From Chlamydoabsidia padenii (Eukaryota > Mucoromycota > Mucoromycetes > Mucorales > Cunninghamellaceae), in NCBI GenBank assembly GCA_025330725.1, contig JAIWND010000057.1, positions 41,495 to 105,494 on the forward strand: a DNA stretch of 64,000 nt. Direction: 5' to 3'. Both the position numbers and the translations under genes were made by a program. Below the pieces are notes generated by a model. That model was given only the letters and a program-made list of their open reading frames with translations, did not search any database and was not told the origin of the DNA. Below, piece after piece: positions 1 to 64,000 of the stretch; within the stretch, counting starts at the first letter, position 1; the number at the start of each line of letters is the position of its first letter.

Positions 1-2724
<2,724 letters not shown>

Positions 2725-2783
2725 ATGTGTATTCTTAATTAATTAATCAATAACATTAATGGGTCGTTGTTTATTTATCCATT

Positions 2784-3877
2784 CTAAAAAAGTTTGGAAT
2801 AAATTATGAAAATGATTAGCACAATAAGAATAAGTATAATGGCAGCTGTGATGATCTTGTTAGTTGCCATGCTGTAAAACAAAAAAGTTAGTATCTCATT
2901 TGAGGTTTTATTACTGGCTAAACTATATTTTACCGATAGGCCATAGTTTTAAGCGTGCGAGATGCCTTGTCAATATGAGTGTCCGCTTCTGCAAGCTACA
3001 AGGTAAACAGCCGTATGCGATAGTAAGAAGGGTAAATGTTTATAAGCTTTCTGTAGATCAGGACCAATACCGTTTTCTTTCATCTTACAGTATCTCTTGC
3101 ACGAGTCATAGTCTCCCTTTGCCCTTTCAAGATGGTTAAAATACTTGCACCGACGCTTTCAGTTTCCAATGCCATCCGATGACTTTGTTCCAGCCGGCGG
3201 CTAGACTCACCCAAACGATCAATACCACTGAGCAGTTGTTGGCGTTGATCTAAAGACAATACATCTGTATTTTCTATTTGGTCCTGACTTTCCAAATCCC
3301 CAAAAAGTTCTTGACGGTGGTAGTTGGATTTGCTAGCAATTAATCGACGCTAAATGGGGACGGTCAATATATATATATATATATATATATGCAAAAGTTG
3401 ATCAATCCACCGAGGCACAAAAGTAAAGTGCAACTGAGCTTCTTACCAAGTCATTTTTCGCTTCTTCTTGTTCTGATTTATGTTGGCGCAACTGCGCTTG
3501 ATAATGAGTGCGTTGAGGGACGCTGGAATTCATAATCTCCAAGTCCATCTGACCCAGCTATTGCACAAATAAAAGTTAGAGTTATGAGTACGACTCCATT
3601 TATGAAAGGCCACTTGACCGATACAATTTTACACATTGAAGCTTACAATTTCTTCGGCTTCATCCAGTTCTCTTTCAACAGCATTGACTAAATTTTTCCG
3701 CTCATCTATGAATCGTCGGATATAAAGAATTAGGTCACTATTTCAAGACCACAACTACTCTATACCTCCATATAAAACTGGTATCTGCTGGTCTATTTTA
3801 TGCTGTATTGATTGATGAAGGGTTTGGAAGTCTTGCTGGTAAGTATTGAAAAGCTCAAATCCTTTCATGGAAGTCAT
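2784..3877 (-). CDS. VTI1: Vti1-like v-SNARE
   Basis: This Qb-SNARE acts in Golgi-to-endosome/vacuole membrane fusion. Read on the minus strand, the start is at 3877 and several small exons follow. The exon at 3295-3085 carries the SNARE heptad region (residues such as RLEQSHRMALETESVGASIL and GQRETMTRARDT), which is diagnostic of Vti1. After a GT...AG intron comes ADTHIDKASRTLKTMAYR, and after another intron a last exon with the tail anchor (TNKIITAAIILILIVLIIF) and the end IYSKLF. The stop is at 2784-2786. The gene is convergent with the ATPase, with only about 60 bp between stops. Exon borders in the N-terminal half (3300-3877) are approximate. Confidence 0.88.
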
Positions 3878-4273
3878 CTTGATAGACAAACTCAACCTTC
3901 ATTGCGCCGCTAACAAAAAAAAAAAAAAAAAAAAATCGGGGATAGAAAAGTGCTACACAACAATTTCAAATAAGGCAATTATATTGGTCCACGACAAAAT
4001 AGTACTACGCAGATAATGCAGGGATTTTGCAAATGATGGTTAATCAGAAACATCAACCGGAACAGCTACACTCTTTACTGATATATCAGAGGTATAGGAG
4101 GGTACTTTTTTTTAAAAATAAATTTAGTTTTTTTAAATTTGACTCATATTCGCGAAGGGATGAGGCATGGATGAAACGGAGTATAACTGAAAGAAGGGAA
4201 AGTACTAATATAGGGTGATAAAGTGGTATACATAAAAAGAGGAAGAAAAAAGAGAAATAAAAATAGGCAACTA
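3878..4273. other. Intergenic, no gene seen
   Basis: About 400 bp upstream of the VTI1 start and downstream of the LINE relic. It contains an A-run near 3914-3935 and AT-rich sequence. It may hold the VTI1 promoter and the 3' end of the LINE, but no conserved reading frame is visible. Confidence 0.5.
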
Positions 4274-7085
4274 CTATTCTAGAGTGGACGAAGGAGGGGA
4301 TAAAAGAACACTAATCTGAGAGATTATAATGCGAATAATTGTCGAGTTACAAATAAGTTGTTGGTCGAATACATAATTCCAATAGTTCCACCAAATGAAC
4401 CATTGAATGGTGGGCAAGATTGTATAGAAGCGCTTGCGACCAAGGATGGAAAAAGGAGGCGAAAAAAGTTGTAAGGATTGAAGGACGTCGGATTGTGTAA
4501 AGGAGAGGACAAGGTAATAGACGCCTAATGCATGTTCCCATATTTCCCATCTTACCGAGCAGCCAACAAGGAGATGGTCCCAATTTTCAACTTCATCACA
4601 AAGAAGACATTTTGGCGTATCAATATGACCCATTTGATGAATTAGCAGTCTTGTTGGGAGTTTTTTGATCACGAGACGATACCACATACTTCTGGCCAGG
4701 AACAACATGGACGATTTCCAAAAATTAGAAAGACAGGAAGGTTCAAGAGAGAGTTTGGGTTCATAACCAGTTTGGCGATACCGGTTGGAGTTATATTCAC
4801 GCAATTGGTTTGCTAAATTGATCTGACACAGGAAAGATCCATCTGGGGTTGTGCTTGGTTCAATGGAAGGTGCTTGAAGAATATGAGGCCAAAGGTGAGA
4901 AGCAAGTTTGACCGTTTTTCTTTCCAAGATATCCTTGTATAGTTGTTTGTGTAGGCGTTGGTATTGGTGGTATTCCCTTTCCACTGTAAGTCTTAAACGA
5001 TTGAGAATAGTATCGAATATGAAAAAGGTGGAAGCTAGTAGATTTTGTCTGGTTACCCAATGGTTTTCTGGATAGATTGAAAACATATACTTGAGTGAAA
5101 GATTCAGCAATACGTCGGTGGAATGTGCTGGTGGCCTATATCAAAGTCAAAGTGATCATATGCTTCATGAATATTAAAAAGCACCGATGGTCTTGAGTAC
5201 CAAGGACCTCTGCGAGTTTTAGGATATAAAAAGGAAGTAAAAGGAAGGCAGGATCACCAGAAAGAAGAACCAAGTGATGAAGCAACATTCTTCTACAGAA
5301 TCCATCAAGCTTGGAATCAAACAGAGACTGCAACCATTTCACTTGCATGACCCGGTGTTGGGATGTCGCCAGCAACATATCCATACGACCACTAGAAATC
5401 TTCAAAGAGAGTTGATCATAGGAAGCCTTTGGAATTTTCTTTTGCCAAATGAATTGATATGATATCTTGTTGACTTTGTTCAGAAATTCCTTGGTGGGGG
5501 CAAGCAGACGTAGAAAATACCAAATTTTGGAAAAAATCAATGTGTTCATAATCGTCGTACGACCACGGATGGACAGGTGGCGTTGGGAGTAAATATGAAC
5601 TTGACTATTGAGTTTTTCGAGATCTGGCTGTAGTTGATTCCTTTGCTGAATATTGTAGGGCATATAAAACCAAGATATCTAAAAGCATGTGATAATCTAC
5701 TGGTGTGATAAAAGGTAATATCATGACGAGCAAGGACTTTGGTTCAATATTCTTCTTCAGTTCTTGTCAGTGAAAAGGCTTCTGTCTTGTTGGTATTAAA
5801 TCGAGCATTAGAAACTGAAGAGTAGTTATTCATATGAGTCCAAAGTCGGTCGAAATCGTGTTGATCCTTGATGATTACACAAACGTCAACCGCGTAAGCA
5901 ATACATTTGATAGGTTCAGGATGATAGTTGGAGACAGTGGGGTCGTCATGCATCGGTTGGAATCCTTGATACTGTTGGTCCTGTTAAATAGAGAACAGAA
6001 GGGGTTCAATAGTCAGATTGAAGAGTAAAGGTGATAGTGAATTCCCTTGACGCAGGCCACGTTCTTGAAGAACATCATCAGTAAAACACCCATTGATATT
6101 GATCTGAACAAGATTGTTGAAGAATAAGTGTCATATTCGTCAATACTCGTACTCCCCCAAACAATACAACATTAAAATCCCGCCTTCTCACATTTAAATA
6201 CCCGCTTGCATGATCTTCTCCACACAGAAAGTATAACCTTTACTGTTGCACATCCATACCTTTATACTTTATAGAATCATATCAAAACAGTACACAACTA
6301 AAATTATATAAACCTCATCATATTTTATTCAATAAAAAACATAACCTTTTATATCACTTACTTCGATATTCGACTTCTCCCCCCCCCAATTATTACAATA
6401 AGGAGCAAATACAGTCCACAAAGAGAGCAGGGAATCCAAAAGCAAGCATTGTTTTTCTGAGATATCCTGGGTGCACCCTATCATAAGCTTTTTCTCGATC
6501 TAATAATAGTACAATAGCTTTCGCTTTTTGCTGCCTGGCTTGTTGTAGCATTAAATGTAGAATCATTCCATTTTCCCCCAATAAAGCGACCATTAATAAA
6601 TCCAGTTTGCAAAGGATTGATCATTGTATTCATGATTTCAGAGAGTCATTGTGTAATCATCCTGGTAAATATTTTTCCATCGCAGTTAATGAGTGAAATT
6701 GGTCTCCAGTTTTTCAAATGATGTCAAATCGCCCTTTTTTGGTAGAAGCCGAACTCTAAAATCCTTCCATGATGACGAAAAAACGTTATGTTATAATGCA
6801 TCGTTGTAAACATCGAGGAGTATTGGTTGTATGATGTTTAGTCGAAAGATAATCGCCAAAAACGGATAGCTAAGACCATCATCACCAGGGCTACTTTGTT
6901 TAGGACACAGAGAAACTTGCACCAGAAGATCAGTCATGTCAAACTTTTCCATCAGGCCATTTTGATCAGTTTCATTCAGTTGAGGGATATCTTGAATAGT
7001 GCTGTTTTTTTTTTGCATTCTGGGCAATAGTAATCGGTAAGAGTTTGTTCAAGAGCGATGATACCCTCTCTGGAAATGTTCCGGC
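4274..7085 (-). mobile_element. Degenerate non-LTR (LINE) retrotransposon, RT and C-terminal zinc-binding region
   Basis: This is a 5'-truncated LINE read on the minus strand. From N to C it shows the start of the RT domain (about 7027-6800), the RT motif with DREKAYDRVH (about 6500), the GLRQGNSLSPLLFNL motif (about 6060-6010), a YADD-box region (about 5890) and the zf-RVT-like C-terminal domain with CLLCDEVENWDHLLVGC (about 4610-4560). The reading frame is broken many times. The catalytic box reads YAVD instead of YADD, which removes an essential aspartate. No endonuclease domain or clear poly-A tail is seen. A solo LTR interrupts the RT at 6129-6397. It is an inactive relic. Confidence 0.85.
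6129..6397 (+). mobile_element. Solo LTR inserted in the LINE, 5-bp target duplication
   Basis: This 269-bp insert begins TGT and ends ACA. It is bounded by a perfect 5-bp direct repeat ATAAG at 6124-6128 and 6398-6402. Removing it restores the LINE frame across the junction (DCICSL then FFNNLVQ on the minus strand). It contains a TATATAAA-like box (about 6305) and AATAAA (about 6330) in plus orientation, as expected for an LTR. No internal retrotransposon domain remains, so it is best read as a solo LTR left by LTR-LTR recombination. Confidence 0.8.
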
Positions 7086-7377
7086 TATTAACGTCGGGGT
7101 TTAATACGTAATCCACGCTATTGAATGTTCAAATCCAACATGACGGAATTTGAAAAATAAAATTTATTCCTGACCCGCATGAATTTGACATACACAATAC
7201 AATAAAACAAGGTGGATGACAATATGACAATAGTGATTAAAAGATCCTTATTTACTAATTAATAATCAAAAAGGCTTATTTCTATAAGCTAAACTATACA
7301 ATCCCATACATCACCCCTTGGTTTGATCGTTCTATTCTTTACAAACATAACCCCCCCCCATTAGTGCTCTAATGTCT

Positions 7378-7962
7378 TCAATGGCACCAAGCAAAAGACC
7401 AAATTTCCTTCTTGTTGAGATAGTCACGGTCAAAATAAACTAGGGGGTCATTACAATCCCATGTTTCCATATCTGATTCGCACCATTCTTTCATATATAC
7501 ATAGGCCGAGTTAAGCATATCTTTATTATGAGCATTCAACATCTTTATCAGTTTCAAAAGAGTTTGATCACGATGGGTGGCAAGATTAGAGTTTAACCGA
7601 CGGACACCTGGTTGCACCTTGACCTTCTTGACAAGATTCTTCTTTAATTCTTCAAGACATGCCAGTGACACAGAAGAATACGAGCCGATTCCCCGTACAC
7701 CGAGCGAATACATACCAGCTATGTCGGCATCAGATCATGAACTGTTGATGACTAAAATCCATAATCTTCATGCAGTCAATTCAGTCGGGTACTGGGTTTC
7801 AGCATTCGTAATCATCCATGCCAAAAGGTGCTCCTTTACCAAGTCGTTGCACTCTTGCAAACCAAAATATACAAATAGCATGACCTTTTCCTTGCATTTG
7901 TTGTGTGGATGTTGTTGATGCAGGTACCATGGGTTGAGTCCATAGACACAACACATGATCAT
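7378..7962 (-). pseudogene. Unidentified coding relic
   Basis: Two minus-strand open segments (7962-7768 and 7713-7378) have protein-like composition: the first is Cys/His-rich near its start, the second ends with KEIWSFAWCH. A stop and a frame change separate them, and no intron signal clearly joins them. I do not recognise the family. It could be a fragment of a transposon protein, since it adjoins the LINE, or a small degraded gene. The stretch 7086-7377 beside it is AT-rich with no gene visible. Confidence 0.3.
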
Positions 7963-8057
7963 ATTATAGACACTTTTGTCAAATAGTAATGTTGTTTATT
8001 TATTGATATGTATATATAAAAGAGGGGGGGGGGAGATATCTATCACTATCAACAATG

Positions 8058-8529
8058 TCAATCATCTTCAACCACTAAAGGAGGATGTGTTTCCAAAGCC
8101 CGTTTCATTTCGTCAGGGTATTTTAGTTCCAGTTGTGCTTTGATTTTCCTATGCCAAATATAAAAAAGTGTGTGTGTACGTGATGATTGGTTTTCTTTCT
8201 TTTTACCTTAGTTTAATAAACACACCATCCAGATCGATTTTAACTTGCCGTAATAGTTTGGTGTGTGATTCAAAGTGGCCATGGACTTGATCATAACGGG
8301 CTTTACTAAAATTATTGAATGCAGTTAGATTCTCTTGACTGGAATGGTAAATGTCTCGACTTTATAAAAAATAAAAATAAAAATAAAAAGAGCTTAAATG
8401 AGAAATTCATTGTGTGTGTTTGTTTTCTTTTGTAGGTTACCATTGATCTTGTGACTTTAGCATGGTGGTGACATCTTGTTGATTGTCCAATTGAGTTAAA
8501 TGATGTGCAATAGTATGTGGCAAGTTCAT
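8058..8529 (-). CDS. KXD1: KxDL-motif protein (BLOC-1/BORC subunit)
   Basis: This is a small coiled-coil subunit of the endosomal/lysosomal complexes BLOC-1 and BORC. Three exons on the minus strand join in frame. Exon 1 (start 8529) ends with MLKSQDQ. Exon 2 reads RDIYHSSQENLTAFNNFSKA and continues into the hallmark KIDLDGVF, which matches the K-x-D-L signature. Exon 3 reads KIKAQLELKYPDEMKRALET and ends at 8058-8060. The introns are about 70-90 bp with GT...AG ends. The total is close to 120 residues, usual for the family. The exons are too short to show as a long frame. Confidence 0.8.
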
Positions 8530-8831
8530 ATGGGATAAAAAAAAGGGAGGGGGGGGAAGATAGAGGGAGGGCGGATGTTAAAAATCAAGTCCCTCCTTTT
8601 GGGCCTAATCTTAACGGCACGAGCTTCCCGTTTCATCCGAAAAGAAGGCACAAGAACAAACTAAAAAATCTATTGTGGTGGATGACCTCTTTCTGTTGTT
8701 GTTGAAAATAACCAACAAAAGGGGCTGTTGTTGAGTAGTATGGGGTTATACCCTTCCTATAAAACCTTACATCTCATTTTTTTTAAATCTCAGACATTTT
8801 TTCGTTTCTCTTCCACTTTCTTCTTTAAATA
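8530..8831. promoter_or_regulatory. Shared upstream region of KXD1 and the F-box gene
   Basis: About 300 bp separate the divergent starts at 8529 and 8832. The region includes G-rich tracts (8543-8575) and pyrimidine-rich sequence before 8832. No specific binding site is claimed. Confidence 0.45.
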
Positions 8832-10127
8832 ATGACCCTTCACACTGACAAATCTACTTTTTATACTATCATTGGATTTATTGTAGTATGGCTAGATACT
8901 ATCGCACGTAACTATATTCGTATCAAGGCCATGTATGACGCTGGTGTCCAAGTCGCGCAATCACCAACCATTCGTCCATACCAATCAACTCATTCACAGC
9001 AACAACAACAGATTTACAAGACTTCCAACTCACTACGACGACGACGACGACGACGACGACAACTACAATTCAATTATATCAATCAACTACCTAACGAAAT
9101 ACTTCAGCTTGTCTTGGAACAGAGCGGAACGCCAGCCGACTGGTTCCACTGTACCATGGTGTGTCAAAGGTGGCATCAGCTTGTAACCCCGCTCCTATGG
9201 AAAGTCCCGATCCTACCGTCACCATCTTATGACCATCGTCAAACTACTCTTGTCACCTTTTTTCGGGCTCTGCGTCTACCGAAATATGGTCATGCCATCC
9301 ATACCTTGACACTAGATCATACCAAGACTGATAATGATAACCGACACTTTATAGCCATCATGCAACACTGTCCAAACCTTAAAGTACTTGATTTTGCCGA
9401 TGCATTGACAACAAAAGGATATCATTACCTGGCCCGAGCACCGTGTGCACCTGGATTAACTTGTCTCATGCTCACAAATGATGAATCATTGACGGATGAT
9501 ATTTTGATTACTTTGGCAATGCGGTGTCGATCTTTGCAACGGATTGAATTGGTAGGTTGTCGACGTATCACACAAAGAGGTATACAAGCCCTGGTGGCGA
9601 GACAACAACAACTTATTTGTCTAAACCTAAAGGATTGTAATCAAGTATCTGGACAAATCTTGCAAGACCTTGGACGACTATGTGGGGATAGTTTGGTATC
9701 ATTGGATGTGACAAGGATAGGTGCGATCTTGCATTCGGACCTGCAAGCTCTTGTCGGGTTTTGCCCACGACTGGAATATTTGGCTCTTGGTCGACCTCGG
9801 TCACCTCTGGTGTGTCAATTACAATATAGGATTCGAATGGAACAAGATAAATCACGACGCACTATGGCACGATCGAAATCATCCACACCCATCTCTAGAA
9901 GTAGTAGGAACAAAAACAACAACAAGGCAGAGTCAGTAATGTCATTATTAGAACAACATGAATCCATCTTGTCATATTCATCACGCGACCAAGTCTCACA
10001 TGCTACGGTGGAAATGATTCTGAGCGAGTTGACTTGTTTGAAATCCTTGGATTTGACTCATTGGACTTGCTTGACGGATCCTCTTCTTGGTCGAAAACAG
10101 ATGAAATATCCATCTTCTTGTAGATAA
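8832..10127 (+). CDS. F-box/leucine-rich-repeat protein
   Basis: This is a candidate substrate receptor of an SCF ubiquitin ligase. A hydrophobic N-terminal segment (about residues 8-25, IIGFIVVWLD) and an Arg-rich run encoded by CGA repeats (about 9031-9060) precede an F-box near residues 80-120 (INQLPNEILQLVLEQSG and VCQRWHQLVTPLLWKVP). AMN1/FBXL-like leucine-rich repeats follow (for example LQRIELVGCRRITQRGIQAL). The single frame is 431 codons. It ends abruptly after LKSLDLTHWTCLTDPLLG, in the middle of a typical LRR unit, so a truncation or an unseen intron near 10085-10127 is possible. Confidence 0.75.
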   Translation: MTLHTDKSTFYTIIGFIVVWLDTIARNYIRIKAMYDAGVQVAQSPTIRPYQSTHSQQQQQIYKTSNSLRRRRRRRRQLQFNYINQLPNEILQLVLEQSGTPADWFHCTMVCQRWHQLVTPLLWKVPILPSPSYDHRQTTLVTFFRALRLPKYGHAIHTLTLDHTKTDNDNRHFIAIMQHCPNLKVLDFADALTTKGYHYLARAPCAPGLTCLMLTNDESLTDDILITLAMRCRSLQRIELVGCRRITQRGIQALVARQQQLICLNLKDCNQVSGQILQDLGRLCGDSLVSLDVTRIGAILHSDLQALVGFCPRLEYLALGRPRSPLVCQLQYRIRMEQDKSRRTMARSKSSTPISRSSRNKNNNKAESVMSLLEQHESILSYSSRDQVSHATVEMILSELTCLKSLDLTHWTCLTDPLLGRKQMKYPSSCR

Positions 10128-10288
10128 CTTGGTTTAGTCTGAATAGTCTAGTTTTTTGTTTAAACTGTATTTATAAACAGAAGTTTTATTTTCCCATATA
10201 CACTGTCTGGTCTCTGTCTTTATATTTAGGATATCACGACATTTGTCTTTGGGTAACACAACGGGTCAAAGTATAAATGTTAACCTCA

Positions 10289-10324
<36 letters not shown>

Positions 10325-10803
10325 CTTTGCTTTGGGGTTTCAGCTAATTGATGATATGGAAAGTTACCTAACACGACGGGAAAAAAATGTAATAAAGTAC
10401 AGTTATATGTAGTATACTACATATTTCTACATGTAATGATAACCATAAAATGTACAGTAAATCACTACTGTACATGTGATATGTAATGTAAAACATATTA
10501 ATGTAAAACCTTTATTGGTCGAATCGACCGGAAAAGGCCGCACCTTTAAATATATATATATATATAAATCCACAATAAATAAAAATCTTTTAAACGAACT
10601 ATACGACTCTTTAGGGTGTAAAGAAATGATGAAGTGGGTTTGGAGTGGTTACAATAAAATCTAAATGTCTAAATCTATGTTTAAAAATCGATAGTATTTC
10701 CTTATTGGGAGCGACCGGAAAAGGCCGCATGTTGGGACGGTCATAAAAGATGTTAAAAGAAGTTTACTTTTAAAAAATAAAATAAAAAGCAAAGATCTAC
10801 CAA
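10128..10803. other. Gene-free AT-rich stretch with palindromes and a short direct repeat
   Basis: No reading frame is convincing here. There is an A-run at about 10290-10322, a perfect 16-bp palindrome (ATGTAGTATACTACAT, about 10408-10423), an inverted repeat TGTACAGTA...TACTGTACA (about 10452-10475) and a 17-bp direct repeat GACCGGAAAAGGCCGCA at 10526-10542 and 10713-10729. The direct repeat lies just beyond the 3' end of the piggyBac relic and may belong to that element's subterminal region. Confidence 0.5.
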
Positions 10804-11276
10804 CTAAAAATTATATAGTCTATTTGCCGAGCGTTCGACGTCCAGGATATGCTTGGGATGGCACTTTTGGCACAAGGCGTCCCCAGCACAAATGCATTTA
10901 TGCTGGGTTCTAATCTTGCACTTTATGCAGACCCGCCGGATGTAATCCCCTGACAAGGAGTGTTTACCCAAGAGGACAAGTTTATGATGATCAACCCTGT
11001 GTACCTGCCCCCTTGTGCCCATGGTGTTGCCGGTATTACCACCCCTAATACCATTGATATGGACCTTTAGGCCTTCCACCAACCTTCAACGGAATGTTGT
11101 GTGCAACACATCTTCATCTTCATCATGAAAATGTTTGAAGGCAGAAAAAACATTTGCTTCAACTATCCCGAGGAAGAAGGCCAAGCACCAAAGTTCCCAG
11201 CGTTGTGTTTTCAACACGTTGTGAAACCCGATCATGTTGTCACGGCGGTTGTTGGAGATGTCCACGGAGCCTAATC
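10804..11276 (-). pseudogene. PiggyBac-type transposase relic (C-terminal part)
   Basis: On the minus strand, about 11270-11090 reads VDISNNRRDNMIGFHNVLKT and then KTQRWELWCLAFFLGIVEAN, which resembles the end of the DDE_Tnp_1_7 domain of piggyBac transposases. After an in-frame stop and shift, 11082-10804 carries a cysteine-rich tail (CIKCKIRTQHKC, CAGDALCQKCHP) like the zinc-binding C terminus of this family. The catalytic aspartates lie upstream and are absent. It is a 5'-truncated, inactive copy. Confidence 0.6.
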
Positions 11277-11448
11277 ATAAATAAAAAAAAAAATCATCAC
11301 CCCACCCGCCCCATCCCATCCCATCCCATTTTTTTTTTCATGTTGCTTATAAAGTGTTTATGATAAATAAAAAGGCAAATTGGGTCGATAAAGACAAGAT
11401 AAAGACAATAAAATTTTTATTATATAAAAATAAAAAATAAAATGTGGT

Positions 11449-11537
11449 CTAGTCGATCAGTTTGGCAAAGGCCATGGTATTTTTGGAAAAGTAATCCGCG
11501 ATCACCGAAAATCCATCTTCTTCATTATCCAGCTATT

Positions 11538-11621
<84 letters not shown>

Positions 11622-12064
11622 TCAAGTTCAAGTCGAGCACACACATATTGATTTTTTTTTTTACCTGATCAAAGAATAGATCATGTCGATCAGCACTTGT
11701 TTCTTGAGCACGACGGATTTCAGAGATCATACGATGTTGGACAGCACATTGGGGACATTCATTATCGTTTTCACCAAGACATCTACAAAGAGGGGTGGAT
11801 GAGAGTCTATTGGAGAATATAGCCTTTTATATTTTACCTTTGATGGTAAGAATGGCGACAAAGGAAATGAATGGCAGGTAAATCCAGCATTCCTTCACAA
11901 CCTGTACATTTCTGGACTTGGAAGATCCGAGCACTAGGTAAAAGAAGGAGTGTGAGTCAAAGTTGTTTTGATATTTCCCCCCCCCCCTTTACCTTGTTTT
12001 GAGATCTTCGATTTCTTTGCGCCGTTTATCTGTTTCTTCTCGATAACTTTGGATCAGTTCCTGG

Positions 12065-12114
<50 letters not shown>

Positions 12115-13967
12115 AAGAAAGAGTTGTCAGTTAGAAAGTGTGTGTGTGAGAGAGAGAGAGTGTGTGTGTATTTACCTGTTGTAATTCATTTCGTTCATTT
12201 TGAATTTTTCGACCAATGTAACTTTTCAATAATCCAATGGTGGCGACATTACTACGGGACAAGGCTTGAATGACTTGAATAGGAGGTAAAAGATCCTTTT
12301 CATCAATATGGCGAAGGACAGATAAAAGTTCAGAGGTTGATTTGGCAAGGATTTCAGGCGTGGAAGAAAAGTAAGTCAGTACCATTGGATATAACGAGGG
12401 ATCCTTGGGGCTGCAAAAGGAAAGAGGCATGTTAGTTACCATTGCTTTTTGTTCTTTTTTTCTTTTTTACCCATATTTCCGGACACCTTCAATGACACGA
12501 TCCGTTTCTTGTTTTTCCATCCAAAATCGAAGAATATCAGTATACATTTCAGTCTTTTCATAAAGATACACAATGCCTTCATCAAATTTCTTGAGTTGAC
12601 ATAGTACCAAGGCTTGATTCGTATCGTATTGGACGGACTCATCTTTTAATAACGCCAATGCCTTGAGTTTGAATTCCTTGGTTCGTTTCAATTTATTGTC
12701 GTTGCCGAGACGTGGTGACGAGATGAGACTGGTGGAAGTAGCTGGATGAGGTTGTTCATCCATCAGGTAAAGTTCCAATAAAGTATTCCAAGTAGCTTTA
12801 CGTTCTTCTTGAGAGGTTGACTCGCGTTGGTTTGATCGTGGTGCCCATTGTGTTTCCAAAATACGTTCTAAAAAATACGCCAAACAGTCAGGTCGATCGA
12901 CAAAGAATGGCATGAATGTGCGTGGAGAGGGTGGGTTGTAGCCGAGTCCGGTTTTATGGCCCGATCTGTTGTTGTGATGAGAAGACGAGTTTAAAGAAGG
13001 TGAGGATCCTTCGGCAAACGGCAAGTGTGATAACGCATTTGTGTTCTTGATGGAGGGTGTGGGTGACGCAATGGTGGGGGTACTGACTCGATTATTGGGT
13101 TCAACCATGGTGGTCGCTATGGTGGTTGATGATGTTCCCATGGGTAATGTGCCTGTGCATAGTTCGACAAGTAGTTGGGTAGTTTGTTCAGGTTGATGTC
13201 CAAGTAACATTTTGCTGTATTTCTGAAGATTCTTATCAGCCTATATATAAAAGAGAGAAAGAGAGAGAGAGAGAGAGAGAAGTTCTGTTAGTTGAATTGA
13301 CATGGATTTCTATTTCTGTTGAATACTTACTTCGTGAGGACCCAAATGTCTAATATATTCAATTGCAGTGTCATAATCCCGCATATCTTCAATGACAATA
13401 TCAAGGTACCTAGAATAGTGGTGTGAGCCCATTGCGTTTCTGATTTAAGACTTCTTACAAATCATGTTCATGGAACTTCTTAGCGAGATAGACAGCATGT
13501 TCATAGTAACCAGCTTGACGACAGACATTGATCGCCGTTTCCAAATCAAAGTTCAAATCAGCATCTGTCTACAGTAAAAAAACAAATATCAGTTAGTCAG
13601 TGTATCTCTATTTACAAAATATCATTTACGTGTTCCTTACCTTAATGAATTGGTCCAGTCGAGACACATCTTTCAGTTTGGTATAACAGTTCAATAGGAG
13701 GGTGGTGTGATCCGCATTAGCCAATCCTTTTGCATGGAGTTCTTGAAGATAGTTTGTCAGATTATAGATCCGTTGAGCATCCAAAAACTATAATTCGAAA
13801 GAATTGGAGTGAGTCACATACTTTTGAGGGAACCCCCCCCCACACACACACACATGATATTTTTTACCTTTCGAATCACATAGGATGGTTCCAACTGCCC
13901 AATTGTGCGAATATATTGATCAATAGCCCCGTCATAATTAGCCCGTCTAAGAGAAGAAGAACTTGAG

Positions 13968-14008
<41 letters not shown>

Positions 14009-15667
14009 TTACGTGATGTTGAAAGGGTTTCACTTACGTATATAAATGATCACCATATTTTTTAAAGATATCGGCAATACTAGCATCATCGTATTTTTGC
14101 ATATGAGCCAAGTTGATAGCCAAGACATACAGGTTTAACTTGAAGAGGATTTCCAGTTTAGTCGGCGTATCTTTTTCATCCAAGCGATACAGCTAGTAAT
14201 AAGAGCTAGTGAATAAAGAGTGATTCTCCTATTCTTCTTCCCTATGTTACCTTTCCATCTAACCCAACCACCCAGAGTGCATTCCATTCACAAAATATAC
14301 CACGAATCCCACCAGTAAAAGTACCAACATAGGCGACAAATTTATTGGCGGTATCAAAAATGGTCACCTTGGTCAGATCACTAGTACCACTGGTACGATT
14401 GGTATTGACCCCGATAGATGTACGTGAGGGTGTAGATAGTTGTGTGGAGGTGATGACGGGTGGTGAGATGATCATCAAATAGTGTGATTTGAACCATACC
14501 AAGGATGATTTCGGTGTGTCATAGGCGAAACAGGGTCCACGTCCCGTCGGATCGTATAAATATACTGCCTCGTCTTTGCCGATCACCATATCTTGAGTAT
14601 CTGTCATGATTGCACAACCCAATCCACAGCCTTGTTCGTCTAAAGTTATCTAATGTCAAGAAGAAGAAGAAAAGAATGGTATAGTTAATGCCTTTTTTAT
14701 ATCAAGGTGACGAGTCTACTTACTGGCGAAGGTTTACTTGCTGTTGTATTATATGACATGACACTGGTGGTGGTGACCATAAAGAGTATGGTTGACTTTG
14801 TTTGTTCCCTGAATCCAAGACCTTAATAGAGAATCGAGTCACTAATGAGAAATCATGATCAAGACAAAGTCTTTTATATTACCTGTAATGGGCTCTTGAC
14901 CTTCATAAATCACTTTGGGTTTTGTTGCCTTGTCTTTTAACAGATCCAATCGATAAAGTAACACTGTACCATTCGCCAATCCTACCGCCATTTGAGACAT
15001 ATTTTCCACTGTGGCAAAAGTCGTGATAGGGAATGGTTTTTCATTATGTTGAATCTTGACATTACGTATACAGGTAGGTTGAATCAACGTTTCTTCTGTT
15101 GTTGTTGTTGTTGGAGTGGCAGCTGGTTTCTTGTTACTGGTATCCAAATCCCATACTTTTATCACTGGTGTATGTTGAGTATCATTTTCTTCCTGTAAGA
15201 AGCCAAGCGTTAGTGAAAGCAAATAGTATAAAAGTGTTTTACTTGCCCCAATAGTAATAAGGATATTTTTTTGTTTCAATAGTTTCAAATGAGTGATACG
15301 ACCGCCATCATACGCCAGGAAGGTTTGGGCCTTGAATGCTTTATCCACGATATACACGTAGCCTGCCGAATGTACTAACAATAACAAAATGAGGTTAAGG
15401 ATATACAAAAAGTTGCTTTTGAAGAAGCAATAATTATTAATATAATAAAAGGATATCAGCCAGAACAACGTGCCCACGTCCAGCGGTCATGACATTAATA
15501 TCACATTTCTACATGTATATATAAAAAAAGATGGAGTTAAATGGACAGTGTAAAGTAATATCAGATTCACTTACTTTAAAGATGGCAGGAGATTCTTTCG
15601 CATCGTTGGGGTCAGCTATGAATTGTTTATCAAAAAAGTTGAATTGTCTCCATTGAGCAAGAGACAT
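11449..15667 (-). CDS. VPS11: Vacuolar sorting protein Vps11 (HOPS/CORVET core)
   Basis: This is a core subunit of the HOPS and CORVET tethering complexes at endosomes and vacuole. The start at 15667 gives MSLAQWRQFNFFDKQF, the typical N terminus. WD-like beta-propeller segments follow (about 15600-14240), then the alpha-solenoid/clathrin-repeat part (about 14200-12150). A RING-H2 domain near the C terminus ends in MISEIRRAQE (about 11730). The last exon reads DGFSVIADYFSKN and stops at 11449-11451. There are more than ten short introns, several filled with simple repeats. The start is 188 bp from the divergent COX5A start. Individual exon borders are not all resolved. Confidence 0.88.
11542..11618 (+). 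repeat. (GA)n microsatellite in VPS11 last intron
   Basis: About 38 uninterrupted GA units lie inside the last VPS11 intron, between the RING exon and the terminal exon. Confidence 0.95.
12069..12112 (+). repeat. Poly-A run (44 nt) in VPS11 intron
   Basis: An uninterrupted A44 tract in an intron of the minus-strand VPS11 gene, so T44 in the transcript. It could serve as an extended polypyrimidine tract. Confidence 0.95.
13970..14007 (+). repeat. Poly-T run (38 nt) in VPS11 intron
   Basis: An uninterrupted T tract of about 38 nt in a VPS11 intron. It is A-rich in the sense of the transcript. Confidence 0.95.
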
Positions 15668-15854
15668 GATGGTGGAGAAGAGAAAAGTATGAGGGAGAGA
15701 AAGCTGAAACACATCCGGTTTATGTATGCGGGATTTAAAAAAGAGGAAGGGCAGTCGGGATGTGAAATGAGCATTGATCCAGTAAGAAACAAGCCACGCC
15801 TCACTCTTATTTTTTTCACCTTTCTTCTCTCTTTTATTGTTTTAATTACTCCTC
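15668..15854. promoter_or_regulatory. Bidirectional promoter region VPS11/COX5A
   Basis: Only 187 bp lie between the divergent start codons. The half next to COX5A is pyrimidine-rich. No defined element is claimed. Confidence 0.5.
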
Positions 15855-16449
15855 ATGTTCCGTACTACTCTTCGTCAACAAGCAACTCGTATTATCGGCC
15901 GTCGTAATGCGTCTACTGTGACCGTCCAAAACTTGGAAGGTCGTTGGAAGACTTTATCTACCGCCGAACAAAACACCATTGCCAAACAATTGGAAGAAGC
16001 ACAAAAAGCTGATTGGAAAGTGCTTTCCACTGATGAAAAGAAAGCTGCTTGTAAGTACCCCCCCCCTTCTCCAAAACAACAAGTCTTTCTCATTCTCTTT
16101 CTCTTTCTCTTTATAGATTATATTGCCTTTGGTCCTCATGGTCCTCGTGAACCCATTACTGGTCCTGGTCATACTCAAAAAGTGATTGGTGGTACTTTGG
16201 CTGTCCTTGCTGTATCTGGCGTTCTCTTTGCTGCCATTCGTTCTCAAGGTAAGAACGGAACATGTTTTATTTTTATTTTTGAAAAATGACCAACTCTTTT
16301 TTTTTTTTTTAGGCAAGGAAACTCCTATTACTGTCAACAAGGAATGGGAAGCTGCTACCAACGAATACCTCAAGAGTCAAAACTCCAACCCTATCTCTGG
16401 TATCTCTTCGGAAGGTTATAAGGGTACAGGTTATGTTGTCTCTAAATAG
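15855..16449 (+). CDS. COX5A: Cytochrome c oxidase subunit IV (fungal Cox5)
   Basis: This nuclear-encoded subunit of respiratory complex IV sits in the mitochondrial inner membrane. There are three exons: 15855-16050, 16117-16248 and 16313-16449. The N terminus (MFRTTLRQQATRIIGRRNAS) is an Arg-rich mitochondrial presequence. The matrix part follows (LEGRWKTLSTAEQNTIAKQL, ADWKVLSTDEKKAA), then YIAFGPHGPREPI, a single membrane helix (VIGGTLAVLAVSGVLFAAI) and the C-terminal NKEWEAATNEYLKSQNSNPI. Both introns are GT...AG and about 65 bp long. The length of about 155 residues fits the family. Confidence 0.93.
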
Positions 16450-16593
16450 ATCACTTCTTTATTATCATTATTATCTTTGTTAGACTTTATACATACACTA
16501 CACACACCAATAAAAAAACAAATACTTTAACACATTTGTCTACAACCATTGTATACCCCTTTATTGAATATAATATTATTTATTAATTCTATT

Positions 16594-18524
16594 TTATAGT
16601 GAAGTAGCCCGAGTAATCATTTGTTTCAAGCTAGAGGATTTCCAAACTTGGGCCATGGTGGTTGTCTTGGTAGGTTTATGATCGGCATAGAGACGCAAAT
16701 AAGGTTCAGCACGTGGATCCTTGGTCAATGTTTCGAAACCATCTTGGTCGTCGTCGTCATCGTCGGTATCAGGAATGGTACAAGGTGTAGGCGTAGAAGG
16801 AAGGAAACCATTTGGTGGCGGTGGTGAATGAAATGATGATTGAAGGTAATTAGGATTGACATGAGGTTGTTGTTGTTTTCTATTATTATTATTATTATTG
16901 TTATTGATAGCAGTCGTCAATCTTGACAATGGTGATAAAGTGGATGTTGTGGTATTTTGTTGATGATATGTCACATCTTCTTCAGATGCCAATTCGATAT
17001 ACCAACAATGCTCCAAAGTATCACCTAATAATCCATTTTCTTTAGCCAAGATCGGTATGATGTCTTGTTTGTGATCAGGCACCCCACAAAGATAAAGGAT
17101 TTGACGAAGAGCAATGATATCACGATGAAGGATGGGACGACATCGACCGATCAAGATGTCCATGTTTAAACCTTCGTCAGTGGAACTATCATCATCACGA
17201 CCCAATCCCAATCCAGGTAAATCCACCCGCCACGTCATTGTTGTTGTTGCTGAATGTTCACAAGAAGGTAGTGGCGGTGATATCAATTCGACAGAACGAA
17301 GTCGACTATCGCCTTTTAAAGATCGTGTCAAGATACTACTGGTTGTAACATCGTCATTGTTGTTAGTAGTAGAGGATATATCACAAGCGGGTGAAAGATA
17401 TACCGTGCTACCACATCGTAAGAATTGAGGTTGCCAAGTAAAAGAGGCTGGATGATGATGATGTGTTGTCCAATTGAATCGCCATAAATAGTGGCTACCA
17501 GTGGATGCCATTTGTTTAAGAGGTATGGCGGCTATACCATAAGACCCTTGTTTCTTGTTGGACCAGGAGAGATAAGTGTCGGTGGTAAAATGTCGTAATT
17601 TGATGGGTGTATCGATAGGAATTCGGTAAAGACATTCATGGATTACGTGTTTGATTTGTTGTCTCCAGGGCTCCTCCAAAAATTCATAGATGGGGCAAAC
17701 ATCGTTACGTTTGATAATCGACCAAGTCAGGCTTTCTTTTCTGCATGGAAATAAAAAACAATCGTTAGTAAAAAGCAAGTTTTTATCTCTTTTTCTTTAT
17801 ACCTTCTTGATCTGGAGGGTTATCCATGGTTTGTTGTTCGTGTTGTTTAGTGAGTTTAATCCATACATCATCTTTAGCCATTCGTAAATGCATCAATCGT
17901 TCTTCGGGTGTATAAACCTTGTATGACTTTTTTGCATGAGTCCGCCGTCCTATCACAACACATCAGTCATCATCATCATCCCCTATTGCAAGTTTGTCTT
18001 TTTTTATTTATACCTAGTATGATTTTCTGAGGCCAAAGATATCCAAACGTATCAAAGACTTGCATCAATCGTTCCAAAGTCAACCTGTAATCCGAGGAAC
18101 AAGACACCAATGCTTGTTCAATGGCGGTCTGGAAGGAGCGAGTGGGTCGAAGTACCTGGTTAACAGCAAACCAAGCAGCCGTTTCAAAAGACAAGAGATG
18201 GAGCGTCTTTTTCGCATACGTCAAAGGATGTTGGGCATGTTGTTGAGGGTAAAACAAGAGTTGAGCCATAGAGAGAGAGTGAATGGTCGAGTCATTGGCG
18301 TGGTCCCATAACACCCCTTGGTCCACCAAACGTAAAGTCCACGCACTATGAGTTACCACTTGAGCTGTCGATTGGTCTGGAACAAGTCGGACGATGGCTG
18401 GCATGACTTTCTGTACAAAACAAGACTTGGTGGCGAGTTTACCGGTGGGTGTAATACCTAGTTTCCAATCAGAGTGCTTGTCTAGTAGATTCCTTGTCAA
18501 TTCCGGGTTCAATGTTTCCATCAT
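16594..18524 (-). CDS. Hypothetical protein, possible MACPF-like N-terminal domain
   Basis: There are at least three exons on the minus strand. Exon 1 (18524-18014) encodes residues such as FVQKVMPAIVRLV and FDTFGYLWPQKIILG. This resembles, from memory, large Mucoromycota families with a MACPF-like domain and a G-x-x-W/F-P-x-x-I-x-L-G ending. Exon 2 (about 17949-17803) adds a basic linker, and exon 3 (17740-16594) a beta-rich part with low-complexity Asn, His and Asp stretches. The protein is about 600 residues with no signal peptide. The acceptor of exon 3 is uncertain; a site a few bases downstream of CAG keeps the frame. No function can be assigned safely. Confidence 0.5.
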
Positions 18525-18631
18525 TAATAAAGTTGAGAGAGAAAGAAAAAGAGATATGAAAAAAAAAGTGGGAAAGGGGAAAGAAAACCAAAATGTAAAC
18601 TCCGCTCATCTTGTGATCCAAAAAAGAAAAA

Positions 18632-20062
18632 TCATTGTTCTTTATTAAGTGGGAAAAAGTAGTACAACATGCTCCAAAAATAGCTAGTAGTGTGAGGAAC
18701 CTCATCATCCGAGGGCCAAGCATAACTTGCAGGCTTACCATTGATTCTAATAGCCTCTTCATATAATGCAACGGCTTCATCCATATGTTCCCGCATATAT
18801 TCCACACGTTCCAGACTGGGAGGATGACTAGTGCCAAACCAAATGGAGATCAAACTTTCCATCATGGCAGTTACAGACACCACGGTCTGTTCCTCGCCTT
18901 GTCCAATTACCGCCAACCTCTCATCTGCCTTGGCCTTCTTTTCTTCCTCTTCTTCCTTTTGATACATCTTGACTCGTTCTTCAATCTCCGCCATGGTGGT
19001 CCAAACGTCGATAGCCATCCGAGGATCGTACCCCGCCTTGGCCATGATCTTGAGCCCGACGAGATCCGCTTCACGTTCCAACGGTCGATTATACGTATTT
19101 TCAGTTTCCAAGGTGATGAATCCCGTGATGGCCTCATTGATCTTTTGATTCACATAGGGACCAAACGATTCGGTCACCATCCAAAACACGCCCCGAGTAA
19201 TATCACCGAGCATCAATAGGAGGGAAGCAAACCCATGGGTTTCCACAAAATGACGTTGGATGGAATGGGCCATTTCATGACTAAGAATCACTGCTAGTTT
19301 TGTCTCGTCATAGTCCATGGCTTGTACCATCAAATCATACATAATAATATGTCGACCGGCACACATGGCATTCAACGTATTACCATCACACACCAGGTTC
19401 AGATCATAATGGATGGGGTTGGCGTCTTTATAGACACGCACAGGGCTGCGGATATCGTCCTGTGAGACTTTGGCGAGATTGTTCACGATGGTTTGCAACC
19501 ATTTGACCGAGTCGGTGTCTTGGTCAGCAACGAGGGCGGACATGGGGGCTAAAAGTTCTGAAATGGCTTTATTTACTTCTTCTTGTTCTTCTTGTTCAGA
19601 TAAATAGACGAATCGGAGTCGGGAGGTATTGGGTGCCTATTTTTTTAAAATGATAATAATAATAAAAAAGTTGTGAGCGGGGATTGTCAATTGCCTTTTT
19701 TTTTGATTTTGTACCTGGTCTAAGCCTACAGCGACAAGTAATGCCATCCCAGCAATAGGAATCCCTGCTAAAATCTTGCCGACCAATTTACCTTTATCCC
19801 GTCGAAAGGTATGCGGAAGTAGAGTGAGTGAGGTTTTCGAGGATAAAGAGACAAAACTAACCAATTTCCCGGATTTCAGTAAACCCAAGAGAATGGCTGG
19901 AAGTGGAATGATTGGGCTAGGTCGTGGGTGGCTACTATGAAAAGCTCGACTAGGTATACATGATGACCATGATGATGAACATGATGATGATAATGGTCTT
20001 GTTTTTCTGAAAATGGTGGTGGGACGACAATGAAGCCGAGAGGATAATCTCAAAAATGACAT
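18632..20062 (-). CDS. OMA1: Mitochondrial metalloendopeptidase Oma1 (M48)
   Basis: This is an inner-membrane zinc protease of the M48 family involved in mitochondrial quality control. The first exon (20062-19715) encodes a Ser/Arg-rich presequence (MSFLRLSSRLHCRP...) and a membrane segment (AGIPIAGMALLVAVGLD). A 78-bp intron (19637-19714) follows, then one long exon. This carries the zinc motif HEMAHSIQRH (HExxH), the third-ligand region EREADLVGLKIMAKAGYDP, and SHPPSLERVEYM near the C terminus. The stop is at 18632-18634. The domain order and a length of about 420 residues agree with fungal Oma1. Confidence 0.9.
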
Positions 20063-20403
20063 TAATGAATGATGAAAGTGAGAGAGAGAGAGAGAGGGGG
20101 GGGGAGAGAAGTCTATAGCAGTAAAGAGATAAGGAGGGCAAGTTGTTTTGTTTTCATTGTTTTTCGTACCTGAGGGCGGGAATTCCAATTCAACACCCGA
20201 CCAACCTCGGTTTGAATCGCCGCTTTCCTTTTTCGGATTGACGAGGGAAATCGTTCTGATATGGTAAAAATAGGGGAAAGAAGGTTCTGTGCTTTTATTT
20301 TGATTATGCATCAAGACACAATATAGAAAATAAAGAAAATAAAGAAAGGAATTAATAGGGAGAAGTAACTAGAAAGGGATGAAGAATGCAAGAAAGGAGA
20401 AGA

Positions 20404-21897
20404 CTACTTTCGAAGTGTTTTTGGGGAATCACGTTGATTATAGTAATAGCCATCAATTTCAGTTTGTAGTTCCTTGACACGTTCACTTTGTTGTTCTAAT
20501 TCTTTATGAAGACGATCCCGCTCACCCAATAACTAGGTAGGAAAAAAAAAAAAGATGAATTGACTTGAAAGCACTTTAGTTTTAAAAAAAACTTACCTGT
20601 TGTTCCCAATTACGGAATCTGGATTCCTCACTTTTGACTTGTTCAGTGAATCTTTTACGCAGGGCTTCTTCTTCTTCCTTGAATTTAGCATTTTCATTGG
20701 GTTGAGAACTAGGAGAGGTAGCACAACATTTGATGAGAACATCATTATCTTTTAAAACGCCGTTTGCCACTTACCGAGGATCACCGAATTTTCTAGTTTC
20801 CATTTGAGATTGACGGTAATTTTCATAATGATTTTCTTCAGTGGTAGTAATCAAATCCAACATGTGAGTACGAATCAATAAACTACGCAACTTTCTGAAA
20901 TCACAATGTTCATCGTTTTCCACCTCGGCCACACCCCAAGAATATTCACGTCCTTTGACTTTACGACCATCTGAGGTCACAACATCCTGAGTAGATCCAA
21001 TCACAGCAAAAGGTAAAGCAGCCATGATGTTGACATTTCTTTTCGTCGTCGTTTCATCATCACTTTCAATAGGGCATGAATAGACTTGAATGTTTTGTGC
21101 ACTGATGACTTCGCGAATCTTTTTTTTAGGAGTTGGGAAAAAAAAAAAAAAAAGAGTTGAGTCGGGAATTTAAAATAGGGGAGAATCCAGGGGAATCAAG
21201 TTAGGGAGGACTTACATTTTGTTTGAATTTGGCCAGGTTGGCGGGGGTCAAGGTATCGGCTTTGGCAATGACAGGTATCAAGTTGACTCGCGATCCTAAT
21301 CTTTTCATCACCTCAATATCCAAAGGAGATAACCTGAAAAAAATACATCCATTTAGTATCTAGATTTTCTTTGTCTCCTTTTTTTTTTTTTCTTTCTTAC
21401 GTGTGACCAGTAGGTTTGATAAAATAAAGACAAGCATGAACACGCATATCCATGACACCTTTTCGACAAGGCTGTTGTTCCTGTCGCATGTACTTCTCAT
21501 GTTGATCGTCCAAAAAGTCCACGATAGGAATCCAACCATGGCGGTTATTCACATAATCACCAAATCCCGGGGTATCAATAATCGACAGTTTCACTTTAAA
21601 CATTTTTTCTTCCAATTCAGCCTTGGTAATTTGGATCTGTACGGTTTTGGAAGGTGGCTTTAGGCGGCGTTTGGTCAAATTCTTGGGTTCTTTGATGGTG
21701 GAAGTGAATAATGTGTTGACAAACGTGGTTTTGCCCACGCCCGATTCACCACAGACCATCAGAGTGAAATTGGCACCGTTCTTGGCCACGATCTTGTGCC
21801 GTTGGTTGGGAAGATTGGCGATCCCCGTGCCGGAGGATGTGATGGGGACGGGAGGAGGTGGAGGAGCGACTTCTAATGGTGATGCAACAGTTGTCAT
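20404..21897 (-). CDS. Septin GTPase
   Basis: This cytoskeletal GTPase forms filaments at septa and hyphal necks. Exon 1 (from 21897) has a Pro-rich start, then the P-loop [26 protein letters not shown] and [12 protein letters not shown]. The next exon adds [18 protein letters not shown], where AKAD is the G4 motif. The exon at 21025-20770 carries the septin unique element ([34 protein letters not shown]). The C-terminal exons form a coiled coil that ends at 20404. It has four to five exons. The subgroup (Cdc3/10/11/12) is not assigned with confidence. Confidence 0.9.
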
Positions 21898-22215
21898 AAT
21901 AAATGGATAAAAGAAAAAAAAAAAAAAAAAGAGGAAGAAGAAGATAAAAAAAGAGAGAGGATTTTAAATGTACCTTTCTCTCCTTTTGTGTGAGAAAGGG
22001 GGTAAGACCAAAAGGAGATTCGATATCCTTGGGAATAGGAGGACTCCCTCTTCTTGTTCTCCTTTTTTTTCCCTAGTTGGCACCTGACAAGGCTGCATAT
22101 TCCCTGATCGGTATTTAAAAGGACATGCTTTGTTGGCATCCTCTCAAGAATGTGTGTTTCTATACAGACATCAAGCAAGCGAGGGTCGGCATTTGAATAT
22201 GCATGAGTATCGGCG
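21898..22215. other. Septin upstream region
   Basis: About 320 bp between the septin start and the Fanzor remnant, with an A-run at about 21914-21930. It presumably includes the septin promoter or a 5'UTR intron. No coding evidence was found. Confidence 0.4.
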
Positions 22216-22806
22216 TTGGAAATTACTGTGAACATTTTCATCAACGGTGGAAAGAAATACAATCATAGACGACGACAGCAGCAAAGTATACCAGAACGAC
22301 GAAGACGACGAAGACGACCCAGCAAATCCTGCTATCAAAGAAAGATAAATTTGTTTCATCGAAAATACTATATTAGTCATACTGCTATTCAATCTTTCTC
22401 ATGTAGGAAATAGAAAAAAGCGTCACCTGCCCATGACTCGTCTAAAGTCCCTGTAGTGGTATTTGGTCCTGCAACATTTGGTCGAAATACATTCAAAGGC
22501 AAGCCTGCGGGATTGGCGGACAAGTGTCGAAAACTATTGCAAAAAGCAGACAAGGATGGAAGACTGGTATTGATTGATATGGACGAATTCAATACATCAC
22601 AAGTTTGCTCGGGATGTGGGAAGAAGGATATGAAGCATCTAGAATTGGATGGAAATCATCGTATGTATACAGTATTAGTTTGTCGTAACTGCCGTACTGT
22701 ATGGCAACGTGATATCAACTCCTCTCGCAACATCCGATCCCTCTTCTTCCACACGGTGAAACATGGAGAAAGACTAGGCAATCTAGCGCACCCGTGCTCC
22801 ATGTAG
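22216..22806 (+). pseudogene. Fanzor-like (eukaryotic TnpB) C-terminal remnant
   Basis: From 22414 to 22806 the frame encodes the end of a TnpB/Fanzor nuclease. VVVFGPATFG stands at the RuvC-II position, followed by LVLIDMDEFNTSQVCSGCG, the second zinc pair CRNCRTVW, and QRDINSSRNI, which holds the RuvC-III aspartate. Together these make the OrfB zinc ribbon (CxxC...CxxC). The same frame extends back to 22216 as a basic stretch, interrupted by a TAG at 22411-22413. The N-terminal domains and RuvC-I are absent, so the copy cannot be a complete RNA-guided nuclease. The frame ends GNLAHPCSM. Family knowledge (TnpB, Fanzor) supports the call; subtype Fanzor1 or 2 is not decided. Confidence 0.75.
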
Positions 22807-23062
22807 TATAAACGTGTCGATGTTTACGGTGCAAGTTACTAACAAAACAAAACAAAAAGTATGATAATCTAATTGTATTTACTAACTTTTATTTATGCTT
22901 CAGGTATTCCTAGTGTTCCTGTCATTATCATCCATCTCAAGTGTATTTGTCCCTGTCCCAATTTCAGTTTTTCCCATATCAATTTGTTTTTCCCGCATGC
23001 CAAATTATTTTGTACTTCGTCTCAATTTTTTTATCATTGTCCCCAAAGAAAAAAAAAATACA

Positions 23063-25733
23063 CTAGTAACCATTGTAGCGGTCATCGTGTTGATTGTGAG
23101 ATAGATTGATGCGATGATTTCGACGAGGTACATTTTGTCGTTTTGGCGATGGAGAAAGACCTGCAACCACCTTTGATAAAGCTATTTAAAAGCAAACACA
23201 TATTAGTAAACCATTTTTTTTAAATTATTAGTCATCTGACCTCTTCGATGGAATCCTGGTTGGGTAGCGGCAAGGTAAAGAGAGTAAGCTCGAGACTGAC
23301 CATCATCCATTTCAGCTTTTTTCAATATCTGATAAGCGTCAGATGGATTGATCAAGGCATAGTTGAGATAGAGTACCCCAGCCCAAGCTGATTTGACTTG
23401 ATTGGCGATGGGAGCTAACTTTTGCTCCCATTCCTCTTGTACCTTTTTTTTTTTTTTTTTTTTTTTTTGAAACAATAGAGTCAATACATGGTATGTTACT
23501 ACTCTCTACTTACAAATTCAGGGGTTCGAAACACATCAGCCAACATGGGTGTCATGGGCAATTGTTGAATACCATGAATATATTCCATATATCGACCAAA
23601 GTAAGTAGTCTATTGAGAAGATCAAGTCAGTCACATCTCTTTCTCTCTCACTCTCTCTTATTCCTCACTTACATAATCCAACTTTTGTTCAAAAAGAATC
23701 CCAATGACCTTATTCATGACCAACCCCACATGTCTGTTCTTATTAGAATTCAACATCCAAAAGTAAGCATAGGTTGTTCTTTTCATGATATCCAATTGCA
23801 AATTAGCCAGTGTCACCAACCCCGGACTATCAGTAGCTAACCCCCATAATTTCATTCCCCAATAGAAATTGACAGATTCAGGTACCGATTCTTGGTCACG
23901 ACCTTCCATGGCTCCATTGATTTTGATCCCACCCGCCCAAGTATGTCCTGCAAACCAATCCCACTGTCGATAAGGGGCAAAATAAGGATCATCTTGATTA
24001 GGAGCATTGACATCTCGAATCAGCATATCTGTCCACACACGAATGTCATGAGATCGCCAATTGGGGTCCAAGTAATGAATCACAGCAGCTTTTTTTTTTT
24101 TTTTTTAAAAAAAAAAGATGAACCAACAAAAAAAAAGTGAGTGATGAGAAGCCAGATTCTTTTTTATATATATACATATACCTGTGACTATAAAGTAACC
24201 TTGGTGATAATGATGATCATTATAATAAGAATGTCCAAATCCAGAATGAATGTCTCCAGTCCCACCCATGGATAAAGGCAACCCATTCCTTGCCACTATA
24301 CCTTTATACACCTCATCATATAAAAATGGATCCTTTTGACGATTCTCCAAAAAGACAGCAAAAGCAGATTTCAGTCGATCCAATACGGTGCGTGCCAATT
24401 CAGGATTTCGCAACCCGGTCTGATCAGGTCGATTAAGGATCAAGGCCAACATGGCATATTTCTGTAATCCTTTGCCCGAGAAATAATTATCTTGCTTGTT
24501 GGTATCGAATTGGGCGGTTTGATGAATGTCGTGGGATAATGTTTGAAGAATATCATGGATGGTGGAAGGTTCAGGGTGGGATCGATGACGAGGGAACCAG
24601 GTGGTCAAGTGAGCATCCGGCTGGGATTCGGGTATGATCCAGACCGAGCCACGTACGGCATACATGGTGCCTTTGGTAGCGGATTCTAGTCGTAATGGTG
24701 TTTTATCTACATTAACAATGGTTTCAAGATGATGAGGGTAGGCATAAAGTAAGGGTTGGCCTTGACCTTGGACATGCCATCGGATCGTATACAAGCTTTA
24801 TCCAAAGAAAGAAGGGATCAGTATATTTTTTCAAACTCCTATTCATGCAAGTGGGGCTTCTTACTTTTTTTCAGGTTCCACAGTCCCACCGGTTGTCCAG
24901 GCAAACCGATGCTGATCCAATAAAGACTCATCTAAAGGTCGAGGCAATTTAGTGACTCGAATGGTCCCTGTATAAGGACTAGATGCTTCCAATGCACCAT
25001 CAGCAGCAAAAGAAAGTGACAAGGGACCATTCAAACAATAGATGATCCAAATACTTGATAGTGCATCATTCATGGCGATTTTAAACCGCTGACCATGATA
25101 AATGGTAGATGTGTTTGTGATTATTGTCTGTTCACTCTCGACTCTGATCATGGCATGTTGACTCTCGAACCGTGGTGTCAGGGCTTGATAATGAGCAGTG
25201 ACATATGCCATCCCACGAGCCACAGGGATCTCCATGGATTGATTCTTACTGGAGGCGAGTCTGATAGTGGCACCGAAATGATTCCAAGAACTGACCTGGA
25301 ACGTGGGATCTTGTTGAGCGGAGATCCATTCATGATTGGTCAGGCGGAGATCCACATCGGGTTGATTCAGTAAATAGCCTGCCTGGGCGCGCCCGACATT
25401 GTTCATGGCATCATACGCACCCAATGTCTTTTCCTGTTTCTGTACCACCGAAACACCTCGACCTTGATCATCAAGAAATCGTAAAGTATAAGGATCACTA
25501 TTGGTGGGTGCCTTGTTATTGGTGCTGGTATAAAATAAATTGGAAAGCCATGAATTGGTAGGCACCACTCCAGAGGTGTGATGGGGAGGGTAAGGGTGTT
25601 GAATGATGGGGAAAGGTGGTGGATGGACTGGGTTTAGAAAAGTCAGAGGTTCACTGTTATTGGTGGCACCCATCACCATCAAAAAAAAGAAGAAAGGAAA
25701 AAGAACAAGACGGATCGAATAATGCACATCCAT
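23063..25733 (-). CDS. Secreted GH81 endo-1,3-beta-glucanase
   Basis: This is a cell-wall beta-1,3-glucan hydrolase of family GH81. The start at 25733 gives a signal peptide ([20 protein letters not shown]); an upstream frame extension has no ATG. The N-terminal beta-sandwich includes [12 protein letters not shown]. The catalytic half follows: [40 protein letters not shown], and the glutamate-rich active-site segment [16 protein letters not shown]. It has about six exons, with T-rich introns at 24088-24180 and 23440-23515. The last exon (about 23187-23063) ends with a basic, Asn-rich tail and stops at 23063-23065. The size fits GH81. Confidence 0.92.
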
Positions 25734-26459
25734 GTGTACAATAGAGAAATTTAAGAATATAATTAAGAACAAGTAAAATAGTTTTTTACTAACCAACCTT
25801 ATAAGAGAAAGACAGAGAGAAAGATTTTTGAGATAAAAAAGGAGGTTTGGTTAAAAAGAGGATAGGACCCTTTATTTCGAGTACTGACTTGATAGTTTAC
25901 CCCTGAGCGGGATTTGAATTCTGCGGCATGAGCCAAAAAGCTTACAGATGTATTTATAACACTCTTCATTATCCCTAGTGAAACATACCCCGAATAAATG
26001 TATGATACGATGTTGACTTTAGACCCAGTTTTATTTCAAATCATAGGTTTGCAGAACGAGAGAGAGAGACTATGGAGTCATGAATTGTTTGTGTACCTAT
26101 ATTTCCGTGCATTCTTTAGTTGCCATGAGATAGGATATTCATGAATGAAGCACGAAATAGATGGACATTTTCATTTTTCAAAACCAGGTTTGATTCGACC
26201 TTGTTCATGTACCAGGTTTCTAGTAAACATGAAATTACACTGAAGAGAACACTCTGATATCATCATGTCCCTTTTGGTTTCAATTCCACCATCATTCACC
26301 CCCTTCTTTACATTTGAAAAGCTAAAAGACAGTATTGAGCAGACGCCAAAGTAAGATTTATACAATACAAGAGAAGTTTTATTTATTTAATTATTATTAA
26401 AAAAAAAAGGAATCTATACAAAACAAAAACACACTATATATCTAAGGATGCCGCGTCGA
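25734..26459. other. Intergenic, no gene seen
   Basis: This 726-bp stretch holds the upstream region of the glucanase and the downstream region of the L11 gene. Open frames are short and lack family signals. It has a (GA) tract at about 26060. Confidence 0.5.
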
Positions 26460-26903
26460 TTAATGCACCACTTGAATACCGACACTTTTCGCCACACCAA
26501 TTATACTACCACAAATACTTTCCAGTGACAAGTGTTTCAAGTTGGCATCTTGTTGCTTTAGTTTGGCGATTTCATACACATGCTTCAGACTGACTTGACC
26601 GACGATTTCTGAGCCAGGTTTCTGAGCCCCCTTGTCGATCCCAGCTGCTCGTTTCAGTAAAAACGTGGTGGGTGGTGTTTTGGTGATAAATGTAAACGTC
26701 CGATCGGGTTTGATGGTAATCACAGTAGGAATTGGTGTATCGGTGGCAATGTGCTTGGTCTTGTCGTTGAATTGTTTACAGAAATCCATGGATTTCACAC
26801 CACGTGCACCAAGAGCAGGACCCACCGGGGGTTGAGGTGATGCTTTACCGGCTGATACCAATAACCGTACGAGTACTTCTGCTGCTTGCTGCTTTTTGGA
26901 CAT
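26460..26903 (-). CDS. Mitochondrial ribosomal protein uL11m
   Basis: This is the L11 protein of the mitochondrial large ribosomal subunit, at the GTPase-associated centre. The frame from MSKKQQAAEVLVRLLVSAGK contains the L11 signature PQPPVGPALGARGVKSMDFC, PDRTFTFITKTPPTTFLLKR and the C-terminal RNA-binding part (KHLSLESICGSIIGVAKSVGI). It is a single exon of 147 codons. An in-frame extension upstream of 26903 lacks conservation and was not used. Length and motifs match mitochondrial and bacterial L11 rather than cytosolic uL11. Confidence 0.92.
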   Translation of the reverse strand: MSKKQQAAEVLVRLLVSAGKASPQPPVGPALGARGVKSMDFCKQFNDKTKHIATDTPIPTVITIKPDRTFTFITKTPPTTFLLKRAAGIDKGAQKPGSEIVGQVSLKHVYEIAKLKQQDANLKHLSLESICGSIIGVAKSVGIQVVH

Positions 26904-27086
26904 TCTGGTAAAAGTAAAAAAGGGAAGAGAGTGATATAAACACAGAAGGGGGGGTGGAAAGAAAATAACCCAAGGTGGCTTTTTCTTCAAATGATATTCC
27001 AACCCCGATTCCCTTTTTCTTCATGCGCTATTTTTCAAATTCCACCTTTTTTTCTTTCTTCTCTTTTCCCCCTCAATACATTCATT
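26904..27086. promoter_or_regulatory. Bidirectional promoter region uL11m/ZIP4
   Basis: About 180 bp between divergent starts of the ribosomal protein gene and the meiotic gene. It is pyrimidine-rich next to 27087. Confidence 0.4.
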
Positions 27087-29805
27087 ATGCCAGATAATGT
27101 CGCTCCATTCCTTATTGAAATAACAAGCAAGCTGATACTTTTTTGCTTATCTGAAAAGCACTCGTTACTAATTTTAATTTTAAATTTATTTTTTATTTTA
27201 AAAAAAAGCTCTTGTGTCTGAAATTCAAGCACTGGTGATAGACTCAATAGAACCAGCGCATGTCCTTCCTCTGGCTCAACGCACCCTCGAGAAAACCAAA
27301 CGATTCGACAGACAAATGGATATTACTAAAGAAGAAAGCACCTTACTGGAAACCAGTGGTAAATATGACAAGTATAAGAAAATGTTTACTTTTTAACCAC
27401 TCTATGTATTATGTACTAGGGCTTGATTTGTGGAACTGTGCAACCAACCATTTACCTTCCGCCAACGATACGCGTACCGTTCGTAAAGTGGATCCTCTAC
27501 CCAAATTTTATCATCCCTGACTCACTCACTCACTCACTCACTCACTTACTTTTTATTATAGTGTATCAAATTGGTTATAACATGGTGGTGGAAGCTTACA
27601 AGTACTTAATAAACAAGGATATCAATGGTATTTATTTGTCTTTTTGTAAACTAATTTAAACGTAGTATTAACTTAATGGTATAATAGTGCTTTTAAAGTT
27701 ACTGGAAATGAATATCTTTGTGGGATCACAGTGTACAGGTATAAATACACATATTTGTTTGTTTGTTTTTTAACTACTAAACTTTTTATTTTAATGTGTG
27801 TCTATAGGTTGTCTACTATTGGATGAAGCAAATGATCTTTTACAATCTGCTAAAGAGGTAATAACCCCCTTCTCTTGATCATTCTTCCTTCCCATTAATT
27901 CCTCCTCATTTAAAGTGGATTCAGACAGTACAGGATCAAGTCAGTCGTATGGAACAACAACCAATACAGATTGGAACCAAGTTTAATCAATGTCAAAGCG
28001 ATCTACTCAAAGCCTTGGCGGAGTTGGTATGTCAAAAGAAAAAGAAAAAAGACTGGAATTCAACTCACCCACTTCTTTACTGCATATAGGCTGCCAGACA
28101 AGGACAATGGAAAGAAGTTCAAGTTTATATGAAAAGAATCAACGGTAATACTAATAAATAAAGGGGACACAACAAATCCATTCTTATACTGTATACTATT
28201 AGAATCCCTAGCTACACAAACTAAAGGCCCTGAAGAAACGGTAACTCAATAGGGTGCAGAAGAATAAAGAGTGAATAGCTTTACTTTTACATTTAATAGG
28301 TTGTCTTGTTATTCCACTTTTGCTTCCATGTGGCGATTGAACTTGTAACGCAACGGGATTGGGATCAAGCGCTTCATTGGATCCTCTCCTTTTGCTCAAG
28401 CACCAAAGGTTATATCCATTGTGAAGAATCCCTTTTGGTAATACGCCTTATGATGATATCAAAACGTACTGACTCTTATTCTTTGTTTATAATAGATCCG
28501 ACTTGCTCAACTGATTGGTAAGAAAGAAAGAAAAAAGGCTGGTGCTAATAACTAATCTCACCTTTGTTTTTGTAGGTCATACTCTTTTAAACCGGAAGAA
28601 TGATCTATTGGATGAATCTCATATGTATAGACTCTTGGCTATTTTGGATACTTGTTTTGAGGTAAAACCATCTAAAATAAAAATAGGACACATATACTCA
28701 TCCACCTAGTCTCGATATAGAACCGACGTTATCGTTTTGATTATCATTGTGCCAAAATCATGGTCTATGCTTCAAGCGCATCGGACTATGAAGATTTGGA
28801 GATGGCCCTATTTGATAGGATGGAAACGATGGAAACTATGACTGAAGATACCATTCAAATGACACAAAGGTTAAGAAAGATGGAATCAATAACCCCCCCC
28901 CCCCCCTCAAAAAAAAAAAACTGATCCCTCATTATCATCAAATAGACTTGGTACACTTTTATTACAACTAACAGGAAGAATCAGGTAAAAATGACGAGTA
29001 TATGGAAAAAATGGAAACTTGCTAAAAAGTCTAATATCATGTAGTTTAAATCGCATTGTGGGTAGTATCAATGTATTTACGCAACGTTGTCTCGCGACCC
29101 AATCCAATGATATTCTCTTCCGACATCTCTACCTCTTTAAACTGTATATCGTCTCTGAATGGATCACTCATCAAACCACCATTGTCCAAACACCGCAATA
29201 TAACATTACTATCAAGCTAATGATGGAAGGTAATACTACAAGAAATGATATTTTTTATTCATCTACTTGTTGTATATAGAAATGTATCTCGTCAAGGATC
29301 GATTGACGCCTGATGATCTTGTATGCTGTCAAACGGTAAAAGAAAAAAAGAAAAGACCTTCTTTATATAATGCTCACTTTTTCTTCTATGTCTAGCTTCT
29401 TTGGACTGTTGCCGATACCTTCTTTGATGTAAGTCTAAAAAACATACACAGGATTTGGATGACTCACCTTTACTTTTAAAATACATAGAACGAAAACTAC
29501 TCTGGTGCATTGGTTTGGTATCGACAATTATGGAGTCTATGTCTCGCCTCCCTAAAAGACAATCCTAATGCTTCTGTACTAGCAAGGTAAAAAAAAGGGC
29601 ATTTATCGTGCACATAACCAAGTGATTTTGATTAATGTTTTATTTATTTATTAGAAAACTGGCGTCTTGTAACATACAACTGGGTCAACATGATACCGCC
29701 AAGACGTATATTGAAACATGTCTAGCTGAGACAGGAACAACAGCTGTGGCATTGGATTATCTACTACTCTTGGAAATCAATATCTCTCTACAGGACGAGA
29801 TCAAA

Positions 29806-29874
<69 letters not shown>

Positions 29875-30698
29875 ACCTCTTTCTTTTTAACGATTCTTTC
29901 TCTTTGTGCGTGTATGGGGAGTGGTTTAGCTGGTGAGTACCTAACCTTGCTACTTTCAGCTCAAGGATTTACATTGGATATTATGATGTCGGCTGCTCAT
30001 CTCTGTTACAAGGTAAGAATGAATACATATATATCTATTTGTATTAGCTCACTTTCTTTATTTAGAATGGACATGGTAATTTGTTACAAACTGTATTGGA
30101 TCATGCCCTAGTTATGAATTCGGATGATCAAGAAACACATAAACGAAGTCTGATGACTCTCTTCAAGTAAGTAAGTAAAAAAAAAGGGGGGGTATCATGC
30201 AACATGTGCCTCACTTTTGTTTTTTAGATGGACGATACGATTCTGTGTCAACGATCAATATGGCTCCAATACCCATTCAGCGTAAGGAAACAGCACAACT
30301 AAACCAATTAACAAAAACAAGTCAATTCATTCTCTCTGTAGTGGTCTTCTTACCAATAAGGATGATATATTGAAATACATGCAGAAAGGTAAGTATCTCT
30401 TACAGGATACAACTATGACTAAAAGATGGTTTTATATTTTGTGTAGGTGCCGACTATTTTGCCTATTTAAAAGATGAGCCATTGTCCAGCGTATTACAAG
30501 AACACCGCCATTGGCTTTTACGAACAGGTAACCAGGATGGATTTGTACTAGTACTAACATGTTTTCTCTTTCTCTCTCAATAGGGTGGAATCTTGCCTTA
30601 CAATTTTATGGTCTAGGTCGTGATGATGCGGGTGAAGCATTATTCAAAATCACAGGCAAGGTACATGATAGAAACTTTTCTTTTTTTCATTTGTAATA

Positions 30699-30757
<59 letters not shown>

Positions 30758-31845
30758 AGGTTATCTGCCTCATACTTGGTGAAGGTCCCTTGACTGAACA
30801 ATATATATCTTACCTTTTGATCTGTGCGACCAGTCAACTCCATGCCACTTCTTTCCCTCAACTAACCCATCATGATCAAGCCAGTATTTGCACCGACATT
30901 CTTGCCTTGATCGATTATCTGACTGGACCCAGTTATGAATTGGATGCGTTTGTGGCTATTATTACCTTACTCAAAGTCCAGTGCTATGCCACATTAAATG
31001 ACTTTGATCAAGCTTGGAATACATTAAAGGTAAAATGAAAGATAAAAAAGGCAGCCTACTCACTCTTTCTTTTATAGAAATATGGAAATCAGATCGATGG
31101 ATCGCCTGATGGTTTGGCCATTTATGAACGTTTAGCTAGTAAGTGGATAAATACATTGGAGAAAGGATAAATTAAACTTATATATATATACATATAGGTA
31201 TTATTATACAGCAAGAACAGTGTCCTCCTAATGGTGTGTAAAGAGGGCAGCAAACTGATACATTAACTGACCTTGTCTTCTTTATAGTCACCAAGGATAT
31301 TCTCCATACAGTGTCTTCTCTCTTTCATAAACATGATCGGATAGACAAATGGGCAAAATGGAATCGTTTGTATCTGTCAATGACAATGGATGGTGGCGAT
31401 AAAGACGAGGCCTTTGATTCACTTGTTCAACTCGCTATATCACTTGCTCAAGGAACCAAGGTAAAATGTCGGAAACCTCAAAATCATGTTTTATAATAAC
31501 TTTTTTATATATATAGTATCCTGAAAAAGAAATACATTATCTGGTTATCATTACATGGAACGAAGGCGTCACTCGATACCAAACGTAAGTAGAGGGAATC
31601 CATCCATGGGCGGAATTTTAACGTTTTTTGTATCTGCATAATAGTAGCTATGGAAAACGATGGTGTCAGTTATCTCATGATCTCATGCCTTACTTGGGTT
31701 CTTCTTACAAGGTTATAAAAGACCAGGTAAAACCTTCCTTCTCACGGAATCATTACATTCATGCAAAAAACTAACAACACTCGTGATCCTTTTATTCATG
31801 CAGATTAGTCACGCTTACCAACTTATTGAATCTCCTCTTCCGTAA
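27087..31845 (+). CDS. SPO22: ZIP4/SPO22/TEX11-like meiotic TPR protein
   Basis: Spo22/Zip4/TEX11 is a TPR scaffold of the synapsis-initiation complex that controls meiotic crossovers. The coding sequence is split into roughly thirty small exons with GT...AG introns. Joined segments include QIGYNMVVEAYKYLINKDIN, DRTLTPD-type helices, NYSGALVWYRQLWSLCLASL, KLASCNIQLGQHDTAKTYIE, HRHWLLRTGWNLALQFYGLG and, near the end, the typical IHYLVIITWNEGVTRYQT followed by YGKRWCQLSHDLMPYLG. These match the SPO22 domain order. The stop is at 31843-31845. The first exon (ATG at 27087) and its donor are uncertain because the phase into the exon at about 27195 could not be closed. The Tc1-type element begins 35 bp after the stop. 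Confidence 0.8.
29809..29871 (+). repeat. Poly-A run (63 nt) in ZIP4 intron
   Basis: An A63 tract directly follows a 5' splice site (AAAG|GTAAAA...) in a ZIP4 intron. Confidence 0.95.
30703..30754 (+). repeat. (CT)n microsatellite in ZIP4 intron
   Basis: About 26 CT units end just before the 3' splice site TTATAG, so the array forms the polypyrimidine tract of this intron. Confidence 0.95.
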
Positions 31846-31902
31846 TAAAAACCCATCTGTCCACATTTACTTTTATATATAGTGCTTCCAAAAAGTAATG
31901 TC

Positions 31903-32080
31903 ACAGCCAATCAAAATCAATGTCACAGGTCATCTAAAAACAATGTTATTGGTCAGTCAAAATTGATGTCATTGGCTAGTCAAATTGATGTCATTGGCTA
32001 GTCAAATTGATGTCATTGGCCAACCAAAATTGATGTCGCTGGTTAGCTAAAATTAATGAAAATCAATTTCGTCGGTTGCT
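31903..32080 (+). repeat. Subterminal tandem repeats of the composite element
   Basis: Six to eight degenerate units of about 22-24 bp, based on AATTGATGTCATTGGCTAG, lie between the left terminal repeat and the transposase start. Such subterminal arrays may bind transposase. The right end lacks them. Confidence 0.75.
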
Positions 32081-32154
32081 TAGAAATCATCTCCTCGTGA
32101 TTCTTGGCAGCCGAAAAATATTAAAAGAGAGCGAGTATTCTTTTTCAATTCAAC

Positions 32155-33436
32155 ATGAGTACAATATTTCTATATGAAGATGGGCAGGGGAATGTTATTG
32201 ATGAGAATGGTGGTCCTGAGCCCATGGACTACATTGTTGATCAGAATGAATTTATCGTTGAGACTATTACTACTTATACAGAGTACCTGGGAAATGCAGT
32301 CTCCAATGAGGCTTCTTTGACATGCCCGATGTTAGAAAAACCAAAAAATGAAGATATTCATATGAAGGAGACAAAACCAAAACGAGAGTATGTGCGTTAT
32401 ACAGTTCAGGATAAGGCTAGGTTTTTCGATCTGAAGATTGAAAAATGTATGACTGCATCAGCTGCAGCAAAGCAGTTGGGCATTCACCCTCGAACGGCGT
32501 ATAGGTGGGTTAGCAAGTATAATTCATGCCCTGACAGTATTTTTGAGAGCTGTAAAAAAGCAGGTCGTAAGTGCATCTTAACTGAAGAGCATAAAACGAC
32601 TGTTATCAACTTCATTGATACTAATCCCTCTGCTACTGTTGTTGAAGTGACTGAGCATTTATTGCAGCAATTTCATGATCTTAAAGTATCACGTAGCACT
32701 GTTAATAACTTTATGAGACGTGAATGCAACCTTTCGTTGAAAAAAGCAGATTTTCATTCTATTGAGAGAAACAGTCTAGCAAAGGTTGATGAGCGGTACA
32801 ATTGGGTATGTAAATGGGAAAATACAGACATGAACTTTCTGACGAATTGCGTGTTTCTTGATGAGTCTGCTTTTGATATTAATATGAAACGCTCTAGAGC
32901 TTGGTCCAAAAAAGGTACTCGTGCTATTGTTACCAGGCCTACTACAAGAGCAAATACGACGTCTATATTGGGCGCGATTTCTGCCTCGGGTTTGATAACC
33001 GTCGGGGTAAAAAAAACCTAGACCTGCAAAGAAGAGAAAGGCTGATGGATACATAAGCTCAGGAACAGTAACAGGTCACTACATTAGTTTCTTAAAAACG
33101 ACCCTTGATGAAATGGACAAACATCCACATATGAAAGGTCACTATATTGTTATGGATAATGCACCCATTCACACGCATGAAAACATAAAGAAGTACATTG
33201 AGTATCGAGGATATAAATGTGTGTATCTTCCTGCCTACTCTCCTGAGCTTAACCCAATTGAACAATTCTGGGCAGTGGCAAAGAGTAAGGTTAAACGTCA
33301 TAGGTTTTTGCAGGAAGACACTTTGTCCAAGAGGATTACAGAGGCCTGCAATAGTGTGAACCAAAGTCATTTCAAAGGATTTGTCTCGCATTCTTACAAC
33401 TGTTGGGATAAATGCAGAAACAAAGAGCCCATGTAA
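32155..33436 (+). CDS. Tc1/mariner-IS630-type transposase, left copy (frameshift at A8)
   Basis: This is a DDE transposase expected to cut and paste the element at TA. The N terminus (start 32155) has an acidic leader, then a helix-turn-helix (ASAAAKQLGIHPRTAYRWVS) and a second one (KVSRSTVNNFMRRECNLSL). Catalytic residues are D in VFLDESAFD, D in IVMDNAPIH and E in LNPIEQFW, spaced DD34E. The frame shifts by one base in an A8 run at about 33009-33016 (after GLITVG); the second part resumes with RPAKKRKADGY and ends at 33436. The same A8 occurs in the other copy. It is either an inactivating slip or a site of programmed frameshifting. Confidence 0.85.
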
Positions 33437-33463
33437 TGGTCTCAACAATCCAGCGATTAAACC

Positions 33464-33494
<31 letters not shown>

Positions 33495-33738
33495 TTTAAG
33501 ATACATCTATCGATTATCTACCGACACATCGAACTCAAAATATCAGGCTAAAATGTGCATTGCTGCATTACAACAGGATGCATTGAACAATTGTGGTAAA
33601 GGTTATAATAATAATAATAAAAAAAGACGGAACGATCATAAGGTAAGGCAGGTAAGGCATAAGGTAAGGCAGGTAAGGCATAAGGTAAGGCACATAGCAA
33701 TGTAAGACATGCAGATAAGGAACCCCCCCTTTTTTTTG
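32217..33738 (+). repeat. Left arm of the 1.5-kb inverted repeat
   Basis: The reverse complement of about 35807-37356. It starts at TGAGCCCATGGAC within the transposase gene and ends near the C7 tract at 33722-33728. By eye the two arms are almost identical; the transposases differ by one residue (Tyr/His) over the shared part. Confidence 0.9.
33640..33692 (+). repeat. GTAAGGC tandem repeat, left arm
   Basis: Short direct repeats built from AAGGTAAGGCAGGTAAGGCAT, fewer units than in the right arm (35854-35937). The copy-number difference is one of the few changes between arms. Confidence 0.9.
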
Positions 33739-33787
33739 TTTTGAACTTCTAATCGCCTCTTTCTTCAACCACTTGCCTACTTTCGTG

Positions 33788-35330
33788 ATGTCTGATGCAA
33801 AACAATCTGTGTATCTTATTAATCGCTGCTTCGAGAGCAATGATTGCACCCGTGAATTCAGCACACCTAGAAAACTACACGACCACCTTCAACATGGCCA
33901 CGGATATGTATTCCCCGCTCGTTTGAAGTCTACCCGTCGATACAACAGCAAAAAACACCTGTACCTGCGACATCGTTTTAATGATTCAAACACTGGATCT
34001 GTGATAGATCTTTTTGCCTGCCCATGCTGTACCGACCATCATATTGATTTGATTGACTTATCAGTCCATTTTCGAACTGTGCACTATGATTATCTGCCCC
34101 CCATACCTCCAACAGCGCGATCAGGATAACTTGGACGGTAAACCTGCCAATGTAGAATGCCACGATGATGACAGCTCTCAAAACTCAATGGAAAATTCTC
34201 CATCAACCAAGCAAAAGCGTCCTCGCGATGAAGAACTCTCTGTTGAGGGTATCGTATTTCTGCATCCTGGTCCTGATCGTTTAGTGATTGACAGCTTTGA
34301 TTTGGCTCAAGCCTTCTACAACCTTCAGACTTCTTTGAAACAAGAAAAATGGAAGCTGTCGCTTGAGCAAAATGTACATCTTGCGTTGGCGGCGACGTCA
34401 ATTCTGCTCATGACGCCAAACAAATATCCTGGACAATTACAACAGTTCTTCACGTCTGAAGAATGGAGGGTGACCAATGACTGGATTCAAGATTTGTACG
34501 GGATCAAACGTAAGCCCATGCCTGCGGACACCGTGAGCAGCATGCTGTGCATAATCGACGATCTCATAAACAAAACTATCAACCGTGAGGAAGCTGATGC
34601 CAGATTGAAGAAGTTACCCTTGGATGAGTATGGACATAAGTTCGCCAAGGCCGTAGGCGGCTTGATATTGAAGCTTATGCGTGCACCGATGGATGAAGAT
34701 GCCAATGAAACTGAATTGTGTTCTCGGTTCATTGATCCATTTCTTACCGGTTTGTTTGATGATCCTGATCAAGGGATTTGTTTACGGTGGACCAATGATG
34801 CAACCCTGGAAGCCAAGACGTGCGTAGATTTTACTACAAATCGGCCGGATTTATGCATTACCAAGTGCTGCGGCGTAAAATGGAAGTCAAGCCTGGCATA
34901 TGGTGAAGCCAAACCTGCTATCCGTGAAAAGGACCACTTTTTTTTGTGCAAGGACTTGTTGAAAGTGGCTATCTTTTGCAAAGATGCCTTGGACCACCAA
35001 TTGATGCAAGGGATGCTTGGAATTCAAATCATCGGTCGAACTATACAATTTTATCTTCTGACATTACCAGCCAAGGGCTTATATGTGATGACTGAATTAA
35101 CAACGATCAAGATCCCTGACTCACTCCAAAATTTACCAAGCCTTGTACCTGAACTACCAAACGTCCTGAAAATCCTTGATGTTTTTCATCGAGTTTGTAT
35201 ACCTGTCAATGATGTTGCGAGTGCCAAGAACCGCTATACGTTAACTTTGCCACGTCAAAAATTCGACCAACTCTTCACCATGTCCAAAGATTGCAAGAAA
35301 CCGTGTCATTTGAAGATTCGGCACAATTGA
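33788..35330 (+). CDS. Cargo protein: C2H2-finger N terminus plus PD-(D/E)XK-like nuclease domain
   Basis: The N-terminal frame (start 33788) has two C2H2-like fingers: CFESNDCTREFSTPRKLHDH with LQHGH, then CPCCTDHHIDLIDLSVHF with RTVHY. A frame change at a C6 run (34098-34103) leads into a 400-residue frame to 35330, which has a basic spacer (STKQKRPRDEE) and a globular part. In the latter, ELCSRFIDPFL, RPDLCIT (34842-34862) and YGEAKPA (GEAK at 34902-34913) are in the order E...PD...ExK of restriction-endonuclease folds. Similar large families exist in Mucorales as far as I recall. Nuclease activity is inferred, and the frameshift may inactivate this copy. Part 35331-35806 has no gene. Confidence 0.55.
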
Positions 35331-35853
35331 TTACCATCGGTACTTTGATTTTTTTTCTTTCATTTCCCTTCCCGGTTTTGCTCACTGATACATCGAGTCT
35401 TCTACATGTTCATTACTACGTTTGTTTATGATTAGTGTCAAATCCCAAGAAAGTTTCTCTCATCTCCTGCTATGAAAACTGTGCGCCTAACTCTCTACGA
35501 CCCAAACAGTGCGTTCGAATTCCCAATAAAAAAAAATGGCAATCTTTAAATAAATAAATTTTTTTTTTTTCGAATGTCATTGACTACTACATTGTAATCT
35601 GATACAGTAATCGCATTTATTTGACCCTTGTTAATGCGCATATTACTCCGCGCCTAATTGTATCTATTTTGCATATGTATCAAATATCGTTCATATTGAT
35701 AATGAAATGTTATATCCATCATCGATGAGTTTTATGACTAATTTATTATTGGTTTCAAAAGTCTCGTTCCACGTTTCGTTTATCTGACATAACGAAAAAA
35801 CTGGAACAAAAAGAAAGGGGGGTTCCTTATCTGCATGTCTTACATTGCTATGT

Positions 35854-35937
35854 GCCTTACCTTATGCCTTACCTGCCTTACCTGCCTTACCTTATGCCTT
35901 ACCTGCCTTACCTTATGCCTTACCTGCCTTACCTTAT
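35854..35937 (-). repeat. GTAAGGC tandem repeat, right arm
   Basis: Same unit as 33640-33692, about 30 bp longer. Confidence 0.9.
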
Positions 35938-36136
35938 GATCGTTCCGTCTTTTTTTATTATTATTATTATAACCTTTACCACAATTGTTCAATGCATCCT
36001 GTTGTAATGCAGCAATGCACATTTTAGCCTGATATTTTGAGTTCGATGTGTCGGTAGATAATCGATAGATGTATCTTAAATATATTTTTTTTTTTTTTTT
36101 TTTTTTTTTGGTTTAATCGCTGGATTGTTGAGACCA

Positions 36137-37349
36137 TTACATGGGCTCTTTGTTTCTGCATTTATCCCAACAGTTGTAAGAATGCGAGACAAATCCTTTG
36201 AAATGACTTTGGTTCACACTATTGCAGGCCTCTGTAATCCTCTTGGACAAAGTGTCTTCCTGCAAAAACCTATGACGTTTAACCTTACTCTTTGCCACTG
36301 CCCAGAATTGTTCAATTGGGTTAAGCTCAGGAGAGTAGGCAGGAAGATACACACATTTATATCCTCGATACTCAATGTACTTCTTTATGTTTTCATGCGT
36401 GTGAATGGGTGCATTATCCATAACAATATAGTGACCTTTCATATGTGGATGTTTGTCCATTTCATCAAGGGTCGTTTTTAAGAAACTAATGTAGTGACCT
36501 GTTACTGTTCCTGAGCTTATGTATCCATCAGCCTTTCTCTTCTTTGCAGGTCTAGGTTTTTTTTACCCCGACGGTTATCAAACCCGAGGCAGAAATCGCG
36601 CCCAATATAGACGTCGTATTTGCTCTTGTAGTAGGCCTGGTAACAATAGCACGAGTACCTTTTTTGGACCAAGCTCTAGAGCGTTTCATATTAATATCAA
36701 AAGCAGACTCATCAAGAAACACGCAATTCGTCAGAAAGTTCATGTCTGTATTTTCCCATTTACATACCCAATTGTACCGCTCATCAACCTTTGCTAGACT
36801 GTTTCTCTCAATAGAATGAAAATCTGCTTTTTTCAACGAAAGGTTGCATTCACGTCTCATAAAGTTATTAACAGTGCTACGTGATACTTTAAGATCATGA
36901 AATTGCTGCAATAAATGCTCAGTCACTTCAACAACAGTAGCAGAGGGATTAGTATCAATGAAGTTGATAACAGTCGTTTTATGCTCTTCAGTTAAGATGC
37001 ACTTACGACCTGCTTTTTTACAGCTCTCAAAAATACTGTCAGGGCATGAATTATACTTGCTAACCCACCTATACGCCGTTCGAGGGTGAATGCCCAACTG
37101 CTTTGCTGCAGCTGATGCAGTCATACATTTTTCAATCTTCAGATCGAAAAACCTAGCCTTATCCTGAACTGTATAACGCACATACTCTCGTTTTGGTTTT
37201 GTCTCCTTCATATGAATATCTTCATTTTTTGGTTTTTCTAACATCGGGCATGTCAAAGAAGCCTCATTGGAGACTGCATTTCCCAGGTACTCTGTATGAG
37301 TAGTAATAGTCTCAACGATAAATTCATTCTGATCAACAATGTAGTCCAT
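36137..37349 (-). pseudogene. Tc1/mariner-IS630-type transposase, right copy, N-truncated
   Basis: This copy carries the same HTH and DD34E catalytic core as the left one, read on the minus strand. The first 22 codons of the left copy are missing because homology ends at 37356. An internal ATG (MDYIVDQNEF) happens to open the frame at 37349. It carries the same A8 frameshift (about 36557-36564). Its upstream region is not that of the left copy, so expression is doubtful. Confidence 0.8.
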
Positions 37350-37462
37350 GGGCTCACGACTTCATTGTTGCACACGAAGATTTTTTGCACGACATCAAAC
37401 TCAAAATCAGCGACATTACTTTTTGAAATGACTGTATTTACTATTCACTTTATCAATAAAAA

Positions 37463-37705
37463 ATGATGCTTCAAATGTTTAAAGCCAAAGCGGCTCAATT
37501 ACCTCAAGGTAGAATGCCAACAGAAATAAAACCTTTGGTAGTCTTTGTCAGTGGTGCTCTAGGATGTAGGTATCCACTCAATGTGTGTTTTGTCTTTATA
37601 TATTCAACTTTGTGTCTTTTTGTAGTGGGTGTCTTTATGGGGTTCCGAAAACTGCGTGTGGATCCTGATCTTCGAAGTCATGCTGCAAGTTACCTTGAAC
37701 ATTGA
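37463..37705 (+). CDS. Small MLRQ/B12D-like mitochondrial protein
   Basis: There are two exons. Exon 1 from 37463 encodes MFKAKAAQLPQGRMPTEIKP and a hydrophobic stretch LVVFVSGALG. After a GT...AG intron (about 37567-37625), exon 2 encodes GVFMGFRKLRVDPDLRSH and ends at 37705. The single membrane helix followed by R-x-L-x-x-DP-D/H-R resembles the B12D/NDUFA4 (MLRQ) family of respiratory-chain proteins. The start lies only 28 bp after the transposon end, so its promoter is partly or wholly transposon sequence. Confidence 0.55.
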   Translation: MMLQMFKAKAAQLPQGRMPTEIKPLVVFVSGALGCRYPLNVCFVFIYSTLCLFVVGVFMGFRKLRVDPDLRSHAASYLEH

Positions 37706-37964
37706 CGGATTTCTCTCTCTCTCTAGCGTAAATAGTTTCTCTATATGATATATATGTGTGTGTTTTTTTGTGCTTGTGTTAAATAATAAAAAAAAGACTC
37801 TTTGTCACTTGACGTCTGTCAAACAGTATTGGGTGGGTGGGTGATAGTATTTAAACGCCGACAGAGGCTGTTTGGAAAAATGATTTACCGCGGGAATGCC
37901 AAAAAGAGGCTTGCGGGTAAGAAAAAAAACTATGCAACTTTTCTTCTTTTTTAGAATATAAAAC

Positions 37965-39484
37965 ATGAACGCGAACAACATTACTTTATTATTCGAAAAT
38001 GAACAACCATCTTTACCAGATCAAGGTACAGTGATGATCGCTACCACCACCACCACAACAACAGTAAGTGCCTGTTTATCAATTATTCACTGTGCTGACT
38101 TTTTTTTTTATACATGTAGGACACTCGAAATGAAGAACTCAACAAGACGGACCCTCTCGATCAAGCACTTTCTGAACAAACCAAGAAAGAAGAAGACTAT
38201 GACAGTAGTGATTTGGACCTCTCTTCTGATGAAGGTTCCGTTGAAGAAGGGTAAGAAAGAAAAAATAAAAAGATCTTGCCAATCCCAATGCGTCTAACAT
38301 ATGATTCGAAATAGTGAGCATGCCAATGACGACGATGAAGATTACGATGAAGACCAAGATGACAAACCCAACAAGGGCATTCCAGTCTCCACCAATGAAT
38401 TAACCGACATTACGATCGAACGACCTGAATTCGTGGTAACGGAATCGACAGTGGTGGAATTGGTAGGCACCATCTTTAGTGTGATTGACAAGACCGTGGT
38501 AGTACAAAGCCACACAACACCATTTGTCCTGGATATGGAATCTTTACTGGTGATGGAGGATGGCCGAACCATCTTGGGTGAAGTGTTTGAAACGTTTGGA
38601 CCTGTCGATCGACCTTTTTATTCTGTCCGATTCAATACCGTGGATGAAATCCCTCAGAATGCCGTCAAGGGGGCGAAGGTCAGTTATGTGCCTGGGTATG
38701 AACGTACTCGTCTGGTCCAGGTGGAAAAATTAAAGTTGATCAAGGGAACGGATGCTAGTAATCGATATGATGAAGAAGCTGGTGATGATGTAAGTACATT
38801 TGGGGTATATATGAAGAAGAGATGTATAACTCATCATTTTTGGTATTTAGGAAATAGAATTCTCTGATGATGAACAGGAAATGGCATATAAACAATATAA
38901 AAAGAAAAAGTAAGTGGGAAGAATGGATGGGATGAATGTCATACTGATATTATGTATGTCTTTTTTTTTTTTAAAGGGGCAAACAACAAAAAATGAATGG
39001 AAAGAATAACAACAATAATGCTGTTGATGATGGCCGTCGATTGCAAAGCTATGCTGATATTATGGGTCCTACGCCAAAACAACAACAACGACAACAACAA
39101 TCCTCTCGACATCCTGATACCATGAGCGATTTATTGAATTCCTATATGACATCTCGACCTCATACCTCAACTGTGCAGCCAGTAAAATCATCTTTCGCCA
39201 TCTCTACTGCTCCACCAGCGCAACCTGTTATTGTACCAGCACAGCCTGTCATCACACCAGCACAGCCCGTCGTCACACAACAGCCTGTCCATACACCAGA
39301 GCATCAACATGTCAATGCACCAGAGCAACAACATGTCAATGCACTGGAACAACCACCTGTCAATGCGCCAGAACAACCACCTACCAGTACACCAGAACAA
39401 CCTACTTCTACACCAACCGCACCAAATCAACCATCATTCTTCCAATCCATTCGATCTATCTTCTCTCGGGCCCCTCCCTCTTAG
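37965..39484 (+). CDS. NAF1: H/ACA snoRNP assembly factor Naf1
   Basis: Naf1 is a nuclear chaperone of H/ACA ribonucleoprotein assembly. The exons are 37965-38063, 38120-38250, 38315-38789, 38851-38909 and 38977-39484, all with GT...AG introns and closed phases. An acidic N terminus (DDDEDYDEDQDD) is followed by the Gar1/Naf1 beta-barrel (VVELVGTIFSVIDKTVVVQS, LDMESLLVMEDGRTILGEVF, ETFGPVDRPFYSVRF, VSYVPGYERTR). A Lys-rich stretch and a Pro/Gln repeat tail with PAQPV, PEQQHVNA units follow. The last 22 codons are duplicated at 42583-42652. Confidence 0.9.
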
Positions 39485-39648
39485 ACTAGTATCCCCCTTT
39501 AAATATAGTGTTATTTTTTTAAAATCAATTAATAAAATGTCTCTTGAAGACTTTCAAGGTCCTTTTCTTCTTGACTTATAAATTTATTTTGTTTGATTGA
39601 TTTCTACTTGGCCATACACAACTGAAAAGAGTGTCATGTTGTACAGTA

Positions 39649-40986
39649 CAGTCCTCTACCAAAATAAACAGGACACTCCGAAAAATGATTTCCATTTTTG
39701 GACTTTTCTCTTTTGTTTTGCATTTTACTCAGTAAATAGAAAGACAACCGTACCTCAAATTAAACATGAATAAAGATATACTTCTTCTCTTTCGGATGAT
39801 GTAAAAAACGTTTATTTTTCTCGATTATTTTTTAAAAAAAAGTCTTATATGACTTCACCAGCGGGTGCTTCCTCCCCTTTTTGATCGAAGGGTATTAATG
39901 CGAGTCGGAACTGACTCTATTAACTTGTTAACTGTTTCTATAGGTATGTCCAGCTAAGCATCCTTTATGTTTTTTGTCAGCATTTCGACGGTGCCAGATG
40001 CCTTGTGGCGCTTCTGGACGGCTATCTTCATGATCTGCCAAAGATTTTCGATAGGATTCAGATCAGGCGATTGTGCGGACCACACAAGTTTTTTCAAGCC
40101 ATGATCTGCCCTCCAAGCCTTTGGCGTATTACTTCTATGTTCAGGAGCACCATCCTCCATCAAAATGGGATCGATGAATCCGCCCATAAACTGAAGTAAT
40201 GAGCCGTCATACATCTGATCCACGAAATCCGTAGCAGTCCGCCTAGATTTGTCCATCACCACTAGCTCAGACTTCTTACCATAGGCAATGGCCCCTAAAC
40301 CATCACCGAGGTTCTACCACTCTTAAAAGTAGAACTGGTACAGCCATTATCGAACTCTTCACCGGGTCTACGCCATACCCTGAGCTGGCGAGTGTTCCTA
40401 CCCAACTCAAAGGTGGACTCGTCGGTCCATATGACCTCTTTCCACTGGTTGAGCGTCCACGTAAAGTGTACTTGAGCAAAGACTTTCCGTTGGACAATAT
40501 GCCTCGGCATAAGGAAAGGCTTCATTCGGGCCACCCTGTTAGCGATCCCTTCATCTTTCAATACACGTCGGATTGTGCTGGTGCTGACATTCAGATCGAG
40601 ATCATTCCTGATTTCACCGAGGGTACCCCGTTTGTTTGTTTTTTTCGTAGCGGTGACGACCGACCTTCTGTCCCTTGGTGTCAACTTTGAAGGCCGTCCT
40701 CTCATTTCCTGAAAATCAGATGACTCATCGATCTCAACCATCTTCAAAATTTCGAAGATTGCAGATCTAGACTTTTTAACATGGAATACGATTTTCGCGA
40801 CCGACATTCCCCCTACGTGTAATCCTTTGATATAGCCACGTTCGTAAGCTGTAGCGCGTGTCATGGTAAAAATTTTGAGTGCGAAATAGTTGAAGTGGAG
40901 CTAATAAACTTCAATTAACTACAAGGTATGTTTTATTTTTTTCAAATGGCGAATAAAAATGTCCTGTTTACTTTGGAAGGGGACTG
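39649..40986 (-). mobile_element. Tc1-like element with 27-bp terminal inverted repeats
   Basis: This 1338-bp element has ends CAGTCC...AAACAGGACA at 39649-39675 and its inverse at 40960-40986 (24 of 27 identical). A TA precedes the left end (39647-39648); the right flank reads TG, so the TA duplication has decayed or been altered. It holds a single transposase gene on the minus strand. The paralogous unit B shows the site without the insert (TTGTACAATG at 42803-42812). Confidence 0.88.
39954..40864 (-). pseudogene. Tc1-type transposase, broken once
   Basis: The N-terminal part (MTRATAYERGYIKGLHVGGM) has a helix-turn-helix, then ASTIRRVLK-type HTH sequence and the first catalytic D in EVIWTDESTFEL. 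After SVMV the W-G motif is lost through a stop and single-base shift at about 40294. The rest continues with ELVVMDKSRRTATDF, the second D in MEDGAPEH and E in LNPIENLW, spaced DD34E. Apart from that lesion the frame is intact, so the element is relatively young. Confidence 0.88.
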
Positions 40987-41733
40987 TGCAATGTTTAGAA
41001 GGTACTATGCAATGCCCTTCCCCCTGGTACCGATGATCCCCCTACTCTTTTTTCGCCCACTGTCTGGTTTGTTTACTATTGCGGTATGGGACGAAATATA
41101 ATAGAGCTTTTATTAACAAGTACTATTCTGGACGGACGTTTTCGTCTGCAAAGGACGAAAACGTCCGCTACTTTGACGTCACTTAACCAATGCCCCTAGA
41201 CTGATTTTGACATGATATCTATTACTGTGTGTTCCTTTGGTTATCTTCCACTTCTTTACCAAATGCAACATTTATGTTTTTCCAATTACATTTCTTTTTT
41301 AGCCTATAATCACCTCTGTGCTAACCCTAACATTTTCATATTATATAGTTAGATCAAAATCAAATGATAATCATTGGAATAGATTGAGTTTTGAAATAAT
41401 GTTTGTTTGGAGTAAAATAATGTTCTTATGGCTGACTGATGCCACGTCTAAGTTGTGGACGTTTCCATCCACGGAGCAGGAATAGTACTTGTTAAAGCGG
41501 AGGAGAGAGAATAAAAAGTACGTAATCCTTCTATGATCTCTAATAGATAAACGTTTCTCTCATTGTGATCACCTTGATCTACTGTGCTACCAGCATGACG
41601 ACGGGATGTCCATATTCCGCCCATTTTGATATGCAGAAATAAGATCTTCTTACCTCTTTTCCCCCTTTTTTTCTTCAGAAGGGAAGAGATGTACATAAAT
41701 ACAATCGAACCTACTATATATATATATTAAAAC
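40987..41733. other. Upstream region of the protease pseudogene
   Basis: No gene. It is homologous in parts to the upstream region of the intact copy (42830-43238). It includes the degraded TATA position (ACATAAATA, about 41693) where the intact copy has TATAAATA, and a perfect hairpin at 41133-41167. Confidence 0.6.
41133..41167. repeat. Perfect 14-bp inverted repeat, 7-nt loop
   Basis: CGGACGTTTTCGTC at 41133-41146 and its exact reverse complement at 41154-41167. It is absent from the duplicated unit B. Function unknown. Confidence 0.85.
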
Positions 41734-42460
41734 ATGAAAACCGTTTTTCTTTTTACTATCCAGTTTAGTGCGACCTTGATCCATCCTGCCCCATTGGACG
41801 AGGAAAAGATCATAGGTGGATCCGAAGTCCAGGGCAATGACTTCCCCTGGGAAGTCTCTTTGGGTGATTTTGAAGACGCTCCTAGCACCGTGGAAGAATG
41901 CATGAAGATACCCGTAGCAACCAAACTGGAAAAGTACTTTTGTGGCGGGGTGTTGATTCATAAGGACTGGGTGTTAACAGCGGCGCATTGTGTTAGTTAA
42001 ACTCAGCAAGTCCGCCACGGGCGAGTTGGCCTGTCTCACTAAAGAAGATCCTACCACCCCCTATCCTTCACCTCTGATTGCGATTGGGTGGGGGAACACT
42101 CAACCCATGGTGATCGATTTGCCCACAAACAAATGGAGTGGAATCTCGCCGCCTCGAAAATTGAAGCAAGCCAAGATGGATGATGTCTCGGCTAAATCAA
42201 GCATCTGTAAAGGTCGACCTGATTTGCTTTGTATCCAGGGCATTTCTGCAGGTGATGGGTCTTGCAAAGGTGATAGTGGTGGATCTTCTGTTTCGTCAGA
42301 TAACCGCGTTGTTGCCATCACTAGTTTCGGAGGCAGTAAACCAGTACCTCGCGCATATCAAAAATACCAAACTTGTAATGGTGATGCTGCCTACACTTGA
42401 GTGGCTGCTGATATCAAATGGATTGAAGATAACATCAAAGCCAAGGTTTGCGCGAAATAA
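41734..42460 (+). pseudogene. Chymotrypsin-like S1A protease, dead copy A
   Basis: The sequence is nearly identical to the intact copy at 43239-44135 and carries two disabling lesions. About 170 bp are missing after the TAAHC motif, which removes the catalytic Asp region and shifts the frame. The Arg codon in the C-terminal AAYTRVA stretch is TGA (42398-42400). The signal peptide, the activation site (KIIGG) and GDSGGS are still readable. The TATA-like site is altered. Confidence 0.92.
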
Positions 42461-42582
42461 ATTGTTTAATTCTACTTTATATATCTATCAGTCCCTCTCC
42501 CTCTCTCTCTCGCTTTTTTTTTTTTTTTTTTTTTTGTTAATTAGTCTTTTTTGTCGAACAAAAAGTACAATATTTCTACACA

Positions 42583-42652
42583 AACCGCACTGGATCAACC
42601 ATCATTCTTCCAATCCATTCGGTCTCTCTTTTCTCGGTTTCCTTCCTCTTAG
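42583..42652 (+). pseudogene. Duplicated 3' end of NAF1
   Basis: It translates as LDQPSFFQSIRSLFSR...PSS followed by TAG, against NQPSFFQSIRSIFSR...PPS in NAF1. Only the last 22-23 codons and the 3' flank are present, so it is a by-product of the tandem duplication. Confidence 0.92.
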
Positions 42653-43238
42653 ACTGGTTTTCCCCCCTTTTAAATGTAGTGTTTTTTTAATCAATCAATA
42701 AAATGTCCCTTGAACACTTTCAAGATTCCCTCCTTCTTGACTTTAATTTATTTTATTTGTTTGATTTCCACTTGGCAACTGAAAAGGAAAGAAATCAGTG
42801 ACTTGTACAATGTTTAAAAGGTACTATGTGATGTCTCCCTGATACTGAGGGCGGATTATCCCCTACTATTTTTTTCCGCCGACTATTTTCGACTGTTTGG
42901 TCCGTTTCCTATCCTGGTACTTGCCAAAAAAAAAAAAAAGTGATGGTGATGGTCGAAGTATAATAAGCGCATAACTATTTGAACGTTTTTTAGTTTTGAT
43001 TTATTTGTTCAAGATGTAGTGGTTGCAAAAAGTCCTCTTAGGATTTTTTGTTTAGGAGTGCTTATCATGCATGACGGCGGATTTCATTATTCCGCCTATT
43101 TTGATGTGCAGAAACAAGATCTTTTTACCTCTTCCCCCTCCCCCCCTTTTTTTTTCTTCACAAAAGGGCTGACATGTATAAATACAATTAAACAAACAAC
43201 CCACCCTTTATCAAAAAAAAAAAAAAAAAAATACAAAC

Positions 43239-44135
43239 ATGAAAACCGCTTTTCTTTTTACTATTCTGTTTAGTGCGACCTTGATCCATGCTGCCCCATT
43301 GGATGAAGAAAAAATCGTGGGTGGATCCGAAGTCCAAGGCAATGACTTCCCCTGGGAAGTCTCTTTGGGTGATTTTGAAGGCGTCCCTAGCACCCCAGAA
43401 GAACGCAAGAAGATACCCGTAGCAAACAAACTGGAAAGGCATTTCTGTGGCGGGTTGTTGATCCACAAGGACTGGGTGTTAACCGCGGCGCATTGTGTCG
43501 TCGATTACAATACAATGGACACTCCTTTAGACGCCAAATCCATTGGTGCTGGAATCGGTGGCAAAGATCTCGTGAACATTTATGATACAGGCCGAATCCC
43601 TGCCAGTCAAGTGATCATCAAGAAGGGGTATAGATCCTCGTCGCCTTCGTCCAAAGAAGATATTGCATTGGTCAAACTCAGCAAGTCCGCCACGGGCGAG
43701 TTGGCCTGTCTCGCTAAAAAAGATCCTACTACCCCCTATCCTTCACCTCTGACTGCGATTGGGTGGGGGAACACTCAACCCATGGTGATCGATTTGCCCA
43801 CAAACGAATGGAGTGAAATCTCGCCGCCTCGAAAATTGAAGCAAGCCAAGATGGATGATGTCTCGGCTAAATCAAGCATCTGTAAAGGTCGACCTGATTT
43901 GCTTTGTATCCAGGGCATTTCTGCAGGTGATGGGTCTTGCAAAGGTGATAGTGGTGGATCTCTTGTTTCGTCAGATAATCGCGTTGTTGCCATCACTAGT
44001 TTCGGAGGCAGTAAACCAGTACCTCGCGCATATCAAAAATACCAAACTTGTAATGGTGATGCTGCCTACACTCGAGTGGCTGCTAATATCAAATGGATTG
44101 AAGATAATATCAAAGCCAAGGTTTGCGCGAAATAG
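43239..44135 (+). CDS. Secreted chymotrypsin-like serine protease (S1A), intact copy B
   Basis: This is an extracellular endopeptidase precursor of 298 residues. It has a signal peptide (MKTAFLFTILFSATLIHA), a short propeptide and the activation site K25|IVGG. The catalytic triad is H85 (VLTAAHC), D141 (KEDIALVKL) and S238 (GDSGGS). The residue at the S1 pocket base (chymotrypsin 189) is Gly, so it is not trypsin-like; chymotrypsin- or elastase-like cleavage is inferred. An extended 40s loop (PSTPEERKKIPVANKLERHF) is shared by the other copies in this window. Gene is intronless. TATAAATA lies about 65 bp upstream. Confidence 0.93.
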   Translation: MKTAFLFTILFSATLIHAAPLDEEKIVGGSEVQGNDFPWEVSLGDFEGVPSTPEERKKIPVANKLERHFCGGLLIHKDWVLTAAHCVVDYNTMDTPLDAKSIGAGIGGKDLVNIYDTGRIPASQVIIKKGYRSSSPSSKEDIALVKLSKSATGELACLAKKDPTTPYPSPLTAIGWGNTQPMVIDLPTNEWSEISPPRKLKQAKMDDVSAKSSICKGRPDLLCIQGISAGDGSCKGDSGGSLVSSDNRVVAITSFGGSKPVPRAYQKYQTCNGDAAYTRVAANIKWIEDNIKAKVCAK

Positions 44136-45376
44136 ATTGTTTCTTTTTACTTCATATATCTATCAATCCCCTCCCCCTCTTTTTTTTTTTTTTTTTTTTT
44201 TTTTTGTTATTTAGTCCTTTTTGCCAAACAAAAAGTACAATACTATTAATCAATTTATACATCTACTAATAAAAAGCGTTGCTATACTTACCAATTCTGT
44301 TTTTTGATACAGACTGTAGCGTATTCGAAAAAAGAAAAAATGGAAGCAGAGGCGGGATTTGAATCCTCAAAGAAAGAAAGAAAAAAAGACCCAGATATTG
44401 GGAATTACTATACGCACAGAAAAATTAAAATAATCTTCGTCGCAAAAGGCAGAAAAAAGTCATCGTAAGCTTGGGAAGACTGACACAAGGGTCTTAGAGC
44501 TTGGCTTTTGCGGTGAAGTATGTTGGAATTATGCTATAGTTTCCACATCGCCACTTTAATCATTAGCATCCGCTAACAATTGAGCGAGTACGTATTGGTC
44601 TTCTAAAATTACATGCGTACTTTCCGTGCGCCTAGCAATTCCCCCAGATATGCGTGTACTTTTTTTTTGGCACCAAGTTTTTCAATATTTCAAAAGGTTT
44701 GGACTAGCTCTCAAAGCTTTTTTTCCTTTACAATTGTACAATGAAGTAAATTCTTGTCAGTTATCCCACATACAATTATAAATTATGTCTGCTATACTTT
44801 GTATTGTCATCGTCAAGTTTCGAGGTTTGCATGTTCGGATAAGTATATGACCCGCACCTACCTGTTTAGTGATTACACATCCACGTGTTGTTTCATACAT
44901 TTCTAAAAGTAGACACAACGATAAAAACGTCGAGAATATATATATAAGTCAACGGAGTTGAGGGAGAAAGAGGAAATTCATGCAAGTTCAATCGCCTATT
45001 TAAAGCATACCTTTTATGTAGGTTGGGTCATGACGGACTAACAGTTGTCTCTAGAAAGCAATGATCATCCTTTTACTTCCAAAAAGAGAGTTACCGGTAT
45101 TTCGGAATTGACCTGTCATGTAATTACCATTTTATAGCCGCCTTGCGTATAAACGCCTCATACATCATAGATATTTTGCTTAGCAAGAATTTTGAACCTA
45201 GCCAAGTGCGACGGCATATCCTTTCAATCAGAAGATAGCCGGAGTCTTCGCCATTAATCAATTCAATTTCATTCTGAATATCGTACAATCCAGTGTTTTG
45301 GAGAAGACATTGATTATAAAAACGCTTTTTTTTTTCTACCCCTTCTTCCAGATCTATCTATCAACTACAAAATATC
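44136..45376. other. Intergenic, 1.2 kb, no gene seen
   Basis: Contains a T-run (about 44180-44205) and AT-rich sequence with only short frames. TATAAAAA at about 45317 precedes protease C by about 60 bp and is a likely TATA box. Confidence 0.5.
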
Positions 45377-46282
45377 ATGAGGAGTACTATTTTTTCCCTC
45401 TTGTCATTACTTGGTTCAACCATACAAATCAAAGCCTCTCCCTTTGGTGAAGAGTTCAAAATTGTGGGTGGAAGAGAGGCAAAATTAGGTGCTTATTCTT
45501 GGGAAGTATCCCTGGGATTACTCAAAGATATTCCCACCGAGAAAGCAGAACGACAAAAGCAAACAGAAAAGACCAAGCTCGAGACCCATTTCTGTGGAGG
45601 GGTTTTAATTTCCCCAGAATGGGTTGTCACCGCCGCGCATTGCCTGGCCCCATTCAGTACCAAAAGTACCACGTTTAAATCAGCCCCCTTTGGTGTTGGT
45701 GTTGGCCAAAGAAGCCTTGTTGATATTTATGATAATGGCCGGATTCCTGTATCAAGGATCATTCTTTCGGAAGACTATGATCCGAAATCGAGCACGTCTC
45801 GTCATGATATTGGTTTGATAAAACTGGCTCGACCCGTCAACACGACCGTCACACCAGCATGTCTGGCCAAATCGGACCCGATCTTTGGCTACAGTAGTCC
45901 ATTGATGGTGATTGGATGGGGTAGTACTACACGCATGGTGTTTGATGGCATAAGAAATACTTGGACTGGGTATGCTCCACCCAAGAGTTTGAAAGAGGCG
46001 GATATGAAAGATGTGTCGTGGACAGCCCTGAACTGTTTCGCTCGGTCTGATTTAATTTGTATTAATCCTGTGACCTCGGGCGACTCTTCTTGTAAAGGTG
46101 ATAGCGGTGGATCGCTGGTCCATGGCGGCGATTTGGTCATTGGTTTGACGAGCTTTGGTGGTGCTAAACAAGTGGGTATATACAAGTATCAAACTTGTAA
46201 TGGTGATGCCGCTTATACTCGTACTTCCAAATATATCACTTGGATTGAAGATAATATAGGAAGTTCCATTTGTAGTAAATGA
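45377..46282 (+). CDS. Secreted chymotrypsin-like serine protease (S1A), copy C
   Basis: A 301-residue paralogue of the 43.2-kb protease. It has a signal peptide (MRSTIFSLLSLLGSTIQIKA), activation site K|IVGG, His in VVTAAHC, Asp in SRHDIGLIKLA and Ser in CKGDSGGS. The S1-base residue is Ser, which points to chymotrypsin-like cleavage. It shares the long loop before HFCGG and the C-terminal YKYQTCNGDAAYTR. It is intronless. It is clearly more diverged than copies A and B. Confidence 0.93.
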   Translation: MRSTIFSLLSLLGSTIQIKASPFGEEFKIVGGREAKLGAYSWEVSLGLLKDIPTEKAERQKQTEKTKLETHFCGGVLISPEWVVTAAHCLAPFSTKSTTFKSAPFGVGVGQRSLVDIYDNGRIPVSRIILSEDYDPKSSTSRHDIGLIKLARPVNTTVTPACLAKSDPIFGYSSPLMVIGWGSTTRMVFDGIRNTWTGYAPPKSLKEADMKDVSWTALNCFARSDLICINPVTSGDSSCKGDSGGSLVHGGDLVIGLTSFGGAKQVGIYKYQTCNGDAAYTRTSKYITWIEDNIGSSICSK

Positions 46283-46503
46283 TGATGATGATTGACCAAG
46301 TCAATAAAAATTCATGCCATGAATCATGTTTGAATATTTTAAATGCCGACTTTCAAAAAAGGTATTGTATGGATTCAAACAAGTCAAATAGTTTATTAAC
46401 ATAACAAATAAAGGATACAAATAAATAAAAACTACAGACCATGATAATGATACTAGTTATTAATAACCTAAACTATAACCCAAGCCCATTTAAAAGGAGC
46501 ATT

Positions 46504-47141
46504 TCAATAGATAAATGGTATCACTCTATATATAAAAAGAAGAAGCCAAGTAAGTATACCATCCAATTTTTTTTGTTCTTTCTTCTAGTTCTTTACCTGG
46601 AAGATTCACCTGCATATTGTTGATAATCCACACTAAACTGCTCCAACATCATTTGTTCTTCAGCTTGGATTCGACGGAGGTAAGCATAGGCCATGACCAA
46701 AGCGATGGTAACAAAGACAACCCAACTTGCCGTTGCCAGACCAAACCCCAGTCCGGCCAAATAAAACGCAACATAACCAGGATGACGAATGACTTTGTAA
46801 GGTCCGTCAGTACACAAGTATTGGTCGTCAGTGGTGGCCAAGGGGCGAATGTAGAATGCATTAGCAAACATGGCCCAACGCAACAATATAATGCCGCCAA
46901 GAATCCAGCCAAGTCCTATAAAAGAAAGCAGAACATTGTCCATGTCGCCATAACCAATCAGTAATGGCCATAGTAAGCCGAATGCCAGACTAAAAATCCA
47001 AGTGCCCAGTAAGAGAGTGGTTGTGCCTTGATCATCGCCAGAGGTTTGTAGCATTGTGGTTACTCGTGAGGATTCGTACCGGTATTCAACATAAAATAAA
47101 AGTCCCACGAAAAGATAAGCAAAAAGAAGTGTGATGAACAT
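46504..47141 (-). CDS. Membrane methyltransferase of the isoprenylcysteine/PEMT type
   Basis: A small polytopic protein with four to five hydrophobic segments and the SAM-binding signature GPYKVIRHPGYVAFYLAG, followed by RRIQAEEQMMLEQF and DYQQYAGESS. This is the ICMT/NnrU/PEMT-like membrane methyltransferase pattern. A last intron (46523-46596 approximately, TCCAG|GTAAAG to TATATAG) joins to VIPFIY and the stop at 46504-46506, which restores the family's usual R-x-I-P-x-x-x end. The substrate is unknown; ICMT of prenylated proteins is possible but the sequence is closer to bacterial-type small ones. Confidence 0.8.
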
Positions 47142-47367
47142 AAGATTGATTTAGGTGTTGAGATGAGGTTAAAGTTGGTTGTTTTGTTTCGTAATTTATG
47201 TGTGGAGAGAGAGAGGGTATAAACGATGGGAAGAAAAGAGTCAAGTGTTGGAATTTTTAAGCCGTGTGATCGGGGTTTGAAAAGGGACCTATGTTTTTTA
47301 CAGAGGCGAAAAATAACAATTCACTCTCCTTTCTTTCTTTCTTCCACATCATCAACTTTTAGTCAAG
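47142..47367. promoter_or_regulatory. Shared upstream region of the methyltransferase and LUC7
   Basis: 226 bp between divergent starts. It has a (GA) tract at about 47205-47217 and a pyrimidine-rich part before the LUC7 start. No specific motif is claimed. Confidence 0.4.
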
Positions 47368-48741
47368 ATGGGTAAGTTACCACTAGAAATAGGAATAGAA
47401 ATGAAACTTGTCTAAAAACAGTTAACCATTGTTATAGATTACCAAAAAGCCATGTTAGCAGACTTGATGTCTCAATATGTTGAAGTGGACAATAAAGATT
47501 TCTGGGATGATGGGGTAAGACATGATACAAACTAGATAAATCAAAATACTAACTCTCCTCCTTGTTGATAGGTTTGTAAAAACTATTTGGTTGCCTTTTG
47601 TCCTCACTTGTTATTCACTAATACAAAATCCGATCTTGGTAAGTTGCTAGATCAAAACTCTCCGCTTCTTTTTTCTAACATGTTTCTCTGTTTAGGCGCT
47701 TGTAATAAAATCCATAATGATCGACTACGGGAAAAGTATCAACAATCCAACGACAAGGGCAATTATCCTTATGAACAAGACTTTTATGCCTTTTTACAAC
47801 AATTGATCAATGATGTGTCTCGCAAAATCAGACATGGTCGTGAACGAGTCAATCTTCAAGATGAAAAGAAGAAGGAAGTAAGTATCGATAAAAAGAGGTG
47901 GTGGTAATAGACATACTTTACTCATTTATTATATATATATATATATATATAAATAGAGTAAAGAAATGGTCAACGAAGAACGACATGAAAAGGTGGTACT
48001 GCTTGAAGTCAAAATCAAAGAATATCTCCAAAAGGTAATATATAGACATATATAAAAAGAAACTTAATACTCACTCCATCTACATAGATTGAAGAAGCTG
48101 GTGAAGAAGGCCGTGTACAAGAAGCCAGTGATCTGACCAATCAAGTTGAAAAACTTCAAACCGAATTAAAGTTACTGAAAGAGGTAAATATTACTGTTGG
48201 GAATCGCAAAATGGACGCTGTCATTCATACCTTCTTTTGTAGGCGGAAGAAATGGCAAGTAAATCGGATAAACGCATGGAAGTATGTGAAATATGTGGAG
48301 CATTACTGGTAACGCATGAAACAACAGATATTCCTACAGCACATTTCGATGGTAAACAACATCTTGGTTATATGAAGATCAGAGAAGCCTTGGAAAACTA
48401 TACGGTAAAGAAAAAGCTTTTTAATTTATTTTTTGTGGTGATGAACTAACAAACATATATTACATATATAGCCACCTTCAAGGTCTGGTCGGGATTACTC
48501 GCGTACTCGTTATGATTATCGTCGTGGTGACAATAGGGATTATAACCGTCATCATCATAATAGCAGCAGTCATCATCGGCGTCGTCAGGATCAACGTCAC
48601 TCTTATGATAGACGTGACCGCCGACGACAACCTGAAGATGATGATTGGAATCGGGAAATGGAAAGATATGATCGTGGTAGAAGACAAAGGGATCATTCTC
48701 GTCCTTCACGATCTCGATCTCCTCCTCCTAGACGTTGGTAA
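47368..48741 (+). CDS. LUC7: LUC7-like U1 snRNP protein
   Basis: Luc7 helps the U1 snRNP select 5' splice sites. The first coding exon is only four bases (ATGG, 47368-47371). The next exon begins DYQKAMLADLMSQYVEVDN. Joined exons give CKNYLVAFCPHLLFTNTKSD and CNKIHNDRLREKY, a CCCH-type finger, then a coiled coil (EAGEEGRVQEASDLTNQVEK), and a second C2H2 finger (MEVCEICGALLVTHETTDI to HFDGKQHLGYMKIREALE). An Arg/Ser/Asp-rich tail ends SRSRSPPPRRW at 48741. Six or seven introns, one with a TA microsatellite (about 47930-47950). Confidence 0.92.
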
Positions 48742-49429
48742 AGAAAAAGAAAAAAAAAAAGGAAAAATAGGAAAAAGGAAAAAATAGGATATAGGGAAAT
48801 AAACATACTGGCTTTTTACTCTCCTCTCTATTTGGTCTTGATACATGTCTCGTAGTTAGATAGATCTTCTTTTTAAAAAGTTATTTTATATGTAATAAAA
48901 CATGATGTTGATTGGGCGATGTAATGAATGATTTGGGACTACTTTTTGATTGGAACATGAGATCTTTGATGTCTTCACGACGGAAAAAGATCATGATAGA
49001 AACCTTGTTTAGACCTTACACGAGTTATCCCGTGCTTACAGAAATGCCTTGGTGCTGTGAGTCAAAATAACATGTGCACGTGAGAGGGAGAGGCACAAAA
49101 AATAGCAAATGTCATTGTTTGTTACTGGAATACACTGACGCCTCATCATCATTCTCATTGTTGAATGGGGGTTTGTTATTGTTTATTAGCTTGCCCCCTT
49201 AAAAAATAGAATGATGCCGGATGAGAGAAACTATTTTTGATTAGGGCACAATCGGTTACCAAGGGTCCGTAACCCCGATCCGTTTGCCTTTAAGGAAAAA
49301 TGTAATAGGGTGATTTTTTTCCGGGCTGCTGGAGATATAAAAAGGGGCCAAGATAAAAAAAATTAACCTGGATCCTTCTTCTTCTTTTTCTTCTTCTTTT
49401 TCTTCTCTTCTCTCTCTACTTTTTACCAC
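48742..49429. other. Intergenic, no gene seen
   Basis: About 690 bp. Its right part is the upstream region of the cyclin gene, with TATAAAAAGG (49336-49345) and a CTTCTT pyrimidine tract before 49430. No coding evidence. Confidence 0.5.
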
Positions 49430-50227
49430 ATGCCCTTCCCTATATATTTAGATACTATATCAATGTCATCTTGTCCGCCTAAAGATCCACATTCTAATCG
49501 ATCCAAGTCCATGATGGATCGAATTGCCTATGTCGATGCATTGGTGGATATGAATGCCATGGTGATTGAAGCGATCTGGCCCAACACTCGTCAATCCCAA
49601 GGCTCCATTGTGCCCTTACGGTGTTTTATTCAACAAGTCTTGAAACGATCACGTACCACCTACTCGACTCTCCAAACCGCCTTTTTTTATCTCTTTCGTG
49701 CCCGACCTGCCATTCTCCACCATCTTGACCAATCGACGTTACGTGACACGAATGATGCGTATATTCATTGTGGTCGGCGTATGTTTTTGGCCAGTCTGGT
49801 AGTGGCCGCTAAATTCGTCCAAGATAAAACTTATCGAAATTCGGCATGGGCACAAGCAGCGGGGCTTCCCGTCAAGGAGATCAATACCGCCGAACGAGTG
49901 TTTTTAAACTTGTTAAATTATCGACTGTATGTAGCTCAAACCACTTTTGACCAATGGCATGAACTCTTACATACACATGTGTTGGCGAAATCTTCTTCTT
50001 CTTCTTCTTTGGATGTTACTTTCGTGGACGACGACGAACCATCATCACAAAAACAACGGCAACCATCTTGTTGTTTACCAGCATTATCGCCTTCTTCTAT
50101 TACATCCGCTTCTTCTTCACCTATTCTCACTTGTCGAAAACGATCGTCTGATAACGATGAGGATTTATTACAAAATAGGAAACGGCGGCATTGTAAAGAT
50201 CCTCGGCTTACGATAACTACTCTATAA
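49430..50227 (+). CDS. Pho85-type (PCL/Clg1-like) cyclin
   Basis: This cyclin partners a Pho85/CDK5-type kinase. The cyclin box lies in residues about 35-185: IVPLRCFIQQVLKRSRTTYS, MFLASLVVAAKFVQDKTYRN, AWAQAAGLPVKEINTAERVF, LLNYRLYVAQTTFDQW. These match the PCL family pattern. The C-terminal third is Ser-, Asp- and Gln-rich. It is a single exon of 265 codons. The ATG at 49430 or the in-frame one at 49463 (MSSCPPKD) could be the start. Subtype (Pcl1, Pcl5, Clg1) is undecided. Confidence 0.85.
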   Translation: MPFPIYLDTISMSSCPPKDPHSNRSKSMMDRIAYVDALVDMNAMVIEAIWPNTRQSQGSIVPLRCFIQQVLKRSRTTYSTLQTAFFYLFRARPAILHHLDQSTLRDTNDAYIHCGRRMFLASLVVAAKFVQDKTYRNSAWAQAAGLPVKEINTAERVFLNLLNYRLYVAQTTFDQWHELLHTHVLAKSSSSSSLDVTFVDDDEPSSQKQRQPSCCLPALSPSSITSASSSPILTCRKRSSDNDEDLLQNRKRRHCKDPRLTITTL

Positions 50228-50714
50228 TATATGTATACCCCCAATACCACTCTTTATTAAATTAGACTACTTTTTTTTTTACTATCTAATAAAGTCCATT
50301 ATGTATATACTATCAAATCGTGGGGTGATTACTTTGTCGTTTTTTATTGAATGTCTTTTTGAAAGAATCATGCCACTAACTTTTTTGACTTTCCGCTTCT
50401 TAATGGCAACTTTGCAATAAACAAAAAGTGATGACTAATAAAAGATCTGCTTTCCTATACATTTCATTTAAAAATCTCATAGTAAAGTGGATAACGCCAC
50501 ACATGCAAGGTATACATCAACTGTAAGGGATACTATCCATGAAGAGGGGAAGGGATTCTTTCAAAAGAGGGGCTTCATTTCCCTTCCGACTGGATTTTCA
50601 AATCCCGGTTTATATGCCGCTGATAAAATTGTACCTCCGATTGAAGGGCGTGGGGTCCCATGTTTAATGAATGATAAAAAGAAAAAATACTTTACTACAA
50701 AATGCCTGGTGCCT
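50228..50714. other. Intergenic, downstream of cyclin and SSI-like gene
   Basis: No gene. It holds the convergent 3' flanks with AATAAA-like sequences and a T-run near 50270. Confidence 0.5.
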
Positions 50715-51259
50715 TTAATTGAGCCCAAGACCGATGGTGACAAAGTGTTCAATGGATTTGGTGGCACATTTGAAGATACAAGGGTTCTGGAAAGTTTGCA
50801 AGAGTTTGAAAGGTGTACCTTTGAATTTACCTTGGACATTAACCACCACAGGATCAAAATCGGCAGGACAGAAACATACCGCAGGGTCGATTTTACCACA
50901 ATCACCCTCGACTTCCAAGATTTCTTCACAGGCAAGGGCGGGTTGGGGGTGAGTACCCCCCGGTGTATTATCATCACATGTCAATAAAGTATTCTTGATC
51001 AATTGATCACCATGTAATTCATAAAACAAAAAGTCTATGATAAAAAAAATGAATTTGAAATACGGGTATCTAGGTAAAACTTACAAGTATCTTCATTGAT
51101 TTCCTCAGGACAAGGGATTACGAATTCGGGATCGGCGATATCTGTGATTTCAATAGCCGTGGCGGTTTTCATGACCGGTTCAAAGGATCGTTTGGCAGGA
51201 ATACAAGAAACAGTGAGAACCAAAAGAGAAAAGATCAGACCAAGCAGAAGTTTCAACAT
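50715..51259 (-). CDS. Secreted SSI-like (Streptomyces subtilisin inhibitor family) protein
   Basis: Two exons on the minus strand. Exon 1 (51259 to about 51088) encodes a signal peptide (MLKLLLGLIFSLLVLTVSCI). The intron (about 51030-51087) has GTAAGT and ATCATAG ends. Exon 2 carries the pattern LTCDDNTPGGTHPQPALACE, then VCFCPADFDPVVVNVQGKF and FQNPCIFKCATKSI. This follows the SSI order: T-C, G-G/S-THP, A-C, C-P-x-x-[YF]-DPV, G-x-x-x-G, N-x-C. The position equivalent to the SSI reactive-site P1 is Ala. Extra cysteines suggest a third disulfide. It is likely an extracellular protease inhibitor. TATATAAAAAA lies about 65 bp upstream. Confidence 0.75.
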
Positions 51260-51831
51260 GTTGTAAAATAGTTTGTTTTTGATGAGAAGAAAAGAGAAGG
51301 AGTGGTAGATTCACTTTTTTATATACACTTTTTGTGACGATGCCCGTCGTTCTGAATCTCTTCCCCCCCCCCTTTGTTGACCCTTTTATGTTTATCAAGT
51401 AGAAAAGAGAGAGCAATCATGGATGAAATCAAATTAATATAACCCAAAGGGTATATGATGCAGTTTGCCAATCCGTGGTTTTTGCTCTTTGAGTTGCCTT
51501 GACATCCATCCAGGGGTAAAGAAAAAAAAATCTGACAGCTGAGTTTGCTTTAAAGTGAGAAAGAGAATGATCTGCCCTGACTCTCCAAGTAGAGGAAAAA
51601 GATGAATGCATGCATGAATGATGAGTTACATAATTGGAGCAGTAAGGGATACGAGTGACTTTTTCTCCCTTTGATATCTTGACGATAAAGGGCGACATGT
51701 AAGGAAACGATTTCCCTCCCCCTTTTTTCTTACTCCTGATTTTCTTCCAACGCCCAATTTCTATCCTTTTCTCTTTTACCTTTCCGTTTCACTCTCTCTC
51801 TCTCTCTCTTTAAAAAAAATATAAACATAGG
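51260..51831. promoter_or_regulatory. Shared upstream region of SSI-like inhibitor and protease D
   Basis: About 570 bp separate the divergent starts. The inhibitor side has a TATA box near 51319-51330. The protease side has a (CT)n tract (51791-51810) and TATAAA just before the ATG. The two genes may be co-controlled. Confidence 0.5.
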
Positions 51832-52776
51832 ATGAAATTCTGGAAAACTCCCTTGAGCATTTTTCTAGTCGCACTACCATGTATCACGGCACCCGATGCC
51901 TTGACATCAAATCAAAATAAAGGCACCAAGATAGTCGGTGGACGAACCGCCGACAATGGAAGTTACCCATGGGAGGTATCGATTGCATTAACCAAGAACA
52001 TTGCCTCCACCGCCGAGGCTCGACGTAACACCCCGCCTCTCCAAAAAGAAAGCAGCCATCATTGTGACGGCGTCCTCTTGAACTCATTGTGGGTCCTGAC
52101 GGCAGCCCATTGTGTCATTGATCTCGACACTTTCCAACCATTCAATCCACCTCAAAAACTACAAGTCGGCGTGGGAAGTCATGACCTGGACGCATTGTAT
52201 GACCGAGGCCGTATTCCTGTTGTCCATATCGAGTTCCAACGTGGTCGATACCGGCCGGGGCATGCGACATCACAGGCGGATATTGCTCTGATCAGACTGG
52301 CCCAGCCCGTTCCTAATGTGCAACCGGCGTGCTTGACCGGTCCCGGCTTTCGTCCAAATTACCCTGGCCCCCTGACCAGTGTGGGGTTTGGTAATATTCA
52401 TGCGCTTTACTATAATTTAAACAACAATCAGTTCGTTGCGGGGATTCAACCTTCTCGGTACCTGAAAGAAACTGTCGTGCGTGATATCACACAAGAAAAC
52501 GGTGCGAATCCCAAGGCCAAGTATTGTCGTTATCGAAACGACCTGATTTGTATCACGGCCATCATAGAGCCTGATTCGACGTGTCAGGGTGATAGTGGTG
52601 GGTCACTTGTATTTCAGAACACTGTGATTGGGTTGACTAGTTTTGGGGATTCCCGTATCAAAGATTCGCAAACTCGGGTCACTTGTATCGGACAAACTTC
52701 TTATACACGTATTTCTATACATTTGGGTTGGATTCATAGTGTCATTGGCAATAATTTTTGTGTAAGAGATATATAG
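51832..52776 (+). CDS. Secreted chymotrypsin-like serine protease (S1A), copy D
   Basis: A 314-residue, intronless S1A precursor. It has a signal peptide (MKFWKTPLSIFLVALPCITA), activation site K|IVGG, His in VLTAAHC, Asp in SQADIALIRLA and Ser in CQGDSGGS. The S1-base residue is Ser, so the pocket is chymotrypsin-like. The strand before the triad His reads HHCDGVLL instead of HFCGG. It is the most diverged of the four copies and lies head-to-head with the SSI-like inhibitor. Confidence 0.93.
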   Translation: MKFWKTPLSIFLVALPCITAPDALTSNQNKGTKIVGGRTADNGSYPWEVSIALTKNIASTAEARRNTPPLQKESSHHCDGVLLNSLWVLTAAHCVIDLDTFQPFNPPQKLQVGVGSHDLDALYDRGRIPVVHIEFQRGRYRPGHATSQADIALIRLAQPVPNVQPACLTGPGFRPNYPGPLTSVGFGNIHALYYNLNNNQFVAGIQPSRYLKETVVRDITQENGANPKAKYCRYRNDLICITAIIEPDSTCQGDSGGSLVFQNTVIGLTSFGDSRIKDSQTRVTCIGQTSYTRISIHLGWIHSVIGNNFCVRDI

Positions 52777-52884
52777 GATGGTTAGATGATATTAATAAAT
52801 AAATAATAAAAAAGGCGCATTATCTTTAATACACAATTAACATTATAACTATTACTATGGCTACTACTATTACTATTACTATAA

Positions 52885-54337
52885 CTACAATTTAGCCACC
52901 TTTTCCAATCTTGTTTTCAGCATATTAGGATTATCCAACCGATCCAGCCAGTCTTGCCAAATATCACCTTGATGGATTTTGATCATATCTTGGGTGACAT
53001 CCTGTACATGACCATCAAATGTGACAGATCGAATCATCAAGCACTGTTGTTGAATGGAAGGGTTGTTGAGAAAGGCGGCCATGGTATTGATAGATCGATC
53101 GACAGCTTTGGTTGGCAAAAGTAGTTGGAATACATGAGGTTGATCATCATAAATATCCAAGGTCACGTGTGTAAGAGGCAAAGCGGCGGCGGCGGCGGTA
53201 TCATAAAAGGTGTTGGTGGCTTTGAAACTGGCACAGATGGATTCGTCCCGAAGTAGTTCGGCATTACCGGTTTGAATAAGGAGTGGTGGTAAACCGTGCC
53301 ATTGATGTGGATCGTGCAAGGGACTGACCAAATAATGTTTTAGACAATGATTGGGTGCATACAAGTGAAGTTGATCACTTTCTGATCTTGTGCCAAAAGA
53401 CACAGGAAGATAATCAGTGAGTTCATTGGCTTGACAAGATGGAAGTGAGTGAGTGAGATCAATCCATGGTGAGATCAAAATGGCACCTCCAGGCATAGGT
53501 AAACCTTGATCACGAATAGTCAATAACAAGGCCATAGTCAATCCACCACCTAAAACAAGAATAAAAAGACATCATGAGCATTTCCCACTTTTAATTCCCT
53601 CCTTCCTTTTTTGTTTGTTTGTTTGTTTGTTTGTTACCTGCAGAATCACCAGAGATGACAATATCAGCAGCAGGAATAGGTTTGAGAGGAGCAGGAGGAT
53701 CCAAAAGATAAAGATAAGCCGCCAAAGCATCTTCCAGAGCAGCTGGGAATGGATTTTGTGGGGCCAAGCGATAGTTCACTGCCAACACATTAGCGCCCGC
53801 CTTGAGTGATAATTTGCCCAACAACGGACGATATAATTTGTAAGTACCGAGAAAGTATGCCCCGCCGTGGAAATATAATAAAGTACGTTGGTGACCCGTT
53901 TCTTGAGAATGAGTAATCCAACTTACTTGTAAATCTTGTTGCTGTTGTTGCTGTTGTTGCTGTTGTGAGGGTAGATTCAGTGGTTGGAGTAAGCGAATGC
54001 TTTTTTCAAGATAGGTTGGGTCAATGACAAGTTCGGTTTCAGTGCATAGTTTGGGAAGCGGTTGGTGGTGTTGGAGTGAGCCATGTTGCATTTTTTCAGG
54101 AGTCAGTGCCGCACCAGGGCCAGTAATGTAAGTTCGGATAATGGCTACAAGGAGATTATATTTCAAGGTCCATGACTTGGCGGGTGGTCCTACACGTAAG
54201 AAAAACACTTGGTAATGAGTATCAAAAAGAAAAAGAATGTTTTCTAGAGTGGTACCTTTTACCAAGTGAGAGTAAGTTGTGGAGGCAATGATTGGAGCAG
54301 CCCATAAGAGCATAGACAGTCTGCTTGCTTTGGCCAT
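52885..54337 (-). CDS. Alpha/beta hydrolase, HSL-type esterase/lipase
   Basis: This is a carboxylester hydrolase of the hormone-sensitive lipase family. Three exons: 54337 to about 54257, about 54190 to 53635, and about 53551 to 52885. The N terminus is hydrophobic (MLLWAAPIIAS). The oxyanion motif is HGGAYFLG and the nucleophile elbow is ISGDSAGGG, split by the second intron. The acid (about GNAELLRDES) and the His (DDQPHVFQLL) are in place. A poly-Gln stretch from CAG/CAA repeats occurs at about 53936-53965. The substrate is unknown. Confidence 0.88.
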
Positions 54338-54509
54338 TTAGTTGTGAAGAAGAAGAAGAAGAAGAAGAAGAAGAGAATTAAAGCAATAAATTTAAAATAA
54401 AATTCAATTTTAAATTAAAAAAAGGTCAATGTGCATTTGTCATTTTTAATCACACATTAAGATAAAACATGTAAATAGTCCCACCAACCCCATTTTATTC
54501 TATTCTATT

Positions 54510-55405
54510 TTATTCAAATAAACTAAAGTGTTCCTGTAATTCTTGATCCATGATAGGTTGCTTCTTTATCTTGACCAGTTTCTGTTTACGTTGATTATCA
54601 TTGGCCAAAGGAGGCAGACGTTTTGCTTTACACCCTTTACACCGAGGTTCACACTTCCAGCACCGGTCCAAGTGTACGTGACAATTCCAGCATAAGGCAT
54701 CACGAGAGATAATCCGCAGGCAACCAACACCATGTGAAGAAGGATCAAGACGCAAATGGGTATTGATGAGTGTTTCCAAGGAAGGATCATAGCAACGCCG
54801 TATATCCAATTGCACCTCTTGACTATTCGTGAGACGATCCAAAGTCCGTTGAAACGCATCCAAATGAGGTTCATTGTCCATATAATAGTGATATAACATT
54901 AATTGTTCCAGTGATAACGTGCCGTTTGTTATTTTGCCTTGTTTGATCAGTTCTTGTAGTATTTTGGTGTCGGTTTCTAGATTGGTGTTGAATCGTCGAT
55001 GTTTGGCGCTGAGGATACGCAATCGAGGGAACTTGACGAGCATTACTATAGGTGAGATCATGGAATCATCCGTACCGTCCATTACCACCTACCAACCAAA
55101 GAAAAAGAAGAAGAAAATAAGGATTCATTCGAGTATTAGTAAAACAAAAAGAGAGAGAGACTTACTTTTTCCACCAATCGGCGCAAGTCATGGCCATTGT
55201 CATCCCTGAATCGTCGAAGAGCGGCGTAAACGGCGTGAAGACCATGAGAGTCTAAATCGAATACTAGTCGTTTCCAGATTTTCGTTGATGCCAGTAATGA
55301 GTATCGAGAGTAAGTGCAAGTGTCCAAGAGATTCCATAAAGTACAAATATCCAATTCTGCTGCAATGGATTCTAGAAGTTCGATAGGCAATTGGAGTAGA
55401 GGCAT
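54510..55405 (-). CDS. F-box protein with Cys-rich tail
   Basis: Two exons. Exon 1 (55405 to about 55164) encodes the F-box (LPIELLESIAAELDICTLWN, LVFDLDSHG). A GT...AG intron follows, and exon 2 (about 55090-54510) carries a Leu-rich middle and a CxxC-rich end (CWNCHVHLDRCWKCEPRCKG CK). The Cys cluster may bind zinc. It is a probable SCF adaptor with unknown target. It differs from the LRR-type F-box gene at 8.8 kb. Confidence 0.7.
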
Positions 55406-55666
55406 GGTATATATTATGAAAAGAAAGAAAGAAAGAAAGAAAAACCAGGAAGACCAGGAAAAGCTTATTCAGCAAATCGCGGGATTTCAATGTTTTTTGG
55501 CATGTCAAAGAAGCATTACAGATTGTATATGTGTATTTTTATTGGTTGGGTTGATTAAAAGGGAATAAGACATAAAAATCAGGATTACAGAGTAATTAAA
55601 AAAAGAAACTATCACTATATGAATTAACAATATGTATTAATAGTAGGTAAGGAGGGAGAGACTATA

Positions 55667-57064
55667 TCAAGCATTCATAGGTTTTCGGACAACAAAGAAG
55701 AACATGGGAGTAAACAAGTTTTGTTGAGCACCAGCAACCAAAGCATCGGCAGCCACTTCCAAAAACTTTTGAGTTTCCACCGTTCCCTTGGGAGCCAAAC
55801 CAACCTTTTCCAAAACCCGACAAAGGTTTGTCGTCGTAAACCGACCGGCCTTGGTCATCGCCAACGTAGTCAAGACATCACGCATGGTTTGACATTTACG
55901 CAAATCACCTTCCAAAGGATAATACCACTTGATCGCATCACCCACATCGGCCATATCTTGATGCAATTCGATTTCAAAGCCCACGTTCTTTAGAGCCTGG
56001 AGACATTCAGCAGTAGGTCGCATCTTGGGAATACCATTACCACGTTCAATACCATGACCGATTTCATGATGTTGGACATTGGACGCATCATAATCATCCG
56101 TCATGCACCATTCGTAACAACCGAAATTACCTCCGGGTTTCAGGACACGGAAGATTTCACCATAGACACCTTCGAATGTGGGGGCATGACAGGTGGCTTC
56201 GATCGCATATACTGCATCATAAGAGTTATCTTCAAATGGCATTTCCATAAAGTTACCCTTTTTTTTTAAAAAAAAAAAAAAAAAAAAAAGTATGTATCAG
56301 TATATCCTTTTCCCGCCTTTATTATAGTTACCTTGATAAAGTTGGTTTGATTTTGTAATCCTTCCTTGGCAGCATAATGGAAAGCACGTTCGATTTGGTA
56401 AGCATTGTTATTCAAACCAGTGATATGAGCGCCAGTGAAATGAGCAATTTCACGGGCAGGGCCACCTGTCAATAGATGTGTGAGTTGTCTTTTTTATTTT
56501 TATTTTTTCCCAGTCGTTTTTCATAAAATGTTCCTTACCAACACCACAGCCAACCTAAAAAAAATAAAGGAGATCAATTTAGTCATGATAACGCACCGCA
56601 TGCATGTCTATTTACTTACATCCAACACTTTCATACCCTTCTTGATTCCAGTATTAGCAGCCAAATAGTGTTCATGACGAGCAATAGCCCGGAAGAATTC
56701 TTCACCAGGATAATAACGGCAGAAATGGAAACTAGTTCCCCAACCTAAAAAAAAAAATAGTTAGTACCCACCACTACTTTTTTTTTCTTCTCTTACCATA
56801 TTCATAGAAGTCAGTAGCCAAGTTATAGTAAGAGTTGACAAGTTTAGTATAACTATCCAATCGTTGATCTTCATCTTCTTTGGTTTCCACTTCAGCCTTC
56901 TTCCACATTTTCAAATAAGTATCAGTGGCGACGTTATGGACATCAGCATTCTTGGATTTCAAATTGGCAATCAAACCAGACTTGATTTCTTTACCATGAA
57001 GAGCACGGGCAAAGGCAATGTCTTCGGCATGGACAGCAGATACAGTGTTTTCAGTGGTAACCAT
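55667..57064 (-). CDS. ERG6: Sterol C-24 methyltransferase Erg6
   Basis: Erg6 methylates C-24 of the sterol side chain with SAM in ergosterol synthesis. Five or six exons. The start at 57064 ([11 protein letters not shown]) gives the N-terminal part with [20 protein letters not shown] and [14 protein letters not shown]. Then [13 protein letters not shown] and the SAM motif [15 protein letters not shown], rebuilt across two introns. Then [35 protein letters not shown] and the C-terminal sterol-MT domain. It ends [11 protein letters not shown] at 55667. The length of about 370 residues is normal. Confidence 0.95.
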
Positions 57065-57243
57065 GGTTAAGGAGATGATGATAATGATGATGAGGAAGGA
57101 AGCGGGAAAAAAAGAAGTGTCCCCGTTTTTCTTGAAAAATGTCAGCGGGAGTTGAAACTTATTTTTGGTGATGATGGACAATTAACTGTGTACTGCATGT
57201 ATTTCTTTCTCTGTCATCCCAAGTACACACACGAAAACATACA

Positions 57244-57276
<33 letters not shown>

Positions 57277-57780
57277 TTCTTCCATGTCTCTTTAGATATC
57301 TTTTCCTTCTGTTATTTTCTTCTCGGAGTTTTTCTTTTGAAAGACACTTTATTTTGCCACACCGTCGGAGTTGTTAGTATCACGTTCCGAGGACGCATTG
57401 ATCCGGTCGCAAAAGGGGTCTGTCTATATGACATGTGAAAAGAAAAAAAAGAAATGTATATTGCAGAGACGACAGGCCAATCAAGATTTTCTTCATAACA
57501 TTGACTTTTACGACTTTTGAACATGGAGGAGGGAGGTTTGAGTGCGAATTATATTTTCGTTATCGCAGACTTGTGTCAAACTTCTTATGTAACTCCTTTT
57601 CATCTCATCTTTTATGAATAAAACTTTGCTTGAACTTAACTTGTTTACTGTACACTATTTACACTAATGGATGTCTGGGTTAAAAAATAAGATGTCGTAA
57701 AGTAGGGGATATAATGTCGTAAGGACTAGGAAAAGAAAGTTGTTAAGATCAATTACTTTTTTTTATCCTTGCCATCCTTT
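57065..57780. other. Intergenic, no gene seen
   Basis: Upstream region of ERG6, with a (TC)n array at about 57246-57274 and AT-rich sequence. No coding signal. Confidence 0.5.
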
Positions 57781-59355
57781 TTACCTTTCAGACCCAAATT
57801 TCCGGAATTGAAATACATCATTGAATATTTGGTAAGAGGCCAAAAATGTCGGTCCATCCCCACGGTTTATGGCACCTTGGTATCCTGACCTTGTTTTGAT
57901 GTTTTCTGGCAACAGCGCAATGAATTTTCTATGAGTAGAAGGTGTTGGGAGAATTGAGAAGGAGTAGGTCTTCAAAGGTTCATCATGTTCTTCAGCGTTT
58001 TATCTGTCCTATATATCAATGATTGAAGTGCAGATAGGTACTAGGAATCCAGGATTGGCCGCCATTACACGAGGATTCAATACAGCCATAGTGGTAGGTT
58101 TTAAGGCAATCAAATCAGTCCAAACTTGAGTCATAGCATGATGTAAGTCAATAGGAATGGTATTTGGGATTGTGGGGACCAGGCTACTTGCTTGTGTGTG
58201 AGCTGCAAACTTGTCATAGAGTAGATCAATCATGATATTCATCATAGGCGAGTTGGGTGCCTGCAGTATACAATCCAAAAAAAAAAAAAAAAAAATCAAT
58301 AACAGTAATAAACAAATTGGCAAAATCAATAAACATACCTCTTCCAACAATTAAAAAAACTTGAATCGGCAAAAGTGCTTGATTCGTTTCGGAAAGCTCC
58401 CTGATAAGTGTAAATTGTTACATGTTGATTGTCGCTGGCAATAGTCAGAGAGAATTTTCGTGTTCGTATCATAAGCGGTGGTAAGGTCGGAGTGATTTAT
58501 GATCATATTTCCAGTGTTGTTGTATTTCAGCCTTCGGAAAACGTGGGTTTGTTGATGTTAAAGGTGATCCACGTATAAGCTGCGTCATAGAATATAGGCC
58601 GTTCAATGATAAGAAGGCTGGCGGAAAGTTATCTGGGTAGTGAATGGCGTAATCTATCAAAAACAGCTGCGACCGGTATGCTACATTGGTGACTTGCTGT
58701 GTCGACTTGATGATGTTTTGAAACAAAGTATTTCTGTAGTGTTTTTGACATATGCGTTGAAAGATCGTTTCATTGTGTATTCTTCATGGTGAGGTAGAAT
58801 GTCATTGAAGTATTGTTGTTTGCTGATTCCACGGATTCGTCTTCGTCCTGCCACGTTTTGTGCTGCTTCTAGCCAATCCACGCTTCCTCATATTCGTTCA
58901 GCTACCGCGTTGTTGTTGTTGTCGAGTTGCAAGACTATAAAGCAGAGCATTTAGTATTACAATAAAAAAGAGTGAAATCATATCACTTACAGGGTCTTTT
59001 TTTTTAGCTTCTAATTTCAGTATGAAGGCCTGTTCCAACGTGATGACATACCGATTTGCTAGCGTTTCCACATCTTGAGTTGTTCGATCATAAAGTTGAG
59101 TGAGCACGTTGATCAAAGTGGTGTATATACGATCTATATAATGTTTGTCCCCTCCAACATTTACATGCGCGAATTCCGCCATGAATGAGTTAGCATACAA
59201 GATAAAGACAATAATGGTAAAAAGTAAAGATAATAAAGGGAAGAAAAATCTGAAATACTATCTTGAAGGATCTTCGACAACGGTATGAATCCAGAATCTA
59301 CGTAGTTTCTTCTATCCATAATTTTACGTCTTTCATGCCGACAATTTACGATCAT
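57781..59355 (-). pseudogene. Degenerate multi-exon gene of a lineage-specific family, possibly N-terminal part of a TnpB/Fanzor-like gene
   Basis: Minus-strand segments from MIVNCRHERRKIMDRRNYV (59355) through YIDRIYTTLINVLTQLYDRT (about 59120), AWIGWKQ-type sequence (about 58860), helical parts at 58320-58020, to SFSILPTPSTHRKFIALLPE and YQIFNDVFQFRKFGSER (57781). Several stops interrupt any single frame, and not all can be explained by introns. The F-S-x-L-P-T...F-N-D-V-F pattern recalls, from memory, the N-terminal half of large Mucorales proteins whose C terminus is TnpB-like. No C-terminal half follows here. Function is not assigned. Confidence 0.35.
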
Positions 59356-59406
59356 AGCCCTACAGAAAAAAAACGGTCGCGGGGTTTGAAGTGCGGGGGT
59401 TAAAAA

Positions 59407-61691
59407 CCTTAGCTCCTGCAGAAATTTCGCGTAGAAGTGGCGGGTTTTCAATATTTTATCTGGCTAAATCCGCGAAGACTTGGATTTTTTTTTCTTTCTT
59501 TCTTTCTTTTTAATAATTAACTTTTGAAATGTCTCTATCAGTTACATCCTCTCCTTCTTCACACTCGGAAAACAACGACGACTTCGGAAACTTTCTGGAA
59601 CGATACTGTAATAGATGTCGAAAGTCATGCCCAGTTGCTTTGTTTGCTGGTCGACGAGTTGATTATAAAACGTGCTTGAATTGTCGTAATCGTGGTACAC
59701 CAGTACCTGTATGTCCTGATTTTGGTGAATTTATTCCTATTGAACAACTTGCCGACAGCTTCGATGACTCTCCTTCCCTAGATACCGATATTATTTTTGA
59801 TGGCCATTTATTTATCGATGACGGTCATATCGACAATACGGATGAGCAGCTTATTGACGCCATCTACCTGGTGGTGGAGCACGCTGGAGGATTCCGATAC
59901 ACCAAAAAAAAAACATCGCCAATCCAAAGAAGCGACACTCGGTGGCATTTCTTGGACTGTGTGCTCAGCGGACAGATGTTAATAAACAACGTCCACCAAA
60001 CGAATTGGTAAGGTTGGGCCAGTGTATGACAACCTACGATTGTGGTGGCGAACTTTCCGGTGTGATCTATCGACAACAAAGGTGGATAACTCTCACTGTC
60101 AAACACCAGGAACAGCACGAACCCCATAATGAAGACGAACATCCAAGCATGCCCATTGAAGTCCGGGAATTCATCACTACCCATGCCCACCAATTGACCT
60201 CTGGGGATCTATTCGCTCAGGTGCAACGACAATTCGGGTACAACATCACCCGCGCACAGATGTATTATTGGAAGAGTCAGGCGATTGTTCATCTTTATAG
60301 GCGTGCTGATGACCAGATGGTGTCGTCAAGAATCTTGGTGCGCGAATACCAGGACGCTGGCTTCCGGGAGGTAAGAAAAATAAAAAGAAAGAAAAAGGGG
60401 GTTTGTGGGGAAAAAAGGTCTGGGTAAACGGAAAAGTAATTTGGGTGATTGCATGGTTTAAACAGTGTGTATATTGGCTTTTTTTATTATTACTAAACTT
60501 AAGCGAATCATGTCTCTGGTGAACAATGACAACAATGACAACTACTCTTCCGATTACTTGGCGAACTAGTATTAGATTTAGTATAGATTGATTGAGTGTA
60601 TGTGAAATATAATAAAACCCTGTTTTAAAAATATTTGTCTCGTCTTTGTTTGGTTGTATTAGTTGCGCTGGGAAGATAATGATCATTGGCGGGGGTTGGG
60701 GTTCACCACAATGTTTTTTGATTTGTGTGTTGGATCTGACCAGGTTGTTGAATATTTTGTAGATTCTACCTACAAGACAAACCGTCTCGAGAGCTTTATT
60801 TAAAAAAAAAAAAAAAAAAAATCGTGGATCAGAAGTGGCTGAAGCATGCAAAGTGGCGGCACTATGCTGCTATTTCCGGGCTCTCCGTGATTGCGGGCTG
60901 TCACCGTATTACATGTTTTGTGATAAAGATTCGACCGAAACCAACGCAATAAGACAAACATGGGATGATAATATCCTGAGACTCTGCTTGTGGCATCTGA
61001 AAAGGGCTGTTAGACTTGCTTTAAAGAAAGCCAAAGGAAGTCTTGGTCCAATCTATGAAGTTGACATTGATGATGTTATGGGGGAATTTAATTTTGTTCG
61101 TCCCACTTTCCTCCCAACGGTCAACAACAGATCACAAATTGCCAGACAAGCAAGGTGCCCTGAAGAGGACATAAAAGCTATTTCTGAAATAATGGAAAAG
61201 CACTATTGCTACCATCAACGAATTCCTCGAGGTAAGATAAAGTTATAAACCATTTTATGCATGTCATTACCTAAAAGGGAAATTGATGCATTTTTTCAGG
61301 TACGTCGTATTTAACTCCCGATCAAATCCACCAAGCTTGCGCCCGGGAAATGTATGAGTATTGCGTGCGTAGATCGTTGCCAGATGCTTGGGCGTACTTG
61401 TGGAGACAATGGTACACGGAACGACAATGGGTTTTATGGGCTCGTTGTACTACTCCAGGGATCCCCACGGCAAAATTAACAATGCTGATCGAAGCTCATT
61501 GGCGTGTCCTCAAACGGAATCATCTTTATTGCTACAGCCGACCCCGACAAGACTTTTTGGCATATATAATCTTGGCCAAACACTGTGAACAACTGGTCGA
61601 TTCATATAATCATAGAATAATTCTTCGCAGGGATCCATCTAAATGGGAAAGATTATTTGTGAGCACCTGGAACTCACTAAAAGAACGTCAA

Positions 61692-61740
<49 letters not shown>

Positions 61741-62981
61741 ACGACATTTACTACTGTATGACATCACAATATGAAATTAAAAGATATTAACTTGTTATTT
61801 ATATTAATAGAAAGCCAAAACAATTATGCCACTGATGTTGATACCTAGGTATGTGGCTGCCCATCCTTTTTCGTCAACCGCTTTTTTTTGTTATGTAAAC
61901 ATCTAGTTAGAAGACATATCGTTGGCACAATGATCATCGGAAGATACTTTATCGAAAGATCCCATCAAGCACCATTTATTACATTGATTGAGGTAAAATA
62001 TGAGTTTTATTACAATATATATACTAGCAATCAGACCACCTACATAAACCAATCCTTCTATACTGAACTACACTATGAACTGCATTAAAAAGTCAACAAG
62101 ACCAAACACACACCATCCCGGCCAAATCGATGATCATCCCCATCTTGATCAAACCGCAAATCGTTCCGCCCAAGCTGCTACATCTGTTTCCGGAATCATT
62201 ACCACTCATAGTAATGAAGATGATGATGTTATTGTTGAGGTTGATGATGTCGCTGAAGGTAATGAAGGTAATTATGATTTTGATTTTGGTTTCGGTGCTT
62301 CTGTTGAAGGTGTTACTTCTACTGGAAATGCTTCTGTTGATGATATTCCTGTTGGCCATGCTACTGCTTTTTTTGATTTTGATTTCGATTTCGGTGCCTG
62401 TTGTTGGAGAATCAAGCCTTAGTGAATCCGACACCGTACTTGATCGACTTTATCGTGGTGACACCAAACAACAATGCCTCAATCACGAAGTGTACTTGAA
62501 AGATGCAATAGAGAGAATTAGAAGACACCGACAACGAATTGTAGAAGAGCGACGAATCCAAGAAGAAGATAATTTGCACCTTGTAGAGATGAGTTACAAC
62601 CGAATGCTTCCAGAAGACCAGGCGACCATCTTTACTACCAACCGAGACCGGTATTTAGCCGATGTTATTCGTTTTAGACGTGCACGCCACCTACCTACAA
62701 CTTGGGGTCAGTACAATCCCAACACCCGCCACATTGATTAAAAAATTATGGTTAGTTTAATAGTCTTTTTTATCTTTATATAAATAAATAAATATATTTA
62801 TCTCACCAAGTACCAATCATTTTTGAATACTACATATTAAGGTCCATTAGCGATGATTCGTCGACCTATTTACCCATTAATTAAAGAGAAAGAAAGAACC
62901 CCCCCCAAGTCTTCGCGGATTTAGCCGGATAAAATATTGAAAACCCGCCACTTCTACGCGAAATTTCTGCAGGAGCTAAGG
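59407..62981 (+). mobile_element. MULE (Mutator-like) DNA transposon with 77-bp terminal inverted repeats
   Basis: A 3575-bp element. Left repeat 59407-59483 and right repeat 62905-62981 are inverted copies that differ at one or two positions, starting CCTTAGCTCCTGCAG and ending GAAGACTTGG. A flanking A5/T5 similarity may extend them slightly. No clear 8-10-bp target duplication was seen. It encodes a MULE transposase. Confidence 0.85.
59529..62741 (+). pseudogene. MULE transposase with frameshifts
   Basis: The N-terminal CxxC finger (YCNRCRKSCP, CLNCRNR) starts at 59529. A one-base slip in an A-run near 59905 moves the frame, which then continues with CMTTYDCGGELSGVIY. The catalytic core holds D in YFVDSTYKTN (about 60755), D in FCDKDSTETNAI (about 60925) and E in LIEAHWRVLKRN (about 61485). 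This is followed by a SWIM-like CKHLVRRH (about 61890) and a C terminus ending at 62741. The stretch after TYKTNRLESF is replaced by an A-run (60800-60822), so about 20 residues of the core are missing. An A42 tract lies at about 61695-61737. The copy is probably inactive. Confidence 0.82.
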
Positions 62982-64000
62982 CTTTTTGTCCTAAATAAGC
63001 CCTCTACCATGATTTTCAGTAGTGTAGATAATCTTACACACCAGATAAGCTAACACCACACCCGCTATACTGGTCATAGATTGAGTAAAATAAAAGCTTT
63101 TATTACAATGATAAGAGTAATTAAAACAAAGATTGGTATATTATTTAATGTGATTATTATACAGTAGGAAGGTATCATTGGTAACAATGGATCATAGTCG
63201 AAGGTTGTTGCATGAATCAGTCGTCAAGAGAATAGTTACTGAAGGACGTTGACAAGGTTACTATTGAAAAAACATATTGTTGAGTGATAAAAAGTAAAAA
63301 AAAAAAATCAAGGAGCAGAAGTTACTAATTGGATTACCCCGTTGATTGATATACAATATACAATATCATGGTCAAGTTGATACTATGGTGAGTGACCCTT
63401 GATAATTACCTTTCACAACTGATATCTTTACTATAATCTTGTTATGTTGCTCTTGCTGACAGTATCAAAAATAAAGAGTCGAGTTGATCGTTATTGTGTT
63501 GTCGTTCACAAAGCATTCTTTAGAATAATAATAAAAAAAAAAAAAAAAAGCATTAGTACAAGCAAATACACAAGTCTTCACTTTTACGTTTACCTTGTTT
63601 GTGGACTTCATTCAAAAGTACATTCACAGTTGCTAATCTTGTTGTCTGGTTAATCCCAAACGTTATTTAGAAAAAAAAAAAAAAAAGAGCGTCAAGTTAA
63701 TTACAGCCCATTAAAAAGAAAACAGTAAATACAAAGAGTCAGACTACAAAGTAAGATTATAGAGTAAGAGTAGAATCCAAAAGGATAATAAAAAAGAAGA
63801 TGAAGAAGTATCAAAGATCAAAAAGAAAAAGAAGTTTGCGAGTGGGGAAGAAGAAAAGAACGGGGATTAAAAGTACTTTTTCTAACTTTCGACTTTCATG
63901 CTGGCGGTAAAATAAGTTTGTACTAAATGGCTAGAATAGATATGGACTATCATAATACTTGGTTTTGATAATTCAACTTTTACTTCTTTGTGAAAAGTTG
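62982..64000. other. AT-rich end of window, no gene seen
   Basis: About 1 kb with A-runs (63297-63308, 63534-63549, 63671-63686) and short frames only. A gene with start beyond 64000 cannot be excluded. Confidence 0.5.

Follow-up and report, generated by a model that had tools for sequence, protein, structure and literature searches.

The element at positions 31880–37434 of the window, the whole stretch of 64,000 nucleotides of Chlamydoabsidia padenii DNA that was analysed, is one damaged, end-chimeric member of a two-armed Tc1/mariner transposon family of Mucorales. Its inverted arms (32213–33740 / 35805–37360) were identical at 1522 of 1526 aligned bases, with two length differences of 2 and 30 nt, and their longest gap-free block (32213–33493 / 36080–37360) covered 1281 nt with two mismatches; a chance origin of a 1.3-kb inverted repeat is out of the question. 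The outer inverted pair (31874–31902 / 37412–37440) measured 29 nt at 83%. A first-pass annotation had described inverted transposase arms around a C2H2/nuclease-like cargo and terminal repeats of about 23 bp beside TA, and both descriptions were confirmed. The gene in the centre is of C2H2 plus PD-(D/E)XK type, and the element has the following features:

31878..31879, no strand: left TA flank
31880..32051, + strand: left end, subfamily A, with terminus TAGTGCTTCC... and iterated motif; 22–23 bp repeats
32213..33740, + strand: left arm, the part with a counterpart in the right arm
32155..33436, + strand: left transposase gene, Tc1 type, HTH and DDE_3; frame break in an A-rich run near 33010
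33637..33699, + strand: tandem repeats of CATAAGGTAAGGCAGGTAAGG type, close to the inner boundary of the left arm
33773..34129, + strand: 5' part of the cargo gene, C2H2-like zinc fingers that match Pfam weakly; frame break near 34100
34125..35330, + strand: main part of the cargo gene, PD-(D/E)XK-type domain; E-PD-ExK pattern, with the fold of a 71% relative also considered
35805..37360, − strand: right arm
36137..37349, − strand: right transposase gene; frame lesion as in the left gene, without the first ~20 codons
37357..37434, − strand: right end, subfamily B, CAGTCATTTCAAAAAGTAATGTCGC..., joined to an A-type arm
37435..37436, no strand: right TA flank

Loci are named below by contigs of the C. 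padenii assembly, C53 being the locus at 31880–37434. The motif RAWGTCR, a pattern chosen after the ends had been seen, occurred at element positions 18, 40, 86, 108, 130 and 153 of the left end and at positions 18, 39 and 72 of the right end; the A and B ends agree in their terminus and in the positions of the first two motifs. The matching left terminus of a copy on C41 reads CAGTGCTTCC.... The right end (80 bp) had been noted as unlike the left subterminal region, and it proved to be the end piece of another transposase subfamily.

Each arm contains one transposase split over two frames. The left arm matched the Pfam families DDE_3 (E 5e-8 and 2.1e-19) and HTH_23 (E 7.8e-8); the C20 transposase matched DDE_3 at E 6.8e-24 and HTH_23 above its cut-off, and its frame carries D256, D357 and E392, 34 residues separating D357 from E392 (DD34E). 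The frames are broken in both arms of C53. Since the copies on C41 and C3 and the second C37 copy are open at the place equivalent to 33010, the break is a lesion, and a programmed frameshift was ruled out. The cargo frame is also broken at C53 and open in the C41 copy. With both transposase frames and the cargo frame interrupted and a right end from another subfamily, the C53 copy is a relic.

Eight loci had arms that face inward, are closely alike and hold a Tc1-type transposase: C53, C20, C37, C36, C3, C27, C51 and a second C37 locus. The arms extend to a terminal CAGT at C20 (1812/1813 aligned bases identical, three length differences) and at C37 (1746/1746, one length difference), both with TA on each side. 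Arm likeness was 96.3% at C27, 95.3% at C51 and 99.8% at the second C37 locus (151449–152569 / 164597–165717), and at C3 the second arm is a 210-nt remnant (97.6%); the two-armed loci of C36 and C27 showed no clear termini. An inverted pair on C36 (66453–67694 vs 82709–83947), 87% alike and 15 kb apart, was not counted. TA stood on both sides of four of the five elements in which both ends were recognised (C20, C37, C53 and C36:149224–151901), the fifth, C51, having TA on the left and CA on the right. A cargo relative lay between the arms at five of the eight loci (C53, C37, C20, C36 and C3); none was found in C51, nor in those portions of C27 and of the second C37 locus that were read. Two frames in the C27 centre, which we take to resemble USP and MULE proteins, were rejected as an alternative cargo; identical frames occur in the second C37 locus, and they are therefore assigned to a separate nested element. 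Copies with one transposase and with cargo or parts of it were present at C35, C54, C41:6218 and C48:42994–44669; their second ends were not found, and they may therefore be fragments, although, given such copies, two arms may not be essential.

The proposal that the whole 5.5 kb moves as one unit has on its side the two-armed architecture at eight loci and the matching, TA-flanked ends of the relatives; for C53 itself it may or may not hold, for its ends are mismatched, and a genome search found no other copy in which its two outer ends occur together. At another site, the C41 copy (97–99%) has the left end, the left arm and the greater part of the cargo; nothing of a right arm was found in its contig. 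TA makes up 6.7% of dinucleotides here, and TA on both sides of the single C53 copy is, taken alone, weak evidence. At C37 the flanks read as parts of one gene, and one of four relatives compared, C38:141278–141628, gives a low-stringency alignment that spans the junction (28% identity, E 3e-10); the interrupted gene has no in-frame continuation given a single TA. A DNA search for the empty site, made for C37 only, returned nothing except its own two flanks.

It is close to an even question whether C53 ever moved as one unit, and we hold it somewhat short of probable that it did not, a damaged subfamily-A two-armed element having gained its subfamily-B right end later by end joining. The junction between A arm and B end at 37357–37363, with about 2 bp in common, and the single occurrence of this pair of ends are in keeping with such a history. 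Against it stand the TA on both sides of C53 and the features common to the A and B ends, because of which a mixed pair could still be moved by one transposase.

The arms of an element evolve together, as follows from lesions common to both. The substitutions and a frame lesion that distinguish C37 from C38 (14 common to both arms, none arm-specific) and C53 from C41 (11 common, 2 arm-specific) are present in both arms. Such common lesions constitute a natural record of arm-to-arm copying, and the likeness fits a fresh second arm per move as well as conversion. Arms and cargo have been exchanged between lineages, since their trees conflict: the transposase tree separated {C53, C3, C54} from {C37, C35, C20}, and the cargo tree {C53, C37, C35} from {C20, C3, C54} (support 100/100 and 100/99; six own-genome rows, with long branches for C20 and for C54, which is also gappy, and with groups named after the identity table had been seen). 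One earlier tree set also took in C36 and proteins of other species. In the broader cargo tests the groups cut across rows from other species, which makes rejection easy; the comparison of six own-genome rows is the fairer of the two. Synonymous-site difference was 0.34–0.56 between transposases of the same group and 0.78–0.82 between the cargos of those loci.

The cargo is encoded in open reading frames at 33773–34129, with a C2H2-like N-terminal part, and 34053–35330, in different frames. The best zinc-finger match of 33773–34129 in Pfam reached only E 0.08; a C-x2-C-x12-H-x4-H pattern is visible in the cargo translations, with a best zinc-finger E of 4.7e-4, below the curated cut-off. In the translation of 34125–35327, PD corresponds to residues 241–242 and is followed by E261-x-K263. 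P241, E261 and K263 were invariant in the own-genome alignment (10 rows), with D242 and E195 conserved in at least 90%; in the wider alignment (43 rows) E318 was invariant and P364, D365, E384 and K386 were conserved in at least 90%. Judged by its residues, the cargo bears the PD-(D/E)XK signature, E...(P)D...(E)xK, and the protein is a putative DNA cutter. Foldseek gave no significant match (best E 0.027), and a sequence-profile search of the PDB gave 0 matches up to E 1. No kinase family appeared among the Pfam matches of the cargo proteins up to E 1, which were weak and mostly zinc fingers, and none of 62 pattern hits in viral contigs was confirmed. The 32 cargo matches in this genome form a dispersed family. 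The C20 transposase was identical in 376/380 residues to a protein of Rhizopus delemar, and the C20 cargo in 489/496 residues to one of R. azygosporus; these near-identical parts in other genera suggest horizontal transfer.

We favour, with a probability of roughly 0.6, the reading of C53 as a broken, end-chimeric member of a two-armed Tc1/mariner family that would operate by the following steps of movement, arm repair and nuclease action. The basic unit is composed of a terminus, an iterated motif of putative binding type, a DD34E transposase gene and a repeat-rich tail, then the ZnF-PD-(D/E)XK gene and the inverted arm. Transposase from either arm would bind the outer ends and cut and paste everything between them into TA. 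Arm likeness would be kept by conversion, or by post-excision gap repair from the identical ends, copying one arm onto the other; gap repair could also swap arms or cargo among elements. In the weakest step, the zinc-finger nuclease might cut DNA, be it at donor gaps, at empty sites or in related elements, and feed repair, which would raise copy number and exchange. The mismatched ends and broken genes of C53, and the CA on one side of C51, stand against this explanation. A bolder version is rather doubtful, namely a natural zinc-finger nuclease between self-homogenising transposase arms, its breaks driving repair-coupled copying of arms and cargo, free recombination of lineages and horizontal spread among Mucorales, in effect a gene drive built into a Tc1 element. 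Were the cargo an active zinc-finger nuclease, fungi would hold a natural, intergenerically mobile counterpart of engineered ZFNs.

The architecture and mobility could be real and the cargo only a passenger, with a role of its own (e.g. against competing elements or host silencing) and none in transposition or arm repair; we regard this as unlikely, if worth weighing. The exchange between cargo and transposase lineages indicates a cargo that is not adapted to any one transposase, and in the stretches read some cargo relatives have no transposase match beside them, at C8:409501–416500 and, with short flanks read, at C23:1363517–1367618, C39:70456–73689, C52:75196–79285 and C48:125969–129856. 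Transposases of three groups (A, B and the C36 type) nevertheless accompany one and the same type of cargo, where random passengers should vary more. Two independent insertions flanking a host gene, for which only the abundance of the transposase speaks (98 genome matches, each piece of a broken copy counting as one), were rejected: a terminus scan allowing up to 6/27 mismatches gave solely the outer ends at C20, C37 and C53, the layout recurs, lesions are common to both arms and the cargo comes from a dispersed family. A false inverted duplication in the assembly, in favour of which nothing was found, is equally improbable, as a few bases or repeat lengths distinguish the arms, centres differ (0.6–12 kb) and seven further loci show the layout in different sequence.

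The favoured two-armed element resembles Tc1/mariner (IS630-Tc1-mariner) elements in its DD34E transposase, which combines HTH and DDE_3, in the TA on its flanks, in a motif iterated next to the termini and in the CAGT-type termini typical of that group. Such elements are usually short and have one transposase gene; the two-armed element is about 5.5 kb in size, its two inverted transposase genes lie within very long terminal repeats, and it carries a further gene. Very long inverted arms are shared with Foldback-type elements (Galileo, Tetris), whose arms are not known to carry a transposase gene each and which belong to another superfamily. In the bacterial composite transposons Tn10 and Tn5, cargo likewise lies between two inverted transposase units and the outer ends move the whole, but their arms are complete elements with inner and outer ends; since no inner ends were found at C20, C37 and C53, the arms here are not complete elements. 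Among Tc1-mariner elements with long terminal inverted repeats, a Bari1 variant of Drosophila rhopaloa has two identical long TIRs; Bari long TIRs are of roughly 250 nt, with no transposase inside described in the available text (PMC4877112). The statement that Tc1/mariner elements normally carry only a transposase holds, but a cargo-bearing precedent is the Oxytricha TBE, a Tc1/mariner element that has additional genes, among them one with zinc fingers (PMC4724952). Cargo-bearing Tc1-like elements are accordingly not new as such; for twin transposase arms with a zinc-finger/nuclease cargo no published case was found. TBEs, from a ciliate germline, have one transposase copy and a 57-kD protein with zinc finger and kinase and no nuclease (PMC4724952); their hallmark, the 57-kD zinc finger-kinase gene with a 22-kD gene, was not seen in the Mucorales element, whose scanned cargo proteins gave no kinase match up to E 1. 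TBE2.1 and TBE2.2 have like transposases and distinct 57-kD genes (PMC4724952), a parallel to the unlinked arms and cargo here. A Tc1/mariner element can therefore become a modular, palindromic carrier of an exchangeable gene outside ciliates.

The window corresponds to C53:41495-105494 in the genome compared (34.2 Mb in 95 contigs). Its element, called C53 here, consists of two inverted arms, each with a Tc1-type transposase gene (HTH and DDE_3), around a cargo gene encoding C2H2-like zinc fingers and a PD-(D/E)XK-type nuclease-like domain. The TA-flanked outer ends and inverted arms of the first-pass annotation were confirmed, the arms being identical at 1522 of 1526 aligned bases, with two length differences. 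Its unlike right end was also borne out: a subfamily-A end lies within the left 330 bp, and the last 78-80 bp on the right form a subfamily-B end, matching C41:6215-6297 and C20:47588-47667 at 93%. About 2 bp are common to A and B at the joint, near 37357-37363, and the right transposase thus lacks its first ~20 codons. The transposase frame is broken near 33010 in both arms and the cargo frame near 34100; a copy in C41 is open at both sites. The second arm breaks outward at nearly the same transposase codon, just before EPMDY, at window 37363 and C37:165717, in separate A-type elements. Window 39954-40864 (minus strand) holds another transposase, split into two frames and of Tc3 type (HTH_Tnp_Tc3_2, DDE_3).

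The two-armed layout occurs at at least eight loci, C53 included, with cargo between the arms at at least five (C53, C20, C37, C36 and C3); every count here is a minimum, because only the best candidates are scored in the genome search.

Two-armed loci
C53, whole element: window 31880-37434, TA on both sides
C53, arms: window 32213-33740 and 35805-37360, inverted (alignment)
C20, arms: C20:107511-109350 and 111241-113056, inverted (self-comparison)
C37, arms: C37:94307-96064 and 97976-99729, inverted (self-comparison)
C36, arms: C36:144824-146473 and 153090-154739, inverted (self-comparison)
C3: second arm reduced to a 210-nt remnant, 97.6%
C27: 2-kb arms, 96.3%
C51: deletion form, match of both transposases ending at residue 193
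C37, second locus: C37:151449-152569 and 164597-165717, arms 99.8% over 1121 bases

Cargo was not seen in C51, in C27, where a nested element occupies the centre, or in the second C37 locus, whose centre was covered apart from 159001-163096. The same nested element occupies C27:236501-239631 and C37:155052-157869; its frames, which we take to be one USP-like and one MULE-like, have no Pfam match in the parts scanned.

Cargo or pieces of it stand beside one transposase in C35, C54, C41:6218 and C48:42994-44669; further such loci are C38, with a right half, and the C41 copy, with a left half. The latter (C41:150785-151981 and 152096-155300) is interrupted by a 510-nt insertion and by a large element with ~290-nt self-complementary borders, presumably with a chromodomain-like protein end; the copy starts in what we take to be an integrase-like frame. 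At C41:6475-9674 a zinc-finger-like frame (plus strand) and a C36-type nuclease-like frame (minus strand) lie separate behind one transposase. Inside the C36 two-armed locus sits C36:149224-151901, a simple transposase-only element bounded by B ends on both sides, with ~1 kb of extra sequence behind its gene. The cargo relative C8:412310-414133 (608-codon open frame), with no transposase match in C8:409501-416500, is possibly a host gene or belongs to a different carrier.

In the two-armed relatives C20 and C37, the arms extend to the terminal base with TA on both sides. C20 has open frames of 449 codons for each transposase and of 506 codons for the cargo. The two C37 flanks read as parts of one gene: their joined read matched each half at C37, and in a low-stringency comparison with four other loci one of them, C38:141278-141628, aligned over the joint at 28% identity (E 3e-10). 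With a single TA the frame does not continue, and further stops occur in the interrupted gene; the flanks favour insertion of the whole 5.4 kb but do not fix its exact footprint. The C41 copy matches C53 in its left end, its arm and, at 99%, in 358 residues of the cargo, and lies beside different flanks, so subfamily A moved too. C20 and C37 favour the earlier proposal that the whole unit moves, but the B-type right end of C53 speaks against it there.

The subterminal motif RAWGTCR recurs in steps of about two helical turns, at positions 18, 39, 71-73 and in part 92-93 from the terminus in B ends (only 18 and 93 at C36:151901) and at 18, 40, 86, 108, 130 and 153 in the A end; elsewhere in the window it occurs 0.17 times per 200 nt on each strand. 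As terminus and first two motif positions are common to both, it is plausible that one transposase can use an A end together with a B end, as paired in C53.

Judged from these sequences, arms and cargo have been exchanged between lineages. Transposase identity is 79% for C53-C3, 84% for C37-C20 and 59% for C53-C37; cargo identity is 25%, 20% and 49%, respectively. Across six own-genome loci, the transposase tree separates {C53,C3,C54} from {C37,C35,C20} (support 100/100) and the cargo tree {C53,C37,C35} from {C20,C3,C54} (100/99). Cargo data rejected {C53,C3,C54} (p-AU 0.0012), {C53,C3} (1e-6) and {C53,C54} (0.0019); transposase data rejected {C20,C3,C54} (2e-5) and {C20,C3} (1e-7). Faster cargo protein evolution was ruled out as the cause, because synonymous sites differ as well: transposase pS is 0.34-0.56 within groups and 0.70 and 0.84 between them, and cargo pS is 0.78-0.83 in all six pairs computed (C53-C3 from 73 codons).

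The two arms of one element evolve together. Against the C38 reference, 14 substitutions are common to both C37 arms and 0 arm-specific; against the C41 reference, C53 has 11 common and 2 arm-specific. In C37, C53 and C36 both arms carry the same frame breaks, which in C36 may be introns. Conversion from arm to arm explains this likeness, and so does a second arm made anew.

The C20 transposase is identical at 376/380 residues to an R. delemar protein and at 293/295 to R. arrhizus, and its cargo at 489/496 to R. azygosporus and 295/305 to Mucor circinelloides (4.37-Mb contig). Among the copies of this genome, the closest other B transposases share 84-88% and other cargos 17-30% identity with those of C20. 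Horizontal transfer of C20-type parts is the natural reading, with identity judged against this genome's copies; it stops short of the whole unit, since the Rhizopus transposase and cargo matches come from different species. Protein P0144, from a 2,824-nt contig, is a single chain of 227 C20-type transposase residues (220 identical) and 97 C20-type cargo residues (88 identical), so a small contig elsewhere carries both parts in one orientation.

No twin-armed, cargo-bearing element of the C53 kind was found in the literature searched, which lay outside most subscription journals. For Tc1/Mariner elements as such, a study of six Mucoromycotina genomes reports >200 copies per Mucorales genome (PMC7928374).
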